From assembly GCF_014646355.1 (NCBI RefSeq), contig NZ_BMNH01000022.1, positions 1-64,000 of the forward strand: DNA of 64,000 nt. The letters are read 5' to 3'. The position numbers and the translations under genes were made by a program. Position 1 is the first letter of the stretch, and each line of letters starts with the position of its first letter. This document shows, in pieces, positions 1 to 64,000 of this stretch. The notes beneath the pieces are model-generated. The model was not told where the DNA came from. It ran no database searches and worked only from the letters and a program-made list of their open reading frames with translations. This DNA is from Nonomuraea cavernae. Its GTDB lineage: Bacteria > Actinomycetota > Actinomycetes > Streptosporangiales > Streptosporangiaceae.

Positions 1-104
1 CCGCATGATCTTTGGTTGTCTTCACAAACTCCGAATGATCTCGCGGTGGCCGTCGCCATGTGACGCTTACGCCTCAAGATCGCGAAGTGTCACTGGAGTA
101 CTAG
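1..104. mobile_element. Possible end of an insertion sequence adjoining the broken RHS gene
   Basis: These bases have no coding sense that continues the neighbouring RHS reading frame. They contain two direct copies of ATGATCT (6-12 and 34-40) and end at a CTAG at 101-104, a tetranucleotide that is rare in high-GC actinomycetes and is the preferred target of some IS families. The RHS protein loses family resemblance just here. The inference is that an element lying mostly outside the window was inserted into the RHS gene. No transposase is visible, so this is weak. Confidence 0.3.
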
Positions 105-1952
105 TTGACCTCGCAGGCGACCGTCAGTTCCGATGTAGAGGACCGGTTGTGTCGCGCCGTGCGCGTATCCGTACTGCGCAGCAGAAAAGATCATGCCTCG
201 TTGGGTGGTCTTGAACCAGCCTTCGATCGACACCCGATCCCGCAGCCGGGCCAGGATGTAGGACGGCAGCATCACGTTCGACTGGGTGAAGCCAGCCGCT
301 GTGTCCGTGCTGCCTTCCAAAGCGCCGGGCTGCCCGACGGTGACGGCGTTGTACTGCCCGCTGCGACCATCGCTGCCTTCGTTGGCCGGCGCCTCGTACT
401 GCCCTTCGCCGAACCGGAAGTACCCCACCGGCTCCGAATCCAGCACGATACTGCGATACCGTGACCCGTCCGCGTAGGTGTGGTTCGTGCAATTGGGCGC
501 GGCCACCGGAGCGCACACCGAAGTGAGATTGTCGCCCGTGTAGGTGTAGGTCCACGTCGCACTCTGACCGTTGACCGGGTCGGTGGACACCGACGCCACC
601 CGAGAATCTGCCCAGGTGAAGTGCAGCGACCGGCCACCCACCGCGGTGACCGTGGTCAGCTTGCCGTCACCTCCATAGGTGAGAGTCTGGCTGCGGCCAC
701 GCCGGTCAGAAATCTTGGTCAGACGCCCTTGAGCGTTGAAGAAGTACGAAGTCGACGCCTTGTCCATCAACTGCCAGCCCGCTGCCACCTGCCCGTTGCA
801 TGAGATGCCCGGGGTACAGGGAGCCGGCTCAAACAACTGCTTCAGGGTCGCGTGCATGCCGGGCGGAGGCTGGAAGGTGAAGTCGCCTGTCGAGGCCCCT
901 TTCATCGCGAACCGTGCCTGGCTCCCGCTTGGGGAGGTCAGCAGCACCGACCGCGGCACCAGCGGATAGCCGACGATCGTCGAGTCGTGCAGGTCTTCCG
1001 CGACGATCCGCATGTCCCACTGAGTCGACCATCCCGCGCCGAAGATGCCGTTCGTGCGCGCGTCCAAGCTGTTGTAGGTACGCACCACCGACAGCGGTGG
1101 CCCTGCCGCCGGGATCCGCGCGTCGACGAAACTGGTGGTGTAGTTACCCGCCACCGGCGAGAACTCCTGCCCCTCACCGCCCCGCTCACCCAGATGCGCA
1201 CTGGTCAACGGCTGCCGCGCCCCCGTCGTCACCAGTTGCTTGTCGCTCTGATCCAACTCGGCGCTCTCCACATCGACGACGCGAACCCACCACTCGTACT
1301 GCTTGCCCCACTGAAGTGAGCCAGCCGGTACGCGCCAGGTCTGCTCTCCCACCTGCGCACCGGAGGTGAAACACTCCGGCGTCGGTGCCGGAAGGGGAGG
1401 AATGGTGGGCACCTCATCTTCGTCTTCCTCTAACTTCTCGCAGATCTTGAAGGTGAACTTCAAGTCGGCCGACGACCCGCCACCCAAACGAGTCGCTTCA
1501 GTGGTCAGCAGCGGCGTCACGGTCCCGATCAGCATGCCGTGCTCGGGATACACATCATCAATGATCGGAAACGTAGTGCTCGACATCGTCAGCCGGTCAA
1601 TTTGCTCGGCTCGTTCAACACCCGCCGGAAGCTTTGATGTCGTCGTCGTCGCCGGTACGGAGGAACGCGATTCCAGGGCAAGAGCTTCCGGTGCTCGCTC
1701 AGCCTGCCCGGTATCGACCGTGTCACCCACCGCGCTCGTGAGCGACGTGTCCACCAGGCTCGGCAGGCGCCCCGCCGTACCCGCCATCTGCTTGGGTGTG
1801 ACCACCTCTCGCTGGTCGACAGTCCCGCCCCCGACCATGGGCACTTGCGCTTCCGCCGGAAGCACAGAGAGTACAAGGAGGCCCGGCATTAACGCGGAGA
1901 ATACGATCGCCACCGATTTCGGCGAACGAGCCCACGACAAGGACCGGCGCAT
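90..1952 (-). pseudogene. RHS/YD-repeat secreted protein with LamG domain, C-terminally truncated
   Basis: The remaining 620 residues start with a Sec signal peptide (basic N-terminus, hydrophobic run, likely cleavage after AEA near residue 35). An extended N-terminal region follows, then an RHS-type segment around 'TYNSLDARTNG.FGAGW' (residues about 290-310). YD-like repeats such as 'YFFNAQGRLTKISDRRGR' come next, and then the start of a concanavalin/LamG domain ('GYFRFGEG', 'VSIEGWFKT'). RHS proteins usually exceed 1500-2000 residues and carry many YD repeats and a C-terminal toxin or core. This one stops in the middle of the LamG domain after 'DGRLRGQ', followed by four unrelated residues. 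It is therefore a 5' fragment of a cell-surface or polymorphic-toxin type gene. The first half is well formed, so the break looks recent. Upstream, an AT-richer stretch near 2070-2130 could hold its promoter. Confidence 0.7.
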
Positions 1953-2228
1953 ACTCCGTCACACTCCGAACCACGTAGGGCGCCTGCTGACGCCAGACGA
2001 AGCTCCACCCGTCCCGAGACAAGGTTGCTGGCTTGTGCAGCTCGGAGCATGTTGCCAAACGGACGAAGCGTAACTTTTGCCCAAAAAGGCAACAAGATCC
2101 AATTTAGTTAGATAAAGATCACGGACGGTCACTTGCCGCATGATTCGCTTGCGGGCTGATTGCGGTCAGGCGCCCCTGGACGCGACAGGAGCTTCGCCAT
2201 CGTTGGTTCATCAAGCGGATTGGATCGT

Positions 2229-2709
2229 CACCACATCTTCGATCCGTAAGACTTCGGCCTCATGGTCGCGGTAGCGAGTGGGCAGCACAGAGGGGCGGCG
2301 GGTGATCCAGGCGCACTTGAGAGGTGCGGAGCACGTGGAGCTCGTTCACCTCTGGCAGGTCTTGGCCGACCGCGATGTCGGAGACGACCACGGCGACGAC
2401 GGGGATGCGTCGTCGCCGATGCTGATTGGGCTCACGCGGGCCACGGCGGCGGCCAGGACGGTCATGACTGGCTGCCGTGTCTGGGCACCAGCACATACAC
2501 GCCCGAGCGGCAGGCCACCAGATATCCGGCCGCACACCACGCCTCGCCAGGCGTGGAAGTCATCGCCGACCAGTGGCGCCAGGACGCGCATCAGTCGCGG
2601 TTCCCTGACGGGGCGGGTCGTGCGCAGCGTGGTGGGTCAGCCGGATCAGCGTGGACAGTACAAAAGTGATCAGTGTGTAGATCGCCTATCCCACCGCCAC
2701 CACCAGCAT
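2229..2709 (-). other. Chain of overlapping micro-ORFs, probably decayed; otherwise gene-free region 1953-2898
   Basis: Nothing of normal gene length is convincing between the RHS fragment and the IS element. On the minus strand there is a chain of short frames, most linked by 4-base stop/start overlaps. They are 2560-2709 (49 codons including an in-frame TAG at 2686-2688 after 'MLVVAVG', then a hydrophobic helix 'AIYTLITFVLSTLIRL'), 2462-2563 (33 aa), 2346-2465 (39 aa), 2260-2349 (29 aa, GTG start) and 2229-2264 (11 aa). The TAG would be TGG (Trp) with one base change. The chain ends upstream at the IS3 boundary. It may be the remains of a small-protein operon cut by the IS, or chance. I do not recognise any of these peptides. 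Confidence 0.25.
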
Positions 2710-2898
2710 GAAGAGCGTTTCGCAACTGCTCGGAGCGGAGATTTAGGGCAACGGCCGTCAGCACTCCGCCCTGCCAGCCCCACAGCCAAACGGCGGACCG
2801 AACACGATCACTGCCGGCGCCGCGGCCGTGATCAGCACGAGCGCGCGCGGCGAGGATCTCGGCGACAGTGCTCCAGGTAGTGCTTCGCAGCCGCTTGA

Positions 2899-2943
2899 TG
2901 CGCTGAGCTTCCCCCTGTTCTCCGGACACTTGACCTGAGGTCA
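2899..2943 (+). repeat. Left terminal inverted repeat of the IS3 element
   Basis: It pairs with 4135-4179. Shared blocks include TTCCCCCTG, CGGACAC and TGAGGTCA, with about 32 of 45 positions identical by eye. The outer TG is typical of IS3-family ends. Confidence 0.85.
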
Positions 2944-2962
2944 CCCTTGATCATCAGGAAGG

Positions 2963-3265
2963 ATGTCCTTCATGCCCTCGCCTCACCCGCCAGAGTTCCG
3001 GCGCCGCGCGGTCGAGCTCGCGCGCCAAGGTGACAAACCACTCGCCCAGCTCGCCAAAGATCTGGGCGTCAGCCGGTCGTGCCTGCAGAACTGGATCAGC
3101 CAGGCCGCCGCCGACGACAATCGCGATGCCGGCGACCGGCTGACCAGCGCCGAAAAGAAGGAACTCACCGAACTGCGCCGCCGCAACAAGCAGCTGGAGA
3201 TGGAAAACGACATTCTCAAGCGCGCGGCCGCCTATTTCGCCAGAGAGAGCGTCCTCCCAAAGTAA
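2963..3265 (+). CDS. IS3 transposase OrfA (HTH protein)
   Basis: A 100-residue protein with the usual IS3 OrfA plan. It has a helix-turn-helix near residues 10-50 ('EFRRRAVELAR', 'LAKDLGVSRSCLQNWI') followed by a leucine-zipper-like coiled coil ('ELRRRNKQLEMENDILKRA'), used for DNA binding at the ends and for multimerisation. A second ATG four codons in (2972) is also possible. It overlaps the OrfB frame, and its last two sense codons are part of the slippery site. Intact. Confidence 0.9.
   Translation: MSFMPSPHPPEFRRRAVELARQGDKPLAQLAKDLGVSRSCLQNWISQAAADDNRDAGDRLTSAEKKELTELRRRNKQLEMENDILKRAAAYFARESVLPK
3256..3262 (+). other. Programmed -1 ribosomal frameshift heptamer
   Basis: The sequence C CCA AAG fits the X XXY YYZ slippery pattern in the OrfA frame and is followed immediately by the OrfA stop TAA (3263-3265). 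Slipping back one base gives CCC AAA GTA and enters the OrfB frame, producing the OrfAB transposase. The position and direction are those expected for IS3 elements. Confidence 0.75.
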
Positions 3266-4137
3266 TCTACTCGCTGGTCCGTGAACTCGCCGACGACTCC
3301 ATCCCGGTCGCGGTGGCCTGCCGAGTACTCAAGGTATCGACCTCGGGATATTACGACTGGCTCGGCCGGCCCGAGCCGCCACGAGAACTTCGCAACAAAG
3401 AGCTCATCAAAATGATCCAGCACATTCATGCCGACTCGCGCGGCAGTTACGGCTCACCGCGTATCCATGCCGAACTGACGCTCGGGCTGGGCGAGAAGGT
3501 CAACCGCAAGCGCGTCGAGCGGCTCATGCGAGCGGCCGGCCTGCAGGGCGTCTACCGGCGCAGGGGCCGCCGTAACCTGGTCAACCAGGCCACCGAGGAG
3601 GACCTGGTGCAGCGCCGGTTCGACGTCAAGAAGTCCGACCGGCTGTGGCTGACCGACATCACCGAGCATCCCACCGGCGAGGGGAAGGTGTATTGCGCCG
3701 CGGTGATGGACGCCTATTCACGGCGCATCATCGGCTGGTCCATCGACGCCCGCCAGAATACCGATCTCGTGGTCAATGCGTTAGCGATGGCCGTGGCCCG
3801 CCGTAAGCCGGATGACCGGTCGACGATATTGCATTCCGATCATGGTACGCAATATACGTCATGGGCTTTCGGGAAGCGGCTGCGTGACGCCGGCCTGCTC
3901 GGCTCCATGGGAACCGTAGGCGATTGTTACGACAACGCGATGATGGAGTCGTTCTGGGGAACGATGCAACTCGAACTCCTCGACACCATAACCTGGGAAA
4001 CTCGCGAAGAACTCGCCAACGCCATATTCGAATGGATTGAATGCTGGTACAATCCATACAGACGCCACTCCAGCATCGGAATGCACAGCCCCGTCACGTA
4101 CGAGAGCCTCCACCGGCCCTCAGACACCGCCGAGTGA
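3256..4137 (+). CDS. IS3 transposase OrfB (DDE integrase), made as an OrfAB frameshift fusion
   Basis: About 291 residues follow the frameshift point. An HTH_21-type N-terminal region ('GSYGSPRIHAEL', 'VERLMRAAGLQGVYRRRG') precedes an rve integrase core. The catalytic triad is readable: D in 'WLTDITEHP', D in 'ILHSDHGTQYTS', and E in 'GDCYDNAMMESFWG' with the usual 35-residue D-E spacing. The C-terminus 'YNPYRRHSSIG' is typical. The open frame extends upstream into OrfA, but no good start codon or ribosome site lies there, so expression by frameshifting is the best reading. It catalyses excision and integration of the element. Confidence 0.9.
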   Translation, partial: PKVIYSLVRELADDSIPVAVACRVLKVSTSGYYDWLGRPEPPRELRNKELIKMIQHIHADSRGSYGSPRIHAELTLGLGEKVNRKRVERLMRAAGLQGVYRRRGRRNLVNQATEEDLVQRRFDVKKSDRLWLTDITEHPTGEGKVYCAAVMDAYSRRIIGWSIDARQNTDLVVNALAMAVARRKPDDRSTILHSDHGTQYTSWAFGKRLRDAGLLGSMGTVGDCYDNAMMESFWGTMQLELLDTITWETREELANAIFEWIECWYNPYRRHSSIGMHSPVTYESLHRPSDTAE

Positions 4138-4179
4138 CCTCACCTCAGGTGTCCGTGCTGCAGGGGGAACCTCACCGCA
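4135..4179 (-). repeat. Right terminal inverted repeat of the IS3 element
   Basis: Its reverse complement aligns without gaps to 2899-2943 (blocks TTCCCCCTG, CGGACAC, TGAGGTCA). The repeat overlaps the last three bases of OrfB. The F420-reductase-like gene ends only 43 bp further on. Confidence 0.85.
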
Positions 4180-4221
4180 TATCTGTAGCACAAGCCTCAA
4201 GCCCGTAGCGGAGGCCTCAAG

Positions 4222-4881
4222 TCAAGCAGCCGCTGATGAGAGGCGTGGGATGGCGGAGTTGGGGTCGGTGCCGGCGAAGGCCAGCCCGATGGTGAAACCC
4301 GCGACCTCCTCAAGTTGGCGGACACGATCCAGTGATCCCAGCACGGCCGGGGCCGCGCCGAGATCACGGACCAGCTCGCCGACGACGTGCAAGGCGCGCG
4401 GATCGTCACCGCACATCGCCACCGTGACAGGGGGTTTGCCACTGGCGCGAGACCGCGTCCAGTGATCGGAGGGGAACATGTGAAAGGCCTTCACGACGTG
4501 GGCTCCCGGACACAGCCGGGCGATCCGCTGCGCCATCGCCTCGCCTGGGCCGGTGAGCAGCACGCCCACGCCGTGCTCGACGGCGTTCGTCGGGTCGATC
4601 AACGCCGTTCCCGCCAGCGAGCCGTCGGCCGCGCCCGCGCTGCGCAGCATGTCCTCGGCGCCCTGCCAGGAGACCGCGAGCAGCACCGCGAGCAGCACGG
4701 CATCGCGATCTGCCACAGCCTGGCGCGGCGTGACAGCGCGCGCCCTGGGGCCGAGCCGATCAGCGAGCTCCTGCGCCCTGGCCGAGGTTCGCCCGGCGAC
4801 CGCCAGCTCATGTCCGGCGAGCGCCCAGCCCTCGCCCAGCGCCGCCGCCAGCGTACCCGTGCCCAGAATCCCGATGCGCAT
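4222..4881 (-). CDS. NADPH-dependent F420 reductase-like NAD(P)-binding protein
   Basis: A 219-residue single-domain Rossmann protein beginning 'MRIGILGTGTLAAALG', with the GxGxxA/G nucleotide-binding loop at the N-terminus. Further family features are 'AGRTSARAQELADRLG' (where NADP is chosen), 'LIDPTNAV' and 'VVKAFHMFPSDHW'. F420_oxidored family members transfer hydride between NADPH and F420 or related acceptors. The start chosen is the third in-frame ATG, six bases after a GGAGAGGGG ribosome site; two further ATGs lie upstream. It is divergent from a broken HxlR-type regulator with a palindromic operator between them, the usual arrangement for HxlR-controlled oxidoreductases. The substrate is not known. 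Confidence 0.75.
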   Translation of the reverse strand: MRIGILGTGTLAAALGEGWALAGHELAVAGRTSARAQELADRLGPRARAVTPRQAVADRDAVLLAVLLAVSWQGAEDMLRSAGAADGSLAGTALIDPTNAVEHGVGVLLTGPGEAMAQRIARLCPGAHVVKAFHMFPSDHWTRSRASGKPPVTVAMCGDDPRALHVVGELVRDLGAAPAVLGSLDRVRQLEEVAGFTIGLAFAGTDPNSAIPRLSSAAA

Positions 4882-4934
4882 CCGCATCCCCTCTCCAGTG
4901 ATGATCATCTGGTGGCTACGGTAGAGAAGCCGTT

Positions 4935-4952
4935 GCGCACCGATCGGTGCGC
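4935..4952. promoter_or_regulatory. 18-bp perfect palindrome, probable HxlR-type operator
   Basis: GCGCACCGATCGGTGCGC reads the same on both strands and lies between the divergent reductase-like gene and the HxlR gene, about 50 bp from the first start and 13-16 bp from the second. HxlR dimers bind inverted repeats in such intergenic spacers. The core ACCGATCGGT recurs at 42721-42730. Confidence 0.5.
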
Positions 4953-4964
4953 GACAGGGAGGCG

Positions 4965-5380
4965 ATGATGGTCGGCGAGAGGAGCGATCAGGACATGGAT
5001 CGAGACAAGTTCGTGGCGGATTGCCGGGTGCGTTCGGCCACCGATCTGTTCGCCCACACGTGGGATCCTGTGGTCCTGCTGGCTCTTGCCCCTGGGCCGC
5101 GCCGGCGGCGCGAGCTGCGCGCCGCCATCGGCGGCGTCAGGACAAGGTGTTGACGGAGGCGTTGCATCGCCTGCTCGCCAACGGCCTGATCGACCGCCGC
5201 GCACATGCCGAAGCCCCGCCGCGTGTCGAATATGCCCTGACCGGCTTGGGGCAGAGCTTGGTCGACGGCCCGATGAACGCGCTCGGACGCTGGGCGGATG
5301 AGCACGGGGACGAGCTTCTCGACGCTCAGGAGCGGTCTGCGCGGAGCATCATCGACGCGCGTGTGATCACGACGGCGTAG
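4965..5380 (+). pseudogene. HxlR-family winged-helix regulator, frameshifted
   Basis: The N-terminal half ('ADCRVRSATDLFAHTWDPVVLLALAPGP', about residues 12-40) and the C-terminal half ('KVLTEALHRLLANGLIDRR', 'PPRVEYALTGLGQSL') together form one complete HxlR protein of about 138 residues. They are in different frames. Near 5140 the text runs 'GGCGTCAGGACAAGG'; one extra base after GTCAG would restore 'GV-S-DKVLTE', so a single-base deletion is the simplest explanation. As read, translation stops at 5153. Unless this is a sequencing error, the regulator is inactive and the divergent reductase would have lost local control. Start ATG at 4965 or 4968 after AGGGAGG. Confidence 0.8.
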
Positions 5381-5860
5381 CCCCTGGCCCAGCTTCACCA
5401 ACAGTGACGCCGGAAAGGTACGCCGTCGCCTTCCCGGCAGACCATGTGGACTACCTTCCGGTCCGTCGATCGGGCTGACGTCGATTCGGTCGGAGAGCGA
5501 AGCAACCCGCTTGAGATGGGCGAAGGTCCCATCCGGGTGCGGTGGGCCTCGTCGAGGAAACGGTCGCGCATGCTCGGGACGCAATCGAGCGCGGGCACGT
5601 CTTCAGGATGCCGGCGAAAGTGCTCCGGCTTGAGCCGTTCGTGGCCGAGGCCCGCGACGTGCACGGCTGCTCCGCCCGGACCAGCCTGTGCACGGGAACC
5701 TTCTCGACGACGAGGCTGGCGTGCCGCAGAATCGCCACCTCAACCAGTGAGTACGGTCCAGGTTCCGTCCGCGCGCTTCGAGGAAGCGGTGTGCGACGTC
5801 GGCCCGGTGCGGGCGAACTCATTCTCGCCTTGGTAGGTGCCGGTCAGACCGAGATCGTGG
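5381..5860. other. 480-bp interval without a recognisable gene
   Basis: It lies between the convergent ends of the HxlR pseudogene and parE. Several overlapping short frames exist on both strands, but none has a convincing ribosome site, domain or consistent codon pattern. It may hold decayed coding sequence. No clear terminator hairpin was seen. Confidence 0.4.
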
Positions 5861-7927
<2,067 letters not shown>

Positions 7928-8089
7928 TCCGGCTCCTCTGGTCTAGGCATCGAACACCAGTGCGTAGCCTACCGTTCTTCCCCTACGCACGCGTACAAGC
8001 TTGCCACGTCGTGATGTTTGCCGTTACCAAGCGACTGATCATCATTACTTTCGGACACATTCTGCTCTCGGCGTATTGGTGCGGCGGTT

Positions 8090-8116
8090 GGGAACGTCCA
8101 CGTCCGGTTAGATGTT
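8090..8116 (+). promoter_or_regulatory. Candidate SigR-type promoter upstream of the DUF7455 gene
   Basis: GGGAAC, an 18-base spacer and GTT match the actinomycete sigma-R (redox stress) consensus GGGAAT-N18-GTT with one substitution. It lies about 60 bp upstream of the GTG start. This is a pattern match only. Confidence 0.4.
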
Positions 8117-8174
8117 GTCTCAAGTGACTGACGCCAGATCCTCGCTCCGGCGAGGGTGACCCGAAAGGCGATAC

Positions 8175-8399
8175 GTGACTGGAGCTCTCGCCCCCGTTAA
8201 GCCGCTGACGGCCCTCGACCGATGCGACCGTTGCGGCGCCCAGGCATACATTCGTGCGACCCTGCCCGTGGGCGGGGAGCTGCTGTTCTGCGCCCACCAC
8301 GGGCGTCAGCACATCGCGGCGCTGCGCGACAAGGGCGCCGACATCCTGGACGAGTCGGCTCGGCTCAGCGAACCTTCGATAATTGCCCCTAACGACTAG
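8175..8399 (+). CDS. DUF7455 small zinc-ribbon protein
   Basis: A 74-residue protein with 'DRCDRCGAQAY' near residue 15 and 'LLFCAHHGRQH' near 37. This CxxC...CxxH set should bind one zinc. Homologues of this size are common beside the principal sigma factor gene in actinobacteria, but their function is unknown. GTG start after GAAAGG. A sigma-R-like promoter lies upstream and a hairpin terminator follows. A redox or RNA-polymerase-linked role is only a guess from context. Confidence 0.8.
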   Translation: MTGALAPVKPLTALDRCDRCGAQAYIRATLPVGGELLFCAHHGRQHIAALRDKGADILDESARLSEPSIIAPND

Positions 8400-8445
8400 C
8401 GCTGATCTGCGCGGGTCGTGATGAGATAACCACATATTGCGTGAA

Positions 8446-8484
8446 GAAGGACGGCGATTCCGACATATCGGAGGTCGCCGTTCT
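8446..8484. terminator. Bidirectional hairpin between convergent genes
   Basis: Nested arms ACGGCGA/TCGCCGT and TCCGA/TCGGA around a CATA loop lie between the stop codons of the DUF7455 gene and the GNAT gene, which converge here. Confidence 0.65.
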
Positions 8485-8487
8485 GCT

Positions 8488-9240
8488 TCAGCGCACCCGG
8501 GAGTCATCGCCACCTCGCACCCGGTAGTGATAGCCACCCCGCACACCGAAGCCCTCGCCCCGATACAGAGCCTGGGCGGCCCTGTTGGCCTCCGTGACGA
8601 CCAGGTAGGCCGAGGTCGCGCCGCCGCGCCCCATCAGGGCGCGCAGCACGCCGCGAGCCAGCCCCCGGCGACGCGCCCGCGGCAGCGTGGCCATGCAGTA
8701 GATCCCGAGCGTGTCGCCCTGCGGCACGCCTCGCCCGACGGCGACCGGCACGCCGTCCTCCTCGATCGCCGCATACCAGGCGGGCGTTCCTGCGCAGATG
8801 CGCTCCGCCGTGTCCATGCCCTCCCCGAAACGGCCGTCCACGGCCCACCACGTCTCCAGCCACCCCGGCCAGGGGGCGTCCTCGATCCGCACCTCGGGAG
8901 AGGCCTGAGAAGGGGCCGGCCCTGCGGTGCCCACCATGACCACGGTCGGGTCGACCAGCGCGTACCCCCTCGCGGCGAGCTCGGCGTCGAGCCCGGCGGT
9001 GGCGCCCTGCCCCATCGAGAAGACGCAGGGCAGTCCTCGTTCGGCGTAGTAGCTCTCGGCGGCGGCGATCGCGGCACCGAGGTCGGCGGGCACGCCCAGC
9101 GGCAGCACCGAGTTGGCTCGCTTGGTCACGCCCCCCGCGTGACGCAGGATCCAGCCGTCATGCACGTGCTGCTCCCAGGCAGGCCAGGCCTGGTGGACGA
9201 GAAGGTCGACGTTCATCTCGGGCAGCCTAGCCTCCGCCAT
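8488..9240 (-). CDS. GNAT-family N-acetyltransferase
   Basis: About 250 residues in a two-half GNAT layout. The C-terminal half carries the acetyl-CoA loop ('LPRARRRGLARGVLRALM', the Q/RxxGxG/A motif) and the final 'ANRAAQALYRGEGFGVRGGYHYR' that closes many GNAT domains. The N-terminal half ('LLVHQAWPAWEQHVHDGWILRHAGGVTKRANSV') resembles that of large actinobacterial GNATs. The acceptor substrate is unknown. The open frame extends to 9318, but that would crowd the divergent yaaA start, so the ATG at 9240 (or 9216) is preferred; neither has a strong ribosome site. Confidence 0.8.
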   Translation of the reverse strand: MAEARLPEMNVDLLVHQAWPAWEQHVHDGWILRHAGGVTKRANSVLPLGVPADLGAAIAAAESYYAERGLPCVFSMGQGATAGLDAELAARGYALVDPTVVMVGTAGPAPSQASPEVRIEDAPWPGWLETWWAVDGRFGEGMDTAERICAGTPAWYAAIEEDGVPVAVGRGVPQGDTLGIYCMATLPRARRRGLARGVLRALMGRGGATSAYLVVTEANRAAQALYRGEGFGVRGGYHYRVRGGDDSRVR

Positions 9241-9332
9241 GGGCCGCCCTGCCCCGTCCTCGCGCCGCCCCGCACTCGGCGGCCAGAGGGCGGCGACATA
9301 GGCGCTGGGCTGGGGCAATAGGCTGTGGGCTC

Positions 9333-10070
9333 GTGCTGATTCTGTTGCCGCCGTCCGAAGGCAAGGCGCTCGAAGGGAACGGGCCGCCGGTGGGCGAGCT
9401 GTCCTTTCCCACGCTCGACAAGCCTCGCAGACGGGTGCTCACCGCCTTGATCAAGGCGTCGAAACGGCGCGACGCCCTCGACGTGCTGGGCCTGACGCCC
9501 GGCCTGGCGGGCGAGCTGGTCAGAAACCAGGCGCTCAGGACGGCCGCCACCCTGCCGGCCGCCGACCTCTACACCGGCGTCCTCTACGACAACCTGAGCC
9601 TCGGCACGCTCGACGACGACGCCCGGCGGCGGGCCGAGGAGTCGGTGCTCATCTTCTCGGGCCTGTGGGGTGTGCTGAAGATCACGGACCAGGTGCCGCC
9701 CTACCGACTGTCGATGGGGGTCAACCTGCCGCCCCTGGGCGGCCTGGCGACGTTCTGGCGCCCTCTGCTGTCCAAGCAGCTCGACCGGGTGCCCGGTCTG
9801 GTCGTCGACCTGCGCTCGGCGACCTACACGGGCGCGTGGCAGCCGGGAGACCGCTCGGTGGCCGTGCGCGTCTTCAGGGACGGCAAGGTCGTCAGCCACA
9901 TGGCCAAGGCGACACGGGGCGAGATCGCCCGCGCCCTTCTCGAAAGCGGGGCCGATCCCGCGACCCCGGCCGAGCTCGCCAAGATCGTTGACGCACTGGG
10001 CCACAGCTGCCGTCTCACCGAGCCGGCCCGGGCCGCCCGGCCCTGGACTCTGGACGTGGACACCGCCTGA
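9333..10070 (+). CDS. yaaA: YaaA-family peroxide stress protein (DUF328)
   Basis: A 245-residue protein starting 'MLILLPPSEGKALEG', the family's N-terminal LLPPSEGK/SPSK-like motif. The middle segment 'LIFSGLWGVLKITDQVPPYRLSM' is its most conserved block, with 'VVDLRSATYTGAW' later. E. coli YaaA binds DNA and limits iron-driven oxidative damage; that role is transferred by family only. GTG start. It is divergent from the GNAT gene and convergent with the sigma factor gene across a strong hairpin. Confidence 0.85.
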   Translation: MLILLPPSEGKALEGNGPPVGELSFPTLDKPRRRVLTALIKASKRRDALDVLGLTPGLAGELVRNQALRTAATLPAADLYTGVLYDNLSLGTLDDDARRRAEESVLIFSGLWGVLKITDQVPPYRLSMGVNLPPLGGLATFWRPLLSKQLDRVPGLVVDLRSATYTGAWQPGDRSVAVRVFRDGKVVSHMAKATRGEIARALLESGADPATPAELAKIVDALGHSCRLTEPARAARPWTLDVDTA

Positions 10071-10077
10071 CGCACGC

Positions 10078-10110
10078 CGGGCCCCGCACCGAGAAACGGC
10101 GCGGGGCCCG
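10078..10110. terminator. Bidirectional hairpin terminator between yaaA and rpoD
   Basis: A 10-bp perfect stem, CGGGCCCCGC (10078-10087) with GCGGGGCCCG (10101-10110), and a 13-base loop. It is placed between two convergent stop codons. Confidence 0.8.
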
Positions 10111-10127
10111 GGGAGGCGCGAAGAACC

Positions 10128-11756
10128 TCAGTCGAGGTAGTCGCGGAGCACCTGGGACCGTGACGGGTGACGCAGCTTGGACATCGTCTTCGACTCGATC
10201 TGCCGGATGCGCTCACGCGTCACCCCGTAGACCTTGCCGATCTCGTCCAGGGTCTTCGGCTGCCCGTCGGTGAGGCCGAACCGCATCGACACGACGCCCG
10301 CCTCGCGCTCCGACAACGTGTCGAGAACGGAGTGCAGCTGCTCCTGCAGCAGCGTGAAGCTGACGGCGTCGGCCGGCACGATGGCCTCGGAGTCCTCGAT
10401 GAGGTCACCGAACTCGCTGTCGCCCTCCTCACCCAGCGGGGTGTGCAGGGAGATCGGCTCGCGACCGTATTTCTGGACCTCGACCACCTTCTCGGGGGTC
10501 ATGTCCAGCTCGCGGGCCAGCTCTTCCGGCGTCGGCTCGCGGCCGAGGTCCTGCAGCATCTGCCGCTGCACCCGGGCCAGCTTGTTGATCACTTCGACCA
10601 TGTGGACCGGGATGCGGATGGTGCGCGCCTGGTCGGCCATGGCCCGGGTGATCGCCTGCCGGATCCACCACGTGGCGTAGGTGGAGAACTTGTAGCCCTT
10701 GGTGTAGTCGAACTTCTCGACCGCGCGGATCAGACCGAGGTTGCCCTCCTGGATCAGGTCCAGGAACAGCATGCCGCGACCGGTGTAGCGCTTGGCAAGG
10801 GAGACCACGAGACGGAGGTTGGCCTCCAGCAGGTGGTTCTTCGCCCGGCGACCGTCTTCGGCGATCCATTCGAGCTCGGCACGGACGTCGACCGGCAGGC
10901 TGTCGGTCTCGCCGCCGCCCAGCTGCTCCTCGGCGAACAGGCCGGCCTCGATGCGCTTGGCCAGCTCGACCTCCTGCTCGGCGTTGAGCAGGGGAACCTT
11001 GCCGATCTGCTTGAGGTAGTCCTTGACCGGGTCGGCGGTGGCGCCGGCGGCGGCGACCTGCGCGACCGGGGCGTCATCGTCGTCGTCGGACAGGATGAGG
11101 ACTTCGTCCTCGCTCTTCTCGGTGGCGGCGGCCGCGGCGGCTGCCGCCTTGGGCTCGTCGTCGGTCTCGTCGTCGGTCTCGGCCTCGGCGACGATCTCGT
11201 CCTCCTCGACGACCACGATGTCCTCGAGGTCCTCCAGCTCCACGTCGGCGTCGAGCTCGATGTCCTCGTCGTCGGCCGCCTCGGGATCCTTCGGCTTGGT
11301 CTCGGCAGGCCCAGCACTGTCCGGCTTGGCCTTCTTGGCGGGCGGTGCCGCCTTCTTGGCCGCCGGGGCGGCCTTCTTGGCGGGAGCCGGCTTCTTGGGC
11401 GCGGGCTCGGCTTCGGCGGTGACGACCGCGGTCACGGTCTCAGGTTGCTGCTCTTTGGCGGCCGCTGCGGCCTTGGTCTTGACGGGGGCAGCGGTGCGGC
11501 GCTTTGCTGGACCACGAGACTTCTTCGGCGCTGCCGAATCCGCGGCGGTCACCACCACGGTCACGCCCTCTTTGCTGAGGTTCCGCAAGAACGCGGCGGC
11601 GTGCGACATGGGGATGTCCGCCTCCTCGAAGGCCTGGCGGACATCCTCAGACTCGAGGAAACCCTGCGAGCGCCCACGCTCGAGCAGTCGCTGAATGACG
11701 GGCTCGTTCAGCTCTTGTGGCTTCGAGCGAGTCGAACTTGCAGGCGACACGAACAC
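10128..11756 (-). CDS. rpoD: Principal RNA polymerase sigma factor (RpoD/HrdB/SigA)
   Basis: About 540 residues. Region 1.1 ('[25 protein letters not shown]') comes first, followed by a 170-residue Ala/Lys-rich then acidic linker typical of actinobacterial primary sigma factors. Then come region 1.2 ('[16 protein letters not shown]'), region 2 ('[17 protein letters not shown]', '[19 protein letters not shown]', '[10 protein letters not shown]'), region 3 and region 4.2 ('[19 protein letters not shown]'). It directs housekeeping transcription by recognising -10/-35 promoters. Two GTG codons compete as start. The one at 11750 lies six bases after GAGAGGTG and may be preferred to the one at 11756. 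A 13-codon leader ORF lies upstream. Confidence 0.95.
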
Positions 11757-11844
11757 CTCTCGAACGAACGCGTGGCGACAATGGACCCAGATGCCCGCTG
11801 GGGGGCTGTTGCCTCTCTGGAGATCGGTGAGGCCGTGCGAACCG

Positions 11845-11886
11845 CTACGGACCTGCCCTGCATTCTGGCACGACCATGCACTTCAT
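11845..11886 (-). CDS. Short leader ORF upstream of rpoD
   Basis: A 13-codon frame, '[13 protein letters not shown]', with a strong GGAGGTGG ribosome site six to seven bases before its ATG. It lies 90-95 bp upstream of the sigma factor start in the same direction. Two Cys codons are present. It could act as a translated leader in the rpoD transcript or be accidental. Confidence 0.3.
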
Positions 11887-11991
11887 ACGGCCACCTCCCG
11901 GCGGTTGTCCTCCACCCTAGGCTGACCCGGACAGTAGTGCGTACGTAAGCGCGCCACCGATACCCGAAAGCAACCCTTATGACTGTTTCAT

Positions 11992-14085
11992 TCAGTCACT
12001 CTTCGTGGCGGGCGGCACGTGGATGGCCAGGGCGGTAACGTCATCATCCTGTTCATATCCCGACAACATCCGATCAACCAGAAAGTCCAGCAACATATGT
12101 GGACTGCTGACGACCTCTGGTGGCGCTTCGGTCACAACACTGCAAATTTCCGCGAGTCCCGCGTCCAAGCCACGCTTCCGGTTCTCCACGAGCCCGTCGG
12201 AGTAGAGCACGGCGGTGTGTCCCGGAGGCACCACGAACCGGAACTGACGGCGGCTGGTCGGCCAGCCGAGCGGGGTGCCCGGCTGCGCCTCGCAGAGCAT
12301 GGCCGTGCCCTGTGGCGAGACCAGGACGGGCGGCGGATGACCGGCGAGCGCGAGGGTGCCCTCACCCGTGACGGGCTCGACCACCATGTACGCCAGGGTC
12401 GTGACCTGCTCTTCTTCCTCGGTGGCGTCGAAGACCCGGTCGAGACCGGTCAGCACCGCGGCGGGCGGCGGGTTGGTCAGCGCCAGCGCGCGCATGGCGT
12501 TGCGGATGCGGCCCATCCCGGCCGCGGCCTTGACGCCCTTGCCCATGACGTCGCCCACGACCGCGGCGACCCTGCCGTCCTGCAGCACGAAGGCGTCGTA
12601 CCAGTCGCCGCCCACCTGGACGTGACGGCTGCCGGAGCGGAAGCGCTGGGCCAGCTCGAGGCCCTTGACCACCGGCAGGCGATCGGGCAGCAGGCTGCGC
12701 TGGAGCGTCTCGGCGGTGCGGTGCTCACGCTCGAACAGCGTGGCCCGCTCCACCGCCAGCGCGCACTGCCCGGCCAGCGCCTCCAGGAAGACGCCGTCCT
12801 CCTGAGAGATCTTCTGCGGCCGGGTGAACGAGAAGCGCAGCGCTCCCAGCGCCCGGCCCGCCGCGAGCAGCGGCAGGCCGACCCAGGCCCGCTCATCGGT
12901 GTGGGTGAGGTAGTTGGCCAGCACCTGCTCGTCGCCGCCGGCGTCGAGCAGCTGGGACCGGAGGCTGTCGGGCGACTCGGCGAACACCGGCCGGCGGCTG
13001 TTGACGGCCATGGTCATCACGCTGGAGTGGGAGAGCGGAATCTCCTCGCCCGACGTGCCCGACGCCTCGGGCACGCCCTCGCCGTTGATCAGCTTGAGTG
13101 CCGCGCGGTCGGGGTCGAGGAGCGCGACAGCCGAACGGTCGGCCGCCAGGGCGGTGCGGCCCACGTCGATGATGACCTGCACCACCTGCTCGACCGTCAG
13201 CGCCTCGGCCAGTATGGCGGTGGCGCCCTGCAGCCGCGCCGTGCGCAGCGCGGCGGCGCCGAGCTGGTCGGTCAGCCTGCCGCGCATCTCCTCGGCCTCA
13301 CGCTGCGGCGTCACGTCGGTGTTGGCGCCCACCCACTCGACCACCCGGCCATGCCGGATGATCGGGACGGCGCGTACCTCGAAGTGGCGGTAGCCGCTGG
13401 CGCGGGTGCGCACCCGGTAGTTCCACTCGAACATGGTGCGGCCGCGCAGCGCCTCCTTCCAGGCCTCCTCGGTCTGCTGGCGCTCCTCCGGGTGGACCAC
13501 GTCCAGCCAGCCGTGCGCGAGGTACTCCTCGAGCCCCTGGCCGGTGATGGCGCGCCACTGCGGCGCGTCCTCGACCACGGCGCCGGTGGGCGAGGTGATC
13601 CAGACGAGCTGCGACTGCGCCTCCACCAGCGAGCGGTAGCGCTCCTCGCTGCGGCGCAGGTCTTCCTCGGTCTGCCTGCTCTCGGTCACGTCGAGCCCGA
13701 CCAGCGCGATGGCCCGCAGCTCGCCCGCCTCGTCGTGGACCGGGGAGAACGACAGCGACCAGTGCCGGGTGTCGCCCTCGGCGGAGCGGACCCGGACGCG
13801 GCCCTCGGTGACGGGCGCGTCACTCTCGATGACGCCCTGCACGGCGTGGGTGATGAGCTGGCTGAGATCGGCCGCCAGGGACTCGATCGGCACCCGGCCC
13901 ACGAGCCGCTCGGCCGGCACGCCGACCACGTCGGTGAACACGTCGTTGACCCGCTGCACGCGGCCATCGACGTCGAAGAAGGCGAAGGCGAACTCAGCCT
14001 CCGACAACATGCCCTTGAACAGGGCGGAGTCTGAGACGTCCACATCCGACTCCCGTGGACGGGGAACGGAGGTCTCGGCGCTCAT
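11992..14085 (-). CDS. PAS-PAS-GAF-SpoIIE (PP2C) serine phosphatase
   Basis: A 697-residue cytosolic signalling protein. A first PAS domain (residues about 20-130, 'VNDVFTDVVGVPAERLVGR') and a second PAS/PAC ('SEERYRSLVEAQSQLVWIT' to 'VGANTDVTPQREAEE') precede a GAF domain ('VVQVIIDVGRTALAADRSAVALLD'). The C-terminal PP2C-type phosphatase shows 'VGGDWYDAFVLQDGRVAAVVGDVMGKG' metal-binding Asp residues. Such proteins dephosphorylate anti-sigma-factor antagonists (SpoIIAA/RsbV type) in partner-switching cascades. No kinase or antagonist gene is adjacent. Start chosen at the ATG seven bases after GGAGGTG; the frame is open 14 codons further. Confidence 0.9.
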   Translation of the reverse strand: MSAETSVPRPRESDVDVSDSALFKGMLSEAEFAFAFFDVDGRVQRVNDVFTDVVGVPAERLVGRVPIESLAADLSQLITHAVQGVIESDAPVTEGRVRVRSAEGDTRHWSLSFSPVHDEAGELRAIALVGLDVTESRQTEEDLRRSEERYRSLVEAQSQLVWITSPTGAVVEDAPQWRAITGQGLEEYLAHGWLDVVHPEERQQTEEAWKEALRGRTMFEWNYRVRTRASGYRHFEVRAVPIIRHGRVVEWVGANTDVTPQREAEEMRGRLTDQLGAAALRTARLQGATAILAEALTVEQVVQVIIDVGRTALAADRSAVALLDPDRAALKLINGEGVPEASGTSGEEIPLSHSSVMTMAVNSRRPVFAESPDSLRSQLLDAGGDEQVLANYLTHTDERAWVGLPLLAAGRALGALRFSFTRPQKISQEDGVFLEALAGQCALAVERATLFEREHRTAETLQRSLLPDRLPVVKGLELAQRFRSGSRHVQVGGDWYDAFVLQDGRVAAVVGDVMGKGVKAAAGMGRIRNAMRALALTNPPPAAVLTGLDRVFDATEEEEQVTTLAYMVVEPVTGEGTLALAGHPPPVLVSPQGTAMLCEAQPGTPLGWPTSRRQFRFVVPPGHTAVLYSDGLVENRKRGLDAGLAEICSVVTEAPPEVVSSPHMLLDFLVDRMLSGYEQDDDVTALAIHVPPATKSD

Positions 14086-14279
14086 GGTCGGCACCTCCGT
14101 CGCGTGCCAGGGTCTCCCACGCGGCACATCTCCATAACTGTGTATCGGCGTAGCGCAGCTCCGGGCGACCGGATCCTGCAGTACATCATCGGCGATGGGC
14201 AGGCGCGGACGGAAGCCCCGGCCGCCATACGGTCAACGCATCCTGTCAAAATCGCTCCACGTTGCGCAGCAAGATCAGG

Positions 14280-14849
14280 CTACTTGGCCCGCGCCGCTCG
14301 CTTCGACTCCTGCTTGGCGGCACGTACGCGACCCAGCGTCTCGGCGTCGACCACGTCGGCCACCGACCGCAGAGAACCCTCCTCGCCGTAGGGTCCGGCC
14401 GCCTCGCGCCATCCTGACGGCTGGAAGCCCAATTGCTTGCCGAGCAATGCCAAAAATATCTGGGCCTTCTGCTTGCCGTAGCCCGGAAGATCCAGCAGGC
14501 GCTTCAGCGCGTCTTTGCCGTCTGCGGCCTCCGTCCAGACGCGCTCGGCCTTGCCGTCGTAGTGCTCCACGAGGTAGGCGGCCAGCTGCTGGATCCGGGC
14601 CGCCATCGCCTTGGGATAGCGGTGAACGGCCGGTTTGGCGGCCAGCAGGGCGGTGAACGCCTCGGGGTCGAAGGAGGCGATCTCCTCCGCCGTGAGGTCG
14701 TGTCCGAGCCGCTCGGAGATGGTGTGGGGCCCCGTGAACGCCCATTCCATCGGGATCTGCTGGTCGAGCAGCATGCCGACGAGGAGGGCGAACGGACTGC
14801 GGCCGAGCAGGTCGTCGGCCTCGGCCCGCTGGGCGAGCTGGATGCGCAT
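14280..14849 (-). CDS. HhH-GPD superfamily base-excision DNA repair protein
   Basis: A 189-residue small HhH-GPD protein of the actinobacterial type. The N-terminus 'PFALLVGMLLDQQIPMEWAF' corresponds to the glycosylase first helices. The hairpin-helix-hairpin 'LLDLPGYGKQKAQIFLALLGK' (about residues 120-140) is followed by the conserved C-terminal helix. The usual catalytic Lys/Asp of EndoIII-like enzymes is not clearly identifiable, and there is no FeS Cys cluster. The damaged base recognised is unknown. Start ATG has no clear ribosome site, so the mRNA may be leaderless. It is divergent from the small gene at 15003. Confidence 0.8.
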   Translation of the reverse strand: MRIQLAQRAEADDLLGRSPFALLVGMLLDQQIPMEWAFTGPHTISERLGHDLTAEEIASFDPEAFTALLAAKPAVHRYPKAMAARIQQLAAYLVEHYDGKAERVWTEAADGKDALKRLLDLPGYGKQKAQIFLALLGKQLGFQPSGWREAAGPYGEEGSLRSVADVVDAETLGRVRAAKQESKRAARAK

Positions 14850-15002
14850 GGGAACAGCTTCGCACGAAAGGGCCTGCCGAGAAGCGAACACAACCGTTGT
14901 GGAGCCTTGACACCGGCCCGAGAAAAGATGGAATGAGAGCGCAAGTCGCCCTGCGTCCATTCCTGGGGGTTTGCCCCGGGCCTCCAGAGGAATCTCACAT
15001 CT

Positions 15003-15227
15003 ATGCTCGCTCTGGCCACACGCTTTCTCAGGGAGCCGGTCAGTCACAGGCTGGCTGAAGAGTTCCTGACCGTGCCCGTGGACACGATCGACCGCTGCGT
15101 CGCCGACGTGTGCGCGTGCGCGCAGCACCTTGGCATCACGGCGACACCGGAGATCGTGGAACGCATCGCGCGAGAGCACCTGCTCGCGATCGTCAACTCC
15201 GCACCGCCGCCCCGAACTCCCCGATAA
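15003..15227 (+). CDS. Small helical protein, possible three-helix bundle family
   Basis: A 74-residue protein predicted to be nearly all helical ('REPVSHRLAEEFLTVPVDTIDRCVADV', 'TPEIVERIAREHLLAI') and ending in a Pro-rich tail. It resembles in style the small actinobacterial three-helix-bundle dimerisation proteins, which have no known activity. The ATG is not preceded by a strong ribosome site. It lies 45 bp before the next gene in the same direction. Confidence 0.5.
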   Translation: MLALATRFLREPVSHRLAEEFLTVPVDTIDRCVADVCACAQHLGITATPEIVERIAREHLLAIVNSAPPPRTPR

Positions 15228-15272
15228 CATCGGGGTCACCAGGCCGCGTTCTACGCACCGTTTACGCCTGGA

Positions 15273-16850
15273 ATGCGAGAGAGTGAGGGCGTGCGCCGAC
15301 ACCGACGAGATCCCCGGGAGAGCACCCCGCCAGACGACGTGTTCAAGGAGATGGTGCAGGCGGCTCGCGAGTTGCTCGCGGTGCGCAGCCCCCTGGACGC
15401 CGAGTTGATGGTCTCCGACATGGTCGGTGCGTGGTGGGGCCGGCGGGTCAGAGGTGGCGACGTGGAGCAGGTCCTCGGTGAGGGCCTGGTCGACTACGCG
15501 GCCAAGGCGGGCAGCCCGGCGTCGCTGACCCTGCTCATCTGCCTGGCCTATCTCGGCACGGCCCGCCAGGGCGCCAAGGCGGAGGGCGCGGCGCTCGCGC
15601 TCATGGAGTCCGGCGTGGCCAGGCCCGGCTGGGCCGACCGGGTCGGCGCGGTCAAGCCCACCGGCTGTTACGTCTCCCGCGACGCCTACGGCGACCAGGA
15701 CACGGTGATCTGCACGTTCGCCTACCGGTGGGGCGAGGAGTCGCCCGCCGGGGCCGGCCACGAGCCCCACGCGCTGGTCATGGTCGTCGACCACAACATG
15801 TCCGGCATGGCGCGTGACGCCTGGGTCTCCTCCCAGGTCGACATGCTGATCGAGAAGGCGCGGGCCGAGGCGGCCGGCAACGCGATGCTGCTGTTCGAGG
15901 AGATCGAGCCGCAGCAGGCCAGGGCGCTGCTGGAGTCGGCCATGAAGGCCACCCGGGAGCCCAAGACGCCTCCCCCGGTCAGCGAGAGCTACAGCGCCTA
16001 CCACGCGTTCGCCCGAGCCCGGCTCAAGGCGCTGCCGCCGGGGCGCAAGCGTCCGGCGCCGCTGCACATCGAGGCCCCCTACAGCCGCGAGCGGCGGGCG
16101 ATGCTGGCCGCCGAGTTCCTCGCGTCCGACGCGGCCGAGCACCTGTCCGACCCGTCGGCCGCCTCGCGCTGCGCCGACCACATCATCGACTACGGCTGCG
16201 AGCAGGACTTCAGCCGGCCGCTGCGGGTCAGCCCCACCAAGTGCGAGACGTTCCTGCTCGACTGGCTGCCGCGCAAGGTGATGCTGAGCGTCGCCGAGCA
16301 GGAGGCCATGCCGCACGTGCTGGCCGCCTGGGTGCGCTTCGCGGCGCTGCGCACCGGGCTGCCCGAGCGGGGGCTGAAGGCCACGCTCGACGCGGTGTGG
16401 GAGGCGATCGGCAAGTTCCCCGAGGCCTACCGCGACCCGACGTCGTTCGGGCTCGACCGGCAACTGCTGGAGCGGCTGCTGCCCGACGGCGACCTGTCGG
16501 CGCTGGCCAGGCGGGTCTTCGCGTTCCCGTTCCTGCAGGGTGTGCACAACGGCGTCGACCTCGACCGGCTCAACCCGGCCGACGACGCCGACCGGCGGAC
16601 CCTGCTGGAGATCGACCATGTCGGCACCGTCGACGAGGAGCATCTGGCCTGGCACGAGGAGATCGCCGGCCGGTTGTGGGTGGGTGATCCGCCGCAGCTG
16701 TGGGAGGCGGCGCAGCGTCTGCTCGACCTCGGCCACGATCGTCATGACGTGTTGCACGTGCTGATCGAGATCGCCGAGCGCATCGGCGGCGACCCGGAGG
16801 AGCTCGCCGCGGCCCTCGACGACATCGCCGACATCCCCGACGAGATCTAG
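15273..16850 (+). CDS. Conserved actinobacterial protein, DUF1841-like C-terminus
   Basis: A 525-residue soluble protein I cannot name. The first 280 residues contain an alpha/beta region ('HALVMVVDHNMSGMARDAWVS') with no known catalytic motif. A linker of repeated Pro/Arg residues follows, then a helical half. The C-terminus 'LLDLGHDRHDVLHVLIEIAERI' has a GHxRHxxxH pattern like that of DUF1841 proteins, where closely spaced His residues could bind metal. It may be a two-module protein. An alternative GTG start lies six codons in. No partner genes are evident, although the downstream thioesterase follows within 40 bp. Confidence 0.6.
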   Translation: MRESEGVRRHRRDPRESTPPDDVFKEMVQAARELLAVRSPLDAELMVSDMVGAWWGRRVRGGDVEQVLGEGLVDYAAKAGSPASLTLLICLAYLGTARQGAKAEGAALALMESGVARPGWADRVGAVKPTGCYVSRDAYGDQDTVICTFAYRWGEESPAGAGHEPHALVMVVDHNMSGMARDAWVSSQVDMLIEKARAEAAGNAMLLFEEIEPQQARALLESAMKATREPKTPPPVSESYSAYHAFARARLKALPPGRKRPAPLHIEAPYSRERRAMLAAEFLASDAAEHLSDPSAASRCADHIIDYGCEQDFSRPLRVSPTKCETFLLDWLPRKVMLSVAEQEAMPHVLAAWVRFAALRTGLPERGLKATLDAVWEAIGKFPEAYRDPTSFGLDRQLLERLLPDGDLSALARRVFAFPFLQGVHNGVDLDRLNPADDADRRTLLEIDHVGTVDEEHLAWHEEIAGRLWVGDPPQLWEAAQRLLDLGHDRHDVLHVLIEIAERIGGDPEELAAALDDIADIPDEI

Positions 16851-16890
16851 GCGCGGCTCCGCTTTCCGTCCCGCCGTAGAATTTCGTTCT

Positions 16891-17661
16891 ATGTCGATGT
16901 ACACCCGGCTGGCGACCGGCCGCTACCTCGCCTCGGAGCACACCCAGGGGCCGTGGGATCCCGCCACGCAGCACATGGGCCCCGTCACCGCCCTGATCAT
17001 CCACGAGCTCACCCAGACCGCCCCGAGGGCGGGCCTGGAGCTGTCGCGCCTGGTCGTGGACGTCTTCGGCCCGGTGCCGGTGGGCGAGCTGGAGTTGCGC
17101 ACCGACGTGATCCGCGACGGCAAACGCGTGCAGTGCCTGACCGCGAGCGTCTGGTCCGGCGACCGCGAGCACTGCCGCGCCACCGCCTGGCGCATCCGGG
17201 AGTCCGGCACGCCCGCGACGCCGGTGGCCGCCCCGCCCGCGCCCGTCCCGCCGCGCTCCGAGGCCGACCGGAGCTCGTGGCTGGGCTCGGGATTCGGCTA
17301 CGGCAGGGCGCTGGACTGGCGGTTCGTCACCGGCGGGCCGATGGTCACCGGACCCGCCACGGTCTGGGGCCGCGTCCTGGTGCCGCTGGTCGAGGGTGAG
17401 GAGATCTCCCCGCTGGAGCGGCTGGCGCTGTTCGCCGACAGCGGCAACGGCATCAGCCATGCGCTCGACTTCCAGACCCACCTGTTCGTGAACGTCGACC
17501 TGACGATCTCCCTCTTCCGCGCCCCCGCCGGGGAGTGGATCTGCATGGACGCCACCACCGTCATCGGTCCGGCGGGCCGCGGCCTGACCCGCTCCACGCT
17601 GTACGACGAGAGCGGCGAGGTCGGCACGGCGACTCAGACACTCTTCGTCGCGCCGAGGTGA
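16891..17661 (+). CDS. Thioesterase-like (double hotdog) acyl-CoA thioesterase family protein
   Basis: 256 residues made of two hotdog-fold halves. The first has 'GPWDPATQHMGPVTALIIHEL' and 'LVVDVFGPVPVGELELRTDVIRDGKR'. The second has 'SPLERLALFADSGNGISHAL' and 'FVNVDLTISLFRAPAGEWICMDA'. The halves are joined by a Pro-rich linker near residue 120. TesB-like members hydrolyse acyl-CoA thioesters; the acyl group here is unknown. The pxpA start is 21 bp downstream, so it may share that transcript, though no functional link is obvious. Confidence 0.75.
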   Translation: MSMYTRLATGRYLASEHTQGPWDPATQHMGPVTALIIHELTQTAPRAGLELSRLVVDVFGPVPVGELELRTDVIRDGKRVQCLTASVWSGDREHCRATAWRIRESGTPATPVAAPPAPVPPRSEADRSSWLGSGFGYGRALDWRFVTGGPMVTGPATVWGRVLVPLVEGEEISPLERLALFADSGNGISHALDFQTHLFVNVDLTISLFRAPAGEWICMDATTVIGPAGRGLTRSTLYDESGEVGTATQTLFVAPR

Positions 17662-17682
17662 CCGTGCCGTCATGATGGATCC

Positions 17683-18438
17683 ATGGTGATCGACCTCAAC
17701 GCCGACCTGGGTGAAGGCTTCGGCATCTGGGAGCTCGGCGACGACCTCGCGCTGCTCGACATCGTCACAAGCGCCAACGTGGCCTGCGGCTTCCACGCCG
17801 GCGACCCGGTGACGATCAGGCGCACGTGCGCGGCGGCCGTCGACCGGGGCGTGTCGATCGGGGCCCAGGTGTCCTACCGCGACCTGGCCCACTTCGGGCG
17901 CAGGGAGATGGACCTGGAGCCGGAGGAGCTCTGCGCCGAGGTGCTCTACCAACTGGCCGCCGTCGACGGCATCGCCCGGGCGATGGGCGGCCGGGTCTCG
18001 TACGTCAAGCCGCACGGCGCGCTCTACAACCGGGTCTGCCGCGACGAGGGGCAGGCGGCGGCGCTCGTCGACGCGGTGGTCGACTACGACCCGTCCCTGC
18101 CGGTGCTCACGCTGCCCGGCTCGGCCGTGCACAGCGCGGCGGCGGCCGAGGGCGTGCCCACGATCGCCGAGGCGTTCGCCGACCGCGCCTACACCTCCGC
18201 CGGAGCCCTGGTGTCACGCCGGGAGCCGGGGGCGCTCGTCCACGATCCGGCCGCGGTGTCGGCCCGCGCGGTGCGGATGGCCGTGGAGGGCTCGGTGACC
18301 TCGATCGAGGGCACCCCGGTGCCGGTCTCGGCCCGCTCCATCTGCGTCCACGGCGACACGCCCGGCGCCGTACGGCTGGCGCAGGCCGTACGAGACGGGT
18401 TGCTCGAGGCGGGTGTGGTTCTGCAGGCGTTCGCGTGA
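17683..18438 (+). CDS. pxpA: 5-oxoprolinase subunit A (LamB/YcsF family)
   Basis: A 251-residue TIM-barrel-like protein with the family opening 'VIDLNADLGEGFG' and the blocks 'VTSANVACGFHAGDP', 'YVKPHGALYN' and 'SICVHGDTPGA'. With PxpB and PxpC it forms the prokaryotic ATP-dependent 5-oxoprolinase, which opens 5-oxoproline (pyroglutamate) to glutamate. The Asp and His residues in 'NADLGE' and 'KPHGALY' are the conserved candidates for catalysis. First gene of a pxpABC run; the PxpB start follows 28 bp after its stop. Confidence 0.93.
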   Translation: MVIDLNADLGEGFGIWELGDDLALLDIVTSANVACGFHAGDPVTIRRTCAAAVDRGVSIGAQVSYRDLAHFGRREMDLEPEELCAEVLYQLAAVDGIARAMGGRVSYVKPHGALYNRVCRDEGQAAALVDAVVDYDPSLPVLTLPGSAVHSAAAAEGVPTIAEAFADRAYTSAGALVSRREPGALVHDPAAVSARAVRMAVEGSVTSIEGTPVPVSARSICVHGDTPGAVRLAQAVRDGLLEAGVVLQAFA

Positions 18439-18466
18439 CCGTCGCGCCGGGACGCGGGGTGGCGGT

Positions 18467-19090
18467 GTGATCCGGACGGCCGGGGAGCACGCGCTGCTCG
18501 TGGAGACGGGGGCGCTGGAGGTGTCGCACCGGCTCGACGCCGTCCTGCGCGCCCGCGGTCTCGAAGGGGTGGTGGAGATCGTGCCCGGGCCGGAGACCGT
18601 GCTGGTCGTGGCCCCCGGAGCGGACCAGCCCCGGTTGCGGGCCCGGCTGGGTGAGCTGCTCGCCGAGGCGCGCGAGCCTGCGCCTGGCACGCCCTCGCGA
18701 CCGGCGCCGAAGGACGTGGTGACGATTCCCGTCGTCTACGACGGCGCGGATCTCGATTCCGTGGCGGCGTTGGCGGGGCTGTCCGTGGCGGAGGTGATCG
18801 CCCGGCACACCGGGCGGGAGCTGGTGGTCGGGTGGCTGGGGTTCGCTCCTGGGTTCGCCTATCTGACCGGGCTGGATCCGGCGCTCCACCTGCCGCGGCT
18901 GGACACTCCGCGCACCTCGGTGCCCGCCGGGTCGGTGGCCGTCGCCGGGCCCTACTCCGCCGTCTACCCCAGCGCCTCGCCGGGCGGTTGGCGGCTGCTC
19001 GGCCGCACCTCGGTGCGGGTGTGGGACACCGGCGCCGACCCTCCGTCGCCGTTCCGGCCGGGGACCCGCGTGCGATTCGAGCCCGCATGA
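18467..19090 (+). CDS. pxpB: 5-oxoprolinase subunit B (carboxyltransferase-like, CT_C_D)
   Basis: 207 residues. 'EVIARHTGRELVVGWLGFAPGFAYL' and 'PRTSVPAGSVAVAGPYSAVYPSASPGGW' are the signature blocks of allophanate hydrolase subunit 1/KipI-like proteins. Its role is the ATP-using half of the 5-oxoprolinase. The open frame extends to 18413 inside pxpA, but the GTG at 18467 gives the expected N-terminus 'VIRTAGEHALLVETG'. Its stop overlaps the pxpC ATG by four bases (ATGA), indicating translational coupling. Confidence 0.92.
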   Translation: MIRTAGEHALLVETGALEVSHRLDAVLRARGLEGVVEIVPGPETVLVVAPGADQPRLRARLGELLAEAREPAPGTPSRPAPKDVVTIPVVYDGADLDSVAALAGLSVAEVIARHTGRELVVGWLGFAPGFAYLTGLDPALHLPRLDTPRTSVPAGSVAVAGPYSAVYPSASPGGWRLLGRTSVRVWDTGADPPSPFRPGTRVRFEPA

Positions 19091-19944
19091 TCGAGGTGCT
19101 CGCGCCCGGCCCGTACGCGACCGTCCAGGACCTGGGCCGCCGCGGCTACGCCCACCTGGGGGTGCCCGGTTCGGGCGCGGCCGACGCCGGCAGTCTGCGG
19201 CTGGCCAACCGCCTGGTCGGCAACCCCGAGGAGGCGGCCGGGATCGAGCTGACCTATGGCGGGGCCCGGCTGGTGTTCCGCTCGGGCGCGTGGGTCGCCG
19301 TCACGGGCGCGCCCTGCCCCCTGACGAGCCGCGGCGCCGCGTCCGGCATGCGGGTTCCGTTCTGGGTTCCGGCGGGGGGCGAGGTACGGTTCGGCGCGCC
19401 GCCTCGGGGGCTGCGTACCTATCTGGCCGTGCGGGGCGGCATCGCGGTCGAGCCGGTGCTCGGCAGCCGGTCCACCGACTCGCTGTCGGGGCTCGGGCCG
19501 GAGCCGCTGCGGGCGGGGACGGTGCTGCCGGTGGGCGCCGTCGGCGCGGCGGAGCCGATCTCCGTCGACCTGGCTCCGGCGCGCTCCCCGGGCCCGGCGG
19601 TGCTGCGGGTGCTGCCGGGGCCGCGCGACGACTGGTTCGCCCCGGGCGCGCTCGCCGACCTGTGCGCGCGGCCGTACGAGGTGAGCCAGGACAGCAACCG
19701 CGTGGGGGTACGGCTGCGCGGCCGGGAGCTGGCGCGGGCCAGGGAGGGCGAGCTGCCCAGCGAGGGCATGGTCACCGGAGCCGTCCAGGTGCCGCCGAGC
19801 GGGCAGCCGATCGTGTTCCTGGCCGACCATCCGCCGACGGGCGGCTATCCCGTGATCGGCGTGGTCGCGACGGCCGACCTCTCGATCGCGGCCCAGCTGT
19901 GCCCGGGCGACGAGGTGCGCTTCACAACTCGACCTGCCCGCTGA
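19087..19944 (+). CDS. pxpC: 5-oxoprolinase subunit C (carboxyltransferase-like, CT_A_B)
   Basis: 285 residues starting 'MIEVLAPGPYATVQDLGRRG', the family N-terminus. Other conserved blocks are 'GVPGSGAADAGSLRLANRLVGN', 'RTYLAVRGGI' and 'SDSNRVGVRLRG'-like 'QDSNRVGVRLRGREL'. It partners PxpB (KipA/KipI-like pair) in pyroglutamate hydrolysis. The ATGA overlap sets the start; a longer open frame upstream is an antiphase reading of pxpB. The 3' end overlaps the convergent PhzF gene by 23 bp. Confidence 0.92.
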   Translation: MIEVLAPGPYATVQDLGRRGYAHLGVPGSGAADAGSLRLANRLVGNPEEAAGIELTYGGARLVFRSGAWVAVTGAPCPLTSRGAASGMRVPFWVPAGGEVRFGAPPRGLRTYLAVRGGIAVEPVLGSRSTDSLSGLGPEPLRAGTVLPVGAVGAAEPISVDLAPARSPGPAVLRVLPGPRDDWFAPGALADLCARPYEVSQDSNRVGVRLRGRELARAREGELPSEGMVTGAVQVPPSGQPIVFLADHPPTGGYPVIGVVATADLSIAAQLCPGDEVRFTTRPAR

Positions 19945-20752
19945 CGCAGGTGACGGTGGAGCCACCGACCCAGACGGTCTGTCCGGCGTCGGCCGAGACG
20001 TGCACCCTGCCCGCCCGGCCGAGCACGGTGCCCTGACCGGCCACGTAGGGGGCGGTGGCCCGGCCGGTGCGCAGCAGCCACTGGGCGACGGAGGCGTTGA
20101 GGCTGCCGGTGACCGGATCCTCCACCGTGCCGCCCTCGGACGGACAGAACGCCCGCAGCTCGAAGGCGAGCGGCGATCCGGGCGGGTAGGGCCCCACGAC
20201 GCCGAGGTCGAGGTCGACGCGGCCGGGGCGCAGCGCGAGGACCGCGTCGGCGTCGCGGAGCAGCACGGCCGCCCAGCCTGGGCCGTTGGCGGCCCATTCG
20301 GCGTCGACGATCTCGTCGCGGCCGATGCCCAGCAGCTCGGCGATGTGCTGGACCTGCGGCTCGTCGATCGGCCCCGACCGTCGCAGCGGCGGCGCGGCGA
20401 ACGCGAGCCCGTCGTCGGTCCTGCGCACCCGCACCAGCCCGGCGCCGCACTCCTGCACGATCACGGCGTCGTCCTTGGGAGTGCCGCCGGACTCCAGCCA
20501 GGCATGGCAGGTGCCGAGTGTGGGATGACCGGCGAACGGCAGCTCGGACAAGGGGGTGAAGATCCGGACCCGGTAGTCGGCTTCCGGCACGGTCGGCGGC
20601 AGCACGAAGGTGGTCTCGGCCAGGTTGGTCCAGTGGGCGAAGCGCTGCATGCGCTCGGTGGTCAGGCCGTCTCCGTCGAGGACGACCGCGAGGGGGTTGC
20701 CGAAGTAGGGCGTGGCGGTGAAGACGTCGACTTGCGAAAAGGGGCGCGACAT
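19922..20752 (-). CDS. PhzF-family isomerase
   Basis: 276 residues with the PhzF twin-domain fold. 'FSQVDVFTATPYFGNPLAVVLDG' is the standard N-terminus. 'WTNLAETTFVLPP' contains the catalytic Glu (about residue 46), and 'ELPFAGHPTLGTCHAWLE' is the most conserved block. 'GGTVEDPVTGSLNASVAQWL' holds the D/GS residues of the second half. PhzF proteins isomerise small metabolites (trans-2,3-dihydro-3-hydroxyanthranilate in phenazine biosynthesis), but most family members outside phenazine clusters have unknown substrates, as here. Start chosen at the ATG matching the family N-terminus. Confidence 0.88.
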   Translation of the reverse strand: MSRPFSQVDVFTATPYFGNPLAVVLDGDGLTTERMQRFAHWTNLAETTFVLPPTVPEADYRVRIFTPLSELPFAGHPTLGTCHAWLESGGTPKDDAVIVQECGAGLVRVRRTDDGLAFAAPPLRRSGPIDEPQVQHIAELLGIGRDEIVDAEWAANGPGWAAVLLRDADAVLALRPGRVDLDLGVVGPYPPGSPLAFELRAFCPSEGGTVEDPVTGSLNASVAQWLLRTGRATAPYVAGQGTVLGRAGRVHVSADAGQTVWVGGSTVTCVSGQVEL

Positions 20753-20811
20753 ACGGCAAGCTTCGCAGAACTCCACCGCCTGCCGGGAGCTCCCGGTGCC
20801 CGGCCCCGCTG

Positions 20812-21921
20812 TCACGGCTCGTCGGCCACGGTGGCGAGGAGGGACTCGATCCGCGAGACGGCCCGGCCCAGGGCCCCCTCGGGCACCGGCGCGAAGAGGT
20901 CGAGGCCGATCTGCCCGCCCTTGCGCTCCCAGACGCCGGTCACCCTGCCCTCGTGGATCACCACAGGAGAGATCCACCCGGCCTGACGGCTGACCTTGGC
21001 CTTGACGGCCGCCGGGATGAGCGGCTCCAGGTCGCGAGGGGCCGCCAGGATGAACTGGTCGAACCCCGGCAGCAGGTGCGTCTCGCTGGACGGCCGGGTG
21101 GCGGCGAGGTCGTCGAGATGCTCGGTCAGGACGAGCAACCGGCGGCCGTCATCGGCCTCGACCTCGGTCAGCTCGGGCCCGAGGTCGCGGAACCAGGCCC
21201 TGAGCACGGCCTTCCTGGCGATGCCCCCGAAGAGCCACTTGTCGAACATCTCGGGCGTAGCCGGGCCGTGGGCGCCGAGGAAGGCACGGGCCAGACGCAC
21301 GCCGGCCTCCTCCTGCGGCGGGAGCACCGGCGGCCAGCCCGGCAGCCAGTGGCGGGGCGCGGTGAACGTCACCCTGCCGTCGCGCGGCGGGCCGTAGCAG
21401 AGCTCGCCGAGGCGGCTGAGCGGCTTGAGCAGGGCGCCCCAGCCGGAGGTGAGCGCCTGCCTCAGGTGGGCGTCACCGGTGACGTCGACGACGGCGTCGA
21501 CCAGCTCGTCGCGGGTCAGCGCCCGCTCTCCCAGCGCCTGGGGCACGGCCTCGATGACGGCCTCGATCTCGGCCGCGGTGACGCCGTGCCCGCGCTGCCA
21601 GGAGCCTTTCTCCCAGAACCGCAGCGTGGCGAGGGCCGCGCAGCAGCCGGCCAGCTCGTCGGACGGCAGGAGGTGCAGGGTGCCGCGCATGATCCAGGTC
21701 TTGACCAGGCTCCGGTCGGCCCACAACGCCCGGTCGACGGCGCCGGGGCCGGGCGTGGCGCTCCTGAGAGCCACGGCCAGCTGGGCCGAGGAGGCGACCT
21801 GGGTCTGGACACCGCACAGCCTGCGGACGACCGAGACCGCGTCGGGGCCGCCGGAGCCGCTCACGAACTGTCTCCGCAGCCGCCAGGAAAGGATCTGCGG
21901 CCAGGTCAGCTGAAGGGTCAC
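20812..21921 (-). CDS. AlkZ-like (HTH_42) DNA glycosylase family protein
   Basis: 369 residues of the winged-helix DNA-binding (HTH_42, formerly DUF1006) superfamily. The N-terminus 'LSWRLRRQFV' leads to 'RLCGVQTQVASSAQLAVALR', where Q-T-Q fits the Q-x-Q catalytic motif of AlkZ-type interstrand-crosslink glycosylases (near residues 38-40). Then come 'LVKTWIMRGTLHLLP' and a C-terminal beta domain ending 'RVTGVWERKG'. AlkZ members protect producers from DNA-alkylating natural products; most genomic homologues are general repair proteins of unknown substrate. It is transcribed toward the PhzF gene, 59 bp apart. Confidence 0.8.
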   Translation of the reverse strand: MTLQLTWPQILSWRLRRQFVSGSGGPDAVSVVRRLCGVQTQVASSAQLAVALRSATPGPGAVDRALWADRSLVKTWIMRGTLHLLPSDELAGCCAALATLRFWEKGSWQRGHGVTAAEIEAVIEAVPQALGERALTRDELVDAVVDVTGDAHLRQALTSGWGALLKPLSRLGELCYGPPRDGRVTFTAPRHWLPGWPPVLPPQEEAGVRLARAFLGAHGPATPEMFDKWLFGGIARKAVLRAWFRDLGPELTEVEADDGRRLLVLTEHLDDLAATRPSSETHLLPGFDQFILAAPRDLEPLIPAAVKAKVSRQAGWISPVVIHEGRVTGVWERKGGQIGLDLFAPVPEGALGRAVSRIESLLATVADEP

Positions 21922-21972
21922 CCGTCACTTCTATCGGACCCCGCCGACAGACCCCGCCGACAGATCGGGGCC

Positions 21973-23673
21973 TCAGGCGGTGAAGCCGATGTCCTGGTAG
22001 CGGAGGTCGTAGAAGCCGCGCGCGCCCACGTTGGCCAGCGACTGCCTGACCGCCACGAACTGCGGCCGCTGGTAGAGGGGCAGCACGTTGACCTCCTGCC
22101 AGATCAGCTTGTCGGCGGCGTTGGCGTCGGCCCGCGCCTGCGCGGGGTCGAGGTTCTGGCTCGCCTTGTTCATCGCCTGGTCGATGGCCGCGGAGCCGGT
22201 GCGGCCAAAATTGGCGTTCCAGGTCTTGCCGTCGGGTGAGTTCGCGTAGACGCCGTAGCTGCTCGACACGGGGAAGGGTGTCCCGATGTACGCGAAGGGC
22301 GTGATGTCGAAGTTGCCAGGGATCACGTACTTGGTGAAGAAGTCGTCGCTGGGCACCGCCTGGATGGACACCTTGACCCCGATCTGGCCGAGCATGCTCT
22401 GCGCCAGCTCGCCCTCGGACTTGCTGGTCTGTACGCCCGACGGCACCACGAACCGCAGGGCGAGGGGCTTGCCGTTCTTGGTCCGCACCTGGCCGGTGAG
22501 CTTCCAGCCCGCCTCGTCCAGCATCCGCTTGGCCCGCTCGGGGTTGTAGACGCCCAGGTCGCCGGCGTTGTCCTGGTAGCCCTCCTGGGTGTTCATGAAG
22601 AAGTGGTTGTTGAGCGGGGTGATCGGCCAGTCGAGGCCCGCCAGGTCGGACTGGGCGATGGCGTCGCGGTTGATGCCCAGCTGGATCGCCTGGCGGACGC
22701 GTACGTCCCTGAGCGGCTCGCTGGAGCCGTTGAAGGTGAAGTGGCGGAAGTCGGGGCCGGCCGCCTGCCGCACCTGGGCTCCCCTGGTGGACCTGGCGCG
22801 GGCGTAGTCGGGCGCCGACGGGCCGACGTCGGTGATGTCGAGCTCACCGTTGCCGAACGCGCCCATCAGGGAGTCCTGCTCCGAGGCACGGTAGATGATC
22901 TGGTCGAGTTTGGCCCGTTCGCCCCACCACTTGTCGTCGCGGACCAGCGTGATGGTCTTGGCCGTCTGGTCGAAGCCCTTGAAGGCGAACGGCCCGGCCG
23001 TCACCGGGATCTTGTTCAGCCAGGACTCGTTGAACGCCTCGGGCGTCCGGTTGGTGGCGGCGGGCAGCAGCGGCCCGAACAGCGACTGCCAGTCGCCGAA
23101 CGGCCGGGCGAAGGTGACGATCACCGTGTAGTCGTCCTTGCCCCGCTCGACCCGTTCGATGTCCTGGTAGCCGGTCGCGGAGACGATGTGGAAGGCGGCG
23201 TCGCGACCGTTGAGCGCCTGCCACTGCGCCTGGTAGTCGGCCCAGGTGATGGGCTTGCCGTCGGACCATCTGGCCTTGGGGTTGAGCGTGTAGGTGACGA
23301 CCTGCTTGGGCTCGCTGCCGGTGACCTCGGCCTTCAGCACGTAGTCGGGGTTGGGGGTGATCTCCGCCTTCTCGTTGGAGAGGAACGGCGTGGGCAGCAG
23401 CGCGTTGCTGATCAGGGCGGCCACCGCGAGGTTGCCGTCGACGTGGTTGCGGTTCCACTGGGCGGGGAACTCGTTGATGCCCCAGCGCAACGTGCCGCCC
23501 TCCTTGATCCGGTCGCGCGGCTGCGGATTGATGTCGTACGCCTTGAGCGTCCGCGCGTCACCTCCGCCGGCCGGCCCGCCGGAACCGCCCGCGCCGCCCG
23601 GGCCGCCTCCACAGCCCGTCAGCGACAGCGAACCGGCGACGGCCAGAGCGACGGCCAGACGTGATGCGTTCAT
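21973..23673 (-). CDS. Oligopeptide-type ABC transporter substrate-binding lipoprotein
   Basis: 566 residues. A lipoprotein signal ends in the lipobox 'SLSLTGC' (Cys near 21), followed by a Gly-rich tether and an SBP_bac_5 domain ('EGGTLRWGINEFPAQWN', 'KARWSDGKPITWADY', 'SLADVRVRQAIQLGINRDAIA'-like 'LRDVRVRQAIQLGINRD'). It is extracellular and should deliver peptides or similar solutes to the permeases encoded just upstream. Unusually, it is the last rather than the first gene of its operon. ATG after AGGAGGA; the longer open frame upstream is antiphase to the ATPase gene. Confidence 0.92.
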   Translation of the reverse strand: MNASRLAVALAVAGSLSLTGCGGGPGGAGGSGGPAGGGDARTLKAYDINPQPRDRIKEGGTLRWGINEFPAQWNRNHVDGNLAVAALISNALLPTPFLSNEKAEITPNPDYVLKAEVTGSEPKQVVTYTLNPKARWSDGKPITWADYQAQWQALNGRDAAFHIVSATGYQDIERVERGKDDYTVIVTFARPFGDWQSLFGPLLPAATNRTPEAFNESWLNKIPVTAGPFAFKGFDQTAKTITLVRDDKWWGERAKLDQIIYRASEQDSLMGAFGNGELDITDVGPSAPDYARARSTRGAQVRQAAGPDFRHFTFNGSSEPLRDVRVRQAIQLGINRDAIAQSDLAGLDWPITPLNNHFFMNTQEGYQDNAGDLGVYNPERAKRMLDEAGWKLTGQVRTKNGKPLALRFVVPSGVQTSKSEGELAQSMLGQIGVKVSIQAVPSDDFFTKYVIPGNFDITPFAYIGTPFPVSSSYGVYANSPDGKTWNANFGRTGSAAIDQAMNKASQNLDPAQARADANAADKLIWQEVNVLPLYQRPQFVAVRQSLANVGARGFYDLRYQDIGFTA

Positions 23674-23690
23674 CAAGGAATCCTCCTGGT

Positions 23691-25697
23691 CTAGACGACT
23701 TCGAGCTTCTCGGCGTAGTGGCAGGCCGCACCCTGGTCGACGCCGAGCGGCCGGATCTCGGGCTCGACGTCGACGCACAGGACCCGCTGCTCGCCGGTCA
23801 GCTCCGCCCGGAACTTGGGGCACCGGGTGCGGAACCGGCAGCCCGACGGCGGGTCGGCCGGGCTGGGCAGGTCGCCTTCGAGCAGGATCCGGCGGCGCGA
23901 GCGCTCGCGGGCGGGGTCGGGCAGCGGGATCGCCGACAGCAGCGCCTGCGTGTAGGGGTGCATCGGTGTGCCGTAGACCGCGTCCACGTCGCCGATCTCG
24001 GCGATCCTGCCGAGGTACATCACGGCCACCCGGTCGGCGATGTGACGGACCACGGCCAGGTCGTGCGCCACGAACAGGTAGGACAGACCGAGCCGGGCCC
24101 GCAGCGAGCCGAGCAGGTTGATCACCCCGGCCTGGATCGACACGTCGAGCGCCGAGACCGGCTCGTCGAGCACCAGCAGCCTGGGCTCCAGGGCGAGGGC
24201 GCGGGCGATGCCGATGCGCTGACGCTGCCCGCCCGAGAAGTCCTGCGGGTAGCGGGCGGCGTGGGAGGGATCGAGCCCGACCAGCGCGAGCAGCTCGCCG
24301 ATCCGGCGGCCCGGGTCGCCCTTGGCGTGCGTGCGCAGCGGCTCGGCGAGCAGGTCGTAGACGGTCATGCGGGGGTCGAGCGAGGCCAGCGGGTCCTGGA
24401 AGACGACCTGCATGTCACGCCGGATCGCCATCCGCTCGGCCGCGCCCAGCCGGGCGGTGTCGTGACCGAGCACGACGATGCGGCCCCGCTGCGGTCTGGT
24501 CAGCTCCAGGATCTCCAGCAGGGTGGTGGTCTTGCCGCAGCCCGACTCGCCGACCAGCCCGAGCGTCTCGCCCTCGCGGATGTCGAAGCTGATGCCGGCC
24601 ACCGCGTGGACCGTGCCGACGCGCCGCTTGAACACCGAGCCCCGCATCAGCGGGAACTCCTTGACCAGGTCGTCCACCCGCAGCACCGGCCCGCCGCGCG
24701 GTGGCCTCGGGGCGGGCGGCGGGTGCTCACCGAGGGTGGCGGGACGGACGTCCTCCCACCGGATGCACGCCGCCCGGTGGCCCTCGTCCACGTCGAACAG
24801 CGGTGGCTCACCGTGGACGCAGGCCTCGATCCGCATCGGGCAGCGCGGCGCGAACGGGCACCCCGGCGGCAGCGCCACGGGGGACGGAGGGGTGCCCTCG
24901 ATCGGCACCAGCGGGCGGCCGCCCTGGTCGATCCGCGGGATCGAGCCGAGCAGCCCCGCGGTGTAGGGCATCCGCATCCGGTAGTAGATGTCGTCGACAT
25001 CGCCCGCCTCGACGACCCGGCCCGCGTACATGACGAGCACCCGGTCGGCGAAGCCGGCCACCACCCCGAGATCGTGCGTGATCATCACGATCGCGGCGCC
25101 CGTCTCCCGCTGCGCCTTCTTCAGCACCTCCAGCACCTGCGCCTGGATGGTGACGTCGAGCGCGGTCGTGGGCTCGTCACAGATGATCACGTCGGGATCG
25201 TTGGCGATGGCCATCGCGATCATCGCCCGCTGCCGCATGCCGCCGGAGAACTCGTGCGGGAACGCCAGCGCCCGCTGTCCGGCGTTGGGGATGCCGACCA
25301 GGTCGAGCAGGTCGACGGCCCTGACCATGGCCTGCTCGCGGCTGACCGGCTGGTGCACCCGGATGGCCTCGGCGACCTGGTCGCCCACCCGGTAGACGGG
25401 GGTCAGCGCGGACAGCGGGTCCTGGAAGACCATGGACATGGTCCTGCCGCGCAGGGCGGTCAGGTCGCGCTCGCGGGCGCCGATCAGCTCCCTGCCGTGC
25501 AGCCGCACCGACCCGGTGACGGTGGCGCCGGGCGGCAGCAGGCCCATGATCGCGGCCGAGGTGACGGACTTGCCGGAGCCGGACTCCCCCACGATGCCGA
25601 GCACCTCGCCCCGGCGTACGGCGAAGCTCACTCCGCGTACGGCGGGCACCGGGCCGAAGGAGACGCCGAGGCCGGCGACTTCGAGGACCGGGGTCAT
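23691..25697 (-). CDS. Dipeptide/oligopeptide ABC transporter ATPase, two nucleotide-binding domains fused
   Basis: 668 residues, a DppD-DppF fusion. Domain 1 has Walker A 'GESGSGKS' (about 38-45), signature '[14 protein letters not shown]' and Walker B '[12 protein letters not shown]'. Domain 2 has 'GESGCGKTT', '[15 protein letters not shown]' and '[12 protein letters not shown]'. Each is followed by the oligopeptide-transporter C-terminal region ('GCPFAPRCP' and '[11 protein letters not shown]', with Cys residues that in some homologues bind an FeS cluster). It energises uptake through the two permeases. The start overlaps the upstream permease stop by four bases. Confidence 0.93.
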
Positions 25698-26602
25698 CGC
25701 GGCCTCGTGGAGGTGGGGTCGAAGGCGTCGCGCAGGGAGTCGCCGATGAGGTTGACCGCCAGCACGGTGATCACCAGCAGCCCCGCGACGAACCAGAACG
25801 TCCACGGCGCGTAGACGGCGGTCCGGGAGCCGTCGGCGATGAGCGTGCCGAAGGAGACGTCGGGCGGCTGGATGCCGAAGCCGAAGTAGGACAGCGAGGT
25901 CTCGGTGAGGATGGCGGCGCTGACGTTGAGGGTGGCGTCGACGATCAGCAGGGACGACAGGTTGGGGATCACGTGCCGGAAGATGATCGTGACCGGCGGG
26001 ACGCCCATGAACCGGGCCGCCTGGATGAACTCGCGCCGCTTCAGCGAGATGGTCATCCCCCTGACGATCTTGGACGTGACCATCCAGAGGAACAACGCCA
26101 GCATGATCACGAACAGCACCCACTTCCCGGCCCCGAACAGCGGCGACATGATCGCCAGGATGAGGAACGCGGGCAGCACGAGCAGCAGGTCGACGCCCCA
26201 GGACAGCACCCGGTCGGGCCAGCCCGGAAAGTAGCCGGCGAAGGCGCCGACCACGGCGGCCAGCGCGGTGGAGACCAGGGCGGCGAGCAGGCCGACGATG
26301 AGCGACTTCTGCATGCCGCGCAGCGTGACCGCGTAGACGTCGGCGCCCGTCTGCAGGGTGCCGAACCAGTGGCCGGCCGACGGCGGCTGCAGGAACGCGG
26401 TGAAGTCCTTGTCGGTGTAGGACCACGGGCTGAGCATCGGCCCGGCGAACGCCAGCAGGAACATCAGCACGAGTACGGCGAAGCCGACCCGCCCCTGCCG
26501 GGACCCGAAGAACCTCCTGGCGACGATCCGGACCCGGGACGGCGCCCTGGACTCGCGGGCCCCGATCAGCTCCTCGCCCAGCTCCTCCTCGGAGAGGGTC
26601 AT
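25694..26602 (-). CDS. ABC transporter permease, DppC type
   Basis: 302 residues with a cytoplasmic N-terminus and about six membrane helices (first '[21 protein letters not shown]'). An EAA-type cytoplasmic loop ('[24 protein letters not shown]', around 200-225) contacts the ATPase. The C-terminus '[19 protein letters not shown]' is the hallmark of DppC/OppC. It is translationally coupled (ATGA) to both neighbours, so the three-gene core is one operon with the binding protein. Confidence 0.92.
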
Positions 26603-27585
26603 CCCGCCCTCACCCGTGGGTCCAGGGCGGCGTGCAGGAGGTCGGCGGCCAGGGAGGCGCAGAGCACGGCGATCGCGGCGAGCAGGGAGATGGCGGCCAC
26701 GGTGTTGACGTCGTTGGTGAAGATGGAGTTGATCAGCTGCTCGCCCAGGCCGTGCCAGCCGAAGATCTTCTCGGTGAAGGTGGCCCCGATCAGCAGGGTG
26801 CCGAAGGTGAACGCGAAGTAGGTCGCCACGGGGATCAGCGCGGTGCGCAGCGCGTGCCTGATGAGCGCCTGGCGCCTGCTCAGCCCCTTGGCCATGGCGG
26901 TGCGGACGTAGTCGGCGCCGAGCACGTCGAGCATCATGTTGCGCTGGTAGCGGCTGAAGACCGCGATCAGCCCGAGCGACAGCGAGACCGTGGGCAGGAT
27001 CAGGTGCTGGGCCCGGTCGAGCACGCTCCCCCAGAACCCGGTGTCGAGCCCGGCGCTGTATTCGCCGCTGACCAGGAACACCTGCCGGCCGAAGACGTTC
27101 TCGTTGGCCCAGGTGCCGAACAGGATCAGCGTGTTGGCCAGCACGACGACGGGCACCGCCAGCACCACGAAGGACAGGCCGGCCGACAGCCGGTCGAACC
27201 ATCCGTACTGCCTGACCGCGGCGTAGGCGCCGAGCAGCACCCCCGCGAGGCTGCCGCAGGCCAGCCCGAGCAGGACCAGCCGGGCCGTGACACCGGCGCG
27301 GCGGCCGAGGTCGTCGTTGACCGGCGTGCCCGTGACGCTCTTGCCGAAGTCGCCGTGCAGCACCCCGGCGGCCCAGGTGGCGTAACGCTGGATCAGCGGG
27401 GTGCGGTCGTTGAGGTTGAGCGCGGTGAGCTGGGCGTCGACCACGGCCGGCGGCGGCTTGGGGGTGCGGTCGGCGTAGTTGGAGCGCGGGTCGAGAGCGC
27501 TGGCCGCCAGCAGGTAGGCGAGGCTGGAGGCGACGACGACGAGCACCAGGTAGTTGAGCAGCCTGCGGGCCAGGAACCCGGCCAT
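26599..27585 (-). CDS. ABC transporter permease, DppB type
   Basis: 328 residues. '[24 protein letters not shown]' is the typical first helix. A large extracytoplasmic loop and 'DFGKSVTG' follow, then about five more helices with the EAA loop '[28 protein letters not shown]'. Its C-terminal 'ALLDPRVR'-like 'ALDPRVRAG' ends the protein. First gene of the importer operon; no regulator is adjacent. ATG start after GGAGGGGGG. The substrate is inferred only from family (peptides, nickel-chelates or sugars are all possible). Confidence 0.92.
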
Positions 27586-27660
27586 CGACCCCCCTCCCGC
27601 GCACGGTGCGTAGTCATATTGCTACACCATGACACGGGGACGGCGCACGGAAGCGTCGGG

Positions 27661-30012
27661 TCAGCGCCCGGAAAGTTCGTCGATCGCGGTGCGGACGTCG
27701 TCGCTGGTGATCGTGGTCAGCTCGGCGGAGGTGGTGGCGCCGCCCTTGCCGGCCAGGGCCGCCAGCCGCACGTCACGGCGCATGGCCGCGCGCTCGAACA
27801 GCGACCGGGCGAACCGGCCGTTGCCCAGCCCGTCGATCAGCCGCTCGTCGCAGACCCAGGCGAACACCTCGTCCAGGTCGCGCAGCGCGTCGTCGTCGAA
27901 CCGGTCGCCCGACTTGTCGGCGAGCAGCACCGCGATCTCCGACAGCTCGGCCGGCGAGTAGCTGGGGAAGGCCACCCGCTGGTTGAACCGGCTGGCCAGC
28001 CCGGGGTTGGTGGACAGGAACGCGTCCATCTCGCTCTGGTAGCCGGCCAGCACGATGACGAGCCGGTCACGGTCGTCCTCGGCCCGCTTGAGCAGCGTCT
28101 GCACGGCCTCGGCGCCGAAGGCGTCGCCGCCGGAGTAGCCGGGGTTGGTCAGGCTGTAGGCCTCGTCGACGAACAGCACCCCGCCGAGCGCCCGGTCGAC
28201 CAGCTCGTTGGTCTTGATCGCCGTCGCGCCGAGGTGCTGGCCGACCAGGTCGGCCCGCTGCGCCTCCACCACGTCGGGCCGGGCCAGCAGGCCGAGCGCC
28301 GCGAAGACCCGGCCGAGAACCCTGGCCACGGTGGTCTTGCCGGTGCCGGGCGGCCCGACGAACACGAAATGACGCATCTGCGGCGGTGTGGGCAGCCCGC
28401 GCTCCTGCCGCATCCGCGCCACCTGCAGCTGCGCGGCGATGGCGTGCACCTGACGCTTGACCGGCGCCAGGCCGGCCATCCGGTCGAGGTCGGCCAGCGC
28501 CTCCTCCAGCGTGGGCGTGGCCTCGTAGCCGCGGAAGCGCGCGGTGAGCTCGTTGAACGCCTTGGTCACGTCGGGCGTGGTGGTGGTCACCAGGTCCTCG
28601 GTGGTCGGCGTGCCGCCCGCGCCCACCACCCGCACGTCGCGGGCCTGCGCGGCGGCCTCGACCAGGCTGCGGACGAACCTGGCGTTGCCCAGCTCGTCGA
28701 CCAGCCCGCGCCGCTGCACGTCCTCGAACAGGCCGAGCAGCGCCGTCCTGGCCTCGCCCGACATCGTGTCACCCCGCTGCCGCTGGAGCAGCACGGTGAT
28801 CTCGGCCAGCTCGCCGGGCGAGTAGCTGGGAAAGCGCACCCGGGTGGCGAACCTGCTGGCCAGGCCCGGGTTGGAGCTGAGGAAGGAGGTCATCTCCTGC
28901 TCGTAGCCGGCCAGGATGATGATCAGCCGTTCGCGGTCGTCCTCGGCCCGTTTGAGCAGCGTCTGCACGGCCTCGGCGCCGAACCGGTCAGGCTGGCCGT
29001 CGGACGAGATGACCAGGCCGTAGGCCTCGTCGATGAACAGCACCCCGCCGAGCGCCCGGTCGACCAGCTCGTTGGTCTTGATCGCCGTCGCGCCGAGGAA
29101 CTCGCCCACCAGGTCGGCCCGCTGCGCCTCCACCACGTCGGGCGTCTCCAGCAGGCCGAACGCGTAGAAGATCTTCGCGACCGTACGGGCCACGCTGGTC
29201 TTGCCGGTGCCGGGCGGGCCGACGAAGACGAAGTGCCGGGTGGGCGGGCCGGCCGTGTAGCCCGCCTCGGCGCGCAGCCGTGACGCCTCGATGGACGCCG
29301 CTATCGAACGCACCTGCTCCTTGACCGGGGCCAGGCCGATCATGCTCTCCAGCTCGCTGAGCGCCTCCTCGACCGAGATGCTGGGCGGCTGGGGCGACCT
29401 GTCGGCGGGCGCCCCCGGCATGCCCTCGCGCACCCGGATGCGCAGCTGCTCCTGCTCCTGGCCGGTCAGCTCGGCCCGGGCCCGGCGGGCGAGCAGGAAC
29501 CGGTAGAGCAGGGCCGCGGCCGCCACGCCGTACGCCACCCAGACCGCGATCGTCTCGGAGACCAGGGACAGGGCGGCGGCGAGCAGACCGGCCGGCAGAA
29601 GGGCGAGCAGGGCCGTCAGCCATGGCGTCACCCACCGGATCAGGTGGGCGGCGGCGGCGACCGGCAGCGCCAGCAGGGCGAGCAGCAGCGCCGAGCCCGC
29701 CGGGAAGAGCAGCCCCGACATGCCGATGGTCAGCACGACCCAGGCGCCCACCACGAGGGTGGTCGCGGCGGCCCTCGGGAAGCGCAGGGTGAGCGCGACG
29801 AAGGCGAGCGCCACCAGCGCGACGACGAAGGTCTGGGGCAGGTCCCAGCTGAGGGCCGCGCCGAGCCCGACCGCGCCGATCAGCGCGGAGACGTACATCA
29901 CCCGCCTGACGGCCGGTGGAAGGCGGAAATAGCGCAGCCTCACCCGCTCGAACAGATCCCGGGCCGCGGCCCGCCCCGCGGCCTGGGCCGCCCTGTCGGA
30001 CTCACGCATCAC
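27661..30012 (-). CDS. Membrane-anchored tandem AAA+ ATPase (two CbbX/EccA-like modules)
   Basis: 783 residues. Residues about 38-175 form several hydrophobic helices. Two CbxX/CfqX-type AAA+ modules follow (Walker A 'GPPGTGKTS' near 265-273 and 'GPPGTGKTT' near 545; Walker B 'GGVLFIDEAYGL' and 'GGVLFVDEAYSL'). Each also carries the block 'VVEAQRADLVG' with 'LGATAIKTNELVDRALGG', so the second half is an internal duplication of the first. CbbX remodels Rubisco and EccA acts in type VII secretion, both as soluble proteins. A membrane-anchored tandem version with no ESX or Rubisco genes nearby has no assigned client. The start is one of two adjacent Met codons. Confidence 0.88.
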   Translation of the reverse strand: MMRESDRAAQAAGRAAARDLFERVRLRYFRLPPAVRRVMYVSALIGAVGLGAALSWDLPQTFVVALVALAFVALTLRFPRAAATTLVVGAWVVLTIGMSGLLFPAGSALLLALLALPVAAAAHLIRWVTPWLTALLALLPAGLLAAALSLVSETIAVWVAYGVAAAALLYRFLLARRARAELTGQEQEQLRIRVREGMPGAPADRSPQPPSISVEEALSELESMIGLAPVKEQVRSIAASIEASRLRAEAGYTAGPPTRHFVFVGPPGTGKTSVARTVAKIFYAFGLLETPDVVEAQRADLVGEFLGATAIKTNELVDRALGGVLFIDEAYGLVISSDGQPDRFGAEAVQTLLKRAEDDRERLIIILAGYEQEMTSFLSSNPGLASRFATRVRFPSYSPGELAEITVLLQRQRGDTMSGEARTALLGLFEDVQRRGLVDELGNARFVRSLVEAAAQARDVRVVGAGGTPTTEDLVTTTTPDVTKAFNELTARFRGYEATPTLEEALADLDRMAGLAPVKRQVHAIAAQLQVARMRQERGLPTPPQMRHFVFVGPPGTGKTTVARVLGRVFAALGLLARPDVVEAQRADLVGQHLGATAIKTNELVDRALGGVLFVDEAYSLTNPGYSGGDAFGAEAVQTLLKRAEDDRDRLVIVLAGYQSEMDAFLSTNPGLASRFNQRVAFPSYSPAELSEIAVLLADKSGDRFDDDALRDLDEVFAWVCDERLIDGLGNGRFARSLFERAAMRRDVRLAALAGKGGATTSAELTTITSDDVRTAIDELSGR

Positions 30013-30073
30013 GCCTCCCCGGTCCGCCCCTGGTTATATCGCACCGGACCAACGATTGGGCGGACCTGACACG

Positions 30074-30967
30074 CTAGGTGACACTGACGAACGCGGCTAC
30101 GTGGCGGCCGAGTTCGGCGCCCGCGTCCTCCTGGAGGAAGTGGCCCGCGCCGGCGATCACCGGGTGCTCGCGCCCGGCCGCGCCCGCCATCGTCCGCTTC
30201 ATGATCGGGGCCATGCCGCCCGTGATCGGGTCCGAGTCGGAGAAGGCCACCAGGAAAGGGCGGTCGAGGGTGGTGAGCACCTGCCATCCCGCGCGGTTGG
30301 CGGCCGCCGCCGGATCGTCCGGGCTGATCGGCACGAGGCCGGGCAGAGCCTTGGGCCCCGCCTTGTACGACTCGTCGGGGAACGGCGCGTCGTAGGCCGC
30401 GAGCACCTCGGGTGAGAGCCTGGTCCTGCAGCCCGACTGCACGAACCTGGCGATGTCCAGGGCGGGCGAGTCGACCACCGTGTCCTTGAACCGGTGCCAC
30501 ACCTCCGGCATGGGGATGTCACCGGTCGGCAGGCCCGTGTTCGCGGCGACGATCCTGGCGATGCGCTCCGGGTGCTCGGCGGCGATCCTGAGCCCGATCA
30601 GGCCGCCCCAGTCCTGGCCCACCATGGTGACGCCGGTCAGCTTCAGGGCGTCGAACAGCAGCGCCCGCGTCCACTCCACCTGCCGGGCGTAGGTGTGCTC
30701 GCCCACCTCGGCCGGCTTGTCGGAGCGGCCGAACCCGACCAGGTCGACCGCGATGGCGCGCAGCCCGGCCGCCGCCAGCTCCGGCATGACGTGCCGGTAG
30801 AGGAACGACCAGCTCGGTTCGCCGTGCAGCAGGACCACGGGCTCGCCATCGGACGGCCCGTCCTCCACCCAGGCCATGCGCAGCCCGTCGACCTCGGCGT
30901 ATCGCGGCTCGTAGGGGAAGTCGGGCAGATCGGCGAAACGTTCGTCGGGAGTGCGGAGGATTCGCAT
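30074..30967 (-). CDS. Haloalkane dehalogenase-like alpha/beta hydrolase (HLD-I type)
   Basis: 297 residues, close to the 297-310 of HLD-I enzymes. The oxyanion motif 'LLHGEPSWSFLYR' is at 47-59. The nucleophile elbow 'GQDWGGLIG' has Asp119 (not Ser) followed by halide-binding Trp120. The likely acid is Asp246 in 'FSDSDPITG' and His276 in 'GAGHFLQED'. The Asp nucleophile with the adjacent Trp separates it from esterases and epoxide hydrolases and predicts hydrolysis of carbon-halogen bonds. The physiological substrate is unknown. Start ATG matches the family N-terminus 'MRILRTPDERFADLPDFPY'. Confidence 0.85.
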   Translation of the reverse strand: MRILRTPDERFADLPDFPYEPRYAEVDGLRMAWVEDGPSDGEPVVLLHGEPSWSFLYRHVMPELAAAGLRAIAVDLVGFGRSDKPAEVGEHTYARQVEWTRALLFDALKLTGVTMVGQDWGGLIGLRIAAEHPERIARIVAANTGLPTGDIPMPEVWHRFKDTVVDSPALDIARFVQSGCRTRLSPEVLAAYDAPFPDESYKAGPKALPGLVPISPDDPAAAANRAGWQVLTTLDRPFLVAFSDSDPITGGMAPIMKRTMAGAAGREHPVIAGAGHFLQEDAGAELGRHVAAFVSVT

Positions 30968-30982
30968 AGAACATGACTCTAG

Positions 30983-32752
30983 CTAGCGGCGCTGATGCCG
31001 CCCAGGGAACTCACCCATGAGCACCTGCTTGGGCGTGACACGCAGCAGGTCGCCGTCGGCCAGCGCGATGCCGCGCACCTCCACCCAGAACCGGCGTTGC
31101 AGCGGGTCCGCCGCGAACACCGCCACCCGTGGGTCGGTCTCGATCGCCTCCCATGCCTCGGTCTCGGCGATCAGCCTGAGCTCGCCGGACGGCCCGACCG
31201 TCGCCACCGCGCCGACCACCCGGGGTCCCAGGGAGTCGCCATAGGTCAGCACGACGTTCCTGGCGTACGCGAACGCCTGGCGTATCTCGGAGGTCAGCTC
31301 CACGGACGGTTCGGCGCCGACGGGCAGATCGCACATGATCAGGGACGCGCGCCAGGGGCCGGGCGCGCCCCGCCACCACGCGCGCACGGCTCGCAGCGCG
31401 AACACGATCGCCACCGCGCCCAGCGCGCCCAGGCCCGCCCGCCAGCTCCACGCGGAGCCCAGCGTCCCGCCCGCCGCGCAGGCCGCCGCCGCGAGCGCGA
31501 CCAGGGCCGTCGCCGCCGCCAGCCACTTGTCCTCCCGATATCCGGCCCGGCGGTAGGAACCGACCAGCGGGTACGGCACCGCCACGGCGAGCAGCGCCGC
31601 CCGCGGCTCCACGGCCAGCGCGCCGAGCACCAGCGGCACCAGCACCGACCAGGTGCGACCGAGCACGATCCACAGCGCCACCCCGGCGTTCCGCCTGGCC
31701 GTCCGCTCGCCCGCGGCGCGGATGAACTCTGTCAGGGCCTGGACCGGCCGGCCGCGCCAGGTCTCGGCCAGCGCGCGCAGGGCGGCGAGCATCGGCCAGC
31801 CCAGCACGGCGATGGCCGCCAGCCCGGCCCATACCGGGTCGAACGACGACGGCACCCCCGGCACCGTGGCCAGGCCCAGCCAGGCGGCGAACGCGACCAC
31901 GGACACCGCCGCCGACACCACGGCGGTGCCCAGCCAGGGGTCACGGCCGAGCATGCCCGGCACGTACGGCCAGACCCTGATCCGGCGGGCCTGCCCGAGC
32001 GTGAGCGGGACCAGCAGCACCAGCACCGCGAACCCGGCCAGTTTGGCCTCGGTTCCACGGTCGAACCCGAGGGCGGCCACCGCGACCGTGAGCGTGGCCA
32101 GCGCCACCAGGAGGCGGGCCTGACGCGACCACACCTCCAGCGCGCGTCTGGCCCGGCCCGTCTCGCGCGGCTCGATCGGCCAGGCGGGATCGTGATGGGC
32201 GCGGGGGCGGTCCCAGCGCAGCAGGGTGAGGCCCAGGTTGACGCGGGCCTGCGGGTGTCCGGGGTCGAGGTCGAGTGCGGCCCGGTAGGCGGCCGCGGCG
32301 CGGGAGTGCTCGGCGCGCAGCAGGGCCAGATCGCCGTCCAGGACGTACGGGCCGGGCCGCTCGGGGGCGAAGCGGCGGGCCAGGGCCACCTGGTCGAGGG
32401 CCTCGTCCCAGTGGCCCGGCAGCCGGCGCAGAACCGCCGCCAGCCGTACCCGGGCCGGCCAGGAGCCGAGGGCCAGGCGCACCGCCTCCCGGGCGGGCGG
32501 GAGCGCGTCGGCGTCGCGGCCGAGTCGTTCGAAGGCGAGGCTGCTCAGGCGGTGGGCCCATTCGCTGAACGGGTCGAGATCGGCCGCCCGGTGGGCGGCG
32601 GTCAGGGCGTCTTCGGGGCGTCCCGCGTCGAGGCGGGTGACGGCCTCGCGGCACCAGTCACGCGAGGATCCGCCGAAGTTGTCGTCGCCTTTGTCGTCGT
32701 CGCTGTGGTCAGGGCGGTACTGATCGCCTGGGCCGGTACCCACTCTGTCCAT
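30983..32752 (-). CDS. TPR - multipass membrane - split-barrel fusion protein
   Basis: 589 residues in three parts. Residues about 25-185 are TPR-like helical pairs ('ALTAAHRAADLDPFSEWAHR', 'AAYRAALDLDPGHPQARVNL'). Residues about 195-470 hold roughly eight to nine hydrophobic helices. The last 110 residues ('EIRQAFAYARNVVLTYGDSLGPRV' to 'FWVEVRGIALADGDLL') look like a pyridoxamine-oxidase/flavin split-barrel fold. I know no family with this order. The barrel lacks obvious FMN-contact motifs, so cofactor binding is uncertain. The start is uncertain because the ATG at 32752 has no strong ribosome site. The dehalogenase-like gene follows 15 bp after its stop. Confidence 0.65.
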   Translation of the reverse strand: MDRVGTGPGDQYRPDHSDDDKGDDNFGGSSRDWCREAVTRLDAGRPEDALTAAHRAADLDPFSEWAHRLSSLAFERLGRDADALPPAREAVRLALGSWPARVRLAAVLRRLPGHWDEALDQVALARRFAPERPGPYVLDGDLALLRAEHSRAAAAYRAALDLDPGHPQARVNLGLTLLRWDRPRAHHDPAWPIEPRETGRARRALEVWSRQARLLVALATLTVAVAALGFDRGTEAKLAGFAVLVLLVPLTLGQARRIRVWPYVPGMLGRDPWLGTAVVSAAVSVVAFAAWLGLATVPGVPSSFDPVWAGLAAIAVLGWPMLAALRALAETWRGRPVQALTEFIRAAGERTARRNAGVALWIVLGRTWSVLVPLVLGALAVEPRAALLAVAVPYPLVGSYRRAGYREDKWLAAATALVALAAAACAAGGTLGSAWSWRAGLGALGAVAIVFALRAVRAWWRGAPGPWRASLIMCDLPVGAEPSVELTSEIRQAFAYARNVVLTYGDSLGPRVVGAVATVGPSGELRLIAETEAWEAIETDPRVAVFAADPLQRRFWVEVRGIALADGDLLRVTPKQVLMGEFPGRHQRR

Positions 32753-32800
32753 GATCGGCTGGTCAGCGAAGGTTGGATAGGTGCCGACATATGGCTGTAT

Positions 32801-32812
32801 CTCTCTAGAGAG
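32801..32812. promoter_or_regulatory. 12-bp perfect palindrome upstream of the MFS gene
   Basis: CTCTCTAGAGAG lies in the 249-bp spacer between the divergent TPR-membrane gene and the MFS exporter, about 190 bp from the MFS start. Such sites often bind GntR- or TetR-type dimers. No regulator gene is adjacent, so this is tentative. Confidence 0.25.
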
Positions 32813-33001
32813 GTGCCGGTGGGCCGCTCGATGCGTCCATACCGCTATACCAAGGGCATGGCATGGCTTAAGCTGCCACGCAGGCCGGAGCGGAGGAGCT
32901 CGGGAGGAGGGAGCCGGTCGCCCGCCCACGAGTTCCGACGCGGGCCGTGACCACCAGCACGTGCGGGCCCGTAGTGACCGGATCGGCCTGCGAGGAGGCC
33001 C

Positions 33002-34531
33002 ATGACCGTCACACAGGCCGCGCCCGTCGCACGGCGCGCGGTTCAGCGACAGCACGACAATCGCTGGTCCATCCTCCTGGTCCTCTGTCTGAGCCTGCTC
33101 CTGATCACGGTCGACGCCACCGTGCTGCACATCGCGGTGCCCGCGCTGACCGCGGCGCTGGAGCCGTCGGCGGTGCAGCTGCTCTGGATCATCGACGTCT
33201 ACTCGCTGGTCGTGGCGCCGTTGCTGATCATGTTCGGCGCCCTCGGTGACCGTTACGGGCGTAAGCGGCTGGTGCTGGCGGGGTTCGTGCTGTTCGGCGT
33301 CGCCTCGGCCGCCGCCGCCTTCTCCCCCACGCCGCTGGCGCTGATCGTGTTCAGGGCGCTGCTCGGCGTCGGCGGCGCGATGATCATGCCGGCCACGCTC
33401 TCCCTGATCCGCCAGGTCTTCACCGACCGGCGCGAGCGGGCCATCGCGCTGGGCGTCTGGAGCGCGGTCGCCGCCGCCGGCGCCGCGATCGGGCCGCTGG
33501 TCGGCGGGCTGCTCGTGGGCATCTGGTGGGGCGCCGTCTTCCTGGTCAACGTGCCCATCCTGCTCGTGCTGCTGCCCGTCGCCGCCCGGCTGCTGCCCGA
33601 GTCACGCAAGCGGGCCGACCGGCCGTGGGACGGCCTGAGCGCGGCGCTGTCGGTGTTCGGCATCCTGGCGCTGGCGTTCGGGCTCAAGGAGGCCGGGTCG
33701 GGCAGCCTGATGCCGTTCGGCGCCGCCTTCTCGATCTTCCTGGGCGGCGTGGCGCTGCTCGTGTGGTTCGTCCGGCGGCAGACCCGGCTGGCCTCGCCGC
33801 TGCTGGAGGTCCGCCTGTTCCGCGACCGAGAGTTCAGCACCGGCGTGACCGGGGTGCTGCTGGGTGTGTTCGCCCTGGTGGGGCTGCAGCTGATGCTGGC
33901 GCAGTATCTCCAGCTCGTGCTCGGCGACAGCCCCGTGCGCGCCGCGCTCAGGATGCTGCCGCTGGTCGTCTCGGCCGTCGTCGGCGGCCTGGCCGCCGCC
34001 CACTTCCTGCCCAGGATCGGCCTGCGGGCCACCATGAGCGGCGGGCTCGGGCTCGTCGCGGTCGCGCTGACCCCGACGCTGACCTGGGGCGTCGAGGGCC
34101 ATCCGGTGATGCTCGCGGTCTGCTTCGTGGGCATCGGCTTCGGCGTGCAGGTCTCCCTCCTTGCCGCCTCCGACACGATCATGTCCGCGGTGCCCGAGTC
34201 CCACGCGGGAGGCGCGGCCGCCATCGAGGAGACCGCCTACGAGCTGGGCGCCGGCCTGGGCGTCGCGGTGCTCGGCACCATCACCACCATCGCGTACGCG
34301 CCCGCGCTCACCGCCGTGCCCGGCGTGCCCGCCGGTGGCATGGACCAGGCCAGGCAGTCACTCGCCGGAGCCGCCCACGTGGCGCACGAGATCGGTGGCA
34401 GCGCGGGCGACGCGCTGCTCCACACCGCCCGATGGGCCTTCGTCAACGCCCTGCACACGACCGTCGTCGTGAGCGTCGTCCTCCTCAGCCTGACCGCCAT
34501 CGCCGTGGCCATGCTGCTCCGCCGTGATTGA
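33002..34531 (+). CDS. MFS drug-exporter, DHA2 (14-helix) family
   Basis: 509 residues with about 14 hydrophobic helices. Motif A in the first loop is 'GALGDRYGRKRLV' (about 80-92). Motif D-like 'LLITVDATVLHIAVPAL' is in helix 1, and motif C-like 'GPLVGGLLVGIWWGAVFLVNVP' is near helix 5. These identify the QacA/EmrB/SmvA group of proton-driven multidrug exporters. The substrate is unknown. The start ATG follows 'GAGGAGGCCC'. The DoxX gene follows after eight bases and is probably co-transcribed. Confidence 0.9.
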   Translation: MTVTQAAPVARRAVQRQHDNRWSILLVLCLSLLLITVDATVLHIAVPALTAALEPSAVQLLWIIDVYSLVVAPLLIMFGALGDRYGRKRLVLAGFVLFGVASAAAAFSPTPLALIVFRALLGVGGAMIMPATLSLIRQVFTDRRERAIALGVWSAVAAAGAAIGPLVGGLLVGIWWGAVFLVNVPILLVLLPVAARLLPESRKRADRPWDGLSAALSVFGILALAFGLKEAGSGSLMPFGAAFSIFLGGVALLVWFVRRQTRLASPLLEVRLFRDREFSTGVTGVLLGVFALVGLQLMLAQYLQLVLGDSPVRAALRMLPLVVSAVVGGLAAAHFLPRIGLRATMSGGLGLVAVALTPTLTWGVEGHPVMLAVCFVGIGFGVQVSLLAASDTIMSAVPESHAGGAAAIEETAYELGAGLGVAVLGTITTIAYAPALTAVPGVPAGGMDQARQSLAGAAHVAHEIGGSAGDALLHTARWAFVNALHTTVVVSVVLLSLTAIAVAMLLRRD

Positions 34532-34539
34532 GGTGTGTG

Positions 34540-35355
34540 ATGTCCCGATTAGGGCAGGCATCAACCGTGAGACAAGCCCTCCGTGATCTTGCCGCGTTAG
34601 TCGCCCGCATAGGTGTGGGCGGCATCTTCTTCGCCAACGGCTGGAACAAGCTGGAAATCGGCCTGAAGGCCACCGGAGAGGAGTTCGCGCGACAAGGAGC
34701 GCCCGCGCCGGGCGCCTGGGCCACCGTGACCATGCTCACCGAGCTGATCGGCGGCGCCCTGCTGATCGCCGGGCTGGCCGTGTCGGTCGTCGGACTGACC
34801 CTGTTCGCCGAGGCGCTGGCGGTGTTCCTGATCGCTCCGCCACTCAATCCGATCACGCTGAACGAGATCATCCTGCTGGGCGCGGCCGCGCTGCTGCTCG
34901 CCGTGGTGGGCGCCGGGCGGATCTCGGTCGACCACATGGTGGTGATCCGGCGCAGGGAGTCGGCCGCGGCCAGCGAGTTCGCCGCCGATTCGGAGGCCGA
35001 CCAGGTCATCGCCTCGCTCCGCGAGCCGGATGGCCCCCCGCCCCCGACGGCGACCAAGCCGGCACGACCGCCGGGTGGCACCTCGTCCGGGAGCAAACCG
35101 ACCGGGAGCAGGCCGTCCGGTGGCAAGGCGTCCACCGTCTCGTCGAAGCCCGACGCCGCCGACGGCACCACCGCCGAGACCGCCAAGACCGAGGGCGCCA
35201 AGCTGGAGGACACGGCGCCGCATCCCCGGCCGCGCCGTACGGGTGACGCCGCACCGTCCGAGGAGCCCACCGCCTCGGCGTCGCCGGGCGACACGCTGGT
35301 GGCGGGCCGCAAGAAGCCACCGGCCCGCGGTCGCCGCACCCCCGCCGACGACTGA
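34540..35355 (+). CDS. DoxX-family membrane protein with long disordered tail
   Basis: 271 residues. The first 130 hold four membrane helices of a DoxX domain ('LVARIGVGGIFFANGWNKLE', 'LTELIGGALLIAGLAVSVVGL', 'NEIILLGAAALLLAVVGAGRISVDH'). The rest is a Pro/Ser/Thr/Lys-rich low-complexity tail ending in 'RGRRTPADD'. DoxX proteins are linked to thiol/redox complexes in some actinobacteria, but most have no known reaction. The ATG at 34540 is preferred to a TTG overlapping the MFS stop. The tail length is unusual for the family. Confidence 0.8.
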   Translation: MSRLGQASTVRQALRDLAALVARIGVGGIFFANGWNKLEIGLKATGEEFARQGAPAPGAWATVTMLTELIGGALLIAGLAVSVVGLTLFAEALAVFLIAPPLNPITLNEIILLGAAALLLAVVGAGRISVDHMVVIRRRESAAASEFAADSEADQVIASLREPDGPPPPTATKPARPPGGTSSGSKPTGSRPSGGKASTVSSKPDAADGTTAETAKTEGAKLEDTAPHPRPRRTGDAAPSEEPTASASPGDTLVAGRKKPPARGRRTPADD

Positions 35356-35618
35356 CCCCCGGCTTTCTGAGCCATCCCCCGGTCGCTCTCCACCGTCCGG
35401 GGGATCGTGGCGGCCGCTTCCCTGGACTACGGACCGAACCAGGAACTCGCCGTCAGCGCCTGGCCAGAAGCTCACCACGGACGACTTCGTCCGCGTCGCC
35501 TGGGCCTCACCGGCTTTCGCGTGACCCCGGCCGTCGCGGCTGGACCGCGCGCGTGCGCCGGCTCACGCACCGGACCACACTCACCACGGCCGGCAGAAGC
35601 AGTCGGACAAATCCCCCA

Positions 35619-36395
35619 TCACCCGCGAATCTCAGCCGCCACCAGGAACAACAGAGCCGAGGCCAGGAACGGCCGAGAGCCGGCGTCCTCGATCCACCTT
35701 TCGGCATCGGAATCGAGATAGCCGGCGTCGATGGCCCGGCCCACATTGCGACGCAGCCCGAACATGTGATCAGCCGTCGTGAAGTCGCGAAACACCGGCG
35801 CCACCGTCACCACAGTCCGGACCACGAGGCCCGCCTCCTCGCACAGCCGGGCCAGGCCGCGGCCGATGGTCGCGTTGCGGATCATCTCGGCGACCATGAA
35901 TCGGCTCAGTCCCCGGCTCATGGCCGGCTGAGGGGAGTCGATCAACAGTCCCTCCCAGTCGGGTTCGGCCATGACGATCCGCCCTCCGGGACGAGCCACC
36001 CGGCGAAACTCCGCCAGCACCCGCGCCGGATCGGCCACATGCTGGAGCACGCGGTCGGTACGAGCTCGATCGACGGTGTCCTCCTCCAGCGGCAGCGCAT
36101 GGACATCACCGGAGCGAATCTCGATCAGGGGCTGTCCCACGGAACGGGCACGAGCCTCCGCGATCATCACCGGATCCCGGTCGACTCCGATGACCCGACC
36201 GGCCGGCGCGACGGCGGTCGCCATCGCCGCCAGGTCGGTCCCCGGACCGCAGCCGAGATCGAGCGCGGTCTGGCCTGGCTGGAGATCGAGCAGTTCGAGC
36301 ACCTGCCGCTTGTAGCCCCGGCCTACCGCGCTCGCGGCCACCTGGTCGAGATAGGCGATCGGGTCAGGCCGAGACAGTGAGTCGCTGTTGATCAT
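35619..36395 (-). CDS. Class I SAM-dependent methyltransferase (UbiE/Methyltransf_11-like)
   Basis: 258 residues. Motif I 'ALDLGCGPGTDLAAMA' (about 44-60), the acidic end of strand 2 'VIGVDRDPVMIAEAR', motif II 'GDVHALPLEEDTVDRARTDRVLQHV' and motif III 'ARPGGRIVMAEPDW' make a complete SAM-binding Rossmann fold. The C-terminal part ('FRDFTTADHMFGLRRNV') would bind the acceptor, which cannot be guessed. Start placed at the ATG before 'INSDSLSRPDPIAYLDQVA'. The 263 bp between its stop and the DoxX stop carry no gene. Confidence 0.88.
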   Translation of the reverse strand: MINSDSLSRPDPIAYLDQVAASAVGRGYKRQVLELLDLQPGQTALDLGCGPGTDLAAMATAVAPAGRVIGVDRDPVMIAEARARSVGQPLIEIRSGDVHALPLEEDTVDRARTDRVLQHVADPARVLAEFRRVARPGGRIVMAEPDWEGLLIDSPQPAMSRGLSRFMVAEMIRNATIGRGLARLCEEAGLVVRTVVTVAPVFRDFTTADHMFGLRRNVGRAIDAGYLDSDAERWIEDAGSRPFLASALLFLVAAEIRG

Positions 36396-36551
36396 GCATA
36401 TAGCCAAGCAGACGCAGATGCGGCTCCCGAGCAGAAAATGTCGAGATCTCGTGCACCCCGCGCACCCAGCGGTCGCGGGCGACGGTGATGGGCGCACGGC
36501 CCTCACCCGTACCGGCACGACAGGCCCGGTGTGACGGGTGCCCGGCCCGGG

Positions 36552-37091
36552 TCAGAGTTCGAAGCGGGCGACGCGCCGGAGTTTGTTCATCGCGTCCAGG
36601 GCCGCCACCTTGTACGACTCGGCCCGCGCCGGCCGGGTCCCCGTCGCCACAATGATCTTGTCCGCTGTGACCTTGACCCCGCGCCCCGCCTCGTCGACCA
36701 CGTCCAGCGTGTGCGCGTCGACGAACCGGGCCGACCCCATGAGCACCGTCACATGGTTACGGGCCAGTTGGGAGCGGATCACGTCGATCTCACGGCCGAT
36801 CACGTGCTGGGTCCGGATCCCCAGATCACCCACCGTGATCTCGTCCTTGACCCGGTAGCTCTGGCCGTACATCTCGCGCTGGTTGAGGCCCGTCAGGTAG
36901 AGGACGGCCTCGCGCAGGGTCTTGGAGGGGATGGTGCCCGTGTTGATGCACACGCCGCCGATCATGTTGCGGCGCTCGACGACGGCGACCCGCTTCTCCA
37001 GCTTGGCCGCCGCTATGGCCGCCTTCTGTCCGCCGGGCCCGGAACCTATGACAACCACCTCGAAGTCGGCCACGTCCTCCAGTCTGGGCAC
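36552..37091 (-). pseudogene. sthA: Soluble pyridine nucleotide transhydrogenase with a large in-frame internal deletion
   Basis: Residues 1-155 match the N-terminal FAD half of SthA: '[20 protein letters not shown]', '[24 protein letters not shown]', '[11 protein letters not shown]'. The next residues, '[15 protein letters not shown]', correspond to the extreme C-terminus of SthA ('...EAYKVAALDVMNKM...' in mycobacterial SthA, recalled). About 285 residues, comprising the NAD domain and most of the interface domain, are missing without a frameshift. The junction lies near 36621-36630. Full SthA is about 466 residues; this product is 179. It should not be able to transfer hydride between NAD and NADP pools. 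GTG start. Alternatively, the assembly lost a segment. Confidence 0.8.
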
Positions 37092-37161
37092 TGCGCACGA
37101 TCAGGAGAAGCCCTCCGTGCCCATCGCTTCGGTGCGGCGGGCGGATCCGGACGAGGAGTCT

Positions 37162-37413
37162 CTAGGCGGACGTCCCCGCCATGACCCGGTCGACGATCCC
37201 GGCGCTGCCCTCCTGGCGGGCGCAGTGGGCGCCGCAGTACCAGTGATCGCCGGACTGGGCGCCGTGGCCGATGACCCGGGTGCCGCAGTGCTCGCAGATC
37301 GGCGCCATGGTCTGGATGGCACACTGGAAGGAGTCGAAGACGTGCACCGCTCCCTGGGCGTGCACTTCGAAGGACATGTCGTAGTCGTTGCCACATGCCT
37401 CGCAGATGGCCAT
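37162..37413 (-). CDS. Small Cys-rich zinc protein (metallothionein-like / zinc-ribbon)
   Basis: 83 residues with Cys/His clusters 'CEACGNDYD' (4-7), 'SFQCAIQTMAPICEHCGTRVIGH' and 'WYCGAHCARQ'. These give at least two probable zinc sites. Proteins of this size are often annotated as prokaryotic metallothioneins or as unknown in actinobacteria; metal storage or a redox-sensing role is possible but unproven. The ATG follows AAAGGGGATC. The open frame runs 49 codons further upstream, but that part is not protein-like. Confidence 0.75.
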   Translation of the reverse strand: MAICEACGNDYDMSFEVHAQGAVHVFDSFQCAIQTMAPICEHCGTRVIGHGAQSGDHWYCGAHCARQEGSAGIVDRVMAGTSA

Positions 37414-37673
37414 GATGATCCCCTTTGTCCGGTCGCTTCGCCGACCAGATACCCGGTTTCCGGGTGCGCTTTCCTCAAGGGACCTCAAGGGACGTCCATA
37501 ATCGGGCCGGGTTCGCCCGATCCGACGCGACCGGCCGGCCAGTGGTCGCCGAGCCGCCACAGGTCTCCGTCGATCAATGCCATGACCGGCCGGCTTCGAC
37601 GCACGGACAAAGTGTCACATTCACCGGTCCCATCCCGTCTTGTCCCTGTAACCACGACACGATGGAGGTAGTC

Positions 37674-38117
37674 ATGTCCCAGCGGATCAACGTGGCCGAG
37701 CTGGCGCCCGAGGCGTACCGGTCGTTCGTCGACGTCGAGGGCTTCCTGCTGCGCAGCGGTCTCCCGCACAGCACGATCGAGCTGGTCAAGCTGCGCGTCA
37801 GCCAGATCAACGGCTGCGGCTTCTGCGTCGACATGCACAGCCGTGACCTGAAGAAGGCCGGTGAGAGCGACGAGCGGCTCTGGTCGGTGGCCGCCTGGCG
37901 GGAGGCGCCCTACTACACCCCGGCCGAGCGGGCGGCGCTCGCGCTGGCCGAGGAGGCCACCCGGCTGGCCGACCGCGAGGCCGTGCCCGACGAGGTCTGG
38001 CGGCAGGCGGCCGAGCACTACGACGAGACGGGGCTCGCGACGCTGGTCGTGGCGATCGCCATGATCAACGCCTGGAACCGGATCGGCGTCGCCACCCGCC
38101 TCGCGCCCGCCGGCTGA
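37674..38117 (+). CDS. AhpD-like carboxymuconolactone decarboxylase family protein
   Basis: 147 residues, all helical. The family redox motif 'QINGCGFCVDMHSRDLKKAGE' has CGFC with His three residues on, as in AhpD-like alkylhydroperoxidases. Cys-Cys with His and Glu supports peroxidase or thiol-disulfide activity rather than lactone decarboxylation. ATG after GGAGGTAGTC; upstream open frame is not used. A perfect 36-bp palindromic hairpin ends the unit. Confidence 0.88.
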   Translation: MSQRINVAELAPEAYRSFVDVEGFLLRSGLPHSTIELVKLRVSQINGCGFCVDMHSRDLKKAGESDERLWSVAAWREAPYYTPAERAALALAEEATRLADREAVPDEVWRQAAEHYDETGLATLVVAIAMINAWNRIGVATRLAPAG

Positions 38118-38123
38118 GCCGGG

Positions 38124-38159
38124 CCGGGCCGTAACGGGCGCGCGCCCGTTACGGCCCGG
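38124..38159. terminator. 36-bp perfect palindrome, strong hairpin terminator
   Basis: Arms of 18 bases (38124-38141 and 38142-38159; core CGGGCGCGCGCCCG) pair completely. It begins 7 bp after the AhpD-like gene stop. There is no U-tract, as is common for actinomycete terminators. Confidence 0.7.
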
Positions 38160-38280
38160 GGAGCGCGGGTCGTGATTCGGACGGCTCCCGGGCGGGAACG
38201 GCTGATGATTCGGGACGGCACCGGACGCGTACGGCGAGACCGTAGAAATGCGTGGAGCCGCGTCCCGGACCCGGACTAGG

Positions 38281-38364
38281 TTGGGCTGCAAGCACTCACC
38301 AACTCCCCGGCAACCGGCGGGGCGCACAGTGAGCCCAGGCCGAGACACCGAGAGGGGGCAGACC
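38281..38364 (+). ncRNA. Candidate structured 5' leader (riboswitch-like) upstream of a 33-residue gene
   Basis: Nested complementary arms can be drawn: TGGG (38282-38285) with CCCA (38334-38337), CTCAC (38295-38299) with GTGAG (38329-38333), and CCCCG (38305-38309) with CGGGG (38318-38322) enclosing GCAACCGG. The 'CGGCAACC...CGGGG' arrangement recalls actinobacterial SAM-type riboswitch cores but does not match one fully. It ends at the ribosome site of the small gene. Confidence 0.35.
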
Positions 38365-38466
38365 ATGAGACGCGTGAGGATCGTCAAGCCGACGGCGAAG
38401 CGGCGTCCGGACCGCGACACGGGCCTGGACCTGCGGTCCCCATCGGGCCGACGGCTTCCCTACTGA
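38365..38466 (+). CDS. 33-residue basic protein of unknown function
   Basis: The frame opens 'MRRVRIVKPTAKRRPDRD' and ends 'SGRRLPY'; ten of its 33 residues are Arg. The ribosome site GAGAGGGGG is very strong and sits at proper distance, behind the candidate leader. It could be a small nucleic-acid-binding protein or a regulatory leader peptide. A longer frame upstream through the leader is unlikely. Not recognised. Confidence 0.5.
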   Translation: MRRVRIVKPTAKRRPDRDTGLDLRSPSGRRLPY

Positions 38467-38539
38467 ATCACTCCTTACACAGAACTTACCCGGGTATCTG
38501 TAGATAACATAGGTAACAAGAACATCACGGGGGGCTCAC

Positions 38540-38710
38540 ATGAAGAGGCTCGTGGCAGTGCCGCCACACGTGTCCAGGCACAAGGTCCGCGACATCCGCA
38601 CCGACGACCGCCACAAGCCGGTTCCCCCCGATCCCAAGATCGTTGACCTGCGCGCCTACAGCAGCCGCAACGTGATCCGCTTCCCCGACGGCCCGCCTCC
38701 CGCGGCCTGA
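38540..38710 (+). CDS. 56-residue basic small protein
   Basis: The frame begins 'MKRLVAVPPHVSRHKVRD' and ends 'NVIRFPDGPPPAA'. It lies 73 bp after the 33-residue gene and has a G-rich ribosome site (CGGGGGGCTCAC before ATG). Composition is basic and Pro-rich with little hydrophobic core, so it may be disordered or bind a partner. The spacer before it is AT-rich (38466-38520, containing TAGATAACAT), which could be its own promoter. Not recognised. Codon third positions are G/C-rich as in real local genes. Confidence 0.55.
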   Translation: MKRLVAVPPHVSRHKVRDIRTDDRHKPVPPDPKIVDLRAYSSRNVIRFPDGPPPAA

Positions 38711-38740
38711 CCTCCGAGCCCCGGCTGTGACGGCCGGGGC

Positions 38741-39361
38741 TCAGCCGTACAACCGCTTGGCGTAGGTCTCGCCGTAGTAGTCCTCGAGCTCTTCGAGGGT
38801 TTCGTCCACCTTCTGCACGTCCTTGACCAGTTGCGCGTGCGAGGGCAGCCGGTCGGGCTCCCAGCGGTCGGGCTTCCAGAGCGACGAACGCAGAAACGCC
38901 TTGGCACAGTGGAAGAAGATCTGCTCGATCTCCACGACGATCGCCAGGTCCGGGCGGTGTCCCTTGGCGATCAGCTCGTCGAAGAACGGCGCCTCCCGGA
39001 CGAGCCGGGCACGGCCGTTGACGCGGAGGGTCTCGTTGCGGCCGGGGATCAGGAAGATCAGGCCGATGTGCGGGTTGCGCAGGATGTTGCGGAATCCGTC
39101 GGCCCTGCGGTTGCCCGGGCGGTCGGGGATGGCGATCGTGGTGTCGTCGATGACGTGGGCGAACCCTGCCGGGTCGCCCTTCGGCGAGACGTCGCAGTTG
39201 CCCTCCGCGTCGGAGGTGGCGATCAGGCAGAACGGCGAGGCGGCCAGCCACTGCCTGTCGCGCTCGTGCAGGCGGACGCGCTCCTTGGTCGCCGAGCGCG
39301 CCTTCACCTCTCCCAGCAGATCCCGCAGTTCGGCCTCGGACCCGATCTCCACCCAGCTCAT
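38741..39361 (-). CDS. MSMEG_1061-family FMN-dependent PPOX-type flavoprotein
   Basis: 206 residues of the pyridoxamine-phosphate-oxidase-like split barrel. 'SPFCLIATSDAEGNCDVSPKGDPAGF' (about 42-67) and 'IAIPDRPGNRRADGFRNILRNPHIGLIFLIPGRNETLRVNGRA' (about 77-119) are the FMN-binding and dimer blocks. 'IEQIFFHCAKAFLRSSLW' near 150 is the family signature. A putative flavin oxidoreductase with unknown substrate. ATG preceded by AAAGGAGCGC. Confidence 0.85.
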   Translation of the reverse strand: MSWVEIGSEAELRDLLGEVKARSATKERVRLHERDRQWLAASPFCLIATSDAEGNCDVSPKGDPAGFAHVIDDTTIAIPDRPGNRRADGFRNILRNPHIGLIFLIPGRNETLRVNGRARLVREAPFFDELIAKGHRPDLAIVVEIEQIFFHCAKAFLRSSLWKPDRWEPDRLPSHAQLVKDVQKVDETLEELEDYYGETYAKRLYG

Positions 39362-39418
39362 GCGCGCTCCTTTCGGGGGTTCGCTCGATCTTGTCAGAAT
39401 CGGGTGGACCGTCCGACA

Positions 39419-40516
39419 TCACCATTGGCGGGAATTCGCCATGACCCCCAGCAGCGCGTTGCGTTCGGCCGCGAACGTGTCCAGGTCCATGCCCTCCCGG
39501 TCGGCCCGCAGGTGCAGCATGGTCAGCTCGGTCGCCGCCTGCTGGTAGTCGGACATCTCCTTGCCCAGCCCCTTGCCCCTGGCCCACTTGCGGGCGAGTC
39601 TGCGTCCCGGAAGGGAGCTCAGCATGGCGATGTCGGCCGGCGTGACCAGCCCCGTCTGCTGGTACGCCGGCAGGTGGACGCCCATCGTGGCGACCAGGTG
39701 CCTGCGCTCCCGTACGGTCACCATGATGAGGAAGACCAGCGCACCCATGATCACCAGGTAGGCGAGGCCGATCCAGGACAACGACTCCGTCGTGGCGCTA
39801 CCGTTCCAGAGCCCGTGCAGAAGGACCGCCGCGAGGTAGCCGAGCGGGATCACGGCGTACCGGGCCGGCCCCCGCCGGGTCAGCGCGTACGCCACGGCCA
39901 CACCGATCATGGAGGTGTAGACGGGGTGGCCGAGCGGGTCGATCAGCCCTCTGATCACGAACAGCTGGATGGTCGCGCCCACACCGCCCTGGGTGAAGCT
40001 CAGCAGGTAGTAGCCGACGTTCTCCACGGCCGCGAAGCCCAGCCCGGCCATGGAGGCGTAGATGATGCCGTCGGTGAGCCCGTCGATCTCCCGCCGCCTG
40101 CGCAGGAGCAGCAGGAGCGCCGCACCCTTCAGCGCCTCCTCGACCACCGGGGCCAGGAAGACGGTGCCCACGGTGCTGACGACCTGCGAGCCGTAGCCCG
40201 CCTTGGCGAACAGCGCCTGGCCGGCGACGGTGAGCCCGATCCCCAGCACGATCGCCACCCCCGCGCCCCAGGCGAAGGAGAAGGCCAGGTGCAGCTTCGG
40301 CTCCGGCTCCAGCCGGTCGAGTGAGAGCACGGCCGCGAGCAGCAGGGGCAGCGGCGCCAGGGCCAGCCCCATCGACAGGCCGAACCCGACGGGACCACCG
40401 TTCAGCAGCAGTACGACCAGCACGACCACGGCCAGCAGGCTGGACACCACGAGGCCGATCAGCAGCGCCTTGCTGGGGTGACCGGTGAGGGCGGGGGGCC
40501 GTAAGGGGACTGTCAT
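39419..40516 (-). CDS. PrsW-family intramembrane metalloprotease
   Basis: 365 residues with about eight membrane helices. The PrsW active-site motifs are present: 'PVVEEALKG' (EExxK, near 126), 'GFAAVENVGYYL' (ExxxY), 'RGLIDPLGHPVYTSMIG' (HxxxT-like) and 'AVLLHGLWNGS' (HxxxN). These coordinate zinc within the membrane. In Bacillus PrsW starts regulated cleavage of an anti-sigma factor; the target here is unknown and no anti-sigma gene is adjacent. A C-terminal 100-residue cytoplasmic helical region is an actinobacterial addition. Confidence 0.9.
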   Translation of the reverse strand: MTVPLRPPALTGHPSKALLIGLVVSSLLAVVVLVVLLLNGGPVGFGLSMGLALAPLPLLLAAVLSLDRLEPEPKLHLAFSFAWGAGVAIVLGIGLTVAGQALFAKAGYGSQVVSTVGTVFLAPVVEEALKGAALLLLLRRRREIDGLTDGIIYASMAGLGFAAVENVGYYLLSFTQGGVGATIQLFVIRGLIDPLGHPVYTSMIGVAVAYALTRRGPARYAVIPLGYLAAVLLHGLWNGSATTESLSWIGLAYLVIMGALVFLIMVTVRERRHLVATMGVHLPAYQQTGLVTPADIAMLSSLPGRRLARKWARGKGLGKEMSDYQQAATELTMLHLRADREGMDLDTFAAERNALLGVMANSRQW

Positions 40517-40649
40517 CGTGGCGCCTCTCGTCGATTCGAACCCCCACTATGGATCTGCCCCATCGACGCTCGCTTAACGGTCACTTGCCGGTCGCGATCT
40601 TTGTCCCCCTCACAGGTGAGAGCGCGCGTCTCGTGGGTACGGGCGGCGG

Positions 40650-41048
40650 ATGATCGCGACACTGTACGAGCGCTGGCTGCTCGAGATGTGGAACGGCGAC
40701 TTCGAGCTCGCCCACGACCTCGTCACCCCCGGGTTCGTCGGTCACTGGCCGGACAAGGAGGTGACGGGCCCCGGCGAGCTGATCGAGATGCTCCGCCAGG
40801 GCCACGCGCCGTTCGGCGACGTCTCCGTCACCCTCGACGTGGGGCCGATCATCGACGGCGATCGGGTGGCGGCCCGCTGGACGTTCGGCGGCTCCTACCG
40901 CGGCGGCCTGCCGGGCGCGACGGCTCCGGCGGGGACCAGGGTCACCTTCAGCGGCCACGACATCCTGCGGGTCGAGGGCGAGAGGTTCGCCGAGTACTGG
41001 GTGATCTCCGACGGACAGGCTCTCGCGCGCCGGCTGGGCATGGACTGA
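40650..41048 (+). CDS. SnoaL-like / ester cyclase fold protein
   Basis: 132 residues of the NTF2-like alpha+beta barrel. 'LYERWLLEMWNGDFELAHDLVTPGFVGHWP' and 'GPGELIEMLRQGHAPFGDVSVTLD' are the usual helical start, with 'RVAARWTFGGSY' and 'FSGHDILRVEGERFAEYWVISD' in the sheet. Members act as cyclases, isomerases or ligand binders; no substrate can be named. Start ATG at 40650; the gene is followed by an F420-type split-barrel gene 40 bp later in the same direction. Confidence 0.8.
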   Translation: MIATLYERWLLEMWNGDFELAHDLVTPGFVGHWPDKEVTGPGELIEMLRQGHAPFGDVSVTLDVGPIIDGDRVAARWTFGGSYRGGLPGATAPAGTRVTFSGHDILRVEGERFAEYWVISDGQALARRLGMD

Positions 41049-41088
41049 GCTCCGGTAGGGTTCCTGTGACGAAAAGGGGAGTCCGCCG

Positions 41089-41565
41089 ATGTCACAGGAG
41101 ACCCAGGGGTCGGCCATGGGCTCGCCTGGCGGCTTCCTGTCCGAGGCGCAGGTGTCCCGGTTGCTGGGTGAGCAGCGCTTCGGCACGCTCGCCACGGTCC
41201 AGAGCAGCGGCCGTCCCGAGATGTCCACCGTCCGCTACGCGTGGGACCCCGAGCAGCGGGTCGTCCGCATCTCGACGATCGCCGACCGGCCGAAGGTGCG
41301 CCAGTTGCACAAGGATCCGCGCGGCGCCCTCTACGTGGCCGGCGAAGGCTTCCGCTCCTACGGGGTGGCCGAGGGTGAGGCCGAGCTGTCACCGGTGACC
41401 GTCGAGCCCGGCGACGAGGTCGGCCATGAGCTGCTGGCCATGCGGTCGGGTTTCGCCGCCCCGGGTGACGAGGCCGCGTTCCTGCGCCGGATGGTCGACG
41501 ACCGGCGCATGGTGATCAGGCTCAGCGTGTCTCGGCTGTACGGGATGAGCCTGCGCGCCGAGTGA
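41089..41565 (+). CDS. PPOX-class (F420-type) oxidoreductase
   Basis: 158 residues, split-barrel. 'LGEQRFGTLATVQSSGRPEMSTVRYAWD' and 'STIADRPKVRQLHKDPRGALYVAGEGF' follow the F420-dependent PPOX pattern (TIGR03618-like), and the C-terminus 'MVIRLSVSRLYGM' is typical. It probably reduces a small substrate with F420H2 or binds F420/FMN. ATG after AAAGGGGAGTCCGCCG. It makes a second split-barrel protein within 2 kb. Confidence 0.8.
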   Translation: MSQETQGSAMGSPGGFLSEAQVSRLLGEQRFGTLATVQSSGRPEMSTVRYAWDPEQRVVRISTIADRPKVRQLHKDPRGALYVAGEGFRSYGVAEGEAELSPVTVEPGDEVGHELLAMRSGFAAPGDEAAFLRRMVDDRRMVIRLSVSRLYGMSLRAE

Positions 41566-41733
41566 CCTGCCCCCAGGCCGTACGGCGGTGGCTCGCGGGC
41601 TGCTCCAATGTCCGGCGAGGCGCCGAGCCCTGGCTGACGGAGGGTGTCTACCGGAGCACAGACAGCATTTACGTCCGTTTTAGACCGATTCGTGCACACT
41701 TGTCCTATTCCACAGCTCGGGAGGACAAGAAAG

Positions 41734-42411
41734 ATGACCCCAGGATCGGACAGCACCACCACGTCCCAGGCCGGCAAGCCGGCCAGGCGCCGCGTTTCCC
41801 GCTCCTTGCTGCTCATGGCCACCACCGCGCTCGTGGTGGCGACCGGCGGTGGCGTGGCCACCGCCGCCGCCCTCACCTCCCCGACAGCGCCGGCCGCCAC
41901 GTCGAGCGACACACCGTCGGCCACCCCCTCCGGGGCCCCTTCCGACAAGAAGTCGGGCAAGGACCGGGGACACAAGTGGGGCTTCCACAAGCTCCCCATC
42001 CACGGCGAGTTCGTCGTCCCCAACGATGAGGGCGGGTACGCGACCTTCACCGGCCAGCAAGGCGAGGTCACAGCCGTCGGCCAAGGCTCGGTCACCGTCA
42101 AGAGCGCGGACGGCTACACCAAGGAGTACACGGTCAACGACGACACCCGGATCAACCGCCGCGGCGAGGGCATCGACACCGTGAAGGCCGGGCAGAAGGT
42201 CGCGATCATGGCGAAGGTGGAGGGCGACACCGCCACCGCCGTCGTGATCCGCGACATGAGCGCCCGCGACGGAAAGGGGCCCGAAGGCAGGGGCTACGAG
42301 GGCATGGACCGCGAGGGCCAGGAAGACCGGAGGCACGGCAAGGACGACCGCTCGCAGCGCGACGACCAGCAGGACGAGTCGTCGAGCCCGTCCACCGAGG
42401 GGTCGTACTGA
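41734..42411 (+). CDS. Membrane-anchored or secreted DUF5666-like protein
   Basis: 225 residues. A basic N-terminus with 'SRSLLLMATTALVVATGGGVATAAA' (about 28-52) is a signal peptide or anchor. A Ser/Thr/Pro-rich segment follows, and then an OB-like DUF5666 domain ('GQQGEVTAVGQGSVTVKSADG', 'YTVNDDTRIN', 'GQKVAIMAKVEGDTATAVVI'). The tail is extremely charged (Asp/Arg/Gln/Ser). The ATG follows GGGAGGAC. The last codons (Ser-Tyr-stop) are the first copy of a 34-bp tandem repeat that continues past the gene. Function unknown. Confidence 0.75.
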   Translation: MTPGSDSTTTSQAGKPARRRVSRSLLLMATTALVVATGGGVATAAALTSPTAPAATSSDTPSATPSGAPSDKKSGKDRGHKWGFHKLPIHGEFVVPNDEGGYATFTGQQGEVTAVGQGSVTVKSADGYTKEYTVNDDTRINRRGEGIDTVKAGQKVAIMAKVEGDTATAVVIRDMSARDGKGPEGRGYEGMDREGQEDRRHGKDDRSQRDDQQDESSSPSTEGSY

Positions 42412-42502
42412 CCGCTGTCGTAAAGGTACGGAAAGGTCGTACTCACCGCTGTCATGGAGGAAGCGAGAGATCGTACTGACCGCTGTCGTGGAGGTGGCGC
42501 GG
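42401..42502 (+). repeat. Three tandem copies of a 34-bp repeat over the gene 3' end
   Basis: Copies start at 42401, 42435 and 42469, exactly 34 bp apart, sharing the core TCGTACTGACCGCTGTCGT (copy 2 has two changes in it). Copy 1 includes the final Ser-Tyr-stop of the DUF5666 gene, so each copy carries an in-frame-like TCG TAC TGA or TCA. The later half of each unit is more variable. Confidence 0.85.
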
Positions 42503-42583
42503 GCCGCGTGACACCACGTCCCGACATCAGCGCCCCACGGTCAGCGCCTGTCCGGATCTGACCGGCGCACCTGGCAGCGACCC

Positions 42584-42614
42584 GAGCGCCTGGCCTTCCC
42601 AAGGCCAGGCGCTC
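42584..42614. terminator. Hairpin terminator with 14-bp perfect stem
   Basis: GAGCGCCTGGCCTT (42584-42597), loop CCC, AAGGCCAGGCGCTC (42601-42614). It ends the DUF5666 transcript and separates it from the ABC/two-component operon. Confidence 0.8.
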
Positions 42615-42714
42615 GTCGCCGTCAGCCCCCTCCCTCCGAGCAGGCCGATCGATCGCGCGAGCGCGCCGCGGCCGGCGGTCGAAGGCTCGGCGCTCCGAGC
42701 AGCCGCCCCTCTCC

Positions 42715-42736
42715 GCATCAACCGATCGGTTGATGC
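42715..42736. promoter_or_regulatory. 22-bp perfect palindrome, probable operator of the ABC/two-component operon
   Basis: GCATCAACCGATCGGTTGATGC is fully self-complementary and lies 69 bp upstream of the ABC ATPase start. Length and symmetry are those of TetR-type operators. No TetR gene lies in the window. Its core ACCGATCGGT also forms the centre of the palindrome at 4935-4952. Confidence 0.55.
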
Positions 42737-42804
42737 CGGAATCCACCACTCCGCTCCCCACTCGGCCGATCCGCCACCCCACACCCCCGCGCGATCCTCG
42801 AAGC

Positions 42805-43572
42805 ATGTCAACACATCCGGAGCCCGCCCTCCAGACCACGGGACTCCGCAAAGCCTTCGGCGACCACGTCGCCGTCGACGACGTCGACCTCACCGTCCCC
42901 GCCGGATCCTTCTACGGGCTGGTCGGCCCCAACGGCGCCGGAAAGACCACCACTCTGGCCATGGCCGTGGGCCTGCTGCGGCCCGACGCCGGCAGCGCCC
43001 GGATCTTCGGCGTCGACGTCTGGCACGACACCGTCCAGGCCAAGGCGCTCGTCGGCGTGCTGCCCGACGGCAACGCCATGCCCGAACGGCTCACCGGGCG
43101 CGAGGTTCTCACCTACCTCGGTCTCCTGCGCGGCCTGCCGGCCGGCGTCGTCGCCGAACGCACCGACGAGCTCCTTCAGGTTTTCGAACTCGACGCCGCG
43201 GAGCGGACTCTGGTCATCGAATACTCCACCGGCATGCGCAAGAAGATCGGCCTGGCCGTCGCCCTCCTGCACGCCCCCCGCCTCCTCGTCCTGGACGAGC
43301 CGTTCGAGGCCGTCGACCCCGTCTCCGCGGCCACCATCAGGGCCATCCTGAGCAAGTTCGTCGACAGCGGCGGCTCCGTCATCATCTCCAGCCACGTCAT
43401 GGCCCTGGTCGAGCAGCTCTGTGACCACGTGGGCGTCATGTCCGACGGGCGCGTCGTGGCCGCCGGCCCTCTGGCCGACGTACGCGGCACCGCCACCCTC
43501 GAGGACGCCTTCGTCGGCCTCGTCGGCGCCCAGAGCCGTGGAACGGAGGGACTGGCATGGCTCACAGCATGA
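42805..43572 (+). CDS. ABC exporter ATP-binding protein
   Basis: 255 residues. Walker A 'GPNGAGKTTT' (about 40-49), a Q-loop region, signature 'YSTGMRKKIGLAVAL' in place of the canonical LSGGQ, Walker B 'LLVLDEPFEAVDP' and the H-loop 'IISSHV'. This is the DrrA/ABC-2 exporter type. It forms the transporter with the permease encoded next, whose start overlaps it by 16 bp. ATG chosen to match family N-termini; the upstream frame would cross the operator. Confidence 0.9.
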   Translation: MSTHPEPALQTTGLRKAFGDHVAVDDVDLTVPAGSFYGLVGPNGAGKTTTLAMAVGLLRPDAGSARIFGVDVWHDTVQAKALVGVLPDGNAMPERLTGREVLTYLGLLRGLPAGVVAERTDELLQVFELDAAERTLVIEYSTGMRKKIGLAVALLHAPRLLVLDEPFEAVDPVSAATIRAILSKFVDSGGSVIISSHVMALVEQLCDHVGVMSDGRVVAAGPLADVRGTATLEDAFVGLVGAQSRGTEGLAWLTA

Positions 43573-45365
43573 CCCCCGGCCAGGCCGACCTGGCGCACAT
43601 CCTGATCCGGATGCGGCTCGCCCTGCTGCGCAACTCCCTGCGCGGTGACCGCGCCACCAACCTGTACTTCGGCGTCCTGCTCGGCCTCGCCCTGGCCGCC
43701 GGAACGATCGTGGTCGCCGTCCTGTGGCCCGCCTACCTCCCCCTGGCCCTGGCCGTCTGGCTCATCGGCTGGATCTTCGGCCCCATCTTCACCGGTGGCG
43801 GCGACGAGACCCTCCGCCCCGAATACTTCGCCATGCTCCCCGCCACGCCCCGCCGTATCGCGGCAGGACTGCTCGCCGGAGCCTTCGCCGGCCCCGCACC
43901 ACTCGTCACCCTCATCGCCCTGCTGTCCCTGCCGGTGTACGGCTGGCGCCACGGCCCCGCCGGCGTCCTCATCGGGCTGGCCGCCGCCCTGGCCACGCTC
44001 ACCACGATGGTGGTGATCTCCCGGGTCGTCGTCGCCGTCATCGGGCTGTTCGTCCGATCCCGCGTCACCGCCGCCACCGCCGGCATCGTCACCGGAACCG
44101 CCCTGGCCCTCAGCGGCAACGGCTGGGCCCCCGCCGTGGCCCTCGGCACCACCGACACCCTCGCCTGGACCCAGACCCTCGTCCGTGTCCTGCCCTCCGG
44201 CTGGGGCGTGGCCGCCATCGAAGCATCCTGGCCCCTCGCCCTGCTCATCCTCGCCGCCAACGGCGCCGCCATCGCCCTGCTCCTGCTCGCCTGGGCCGGC
44301 CTGCTCGCCCGGCGCGTCGTCTCGGCAGCCCGGGGCGGCGTACCCGCCCGCCGCGGCACACCCCGCCCCTTCCCCGCCGCCGGCGGCGCCCGCATCGCCG
44401 CCGCCAAGGAACTGCGCACCTGGTGGCGCGACCTGGTCCGCATCCAGCTCCTCGGCACCGCCTTCTCCTACGCCCTGGTCTTCCCCCTGCTCCTCGTCAC
44501 CATCGACTCATGGATCATGGTCCCGTTCACCGGGCTCATCGCCATCGTCATGGCCGCCGGAGTCTCCGCCAACCTCTACGGCGTAGACGGAACCGCCCTG
44601 TGGCTCACCCTCATGACCCCAGGCGCCGAACGCGCCGACGTCCGCGGCCGCCAGCTCGCCTGGCTGCTCGTCGTCGGCCCGGCCGCCACCGTCCTCACCC
44701 TCGCCGGCACCGCCGTCAGCGGCCAGACCTGGGCCTGGCCCTGGGTCCTCGGCCTGCTCCCCGCCCTCCTCGGCGGCGCCGCCGGCCTCATCGTCTGCAT
44801 CGCCGTCACCTCCCTCGTCCCCGGCACCGACCCCCACAAGCGCGGCGGCAACCCGCTCAACACCGGCGCCGACGAAGGTGCCGAATCCGGCCTGGCCTGG
44901 CTCATGCTCGTCGCCGTCCCCACGATCGCGCTCCCCACCGCCGCCGCCATCCTCCTGCAACCCTGGGCCGGCATCCCCGTCGGCCTGCTCACCGGCGCCC
45001 TCAGCTTCTGGGGCCTCGGCAGGATCGCCCACCGCAGGCTCGAAAGCCATGGGACCGAGCTGCTCAGCCTCATGAAGCACGGCCCCGCCCCCCAGCCCAC
45101 CGGCAAGGGCACCGCCGCCGACCTGCCCCTCAAGCACCGCGTCGCCGTCACCCTCTGCTACTGCGTGGCCTGGCTGCCCACCTTCCCCCAGGGCATCGTC
45201 CCCATGATCTTCAAAATCGTCGGCATCCAGGACCCCGTCTGGTTCCTCGCCCTGCACCTGCCACCCCTCTGGCAGTGGCCCACCATCATCTTCATGATCA
45301 CCCTCGGGCTGCTCATGTACGGCTACGCGATCCTCATCCCCATGCGCATAAGCTCAGCGCCATGA
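43557..45365 (+). CDS. Large ABC exporter membrane protein
   Basis: 602 residues with about 12-14 hydrophobic helices in two similar halves, starting 'LIRMRLALLRNSLRGDRATN' as in ABC-2-type permeases whose two halves are fused. Later helices include 'LLVVGPAATVLTLAGTAVSG' and 'WPTIIFMITLGLLMYGYAIL'. With the preceding ATPase it should export an unknown compound. Its stop overlaps the kinase ATG by four bases. The coding strand is strikingly C-rich and G-poor compared with the rest of the window. Confidence 0.85.
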   Translation: MAHSMTPGQADLAHILIRMRLALLRNSLRGDRATNLYFGVLLGLALAAGTIVVAVLWPAYLPLALAVWLIGWIFGPIFTGGGDETLRPEYFAMLPATPRRIAAGLLAGAFAGPAPLVTLIALLSLPVYGWRHGPAGVLIGLAAALATLTTMVVISRVVVAVIGLFVRSRVTAATAGIVTGTALALSGNGWAPAVALGTTDTLAWTQTLVRVLPSGWGVAAIEASWPLALLILAANGAAIALLLLAWAGLLARRVVSAARGGVPARRGTPRPFPAAGGARIAAAKELRTWWRDLVRIQLLGTAFSYALVFPLLLVTIDSWIMVPFTGLIAIVMAAGVSANLYGVDGTALWLTLMTPGAERADVRGRQLAWLLVVGPAATVLTLAGTAVSGQTWAWPWVLGLLPALLGGAAGLIVCIAVTSLVPGTDPHKRGGNPLNTGADEGAESGLAWLMLVAVPTIALPTAAAILLQPWAGIPVGLLTGALSFWGLGRIAHRRLESHGTELLSLMKHGPAPQPTGKGTAADLPLKHRVAVTLCYCVAWLPTFPQGIVPMIFKIVGIQDPVWFLALHLPPLWQWPTIIFMITLGLLMYGYAILIPMRISSAP

Positions 45366-46570
45366 ACGACCCCTTCCCACCCTCCACCTGGGAACGACGT
45401 TTCGGGATCTTCGTCGAGGTCGTTCCCTACCTCACCCTGGCCACCGCCCTGGCCATCAGCGTCACCTCACCCGAGCAGCCCGCGGGCGGGATCCCCCGCA
45501 CCCTCGCGCTCACCGCCCTGGCCCTGGCCTGGATCCTCGGCGCCCACACCCTCCTGCCCGCCGACCTCCGCAACCGCCGCGCCACCACCATCACCTACTT
45601 CTGCGGCGTCCTGGCCACCTCCGCGCTCCTGTCCTTCCACCACCCGATCTTCCTCATCTACTGCATCTCCGGCTTCTTCCTCGCCAGCTCCTTCGCCCCC
45701 TCCAAGTGGACCTTCGCCGCCGTCGCCGCCACCTCCACCGTCCTGTACGGAACCTCACTCGACTGGTCCCAGGTCAACGCCCAGATCGTCCTCCTGCACA
45801 TCGCGATCATCGCCGTCCAGACCCTCACCATCGGCGGCGGCCACATCTTCGGCATCAGGATCGAAGAACGGCAGCGCAGGTACCGCCAAGCACTCACCGA
45901 CCTTCAAACAGCCCTGGAAGAGAACGCCGACCTCCACGCCCACCTCCTCAGTCAAGCCCGCGAAGCCGGCATCCTCGACGAACGCCAGCGCATGGCCCGC
46001 GAAATCCACGACACCCTCGCCCAGGGCCTCGCCGGCATCATCACCCAGCTTCGCGCCGCCCAACGCGTCCAGGACCGCGACACCCACATCGACCGCGCCC
46101 TCACCCTGGCCCAGGACAGCCTCGCCGAAGCCCGCCGCTCGGTCGACGCCCTCCGTCCCCACCAGCTCGAAAACGCCCACCTTCCCGAAGCCTTGACCAC
46201 CCTCGCCCGCACCTGGACCCAGACCGCCGGCGTCGACCTCCACGTCGAAGTCACCGGCGACCGCATCCCCCTCAGCCCCGCCATCGAGGTCACCCTCTTC
46301 CGCGTCGCCCAGGAAGCCCTCACCAACGTCGCCAAACACGCCAACGCCACCCGCGCCGGCCTCACCCTCTCCTACACCGGCACCGTCGTCCTCCTCGACA
46401 TCCGCGACGACGGCAAAGGCATCGACGGCACCAACGGCCAAGGATTCGGGCTCAGCAGCATGAGACAACGCGTGCGCGGCGTCGGCGGCGACTTCGAGAT
46501 CGAAAGCGCCCCCGGCGAAGGCACCGCCGTCAGCGCCACCGTCCCCGCCCTCCAGATAGGCCCCCAGTGA
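45362..46570 (+). CDS. NarL-type sensor histidine kinase
   Basis: 402 residues. About five or six membrane helices in the first 170, then a coiled-coil linker, the HisKA_3 dimerisation domain with the phospho-acceptor His in 'DERQRMAREIHDTLAQGLAGI' (about 207-227), and an HATPase_c domain ('EALTNVAKHANATRAGL' N box, 'DIRDDGKGID' G1, 'GFGLSSMRQRV' G2). It autophosphorylates and passes phosphate to the coupled response regulator. The short extracellular loops suggest sensing within the membrane, as in BceS- or LiaS-like kinases paired with exporters. Confidence 0.92.
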   Translation: MNDPFPPSTWERRFGIFVEVVPYLTLATALAISVTSPEQPAGGIPRTLALTALALAWILGAHTLLPADLRNRRATTITYFCGVLATSALLSFHHPIFLIYCISGFFLASSFAPSKWTFAAVAATSTVLYGTSLDWSQVNAQIVLLHIAIIAVQTLTIGGGHIFGIRIEERQRRYRQALTDLQTALEENADLHAHLLSQAREAGILDERQRMAREIHDTLAQGLAGIITQLRAAQRVQDRDTHIDRALTLAQDSLAEARRSVDALRPHQLENAHLPEALTTLARTWTQTAGVDLHVEVTGDRIPLSPAIEVTLFRVAQEALTNVAKHANATRAGLTLSYTGTVVLLDIRDDGKGIDGTNGQGFGLSSMRQRVRGVGGDFEIESAPGEGTAVSATVPALQIGPQ

Positions 46571-47187
46571 TCCGCCTTCTTCTCGTCGACGACCACCCCA
46601 TCGTCCGCGACGGCCTGCGCGCCGTCTTCGAAGCCGAACCCGACATCGATGTCGCCAGCGAGGCCGCCAACGGCCGCGAAGGGCTCGAACGCGCCGCCGA
46701 ACTCGACGTCGACGTCGTCCTCATGGACCTGCGCATGCCCGAGATGGACGGCGTCGCCGCCATCACCGCCCTCCGCCGGGCCCACCCTCACGTCAAGGTC
46801 CTCGTCCTGACCACCTTCGACGGCGACTCCGACGTCCTGCCCGCCATCGAGGCCGGCGCCACCGGCTACCTGCTCAAAGACGCTCCCACCGACGAACTGC
46901 TGCGTGCCGTCCGCGCCGCCGCCGCCGGCGAGCCGGTCCTGTCGCCCTCGGTCGCCGGCCGCCTGATGGGCCAGGTGCGCCGACCGGTCAAGGCCGCCCT
47001 CACCGACCGCGAGCTACAGGTCCTCGCCCTTGTCGCCGACGGCGCCTCCAACCGCCAGGCCGCCGCCAAACTCTTCATCAGCGAGGCCAGCATCAAGACC
47101 CACCTGCTGCACATCTACGACAAACTCGGCGTCCGCGACCGGGCTGCCGCCGTCGGCGAGGGTTATCGCCGCGGCCTGCTCAGTTAA
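46567..47187 (+). CDS. NarL/LuxR-family response regulator
   Basis: 206 residues. Receiver domain with 'LLVDDHPIVRDGL', phospho-acceptor Asp in 'DVVLMDLRMPEMDG' (about 54), Thr in 'VLVLTTFDGD' and Lys in 'GYLLKDAP'; then a LuxR HTH ('LTDRELQVLALVADGASNRQ', 'SEASIKTHLLHIYDKLGV'). GTG start overlaps the kinase stop (GTGA). The four genes 42805-47187 therefore form one operon in which the kinase/regulator pair probably controls the exporter, perhaps including its own promoter. Confidence 0.92.
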   Translation: MIRLLLVDDHPIVRDGLRAVFEAEPDIDVASEAANGREGLERAAELDVDVVLMDLRMPEMDGVAAITALRRAHPHVKVLVLTTFDGDSDVLPAIEAGATGYLLKDAPTDELLRAVRAAAAGEPVLSPSVAGRLMGQVRRPVKAALTDRELQVLALVADGASNRQAAAKLFISEASIKTHLLHIYDKLGVRDRAAAVGEGYRRGLLS

Positions 47188-47214
47188 CCGGCCCTTCTTC
47201 ACCAAAAGGGAGAA

Positions 47215-47243
47215 GGGGAGCCGGGCCGATGCCCGGACTCCCC
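47215..47243. terminator. Hairpin terminator after the two-component operon
   Basis: GGGGAG and CGGGC pair with GCCCG and CTCCCC around a CGAT loop (47215-47243), between the convergent response regulator and nrdJ genes. A smaller CCCTTCT/AGAAGGG arm pair lies just before it. Confidence 0.75.
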
Positions 47244-47304
47244 TCCTTGACCTGCGACCACGCCCTCAGTCGATCAGATCGACTGGCACGTCATCCGCGA
47301 TCGC

Positions 47305-50300
47305 CTAGCTGCAGCCGCTGGTCGAGCCGCAGCCCTCGCAGACGTAGCAGCTGCCCGCGGGCCGCATCTTGGTGCCGCACGTCATGCAGAGCGGCGCGTC
47401 GGCGGTGATGCGCCGGTGGCTCTCCAGCGTGAGCTCCTTGGCCGGCTCCACCTCCGGCTTCTCCTCGATCGGCGCCGACTGCGCGAGCGCCTCGCGGTCG
47501 ACCGACTCCTGCAGCACCGCCGGGTCCTCACCGCGCTGCTGCGCGGCGCGCTCGGCCGCCGAGAAGATGCCCAGCGCCGCCCGCTCGTCATAGGGCAGGT
47601 GGTCGAGCGCCAGACGCCGGAAGATGTAGTCCATCACCGAGGTCGCCATCCGGATGTCCGGGTCGTCGGTCATCCCGGCCGGCTCGAACCGCATGTTGAC
47701 GAACTTGCTCATGTACGTCTCCAGCGGCACGCCGTACTGGAGCCCTATCGAGATCGCCACCGAGAAGGCGTCCATGACGCCCGCCAGCGTCGAGCCCTGC
47801 TTGGACATCTTGAGGAAGACCTCGCCGAGCCCGTCGTCAGGGTAGGACGAGGCGGTCATGTAGCCCTTGGCCCCGCCCACCGTGAAGCGGGTGGTCGTGC
47901 TGGGCCGCTGGTTGGGCATCCGCCGCCTGGTCGGGCGGTTGATCTCGACGACCTTGACCTCGGGCTGCGCCTCGGTCTTGGCCTCCTCCTTCTTGCCGCC
48001 GGCCGACAGCGGCTGGCCGACCTTGCAGTTGTCGCGGTAGACGGCCAGCGCCTTGAGGCCGAGCTTCCAGCCCTCCATGTAGACCTGCTCGATGTCGTCG
48101 ATGGTCGCCGACTCGGGCAGGTTGACCGTCTTGGAGATGGCGCCCGACAGGAACGGCTGGGCGGCGGCCATCATGCGCACGTGGCCCATCGGGGCGATCG
48201 CGCGCTCGCCCATCGCGCAGTCGAACACCTCGTAGTGCTCCCCGCGCAGCCCGGGAGCGTCGACGACGTGACCGTGCTCGGCGATGTACTCGACGATCGC
48301 CTCGGTCTGCTCCTGCTGGTAGCCGAGCTGCCGGAGGGCCCGCGGGATGGTCTGGTTGACGATCTGCATGGAGCCGCCGCCCACCAGCTTCTTGAACTTG
48401 ACCAGCGCCAGGTCGGGCTCGATGCCGGTCGTGTCACAGTCCATCATCAAGCCGATGGTGTTGTGGCTGACCATGCCGTTGGCCACGTAGGTGACGTTCT
48501 CCGGCACCGAAAGGTCGTAGGTCGGCTGCACGCCGCCGTCCTCGTTGGCCGCGACGACCTCGAAGGCATGGCCCAGGGCGTGTGCCAGCCGCTCGTCGTG
48601 CGTCTCCGCGAACAGCAGCCTGGCCGCCATCCGCGGCACCCCACCGACGTTGCGAAGCGACTGGAGGATCGCGTCGCGGGACCTGTGGCCCTTGGGCGCA
48701 AGCTCCTCCCACGCCTCGCGCGGCAGGTAGACGTGGTCTCGCCTGGCCGACCCGTCAGGCTCCGCGAACGCCAGCGCCCGCGCCTTACGTTCGCCGAGGA
48801 AGCCGATCACCTCGTCGTAGACCAGCGCGTGGTCGATGTTGCGCAGGCGCACTTGGTAGAGATCGCTTCCGAAACCGCTGACCGTCGTCCTGGTGGTCGT
48901 GATCATGCCGAGGGCGAGCAGAAGCGTGCGGATCTCACCCGCGAAGGACTTCGACGCGGTGCTGAGGCTGGGGACACCCTCAGCGACGGTGCCGTCGGCC
49001 TCGAACAGACCACGCAGGAACGCCGCGTACACAACAGCGTCGTTGGACTCGAGAATCGCCGAGGGAACCCGCGGAGACCAGCCCTTGCCCGAATGGTCGA
49101 CGCCGGGAAGCTCCTTGGCGAAGCCGGATCCCTCCCACCAGCGAGCCAGCCGGACGGACTGCAGAACCACCTCGTGGTAGCCCTCCTTCGCCGTGACGAC
49201 GGGCTCCAGGTCGAACAGCGACTTTGAGATGATCCGCAGTCGCTCCACCACATCGAGATCGGCGTCCGCCACGCACAGCCTGATGCCCTTGCTGTGCAGG
49301 CTGCCATCACCCATGAAGTAACCCACCAACTCGGCGAGCTCCTCGGAGACGGCATCGGGAACCCGAATGTTCCGGTCGCCCGCATAGTAGGCCTGGTCCA
49401 GAACGGGCAGCGCGACCTTGCGAGGGGTCCCCACCAAGGTCCTCAGCTGCATCGGCAGGATGTCGCCCGCGCCCACGTCCGCCATGCGCTTCCAGATCCA
49501 CTCGCCATTCGCCTGGTCCACCACCTTCACACGGTGGGTGAGGGTGCCCTGGATCTGGTAGCCCCCGGCGGTCCTGAGCAGCCGGGTGGGCTCCTCGCCA
49601 TTGACGAAGAACTTCGTAGCCCGGCGTGGTCCCTCATCTGTCGAGACCGTCATGTCCAGATCCTGCCAGCGGTCGCCGTAGACGTCGCCGATCTCCGAGA
49701 GCCGGACCAGACCACGGTCGGTGGTGATCAGCGTGTCGCCGGTGAGGCAACCGGTCGGCGCGAGCAGGCTGGCCTGGGCGTTGCGGTAGCCGTTCTTCTC
49801 GCCGATGCGCAGGCACTCCGACCACTGCCGGGACGCCTCGGCGTGGATCTTGCCGTCCATCGAGCCGATCGTGCGCAGGTTGTCGTTGGCGGCGGCGTGC
49901 TTGCGCATGACCCGCTTGTGCGGCTCGGCGTTGCGGGCGTAGCCGTCGTACGGGCCGACGGCGCCGGCCAGCTCCGCGCTGCGGCGGTAGGACGTGCCGG
50001 TCATCAGCGAGGTGATCGCCCCGGCCACGGCGCGACCGCCGTCGGAGTCGTAGGCGTGGCCGGTCGCCATGAGCAGCGCGCCCAGGTTGGCGTAGCCGAT
50101 GCCGAGCTGACGGTAGGCGCGGGTCGTCTCGCCGATCTTCTCGGTCGGGAAGTCGGCGAACGTGATCGACACGTCCATGGCGGTGATGATGAGCTCGGTC
50201 AGCTTGACGAAGCCCTGGATGTCGAAGGAGTTGTCGTCCTTCAGGAACTTCAGCAGGTTGATGCTGGCCAGGTTGCAGGACGAGTTGTCCAGATGCACAT

Positions 50301-51396
50301 ATTCCGAGCAGGGGTTGCTTGCAGTGATTCGCCCGGTTTCGGGAGTGGTGTGCCAGTCGTTGATCGTGTCGTCGTACTGGATGCCCGGATCGGCGCACTC
50401 CCAGGCGGCCTTGGCCATCTTGCGGAACAGGTCGCGGGAGTCGACGGTCTCGATCACCTCGCCGGTAAGACGGGCCCGCAGGCCGAACCCGTCGCCCTGC
50501 TCCACGGCCCGCATGAACTCGTCGGAGACGCGGACCGAGTTGTTGGCGTTCTGGTACTGGACCGAGACGATGTCCTTGCCGCCCAGGTCCATGTCGAACC
50601 CGGCGTCGCGCAGCGCGCGGACCTTGTCCTCCTCACGCGCCTTGGTCTCGATGAACTCCTCGATGTCGGGGTGGTCGACGTCGAGCACGACCATCTTGGC
50701 GGCCCTGCGGGTGGCGCCGCCCGACTTGATGGTGCCCGCGCTCGCGTCGGCGCCGCGCATGAACGACACCGGACCGCTGGCCGTGCCACCGCTGGAGAGC
50801 AACTCCTTGGAGGAACGGATGCGCGAGAGGTTGACCCCCGAGCCAGACCCCCCCTTGAAGATCACGCCCTCTTCCTTGTACCACTCCAGGATCGACTCCA
50901 TCTGGTCGTCCACGGACAGAATGAAACACGCCGAGACCTGCTGGGGCGACTGGGTGCCCACGTTGAACCAGACCGGCGAGTTGAACGCGAAGATCTGGTG
51001 GACGAGGGCGTACTTCAGCTCGTGATCGAAGATCTCGGCGTCCTCGTCGCCGGCGAAGTAGCCGTGCTCGACCGCCGTCCTGGTGTAGACGCCGACGACC
51101 CGGTCCACGAGCTGCTTGAGGCTCCACTCGCGCTGCGGCGTGCCCACGGCGCCACGGAAGTACTTGGTCGTCACGATGTTGGCCGCGTTGACCGACCAGG
51201 ACTCCGGAAACTCGACACCCCGCTGCTCGAAGTTGATCGAGCCGTCGCGCCAGTTGGTCATAACGACGTCACGGCGCTCCCACGCGATGTCGTCGTACGG
51301 GTGCACGCCCGGCTTGGTGAAGATCCGCTTCATCTTCAAGCCCTTGCGAGGACGCTTACCCCCGCGTGTGACTGAACCGCTGACCGTCTCCGTCAT
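47305..51396 (-). CDS. nrdJ: Adenosylcobalamin-dependent (class II) ribonucleotide reductase, intein-containing precursor
   Basis: A 1363-residue precursor. Removing the intein (residues 550-979) leaves 933 residues, the usual actinobacterial NrdJ length. Redox Cys157 ('VSACFIL') and Cys374 ('SSCNLASI') and the active-site N361-C363-E365 ('ASNPCSEY') are all present, with the Cys363-Cys374 spacing of 11 seen in Thermotoga NrdJ (recalled). '[17 protein letters not shown]' and 'NGMRRAAKMV'-like '[18 protein letters not shown]' are family blocks. A Cys-rich tail ('CMTCGTKM', 'CYVCEGCG') re-reduces the enzyme. It makes deoxyribonucleotides without oxygen dependence. ATG follows GGGGGAG; it overlaps the nrdR stop by four bases. 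Confidence 0.95.
48460..49749 (-). other. Intein with LAGLIDADG homing endonuclease inside NrdJ
   Basis: A 430-residue in-frame insert between 'LLAPTG' and 'TIGLMMDCD' of the host enzyme. It begins with Cys ('[13 protein letters not shown]', block A) and ends 'VANGMVSHN' (blocks F/G, terminal His-Asn), followed by Thr as the +1 nucleophile. Block B TxxH is at 'GTLTHRV' (about 68-74). Two LAGLIDADG (DOD) motifs are 'LVGYFMGDG' (141-149) and 'LRGLFEADG' (245-253), each with the catalytic acidic residue, so both splicing and endonuclease parts appear intact. It should excise itself from the protein, joining the exteins across the catalytic core, and may home into empty alleles. Confidence 0.95.
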
Positions 51397-51848
51397 GACT
51401 CCCCCTTCTCCGCCTTCAACTGTTCGATCTCGGCTTCGAAGTCCGCCAGGCTCTCGAAACCGCGATATACCGATGCGAACCGCAAGTAGGCCACCTCGTC
51501 CAACTCCCGTAACGGGCCGAGGATCGCCAGCCCCACCTCGTTGGAGGGGATCTCCGCCGCGCCTTTGGCCCTGATGGCCTCCTCCACCCGCTGGCCGAGC
51601 TGGGCCAGCGAGTCTTCGCTCACCGGTCTGCCCTGACAGGCCCGCCGCACGCCCGCGACGACCTTGTCCCGCCAGAACGGCTCCGTCACCCCGCTGCGCT
51701 TGCTCACCATGAGGAGTACGGTCTCCTGCGTGGTGAACCTGCGACCGCATTCGGGACAGGTCCGGCGACGCCGGATGGCGGCTCCGTCGTCCGTGGAACG
51801 ACTGTCGATGACCCTGGTGTCAGGATGACGACAGAACGGACAATGCAC
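51393..51848 (-). CDS. nrdR: NrdR transcriptional repressor of ribonucleotide reductase genes
   Basis: 151 residues. Zinc ribbon '[16 protein letters not shown]' and '[10 protein letters not shown]' (four Cys), then an ATP-cone ('[24 protein letters not shown]') that reads ATP/dATP levels. It blocks nrd promoters when dATP is high. GTG start six bases after GGAGGCGAAA; a longer frame upstream crosses its own promoter. It is first in the nrdR-nrdJ operon (ATGA overlap). Confidence 0.95.
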
Positions 51849-51944
51849 GCTTTCGCCTCCTAGACCCGCGGTCACCACCGGCGTAAAGCACGTGCGACGG
51901 AACGCTCGCGCACGCCCCATAGCGTGCCATGGTGCGGTCGCTGA

Positions 51945-51991
51945 AACACAAGGTGTGGTGAACTACATCGGTGTAACTACTAGATGTTGTG
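51945..51991 (-). promoter_or_regulatory. Pair of NrdR boxes in the nrdR-nrdJ promoter
   Basis: Two imperfect 16-bp palindromes, AACACAAGGTGTGGTG (51945-51960) and ACTACTAGATGTTGTG (51976-51991), have centres 31 bp apart, three helical turns. This is the spacing expected of NrdR box pairs; the reverse strand reads CACAACATCTAGT like actinomycete boxes. They lie 97-143 bp upstream of the nrdR start and predict autoregulation. Confidence 0.65.
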
Positions 51992-52180
51992 GTCCAACGG
52001 TAGAAGCGCGCGACCATGAACGCAAGTTGAGCAGACCTATCCAACCGAACTCGCTGATCAGCAGAGCCTCATCTCGCTGCCCCGGGCGTGTCGGTTCATG
52101 CGTCACTTCGCTTGGCTCGCATCACGTCCGTGAACTTCTCTCACACCGCGATCCGGTTGCACACCGTTCAGCCAGCCCAC

Positions 52181-52200
52181 AGCGGGCGCTCGTGCCCGCT
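52181..52200 (-). terminator. Hairpin just after the LysM gene
   Basis: AGCGGGC and GCCCGCT pair around a six-base loop directly downstream of the LysM stop codon. The rest of 51992-52201 shows no gene. Confidence 0.55.
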
Positions 52201-52201
52201 C

Positions 52202-53755
52202 TCAGCCCTCGACACCGGGCGGGAGGTAGACGCGGGCGCCCGGCCGGACTAACAGGTCGGGCAGGCGGTTGAGCCGCCTGATCTCCTCGGCGAACACGCC
52301 GGGGTCACCGAACTGGGGCGTCACCGCCTCGGCGATCTTCCACAGCGTGTCGCCCCTGCGCACGTCCTCCCACGGCAGGCCCACCTGCCAGGAGTGCCCC
52401 GTCACCGCGGGCGTCGAGGCCGCGTGACTCGCCGTCCTGGTGCCGAGCCAGAATCCGCCCAGCGACAGCAGTGCCATGCCCACCACCAGGACCGCGCGGC
52501 CTCGTCGCGTCAGACGCACGGGCGGTGCCTGACGCTTCGCCGGACGCGTCACGCCCTCGCCCCCGCCCCCGCCGCCGCGCCGCCTCCCACGCGTGCGCCG
52601 GCTCAGCTCCTGAGGCCGCCGGCCATTACGCGCTCGTTTGCGCGATCGCTTGGGCGCTTGCTCGTGCTTGTGCGGCCCCTTCTGCTCACTCTCCGGCCGG
52701 CTCGCCATCAGGTCCGCGCCGGTCGGCACGAGCTTCAACCGCCGCCCGCCCTTCTCGGCCGCGCCCGCACGCCCCCGCCCACCACTCTCAAACCCGCCCG
52801 TACGCCCCGGCCCACCATTGCCGACCACGGCCGCACGCCCCTGCCGGCTACTTTTGGCCCCGGACGCACGACCCAGCCCGCCACTCTTAGCCCCGGACGC
52901 TCGACCCAGCCCGCCACTCTTAGCCCCGGACGCACGACTCCGCCCGCCACTCACGGCTGCGGCCGCCCGACCCGACCGGTCTCGCCAAAGGGGGCCAACC
53001 ACGCGCCCCGATTGGCCTTGACGCCGGATGCCCTTCGCCGGCTCCGCTCGACGCTCGCCGCCCCTCGACCCTTCCGCCTCGGATCGCCGGCGAGAGTCGG
53101 CCGCGCGAGCCGCCTCCTCTCGCGAGCCGGATCCACGTCCACGCTCTCGCGAGCCGGATGCACGTCCGCGCCCCGGCTTTCCTCGGAGCCAGAACCAACC
53201 GTCCGCGCGGCTTGCCGTGCCGTCTCGGGCAGGCTCTCCCGGACGGGCCTTTCCGTACTGACCGACCGGCTCACCTTGGCCGGCGGTCTCCTGCCCAAGG
53301 GCTCGCCGTTCCGATCGGCGTGGTGGCGCAGGTGGCGATCCTTTCGGCCGCTGCCCACTCGGGCGCACCGGATCGTCCCCGACGTCTCTCAGGGAAAGGT
53401 CACCCATGAGGATCTGCCCGGGCTCGCCGCGGCGGGCCGGGCCCCGCTTGGTCCGCATCAGCGCGTCCGCTGCACGCCCCCCGCTACGTCCCGCCCTGCG
53501 ACCTTTCTGGGATCGCACCGGCGCCGCGCCCGTCACTTCCCGCTTGGCGGGCTGTCGCCCCTCCCTGCGTGCCGAGCCGGTGTCGTCAGGCCCCCTCGCT
53601 CCACGGGCCCCGCCTCCAGGATTCGCTCCTTCCCCCGCGTGGGGCGCGATGTCCTCATCCCTTGGCTCCGTACGCGGCGGAGGCACCAGCCACAGCTGCG
53701 GCCTCCCCGGCCCCGTCGACCTGCGCCCCGCCCTTCGCCCATCATGCGAAACCAC
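52202..53755 (-). CDS. LysM-domain membrane protein with a large low-complexity N-terminal extension
   Basis: 517 residues. The C-terminal 120 form the usual actinobacterial protein of this locus: a membrane helix ('VRLTRRGRAVLVVGMALLSLGGFWLG', about 405-430) and one LysM domain ('DVRRGDTLWKIAEAV' to 'VYLPPGVEG') facing the wall. The preceding 400 residues are Arg/Gly/Ser/Ala-rich with tandem 11-residue units such as 'GLGRASGAKSG'. The GTG start has a good site (GGGAGGGGAAGC). Two 'LxLVP' patches (near residues 20 and 336) hint that repeats expanded within an ancestral short N-terminus. The strand assignment of the extension rests on the open frame and ribosome site. Confidence 0.65.
   Translation of the reverse strand: MVSHDGRRAGRRSTGPGRPQLWLVPPPRTEPRDEDIAPHAGEGANPGGGARGARGPDDTGSARREGRQPAKREVTGAAPVRSQKGRRAGRSGGRAADALMRTKRGPARRGEPGQILMGDLSLRDVGDDPVRPSGQRPKGSPPAPPRRSERRALGQETAGQGEPVGQYGKARPGEPARDGTASRADGWFWLRGKPGRGRASGSRERGRGSGSREEAARAADSRRRSEAEGSRGGERRAEPAKGIRRQGQSGRVVGPLWRDRSGRAAAAVSGGRSRASGAKSGGLGRASGAKSGGLGRASGAKSSRQGRAAVVGNGGPGRTGGFESGGRGRAGAAEKGGRRLKLVPTGADLMASRPESEQKGPHKHEQAPKRSRKRARNGRRPQELSRRTRGRRRGGGGGGEGVTRPAKRQAPPVRLTRRGRAVLVVGMALLSLGGFWLGTRTASHAASTPAVTGHSWQVGLPWEDVRRGDTLWKIAEAVTPQFGDPGVFAEEIRRLNRLPDLLVRPGARVYLPPGVEG
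52861..52959. repeat. 33-bp tandem repeat in the LysM gene
   Basis: Three units begin at 52861, 52894 and 52927, each opening CGGACGC(A/T)CGAC. The first two are nearly identical and the third is diverged. They encode 11-residue units on the minus strand. More degenerate units extend on both sides. Confidence 0.8.
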
Positions 53756-53809
53756 GCTTCCCCTCCCTTCTCGCCCCGCACTCCAGCTCGATCCGCTCCG
53801 GCTCCGGCA

Positions 53810-54484
53810 TCACCCCTCAGTTCCGCATCCCCGCTCGACCGGGACTAACGACCTCACCCGAGCGACCACGGCCAGCGACCCCACCGCCACCACCGCCAAC
53901 GTCGCCGCCACCGCCACTGTCGCCACCGCCCCCGTCGTCGTCCCCGTCGCCGCCACCATCACCATCACTGTCGCTATCGCCACCACTGCCAACGTCGCCG
54001 TCACCGGAAGGTCAGCCCTGTCGGCGCCCCCGGCACGGCGACCTTCGGCGTCACCCAGCGACGCGGCCCCGCCGAACGATCCCGGGATGCCAGGGCGACT
54101 TGAGACGGCCATGGGAGTGAGCGACCGCGCAATGTCGATCGGCTCATGGCGTGTCGCAAGTGATTTCCCAGGGGCATGGTCCAGGGCCGAAGGTTTCGCG
54201 AAGACACGGTCCGACGCCGGATCTTTCGCGAGGCGGTCCAGGACCGGAGCTTTCGCGAGGACGCGGTCCAGGGCCGAAGGTTTCGCGAAGACACGGTCCG
54301 CCGCCGGATCTTTCGCGGGACGGTCCAGGGCCGGAGGTTTCGCGAGGACGCGGTCCAGGACCGGAGGTTTCGTGGGGCGTGGTCCGGGGCCTGTGCGGCC
54401 GTGACGGCCCCGAGTGGCGCCGGCGCCGGCGGCCGGTTGCTTGACGTGGTCTCGGGTCGGGTCTGTGATCCTGGTGGTTCGCAC
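53810..54484 (-). CDS. Unrecognised repeat-containing protein, divergent from lexA
   Basis: 224 codons opening with GTG six bases after a strong GGGAGGT site ('VRTTRITDPTRDHVKQPAAG'). Residues about 40-105 are 9-10-residue repeats of the type xLDRVLAKPPA / LDRPAKDPA / ADRVFAKPSA. The C-terminal third has long Ala/Val/Thr hydrophobic runs ('ATLAVVAIATVMVMVAATG', 'ATVAVAATLAVVAVGSLAVV') that could span the membrane twice. It shares the intergenic region and LexA box with lexA and ends 54 bp before the LysM start. No homologue comes to mind. Low-complexity DNA leaves open that it is not translated. Confidence 0.4.
   Translation of the reverse strand: MRTTRITDPTRDHVKQPAAGAGATRGRHGRTGPGPRPTKPPVLDRVLAKPPALDRPAKDPAADRVFAKPSALDRVLAKAPVLDRLAKDPASDRVFAKPSALDHAPGKSLATRHEPIDIARSLTPMAVSSRPGIPGSFGGAASLGDAEGRRAGGADRADLPVTATLAVVAIATVMVMVAATGTTTGAVATVAVAATLAVVAVGSLAVVARVRSLVPVERGCGTEG
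54176..54379. repeat. Seven tandem 27/30-bp repeats
   Basis: Units of 30, 27, 30, 30, 27, 30 and 30 bp, built on CGGTCCAGG.CCG.AG.TTTCG (plus strand), fill 204 bp exactly. The 30-27-30 order repeats, so an 87-bp higher unit was duplicated. All lengths are multiples of three, keeping the minus-strand frame open. Confidence 0.85.
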
Positions 54485-54610
54485 GGATGGACCTCCCACA
54501 CCGTCGCGGCCCCGGGAAATGGCCAAATAAAGATCGGCGAATCGAACACGGTGTCGATCGAACTCCCGTACGATGTTGTACACCACGCTGCCGACATTTT
54601 CGAGGAAGAC

Positions 54611-54626
54611 TCGAACAATTGTTTGA
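54611..54626. promoter_or_regulatory. LexA (SOS) box in the lexA promoter region
   Basis: TCGAACAATTGTTTGA matches the actinobacterial SOS consensus TCGAAC-N4-GTTCGA with one change (GTTTGA). It lies 100 bp before lexA and 127 bp before the divergent start. A weaker half-matching palindrome, TCGAACACGGTGTCGA, lies at 54542-54557. Confidence 0.8.
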
Positions 54627-54725
54627 AGATGATCTTCAACAGCGATACGGTCGCTGTGAGCGACATGGAGACCACGGACCGGAGGGTTCGCCGGTGAGGC
54701 GGGCGACCGGGCGAGGAGGAAGAGC

Positions 54726-55433
54726 ATGAGCGAGCGGGATGACGCTAACGGGGTCACTGACCTCGCGGTGCGGCGGCGTGACTCCTTGGGGCTGACCCCG
54801 AGGCAGCGCAAAATCCTCGAAGTGATTCGCGACTCGGTGCAACAGCGCGGATATCCGCCGTCCATGCGTGAGATCGGCGAGGCCGTGCAGCTGACGAGCA
54901 CGTCCAGCGTGTCGCACCAGTTGACGGCATTGCAGCGCAAGGGCTACTTGAGGCGCGACCCCCACCGGCCACGTGCGCTGGAGGTGCGACTGCCCGGTGA
55001 GCCCGCGCTCTGGGTCGACCCCGACGCCGGCAGCGAGGAGTCCCCGGTCAGCCGCCCCACGGCCGCCTACGTGCCGCTGGTCGGCCGGATCGCCGCCGGT
55101 GGTCCGATCCTCGCCGAGGAGAGTGTCGAAGACGTCTTCGCCCTCCCCAAGCAGTTGGTCGGCGAGGGCACCCTGTTCCTCCTGCAGGTCGCCGGTGACT
55201 CCATGATCGATGCCGCCATCGCCGACGGCGACTGGGTCGTCGTACGCCAGCAGCCGGTCGCGGAGAGCGGCGACATCGTGGCCGCCATGATCGACGGTGA
55301 GGCCACGGTCAAGACGTTCAAGCGCAAGGACGGCCACGTCTGGCTGGTGCCCCACAACTCCAACTACGACCCCATCCCCGGTGACGAGGCCAGCGTCCTG
55401 GGCAAGGTCGTCGCGGTGCTGCGCCGCCTCTGA
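54726..55433 (+). CDS. lexA: LexA repressor of the SOS response
   Basis: 235 residues. Winged-helix DNA-binding domain ('[24 protein letters not shown]', '[18 protein letters not shown]', residues 23-77), then a peptidase S24 domain. The self-cleavage site is Ala124-Gly125 ('[12 protein letters not shown]'), the catalytic Ser159 is in 'VAGDSM' and Lys196 in '[11 protein letters not shown]'. It represses DNA repair genes until RecA filaments trigger cleavage. ATG after GAGGAAGAGC. The LexA box upstream predicts autoregulation. Confidence 0.96.
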
Positions 55434-55613
55434 CGGTCCACCGTTCCCCGCGGCGCGCGGCGTCTCATCGCCCGCGCCGCACCGGTGTGTCCCTTCAGGC
55501 GGCCGGTTCAGCCGGTCGCATCCAGCTGAGGTCAGCCTTGAGCTGCTCATGGAGGTCGTGGCGCACGCAGGCGAACACTCAGACGGTTCGCCCAGGAGAT
55601 CTAGACTGAGCAC

Positions 55614-56723
55614 GTGAGCGACGAAATCCATCTCTACGACCTCAAGTCACAGCATGATGGGTTGAAGTGGGCCGAAGCCGGACCAGGAGTCATCCCCGCC
55701 TGGGTGGCCGACATGGACTTGCCCACCGCCCCCGAAGTCATCCAAGCGCTACAGCGCCGGGCCGAAGGTGATCTTGGCTACCCGGCCTGGCTGCTGAGCC
55801 AGCAATGCGGCCCGCTGGCCGAGGCGTTCGCCGAGCGCATGGCGACCAGGTATGGCTGGGAAGCCGACCCCGTGCACGTGCGCAGCTACAACGATCTCAA
55901 CCAGGCGCTCCAGGTGCTGCTGCACGTCTGGACCCGGCCCGGTGACGGCGTGGCCGTCCACACCCCTGCCTACCACCCGTTCCTCGACACCCTGGCCATC
56001 ATGGAGCGCCCGCTCCACGCCATCCAGATGCGGCCCGAGGGCGAGTCCTGGTGGTTCGAGGTGCCCGACCTGTCGGGCTGCCGGGTGCTGCTGCTGGTCA
56101 ACCCGCACAATCCCACCGGCCGTGTCTTCACCCGCGAAGAGCTGGAACGGCTGGCCGAGCACGCCGAGCGCCACGACCTGCTGGTCATCTCCGACGAGAT
56201 CCACGCCGACCTGGTGTACGACCCGTACGAGCACATCCCGTTCGCCACCATCCTGCCGGACCGGACCGTCACCCTGACCTCGGCCACCAAGGCGTTCAAC
56301 CTCGGCGGGATCCGCTGCTCGGTGGCCCACATCGGCTCACCGGAGATGCGCGAGGCCCTCGACGGTCAACCGCCCTTCGTCTACGGGTCGGCCAACCTGT
56401 TCGGGGTGGAGGCGACGGTCGCCGCGTGGCGGCACGGCGACGCCTGGCTCCGGGAGACCCTCGCCCTGCTCGACCGTAACCGCTGGGCCATCGCCGAACG
56501 CCTGCCCCCGACGGTCGGCTACCGCGTCCCGGAGGCCACCTACCTGGCCTGGCTCGACTACGGGCGGCCCGGCATGGCGGAGGTGCTGAAACAGGAGGCC
56601 AAGGTCCTGCTGAGCGACGGCGCCCTGTTCGGCCCCGGCGGCGACACCCACGTCCGGCTGAACTTCGCCACCACCGAGCCCATCCTCACCGAGATCCTCA
56701 ACCGGCTGAACCGGGCCGGATAA
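55614..56723 (+). CDS. MalY/PatB-type PLP-dependent C-S lyase (aminotransferase fold I)
   Basis: 369 residues. 'VIPAWVADMDLPTAPEVIQAL' and 'GYPAW' at the start are MalY-like. 'YNDLNQALQVLLHVWTRPGDGVAVHTPAYHPF' follows, then 'LLVNPHNPTGRVF', 'VISDEIHADLVY' (PLP-stacking Asp) and the PLP Lys in 'TLTSATKAFNLGGIRCS' (about 225). Family members are cystathionine beta-lyases giving homocysteine or releasing thiols. GTG start. It is convergent with the tricorn gene 31 bp away. Confidence 0.85.
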   Translation: MSDEIHLYDLKSQHDGLKWAEAGPGVIPAWVADMDLPTAPEVIQALQRRAEGDLGYPAWLLSQQCGPLAEAFAERMATRYGWEADPVHVRSYNDLNQALQVLLHVWTRPGDGVAVHTPAYHPFLDTLAIMERPLHAIQMRPEGESWWFEVPDLSGCRVLLLVNPHNPTGRVFTREELERLAEHAERHDLLVISDEIHADLVYDPYEHIPFATILPDRTVTLTSATKAFNLGGIRCSVAHIGSPEMREALDGQPPFVYGSANLFGVEATVAAWRHGDAWLRETLALLDRNRWAIAERLPPTVGYRVPEATYLAWLDYGRPGMAEVLKQEAKVLLSDGALFGPGGDTHVRLNFATTEPILTEILNRLNRAG

Positions 56724-56754
56724 GCACCGGCCCGGCCCGATCCGGTCGCGAAGC

Positions 56755-59700
56755 TCAGGATCGGGAGGACCAGGTGGGGGGCGGCAGATCGGGAGGCGTC
56801 GCGGCGGGGTGCTCGTCGAGGGCCGCCAGGGCCAGTTCGACCGCCTTCTCCAGCTGCGGGTCCCGCCCGCCGACCCGGTCCTGCGGCGTCATGACCACCT
56901 CGACGTCGGGATCCACGCCGTAGTTCTCCACGCCCCAGCCCTCGCCTTCGAGCCAGTACGAGTAGCGAGGCTGGGTCACGACGGTCCCGTCGGCGAGCGA
57001 GTAGCGCGAGTCGATGCCGATCACGCCGCCCCACGTCCGGGTGCCGACCAGCGGGCCGATGCCCCGGTTCTTGATGCCGGCGCTCACGATGTCGCCGTCG
57101 GATCCCGCGAACTCGTCGGTGACGGCCACGATGGGGCCGCGTGGCGAGTCCTCGGGGTAACGCGTGGGCTCGTAGCCTCGGGCGTGCGCCCAGCCGGTGA
57201 CGCGGCGGGACAGCTTCTCCAGGACGAGCTCCGAGGTGTGTCCGCCGCCGTTCTCCCGAACGTCCACGACGAGCCCTTCGCGGGCCATCTCGGTGCGCAG
57301 GTCTCGGTGGAACTGGGCCCATCCGGAGGCCACCATGTCGGGCACGTGCAGGTAGCCGAGGCGACCGCCGGAGGCCCGTCTGACGAAGGCCCGCCGCCCC
57401 TCCACCCAGTCGTGGTAGCGCAGCTGGGTCTCGTCGCTGATCGGGGTGACGACGACTCTGCGCAGGTCGCCGCCGGACGCGGGCCGTACGGTGATCTCGA
57501 TGGGCTGGTCGGCGGTGCCGGACAGGCACTCGAGCGGGCCGCGGACGGGGTCGACCTGGCGGCCGCCCACCGCGACGATCTCGTCACCCTCGCGGACGGC
57601 GACGCCGGGTGCGAGCAGCGGCGAGCGCGCGTCGTGGTCGGACGACTCTCCGGGCAGGATCCGCGCGACGCGCCACGCGCCCTCGTCGTCCCTGAGCAGG
57701 TCGGCGCCGAGCAGGCCCTGGCGGCGGCGCGGGTCGACGGCGGAGCCGCTGGGCCGGGCGTAGGCGTGGGAGGTGCCGAGCTCGCCCTGCACCTCCCAGA
57801 GCAGATCGATGAGCTCCGAGTAGGCGCCGATCCGTTCGACGAGCGGGGCGTAGCGGTCGAGCACGGCCTGCCAGTCGACGCCGTTCATGTCCGCGCGCCA
57901 GAAGTGGTCGCGCATGAGCCGGCCGGCTTCGAGGTAGCCCTGCCGCCACTCGGCGACCGGGTCGAGCTGGAGCGCGATCCGGTCGAGGTCGATGGTGACG
58001 ACCTCGTCTCCCTCTGTGGCGGCGCGGGTCTGCAGCCCGTTCTTGCCGGTGAGGACGAGGCGGGTGCCGTCGCCGCTCACCTCGAACGCCCGCAGTTCCC
58101 TGCCCAGCTCGCACCTGACCCGCTTCTTCAGGTCATAGCGTTCCAGGACGACCTCGCGGACCGGCTCGGTGCCGTCGCCGAGTTGGCCGGCGAGCGGGTA
58201 ACGCAGCCAGAGCAGGGCGTCCTTGGCGGTGCGCAGGTTGCCGTACCGTCCGGCGGGGACGGGCACCGGCACCACGCGCGAGGCGAGCCCCTCCGGGTCG
58301 ACCTCGGTGCGCGGCGGGGTGTCGTCCTTCCTCTTCTCGTCGGACGCGGGCTTGTCGTCCTCGCCGTTGAACCCGCGTCCCCGCAGGCAGGGGTCGAACG
58401 GCGAGGGCGTCGTGGCCCGCAGCGGCACCATGTACGGCCGGCAGCCCGCGGGGAAGGACAGGTCGAACACGTGCGCGTCGTAGACCGGGTCGAACGTCCG
58501 TACCGACAGGAATGCCAGGTGCTTGCCGTCCAGGGTGAACATCGGGTCGAAGTCGGCGAAACGCACCGGAGTCACGTCGATGATGGATGAGCCGTCGACG
58601 CGGCCCATCTTGATCTGCGACAGCGGGTCCTGGTGCGGGTGCACCCAGGCCAGCCAGGCCGAGTCGGGTGAGAAGGTGAGCCCGCTGATGTCACCCTGGG
58701 TGGTCCGGTCAAGCTCTCTGACCTGGCCGGAGTCGAGGTCGACGACCAGCAGCCGTCCGTCGTGGGTGGCCGCCGCGACGTGCTTGCCGTCGGGTGAGGC
58801 GTCGAGGTCGAGCACCCGGCCGAGCTGTCCGGCGGCCAGCGTGCGGATCTCGCCGCCGGGGGTGCCGACCTCCAGTCCGTCTTCGCCGGTGATGTCGGAG
58901 ATCCAGACGGTCCGGCCGTCGGCGTCGAGGGCGCGCGGCAGCCGTACCCGGACTCCGGGTTGCGCGCGCAGCATGCCGGTGGGGCCGTCGCGGTGGGTCA
59001 CCCAGTGGGCGGTGCCGCGGATCTCGACGGCGCTGGCCCGCCCGGTGGGATCGGGCGAGAAGGAGCCGACGCGGGTCGGCGCCGGGCGCTTCGCGCGCGC
59101 CGGGCGCGGCCCGCCGAGCTTGATGTCCAGCTTGTACGGCTCGGAGTCCAGGTCCTCCAGCAGCCACAGGTCGCCGGCGTGGCTGTAGATCACCCGCCGC
59201 CCGTCGGTGGCGGCGTGACGGGCGTAGAACTTCTCGTGTGGTGTGTGCCTGCGCGGGTCGGAGCCGTCGGCGAGGCAGGAGTGCAGGTTGCCGTTGTCGT
59301 CCACGTCGGACAGGAAGGCCAGGCGGTCGCCGACCCACAGGGCCGACCAGTACTGGGCCGTGCTGTCGGCGAACAACCGGGTGAACTCACCGTCGCCCTC
59401 GACGTCGACCCAGATCTTGCCCGCGGTTCCGCCGCGGTAGCGCTTCCACTGTGAGGGCTCGCGCCACATCGGCGACACGGTCGCCACTCGATCTCCGCTG
59501 ACCGCGACGTCGCTCACCCACCCGTAGGGCAGGCGGATCGGCTCTCCGCCGTCGAGCGGGACCGCGTACGCCCAGGTCCTGATGCGGCCTCCCTCTCCGG
59601 CCGCGGTGACGGCGAGCACGTCCCCGGCGGGGGTCCAGCCGCGCGATCCGGTCGTCGCGTTGCCCCAGTGGGTGAGGCGGTCTCCCTCGGGCCCGTCGAG

Positions 59701-59919
59701 CTCGGCGGCGAACACCTCGGGCGTTCCCTCACGGTTGCTGGTCCACGCGATGCGGGTGCCGTCGGGCGAGAATCTGGGGTGGGAGACGGGAGTGCGGTCG
59801 GCGGTGAACCGCCAGGCCCTGCCGCCCGTCACGGGGGCCAGCCAAACGTCGTCATCGGCGACGAAGGTGACCAGGTCACCGTGCAGATGCGGATATCTCA
59901 GGTATGCGCCAGTTGTCAC
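56755..59919 (-). CDS. Tricorn protease homologue (S41 family)
   Basis: 1054 residues in the tricorn plan. A six-bladed then a seven-bladed beta-propeller (about 1-300 and 300-650, with repeated WD-like 'SPDGTRIAWTSNREGTPEVF', 'SPDSAWLAWVHP') come first, then a C1 helical domain, a PDZ domain ('DARSPLLAPGVAVREGDEIVAVGGRQV') and the S41 core. The nucleophile Ser lies in 'DEFAGSDGDIVSAGIKNRG' and the product groove in 'RENGGGHTSELV'. Tricorn trims peptides made by the proteasome or Clp to 2-4 residues. GTG start without a ribosome site; probably leaderless. Confidence 0.92.
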   Translation of the reverse strand: MTTGAYLRYPHLHGDLVTFVADDDVWLAPVTGGRAWRFTADRTPVSHPRFSPDGTRIAWTSNREGTPEVFAAELDGPEGDRLTHWGNATTGSRGWTPAGDVLAVTAAGEGGRIRTWAYAVPLDGGEPIRLPYGWVSDVAVSGDRVATVSPMWREPSQWKRYRGGTAGKIWVDVEGDGEFTRLFADSTAQYWSALWVGDRLAFLSDVDDNGNLHSCLADGSDPRRHTPHEKFYARHAATDGRRVIYSHAGDLWLLEDLDSEPYKLDIKLGGPRPARAKRPAPTRVGSFSPDPTGRASAVEIRGTAHWVTHRDGPTGMLRAQPGVRVRLPRALDADGRTVWISDITGEDGLEVGTPGGEIRTLAAGQLGRVLDLDASPDGKHVAAATHDGRLLVVDLDSGQVRELDRTTQGDISGLTFSPDSAWLAWVHPHQDPLSQIKMGRVDGSSIIDVTPVRFADFDPMFTLDGKHLAFLSVRTFDPVYDAHVFDLSFPAGCRPYMVPLRATTPSPFDPCLRGRGFNGEDDKPASDEKRKDDTPPRTEVDPEGLASRVVPVPVPAGRYGNLRTAKDALLWLRYPLAGQLGDGTEPVREVVLERYDLKKRVRCELGRELRAFEVSGDGTRLVLTGKNGLQTRAATEGDEVVTIDLDRIALQLDPVAEWRQGYLEAGRLMRDHFWRADMNGVDWQAVLDRYAPLVERIGAYSELIDLLWEVQGELGTSHAYARPSGSAVDPRRRQGLLGADLLRDDEGAWRVARILPGESSDHDARSPLLAPGVAVREGDEIVAVGGRQVDPVRGPLECLSGTADQPIEITVRPASGGDLRRVVVTPISDETQLRYHDWVEGRRAFVRRASGGRLGYLHVPDMVASGWAQFHRDLRTEMAREGLVVDVRENGGGHTSELVLEKLSRRVTGWAHARGYEPTRYPEDSPRGPIVAVTDEFAGSDGDIVSAGIKNRGIGPLVGTRTWGGVIGIDSRYSLADGTVVTQPRYSYWLEGEGWGVENYGVDPDVEVVMTPQDRVGGRDPQLEKAVELALAALDEHPAATPPDLPPPTWSSRS

Positions 59920-60088
59920 ACGTGCACACTAGTGCCGTCCACCGAGAGCCTGAGCTGTCTCGGTCGCCCGCGAGGAGGCGAAGCGGCACTAGAAACTATG
60001 AAATTCCTGGTCAAGTCCGGGCTCAGACCGGGATGCGGTGGAATGTCGCGGGCAGGAGTGCGAGACCACATCTCACCTGCGAGGAATC

Positions 60089-60535
60089 ATGATGTTCTGC
60101 ACTCACGCGTACCACCTTCCGCCCCGGATCGCGGCCGGTGTGTTCATCCTGAACTCAGGTCTCTCCAAGGCCAAGGCCGACCGGGAGACCGCGGTACGGG
60201 TGCACGGCATGGCCGCCGGCACCTATCCCGCCCTTCGCGGGAAGGATCCGGAGGAGTTCGTCAAGATGCTGTCGAGGACGGAGATGGCCCTCGGCGCGGC
60301 GCTGCTGGTCCCGCTGGTCCCCTCGCTGCTGGCCGGGGCCGCCCTCACCGCGTTCGCCGGCGGCCTGCTCGGGATGTATCTCAAGACGCCGGGCATGCGC
60401 CGGGAGGGCAGCCTGCGCCCCTCCCCCAACGGTCTCGCGCTGGCCAAGGACGTCTGGCTGTTGGGCATGGGGCTCGGCCTGGTCCTCGACGAGCTCAGCG
60501 AGCCACGCACCATCATTGATCTCCGGTGCTCTTGA
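60089..60535 (+). CDS. Small DoxX-like membrane protein
   Basis: 148 residues with about three or four hydrophobic helices ('PPRIAAGVFILNSGLSKAKAD', 'TEMALGAALLVPLVPSLLAGAALTAFAGGLLGMYL', 'DVWLLGMGLGLVLDEL'). The shape is that of the DoxX-like unknown-function proteins common in actinobacteria. Two adjacent ATG codons follow CGAGGAATC; the second (60092) has better spacing. The LLM oxidoreductase starts 35 bp downstream and may be co-expressed. Confidence 0.7.
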   Translation: MMFCTHAYHLPPRIAAGVFILNSGLSKAKADRETAVRVHGMAAGTYPALRGKDPEEFVKMLSRTEMALGAALLVPLVPSLLAGAALTAFAGGLLGMYLKTPGMRREGSLRPSPNGLALAKDVWLLGMGLGLVLDELSEPRTIIDLRCS

Positions 60536-60570
60536 CCTAAAATCCATCAATTCCGGGCAGAAAGCACTGC

Positions 60571-61536
60571 ATGGTGCAAATCGGATACACCCTGATGTGC
60601 GAGCAGACGCCCGCCCGGCAGCTCGTGGACGACGCGGTCACGGCTGAGCGGATCGGCTTCGACTACGCGGTGATCTCCGACCATTACTTTCCCTGGGTGG
60701 AGGAACAGGGGCACTCCCCCTACGCCTGGTCCGTGCTGGGCGCGACCGCCCAGGCGACCGAGGATCTGCCCCTCATGACGTACGTGACCTGCCCGACGAT
60801 GCGTTATCACCCGGCCGTGGTCGCGCAGAAGGCCGCCACCATGGGCGTGCTCACCCACGGCCGCTTCACCCTCGGCCTGGGCTCCGGCGAGAACCTCAAC
60901 GAACACGTCATCGGCGAGGGCTGGCCACCGGCCGACACCCGGCACCGGATGTTCCGTGAGGCCATCGAGATCATCCGGGAGCTGTTCGACGGCGACTACG
61001 TCACCTACCAGGGTGAGTTCTACGACATCGACTCGGCCAAGCTCTACGACCTGCCGGACGCCCCGGTGCCGATCGGCGTCGCCGCCTCCGGCCGGACGTC
61101 CGCCTCGATCGCGGCTGACTTCGCCGACGCGCTGATCATCAACGAGGTCCTGCCGGACGTGGTCGACCAGTTCGCCGCGGCGGGAGGCGTGGGCAAGCCG
61201 GTGTACGGGCAGCTGGCCGTGTCGTACGACACCGACGCGCAGGCCGCCAAGGAACGCGCCCACCGGTTGTGGCGCTGGTCGGCGGCCGGATGGAAGGTCA
61301 TGGCCGAACTGCCGGCACCGGTGAACATCGCCGCCTACGCCGAGTACGTACGTCCCGACGACATCGCCGCGAGCGTGCCGTGCGGCGCCGACGTGGACGC
61401 CGTGGTGGCGGCCGTCAGGAAGTACGTCGACGCCGGCTACTCGCACGTCGCCCTGGTGCAGATCGGGCACGACCAGCAGCAGCCCTTCTTCGGCTGGGCC
61501 GAGAGGGAGCTGCTGCCGGCGCTGCGCGCCCTGTGA
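60571..61536 (+). CDS. LLM-class F420-dependent oxidoreductase (TIGR03557/FGD-like)
   Basis: 321 residues, luciferase-like TIM barrel. 'IGYTLMCEQTPARQLVDDAVTAERIGFDYAVISDHYFPW' (F420-contacting His/Asp), 'GRFTLGLGSGENLNEHVIGEGWPP' (FGD-like GSGENLNE), 'LFDGDYVTYQGEFYDIDSAKLYDLP' and 'PIGVAASGRTSA' make it a close relative of F420-dependent glucose-6-phosphate dehydrogenases and hydride transferases. Substrate not predictable. Its stop lies four bases from the convergent leuS stop. Confidence 0.9.
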   Translation: MVQIGYTLMCEQTPARQLVDDAVTAERIGFDYAVISDHYFPWVEEQGHSPYAWSVLGATAQATEDLPLMTYVTCPTMRYHPAVVAQKAATMGVLTHGRFTLGLGSGENLNEHVIGEGWPPADTRHRMFREAIEIIRELFDGDYVTYQGEFYDIDSAKLYDLPDAPVPIGVAASGRTSASIAADFADALIINEVLPDVVDQFAAAGGVGKPVYGQLAVSYDTDAQAAKERAHRLWRWSAAGWKVMAELPAPVNIAAYAEYVRPDDIAASVPCGADVDAVVAAVRKYVDAGYSHVALVQIGHDQQQPFFGWAERELLPALRAL

Positions 61537-61540
61537 GGCG

Positions 61541-63991
<2,451 letters not shown>

Positions 63992-64000
63992 GGCGGTTGT

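Follow-up and report, generated by a model that had tools for sequence, protein, structure and literature searches.

The locus analysed here raises the question of whether two very short frames are genuine genes, and whether the DNA before them works as a structured RNA or as a promoter. It lies in a stretch of 64,000 nucleotides of Nonomuraea cavernae (contig NZ_BMNH01000022.1, positions 1 to 64,000), which is called the window below and belongs to a source genome of 8.1 Mb. The preliminary description, made from the sequence without database searches, had read positions 38281-38710 as two mini-proteins of 33 and 56 residues (ORF33 and ORF56) behind a candidate RNA leader. The reading favoured here, with somewhat better than even confidence and on the basis of sequence patterns, is that the locus encodes two small basic proteins, each with a promoter of its own that would be driven by an OmpR-fold activator, most likely a SARP. 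The features concerned are given in the order of their positions.

37674-38117, upstream of ORF33: CMD-family gene (PF02627 match).
38125-38158, no strand: 34-nt perfect GC-rich palindrome following the end of the CMD-family gene, read from the sequence as the probable terminator of that gene.
38253-38282, + strand: putative promoter P1, with a -35 element TGGAGC (38253-38258), an 18-bp spacer and a -10 element TAGGTT (38277-38282).
38288-38316, + strand: three direct repeats with an 11-bp period (GCAAGCA 38288-38294, CCAACTC 38299-38305, GCAACCG 38310-38316), candidate activator box; the array and its fixed gap recur in orthologues.
38325-38330, + strand: second -10-like hexamer, CACAGT, 8 bp past the third heptamer (10 bp in the register used for PimR).
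38350-38358, + strand: ribosome-binding stretch of ORF33, GAGAGGGGG; the same place is purine-rich in the leaders of relatives (by eye).
38365-38466, + strand: ORF33, a 33-aa basic protein, MRRVRIVKPTAKRRPDRDTGLDLRSPSGRRLPY; pN/pS 0.447 among 45 Nonomuraea-group copies.
38475-38506, + strand: putative promoter P2, with TTACACA (38475-38481), TTACCCG (38486-38492), 8 bp and a -10-like TAGATA (38501-38506).
38513-38528, + strand: direct repeat GTAAC-N6-ATCAC just downstream of the P2 -10, a possible site for an OmpR-type regulator.
38529-38534, + strand: GGGGGG, predicted ribosome-binding stretch of ORF56.
38540-38710, + strand: ORF56, a 56-aa basic protein; pN/pS 0.321 among 51 Nonomuraea-group copies.
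38716-38742, no strand: 10-bp perfect inverted repeat with a 7-nt loop, extending as far as the end of the PNPOx gene, which is convergent; probable terminator.
38741-39361, convergent, downstream of ORF56: PNPOx gene (PF01243 match).

Both frames are under purifying selection and behave as real genes. Within the Nonomuraea group, i.e. the same-genus relatives, which are mostly named Nonomuraea but include one named Thermoactinospora and one named [Actinomadura] parvosata, pN was below pS in 985 of 990 pairs of ORF33 copies and in 1274 of 1275 pairs of ORF56 copies, and the third codon position was the most variable one in both frames. Using blastn with 38240-38720 as query, matching DNA, part or whole, was obtained in 34 of the 35 other genomes of the same genus, some matches spanning the ORF56 half only; the sole miss was a genome that is 63% complete. 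The same query gave no match in 23 genomes of other families. A profile of ORF56 matched 125 of the 297 family genomes and 23 of the 68 sampled genera (E ≤ 0.01), and across the class 16 of 394 genomes (E ≤ 0.001), every one of which belongs to the same family. The resulting 169 loci were reduced to 110 distinct loci by removing those with an identical 250-base end. An ORF33 profile match was located at most 400 nt before ORF56 in 94/110 loci, and counts on ORF33 leaders rest on the 90 copies with a usable ORF33 start. The last three residues of ORF33 were LPY in 84 and LPF in 4 of these 90.

The preliminary description was right to call two mini-proteins, and conservation and pN/pS make the case stronger than a reader of the sequence alone could know: the Arg-rich 33-codon frame does have a ribosome site, which is G-rich, and the basic 56-codon frame is conserved and selected as a protein. 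Neither protein was matched by Pfam or NCBIfam (E ≤ 10) or by PHROGs or PADLOC (E ≤ 1). A PDB sequence search gave no match for ORF33; the five short, weak matches for ORF56 (E 0.11-0.14) were taken as chance and discarded. The AlphaFold model of ORF56 was of low confidence and uninformative as to its fold (mean pLDDT 62.9, pTM 0.15). The two proteins share DLRxxSGR, and for a possible common origin hhalign gave a probability of 4.9% and an E value of 0.0082 over 14 columns. In the open-access literature searched, no paper was found for four peptide strings or for the term 'DUF5999', which concerns a neighbour of some ORF33 paralogues; this result and the family-library searches are the basis for regarding the proteins as undescribed. 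In one Nonomuraea record, the gene table of which is incomplete, no annotated feature was present under the ORF33-paralogue and ORF56 matches. As a separate observation, ORF56 was duplicated in tandem within one genome (L190, G185:C65:38842-39360).

The ORF33-ORF56 pair is independent of its CMD and PNPOx neighbours, because these flank only about half of the loci: the CMD gene was found upstream in 53/110 loci and the PNPOx gene downstream in 52/108 testable loci. The displayed loci from other groups than Nonomuraea had no PNPOx in the flank available (0.2-2 kb). The long + frames beyond ORF56 are antisense to the PNPOx and PrsW-protease genes, so that no clear large + gene stands at once downstream; the preliminary description had likewise seen no large gene following in the same direction, and its remark that this is not a usual attenuator was a fair one.

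The leader of ORF33 had been described as folding into nested stems with CGGCAACC and CGGGG elements, reminiscent of actinobacterial SAM riboswitches. Both elements exist as sequence, but the nested stems were not supported, and the resemblance to SAM riboswitches did not hold up, no Rfam SAM match being obtained either at gathering cut-offs or at E ≤ 10. Across the window, Rfam gave no match of any kind at gathering cut-offs, and the five matches at E ≤ 10 on 38115-38760 were all far below the family cut-offs, none of them SAM. The SAM-I, SAM-IV and SAM-I/IV riboswitches presumably resemble the leader in the CGGCAACC-type string only; unlike them, it had no covariance-model match and no conserved stems were found in it. 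Folding of 38265-38370 gave z = +0.94, with 170 of 200 shuffles at least as stable, and RNAalifold, applied to 30 of the 42 Nonomuraea-group leaders in which P1 had been located, yielded -0.23 kcal/mol and 3 pairs, with no compensatory change. The stems that were tested are a reconstruction from the wording of the preliminary description, and they were paired in 54.2% of cells, no better than two of the slid controls (55.3% for a shift of -3 and 53.1% for a shift of +2). Conservation in relatives had been named as the deciding point: both frames are kept in them, the stems are not.

Thus a structured leader or riboswitch was rejected on Rfam, fold energy, RNAalifold and stem pair counts, and we regard it as very improbable that the leader is a cis-regulatory RNA, whether a SAM-like riboswitch or another structured element. 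What speaks for such an RNA is that the window contains short complementary stretches, that the reconstructed stems showed 23 further pair types versus 14-18 in the slid controls (17 of 500 shuffles as high), which was the sole measure favouring them, and that two hairpins of the relatives exceed their slid controls. The first of these, H1, is an inverted repeat of 12 bp that immediately follows the P1 -10 and is shared by most leaders of the 30-member alignment (columns 12-47), with 85.6% of cells paired versus 28.3-44.7% when slid; its covariation was modest, with 6 cells changed on both sides versus 2.3 in shuffles (29 of 500 as high), and the copy in the window is without H1, having lost the 5' arm, where the alignment shows gaps. 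The second, H2, was paired in 79.3% of cells versus 29.3-58.8%, with covariation near the shuffled level. Both were dropped as an explanation on these grounds. In addition, the first two bases of the claimed element (38281-38282) are the end of the P1 -10, and the 5' strand of the outer stem (38283-38285, as reconstructed) would precede the RNA start expected from P1. The leader looks like promoter-like DNA, in which no conserved RNA fold was found.

As to the promoters themselves, the upstream, sigma-70-like P1 type is present in Nonomuraea and, by eye, in some related genera. Of 45 Nonomuraea-group leaders, 42 had a TAGGTT-like -10 recognised by script, and in 41 of these TTGA or TGGA stood at a distance of 17-18 bp from it; the pattern recognised no -10 in the other 3, although L021 among them contains TAGGTT. 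Past P1, the ORF33 leader of the window carries three SCAAS repeats (cores GCAAG, CCAAC and GCAAC) at 11-bp spacing, the third of which (38310-38316) is contained in CGGCAACC. Three CAA at period 11 were counted in 35 of the 90 ORF33 leaders; no leader had them at any other period between 7 and 16, and shuffles gave a mean of 0.04 and a maximum of 1. The intact array was missing from 55/90. The array together with NANAGT at one fixed gap was present in 29/90 leaders, the window included, and these span 10 genera, with 0 in 200 rounds of shuffling. Since orthologous leaders share ancestry, the shuffles overstate independence and thereby the odds. What carries weight is that the bases between the repeats vary among orthologues while the period stays fixed. 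The gap from the repeats to the -10 is fixed as well, at 8 bp with the heptamer written NCAASNN or 10 bp counted in the register of PimR, the -10s being predicted from sequence. Within one genome the pattern SCAASx3 means little, because in the source genome the backwards control (5 sites) exceeded the real pattern (2 sites).

Upstream of ORF56 the DNA is AT-richer, as the preliminary description had pointed out, with a GC content of 0.47 between the two frames versus 0.70 for the window. Here TTA-TTA at period 11 was found in 106/110 loci, other periods giving 0-8, and in 98/110 loci it was followed, at one fixed gap, by a -10-like start (shuffle mean 0.15, maximum 2). The P2 box gave 1 site in the source genome with at most 2 mismatches (control 0), and with at most 1 mismatch one site each in 11 of 13 same-genus genomes and none in 2. 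The backwards control gave 1 site in all 21 genomes, and each real site fell inside the locus located by blastn.

This block bears on a further explanation, in which translation of ORF33 as a leader peptide would control ORF56 by attenuation or translational coupling. The two frames do adjoin, the gap being 73-78 nt in 61 of the 89 measured loci, and the C terminus of ORF33 is near-invariant (LPY in 84/90), as it is in some arrest peptides. However, the gap holds the conserved promoter-like block of ORF56 itself, its length varies over a full range of 45-164 nt, 16/110 loci have ORF56 without ORF33 within 400 nt upstream, and ORF33 paralogues were found alone, without ORF56, elsewhere. We consider control by a leader peptide improbable.

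Between the -10 of ORF56 and its start, GTAAC-N6-RTCAC was found in 63/110 loci and the exact GTAAC-N6-GTCAC in 11/110, and by its sequence GTAAC-N6-ATCAC at 38513-38528 might be where a second, repressing regulator binds. The same counts lend some support to an explanation in which the 11-bp repeats are bound not by a SARP but by an OmpR-type two-component or nitrogen/phosphate regulator (GlnR, MtrA, AfsQ1 or PhoP), the two proteins then belonging to a nutrient-stress response. The boxes of MtrA and AfsQ1 are similar to that of GlnR. For Streptomyces venezuelae the GlnR box is given as GTnAC-n6-GTnAC, with repeats of the same period (PMC10704036, partial text), and to this consensus or gTnAc-n6-GaAAc the window has the near match GTAAC-N6-ATCAC. 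Against such a regulator, GTnAC/GAAAC is not matched by CTTAC and CAAG, the main repeats, and these occupy the position typical of a SARP, next to the -10 and replacing the -35 element. Taken together, we hold this explanation to be rather unlikely.

The preferred reading, activation by a SARP, draws on the architecture of known SARP promoters, in which direct repeats recur at 11 or 22 bp and the 3' repeat lies 8 bp from the -10, with a weak -10 (CACTGT) in the afsS promoter (PMC10936776, partial text). The CAA and TTA arrays both peak at period 11 alone. Since the repeat spacing matches that of SARP promoters, and the gap to the predicted -10 does so in one of the two heptamer registers, a SARP or other OmpR-fold activator is proposed for each gene; and because the boxes of ORF33 and ORF56 differ in sequence, two regulators may be needed. 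Such an activator would bind the direct repeats, one helical turn apart upstream of a weak -10, and would recruit RNA polymerase, switching on ORF33 through the three SCAAS repeats and ORF56 through the two TTAC repeats, while ORF33 would additionally be transcribed from P1 in Nonomuraea and some related genera. By analogy with AfsS, the small-protein target of the SARP AfsR, both proteins might then act as small effectors. SARP binding and the use of the -10s are deduced from these patterns, and the effector role of the proteins from the analogy.

Among described systems, AfsR-afsS of Streptomyces coelicolor is similar in that a small protein is encoded behind 11-bp repeats and a weak -10, CACTGT there and CACAGT here (PMC10936776, partial text), but differs in that the locus here has two proteins whose boxes are unlike each other, and no SARP gene was found beside the pair. 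AfsS itself is a protein of 63 aa with three 12-aa repeats (PMC2267785, partial text), whereas ORF56 has 56 aa, and such repeats were not seen by eye in it or in ORF33, AfsS being compared by its description. The operator of pimM, to which the SARP-LAL PimR binds, consists of three CGGCAAG heptamers with 4-bp spacers, and it resembles the array of the window in the number of heptamers, the spacers and the core GCAAG (CGGCAAC in the window versus CGGCAAG for PimR); the target of PimR is, however, the gene of a PAS-LuxR regulator rather than of a mini-protein, and as far as described its operator is free of overlap with the -35, whereas the array in the window is close to a -10-like hexamer (PMC5930380, partial text for all these points). 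XRE-DUF397 pairs of Streptomyces, as far as the partial source on them goes, are likewise small proteins of function not known in a regulatory setting; ORF33 and ORF56, in contrast, had no Pfam domain at E ≤ 10, and no XRE gene was present among the five scanned neighbours in the window.

Regarding candidate activators, no SARP gene was found beside the pair in the window. A weak BTAD match at 32498-32635 (23.2 bits, cut-off 22.1) was not taken as a SARP, as it lies in a long frame with no further SARP sign. In the source genome, 27 matches to BTAD exceed the family cut-off; this count overstates the number of SARPs, the same model matching 6 of 14 control genomes, including Escherichia coli and Bacillus subtilis.

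Small proteins of fewer than 60 residues are often missed by annotation, and the two described here recur, conserved, in a large part of a family that is known for antibiotics and have promoter signatures resembling those of antibiotic-regulator switches. If the activator were found, it might give access to silent gene clusters, much as AfsR does in Streptomyces (PMC10936776, partial text). The signature of the ORF33 family is searchable and defines a class of tiny proteins recognised by none of Pfam, NCBIfam, PHROGs and PADLOC.

By profile search, ORF33 is part of this wider actinobacterial family of about 30 residues, ending in LDLRTPSGRxLP[YF]-stop. Within the order, the profile matched 223 of 297 genomes and 44 of 62 genera at E ≤ 0.1, a cut-off that admits chance matches; at E ≤ 0.001, matches were obtained in 57 of 394 genomes across the class and in 9 of 396 across the phylum. 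The family was defined here by a basic N terminus and a C-terminal DLR[ST]PxGRxLP[YF]-stop, and ORF33 of the window has both. The residues D, L, R, P, G, R, L and P were invariant in 32 chosen sequences of the family, and a few copies deviate from the signature (L173, L257, L280, L116 and L284). The CAA array was absent upstream of ORF33 paralogues in all 22 regions examined, which speaks against the preferred reading.

Some paralogues are encoded beside regulators. In the source genome, the paralogue MCQTQIRKPKPRTEPVHLDLRTPSGRRLPF (L096:1501-1593, G000:C29 near 94128) lies between a SARP gene, which carries BTAD and Trans_reg_C domains, and a frame that we take to be metK-like, possibly within a biosynthetic cluster. 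The paralogues L127, L129, L124, L131, L154 and L155 adjoin proteins with AAA_16 or NB-ARC (STAND-type) ATPase domains; a LuxR domain was present in 2 of these 6 ATPase neighbours, and the regulator was on the opposite strand in 4 of the 6 cases. Ten chosen neighbours of paralogues were scanned, with no statistic, and 3 of the 10 were non-regulators (DUF1702, isochorismatase, ATP-grasp). Tentatively, and with doubts about as large as those attached to GlnR-type control, ORF33 and its paralogues may be seen as regulatory peptides of about 30 residues with a fixed C-terminal recognition end, several of them encoded beside, and acting with, regulators of the SARP, LuxR or STAND-type ATPase kinds; in Streptosporangiaceae, the ORF33-ORF56 pair would then be an AfsS-like branch in which each protein has a dedicated activator box. 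Beside several of the six ATPase-linked paralogues there is also a small protein starting with MCQ, presumably DUF5999. The subgroup formed by L152, L158 and L161 lies near frames that we take to be universal-stress-protein-like, and L152 is in addition near a frame that appears phosphoenolpyruvate-synthase-like.
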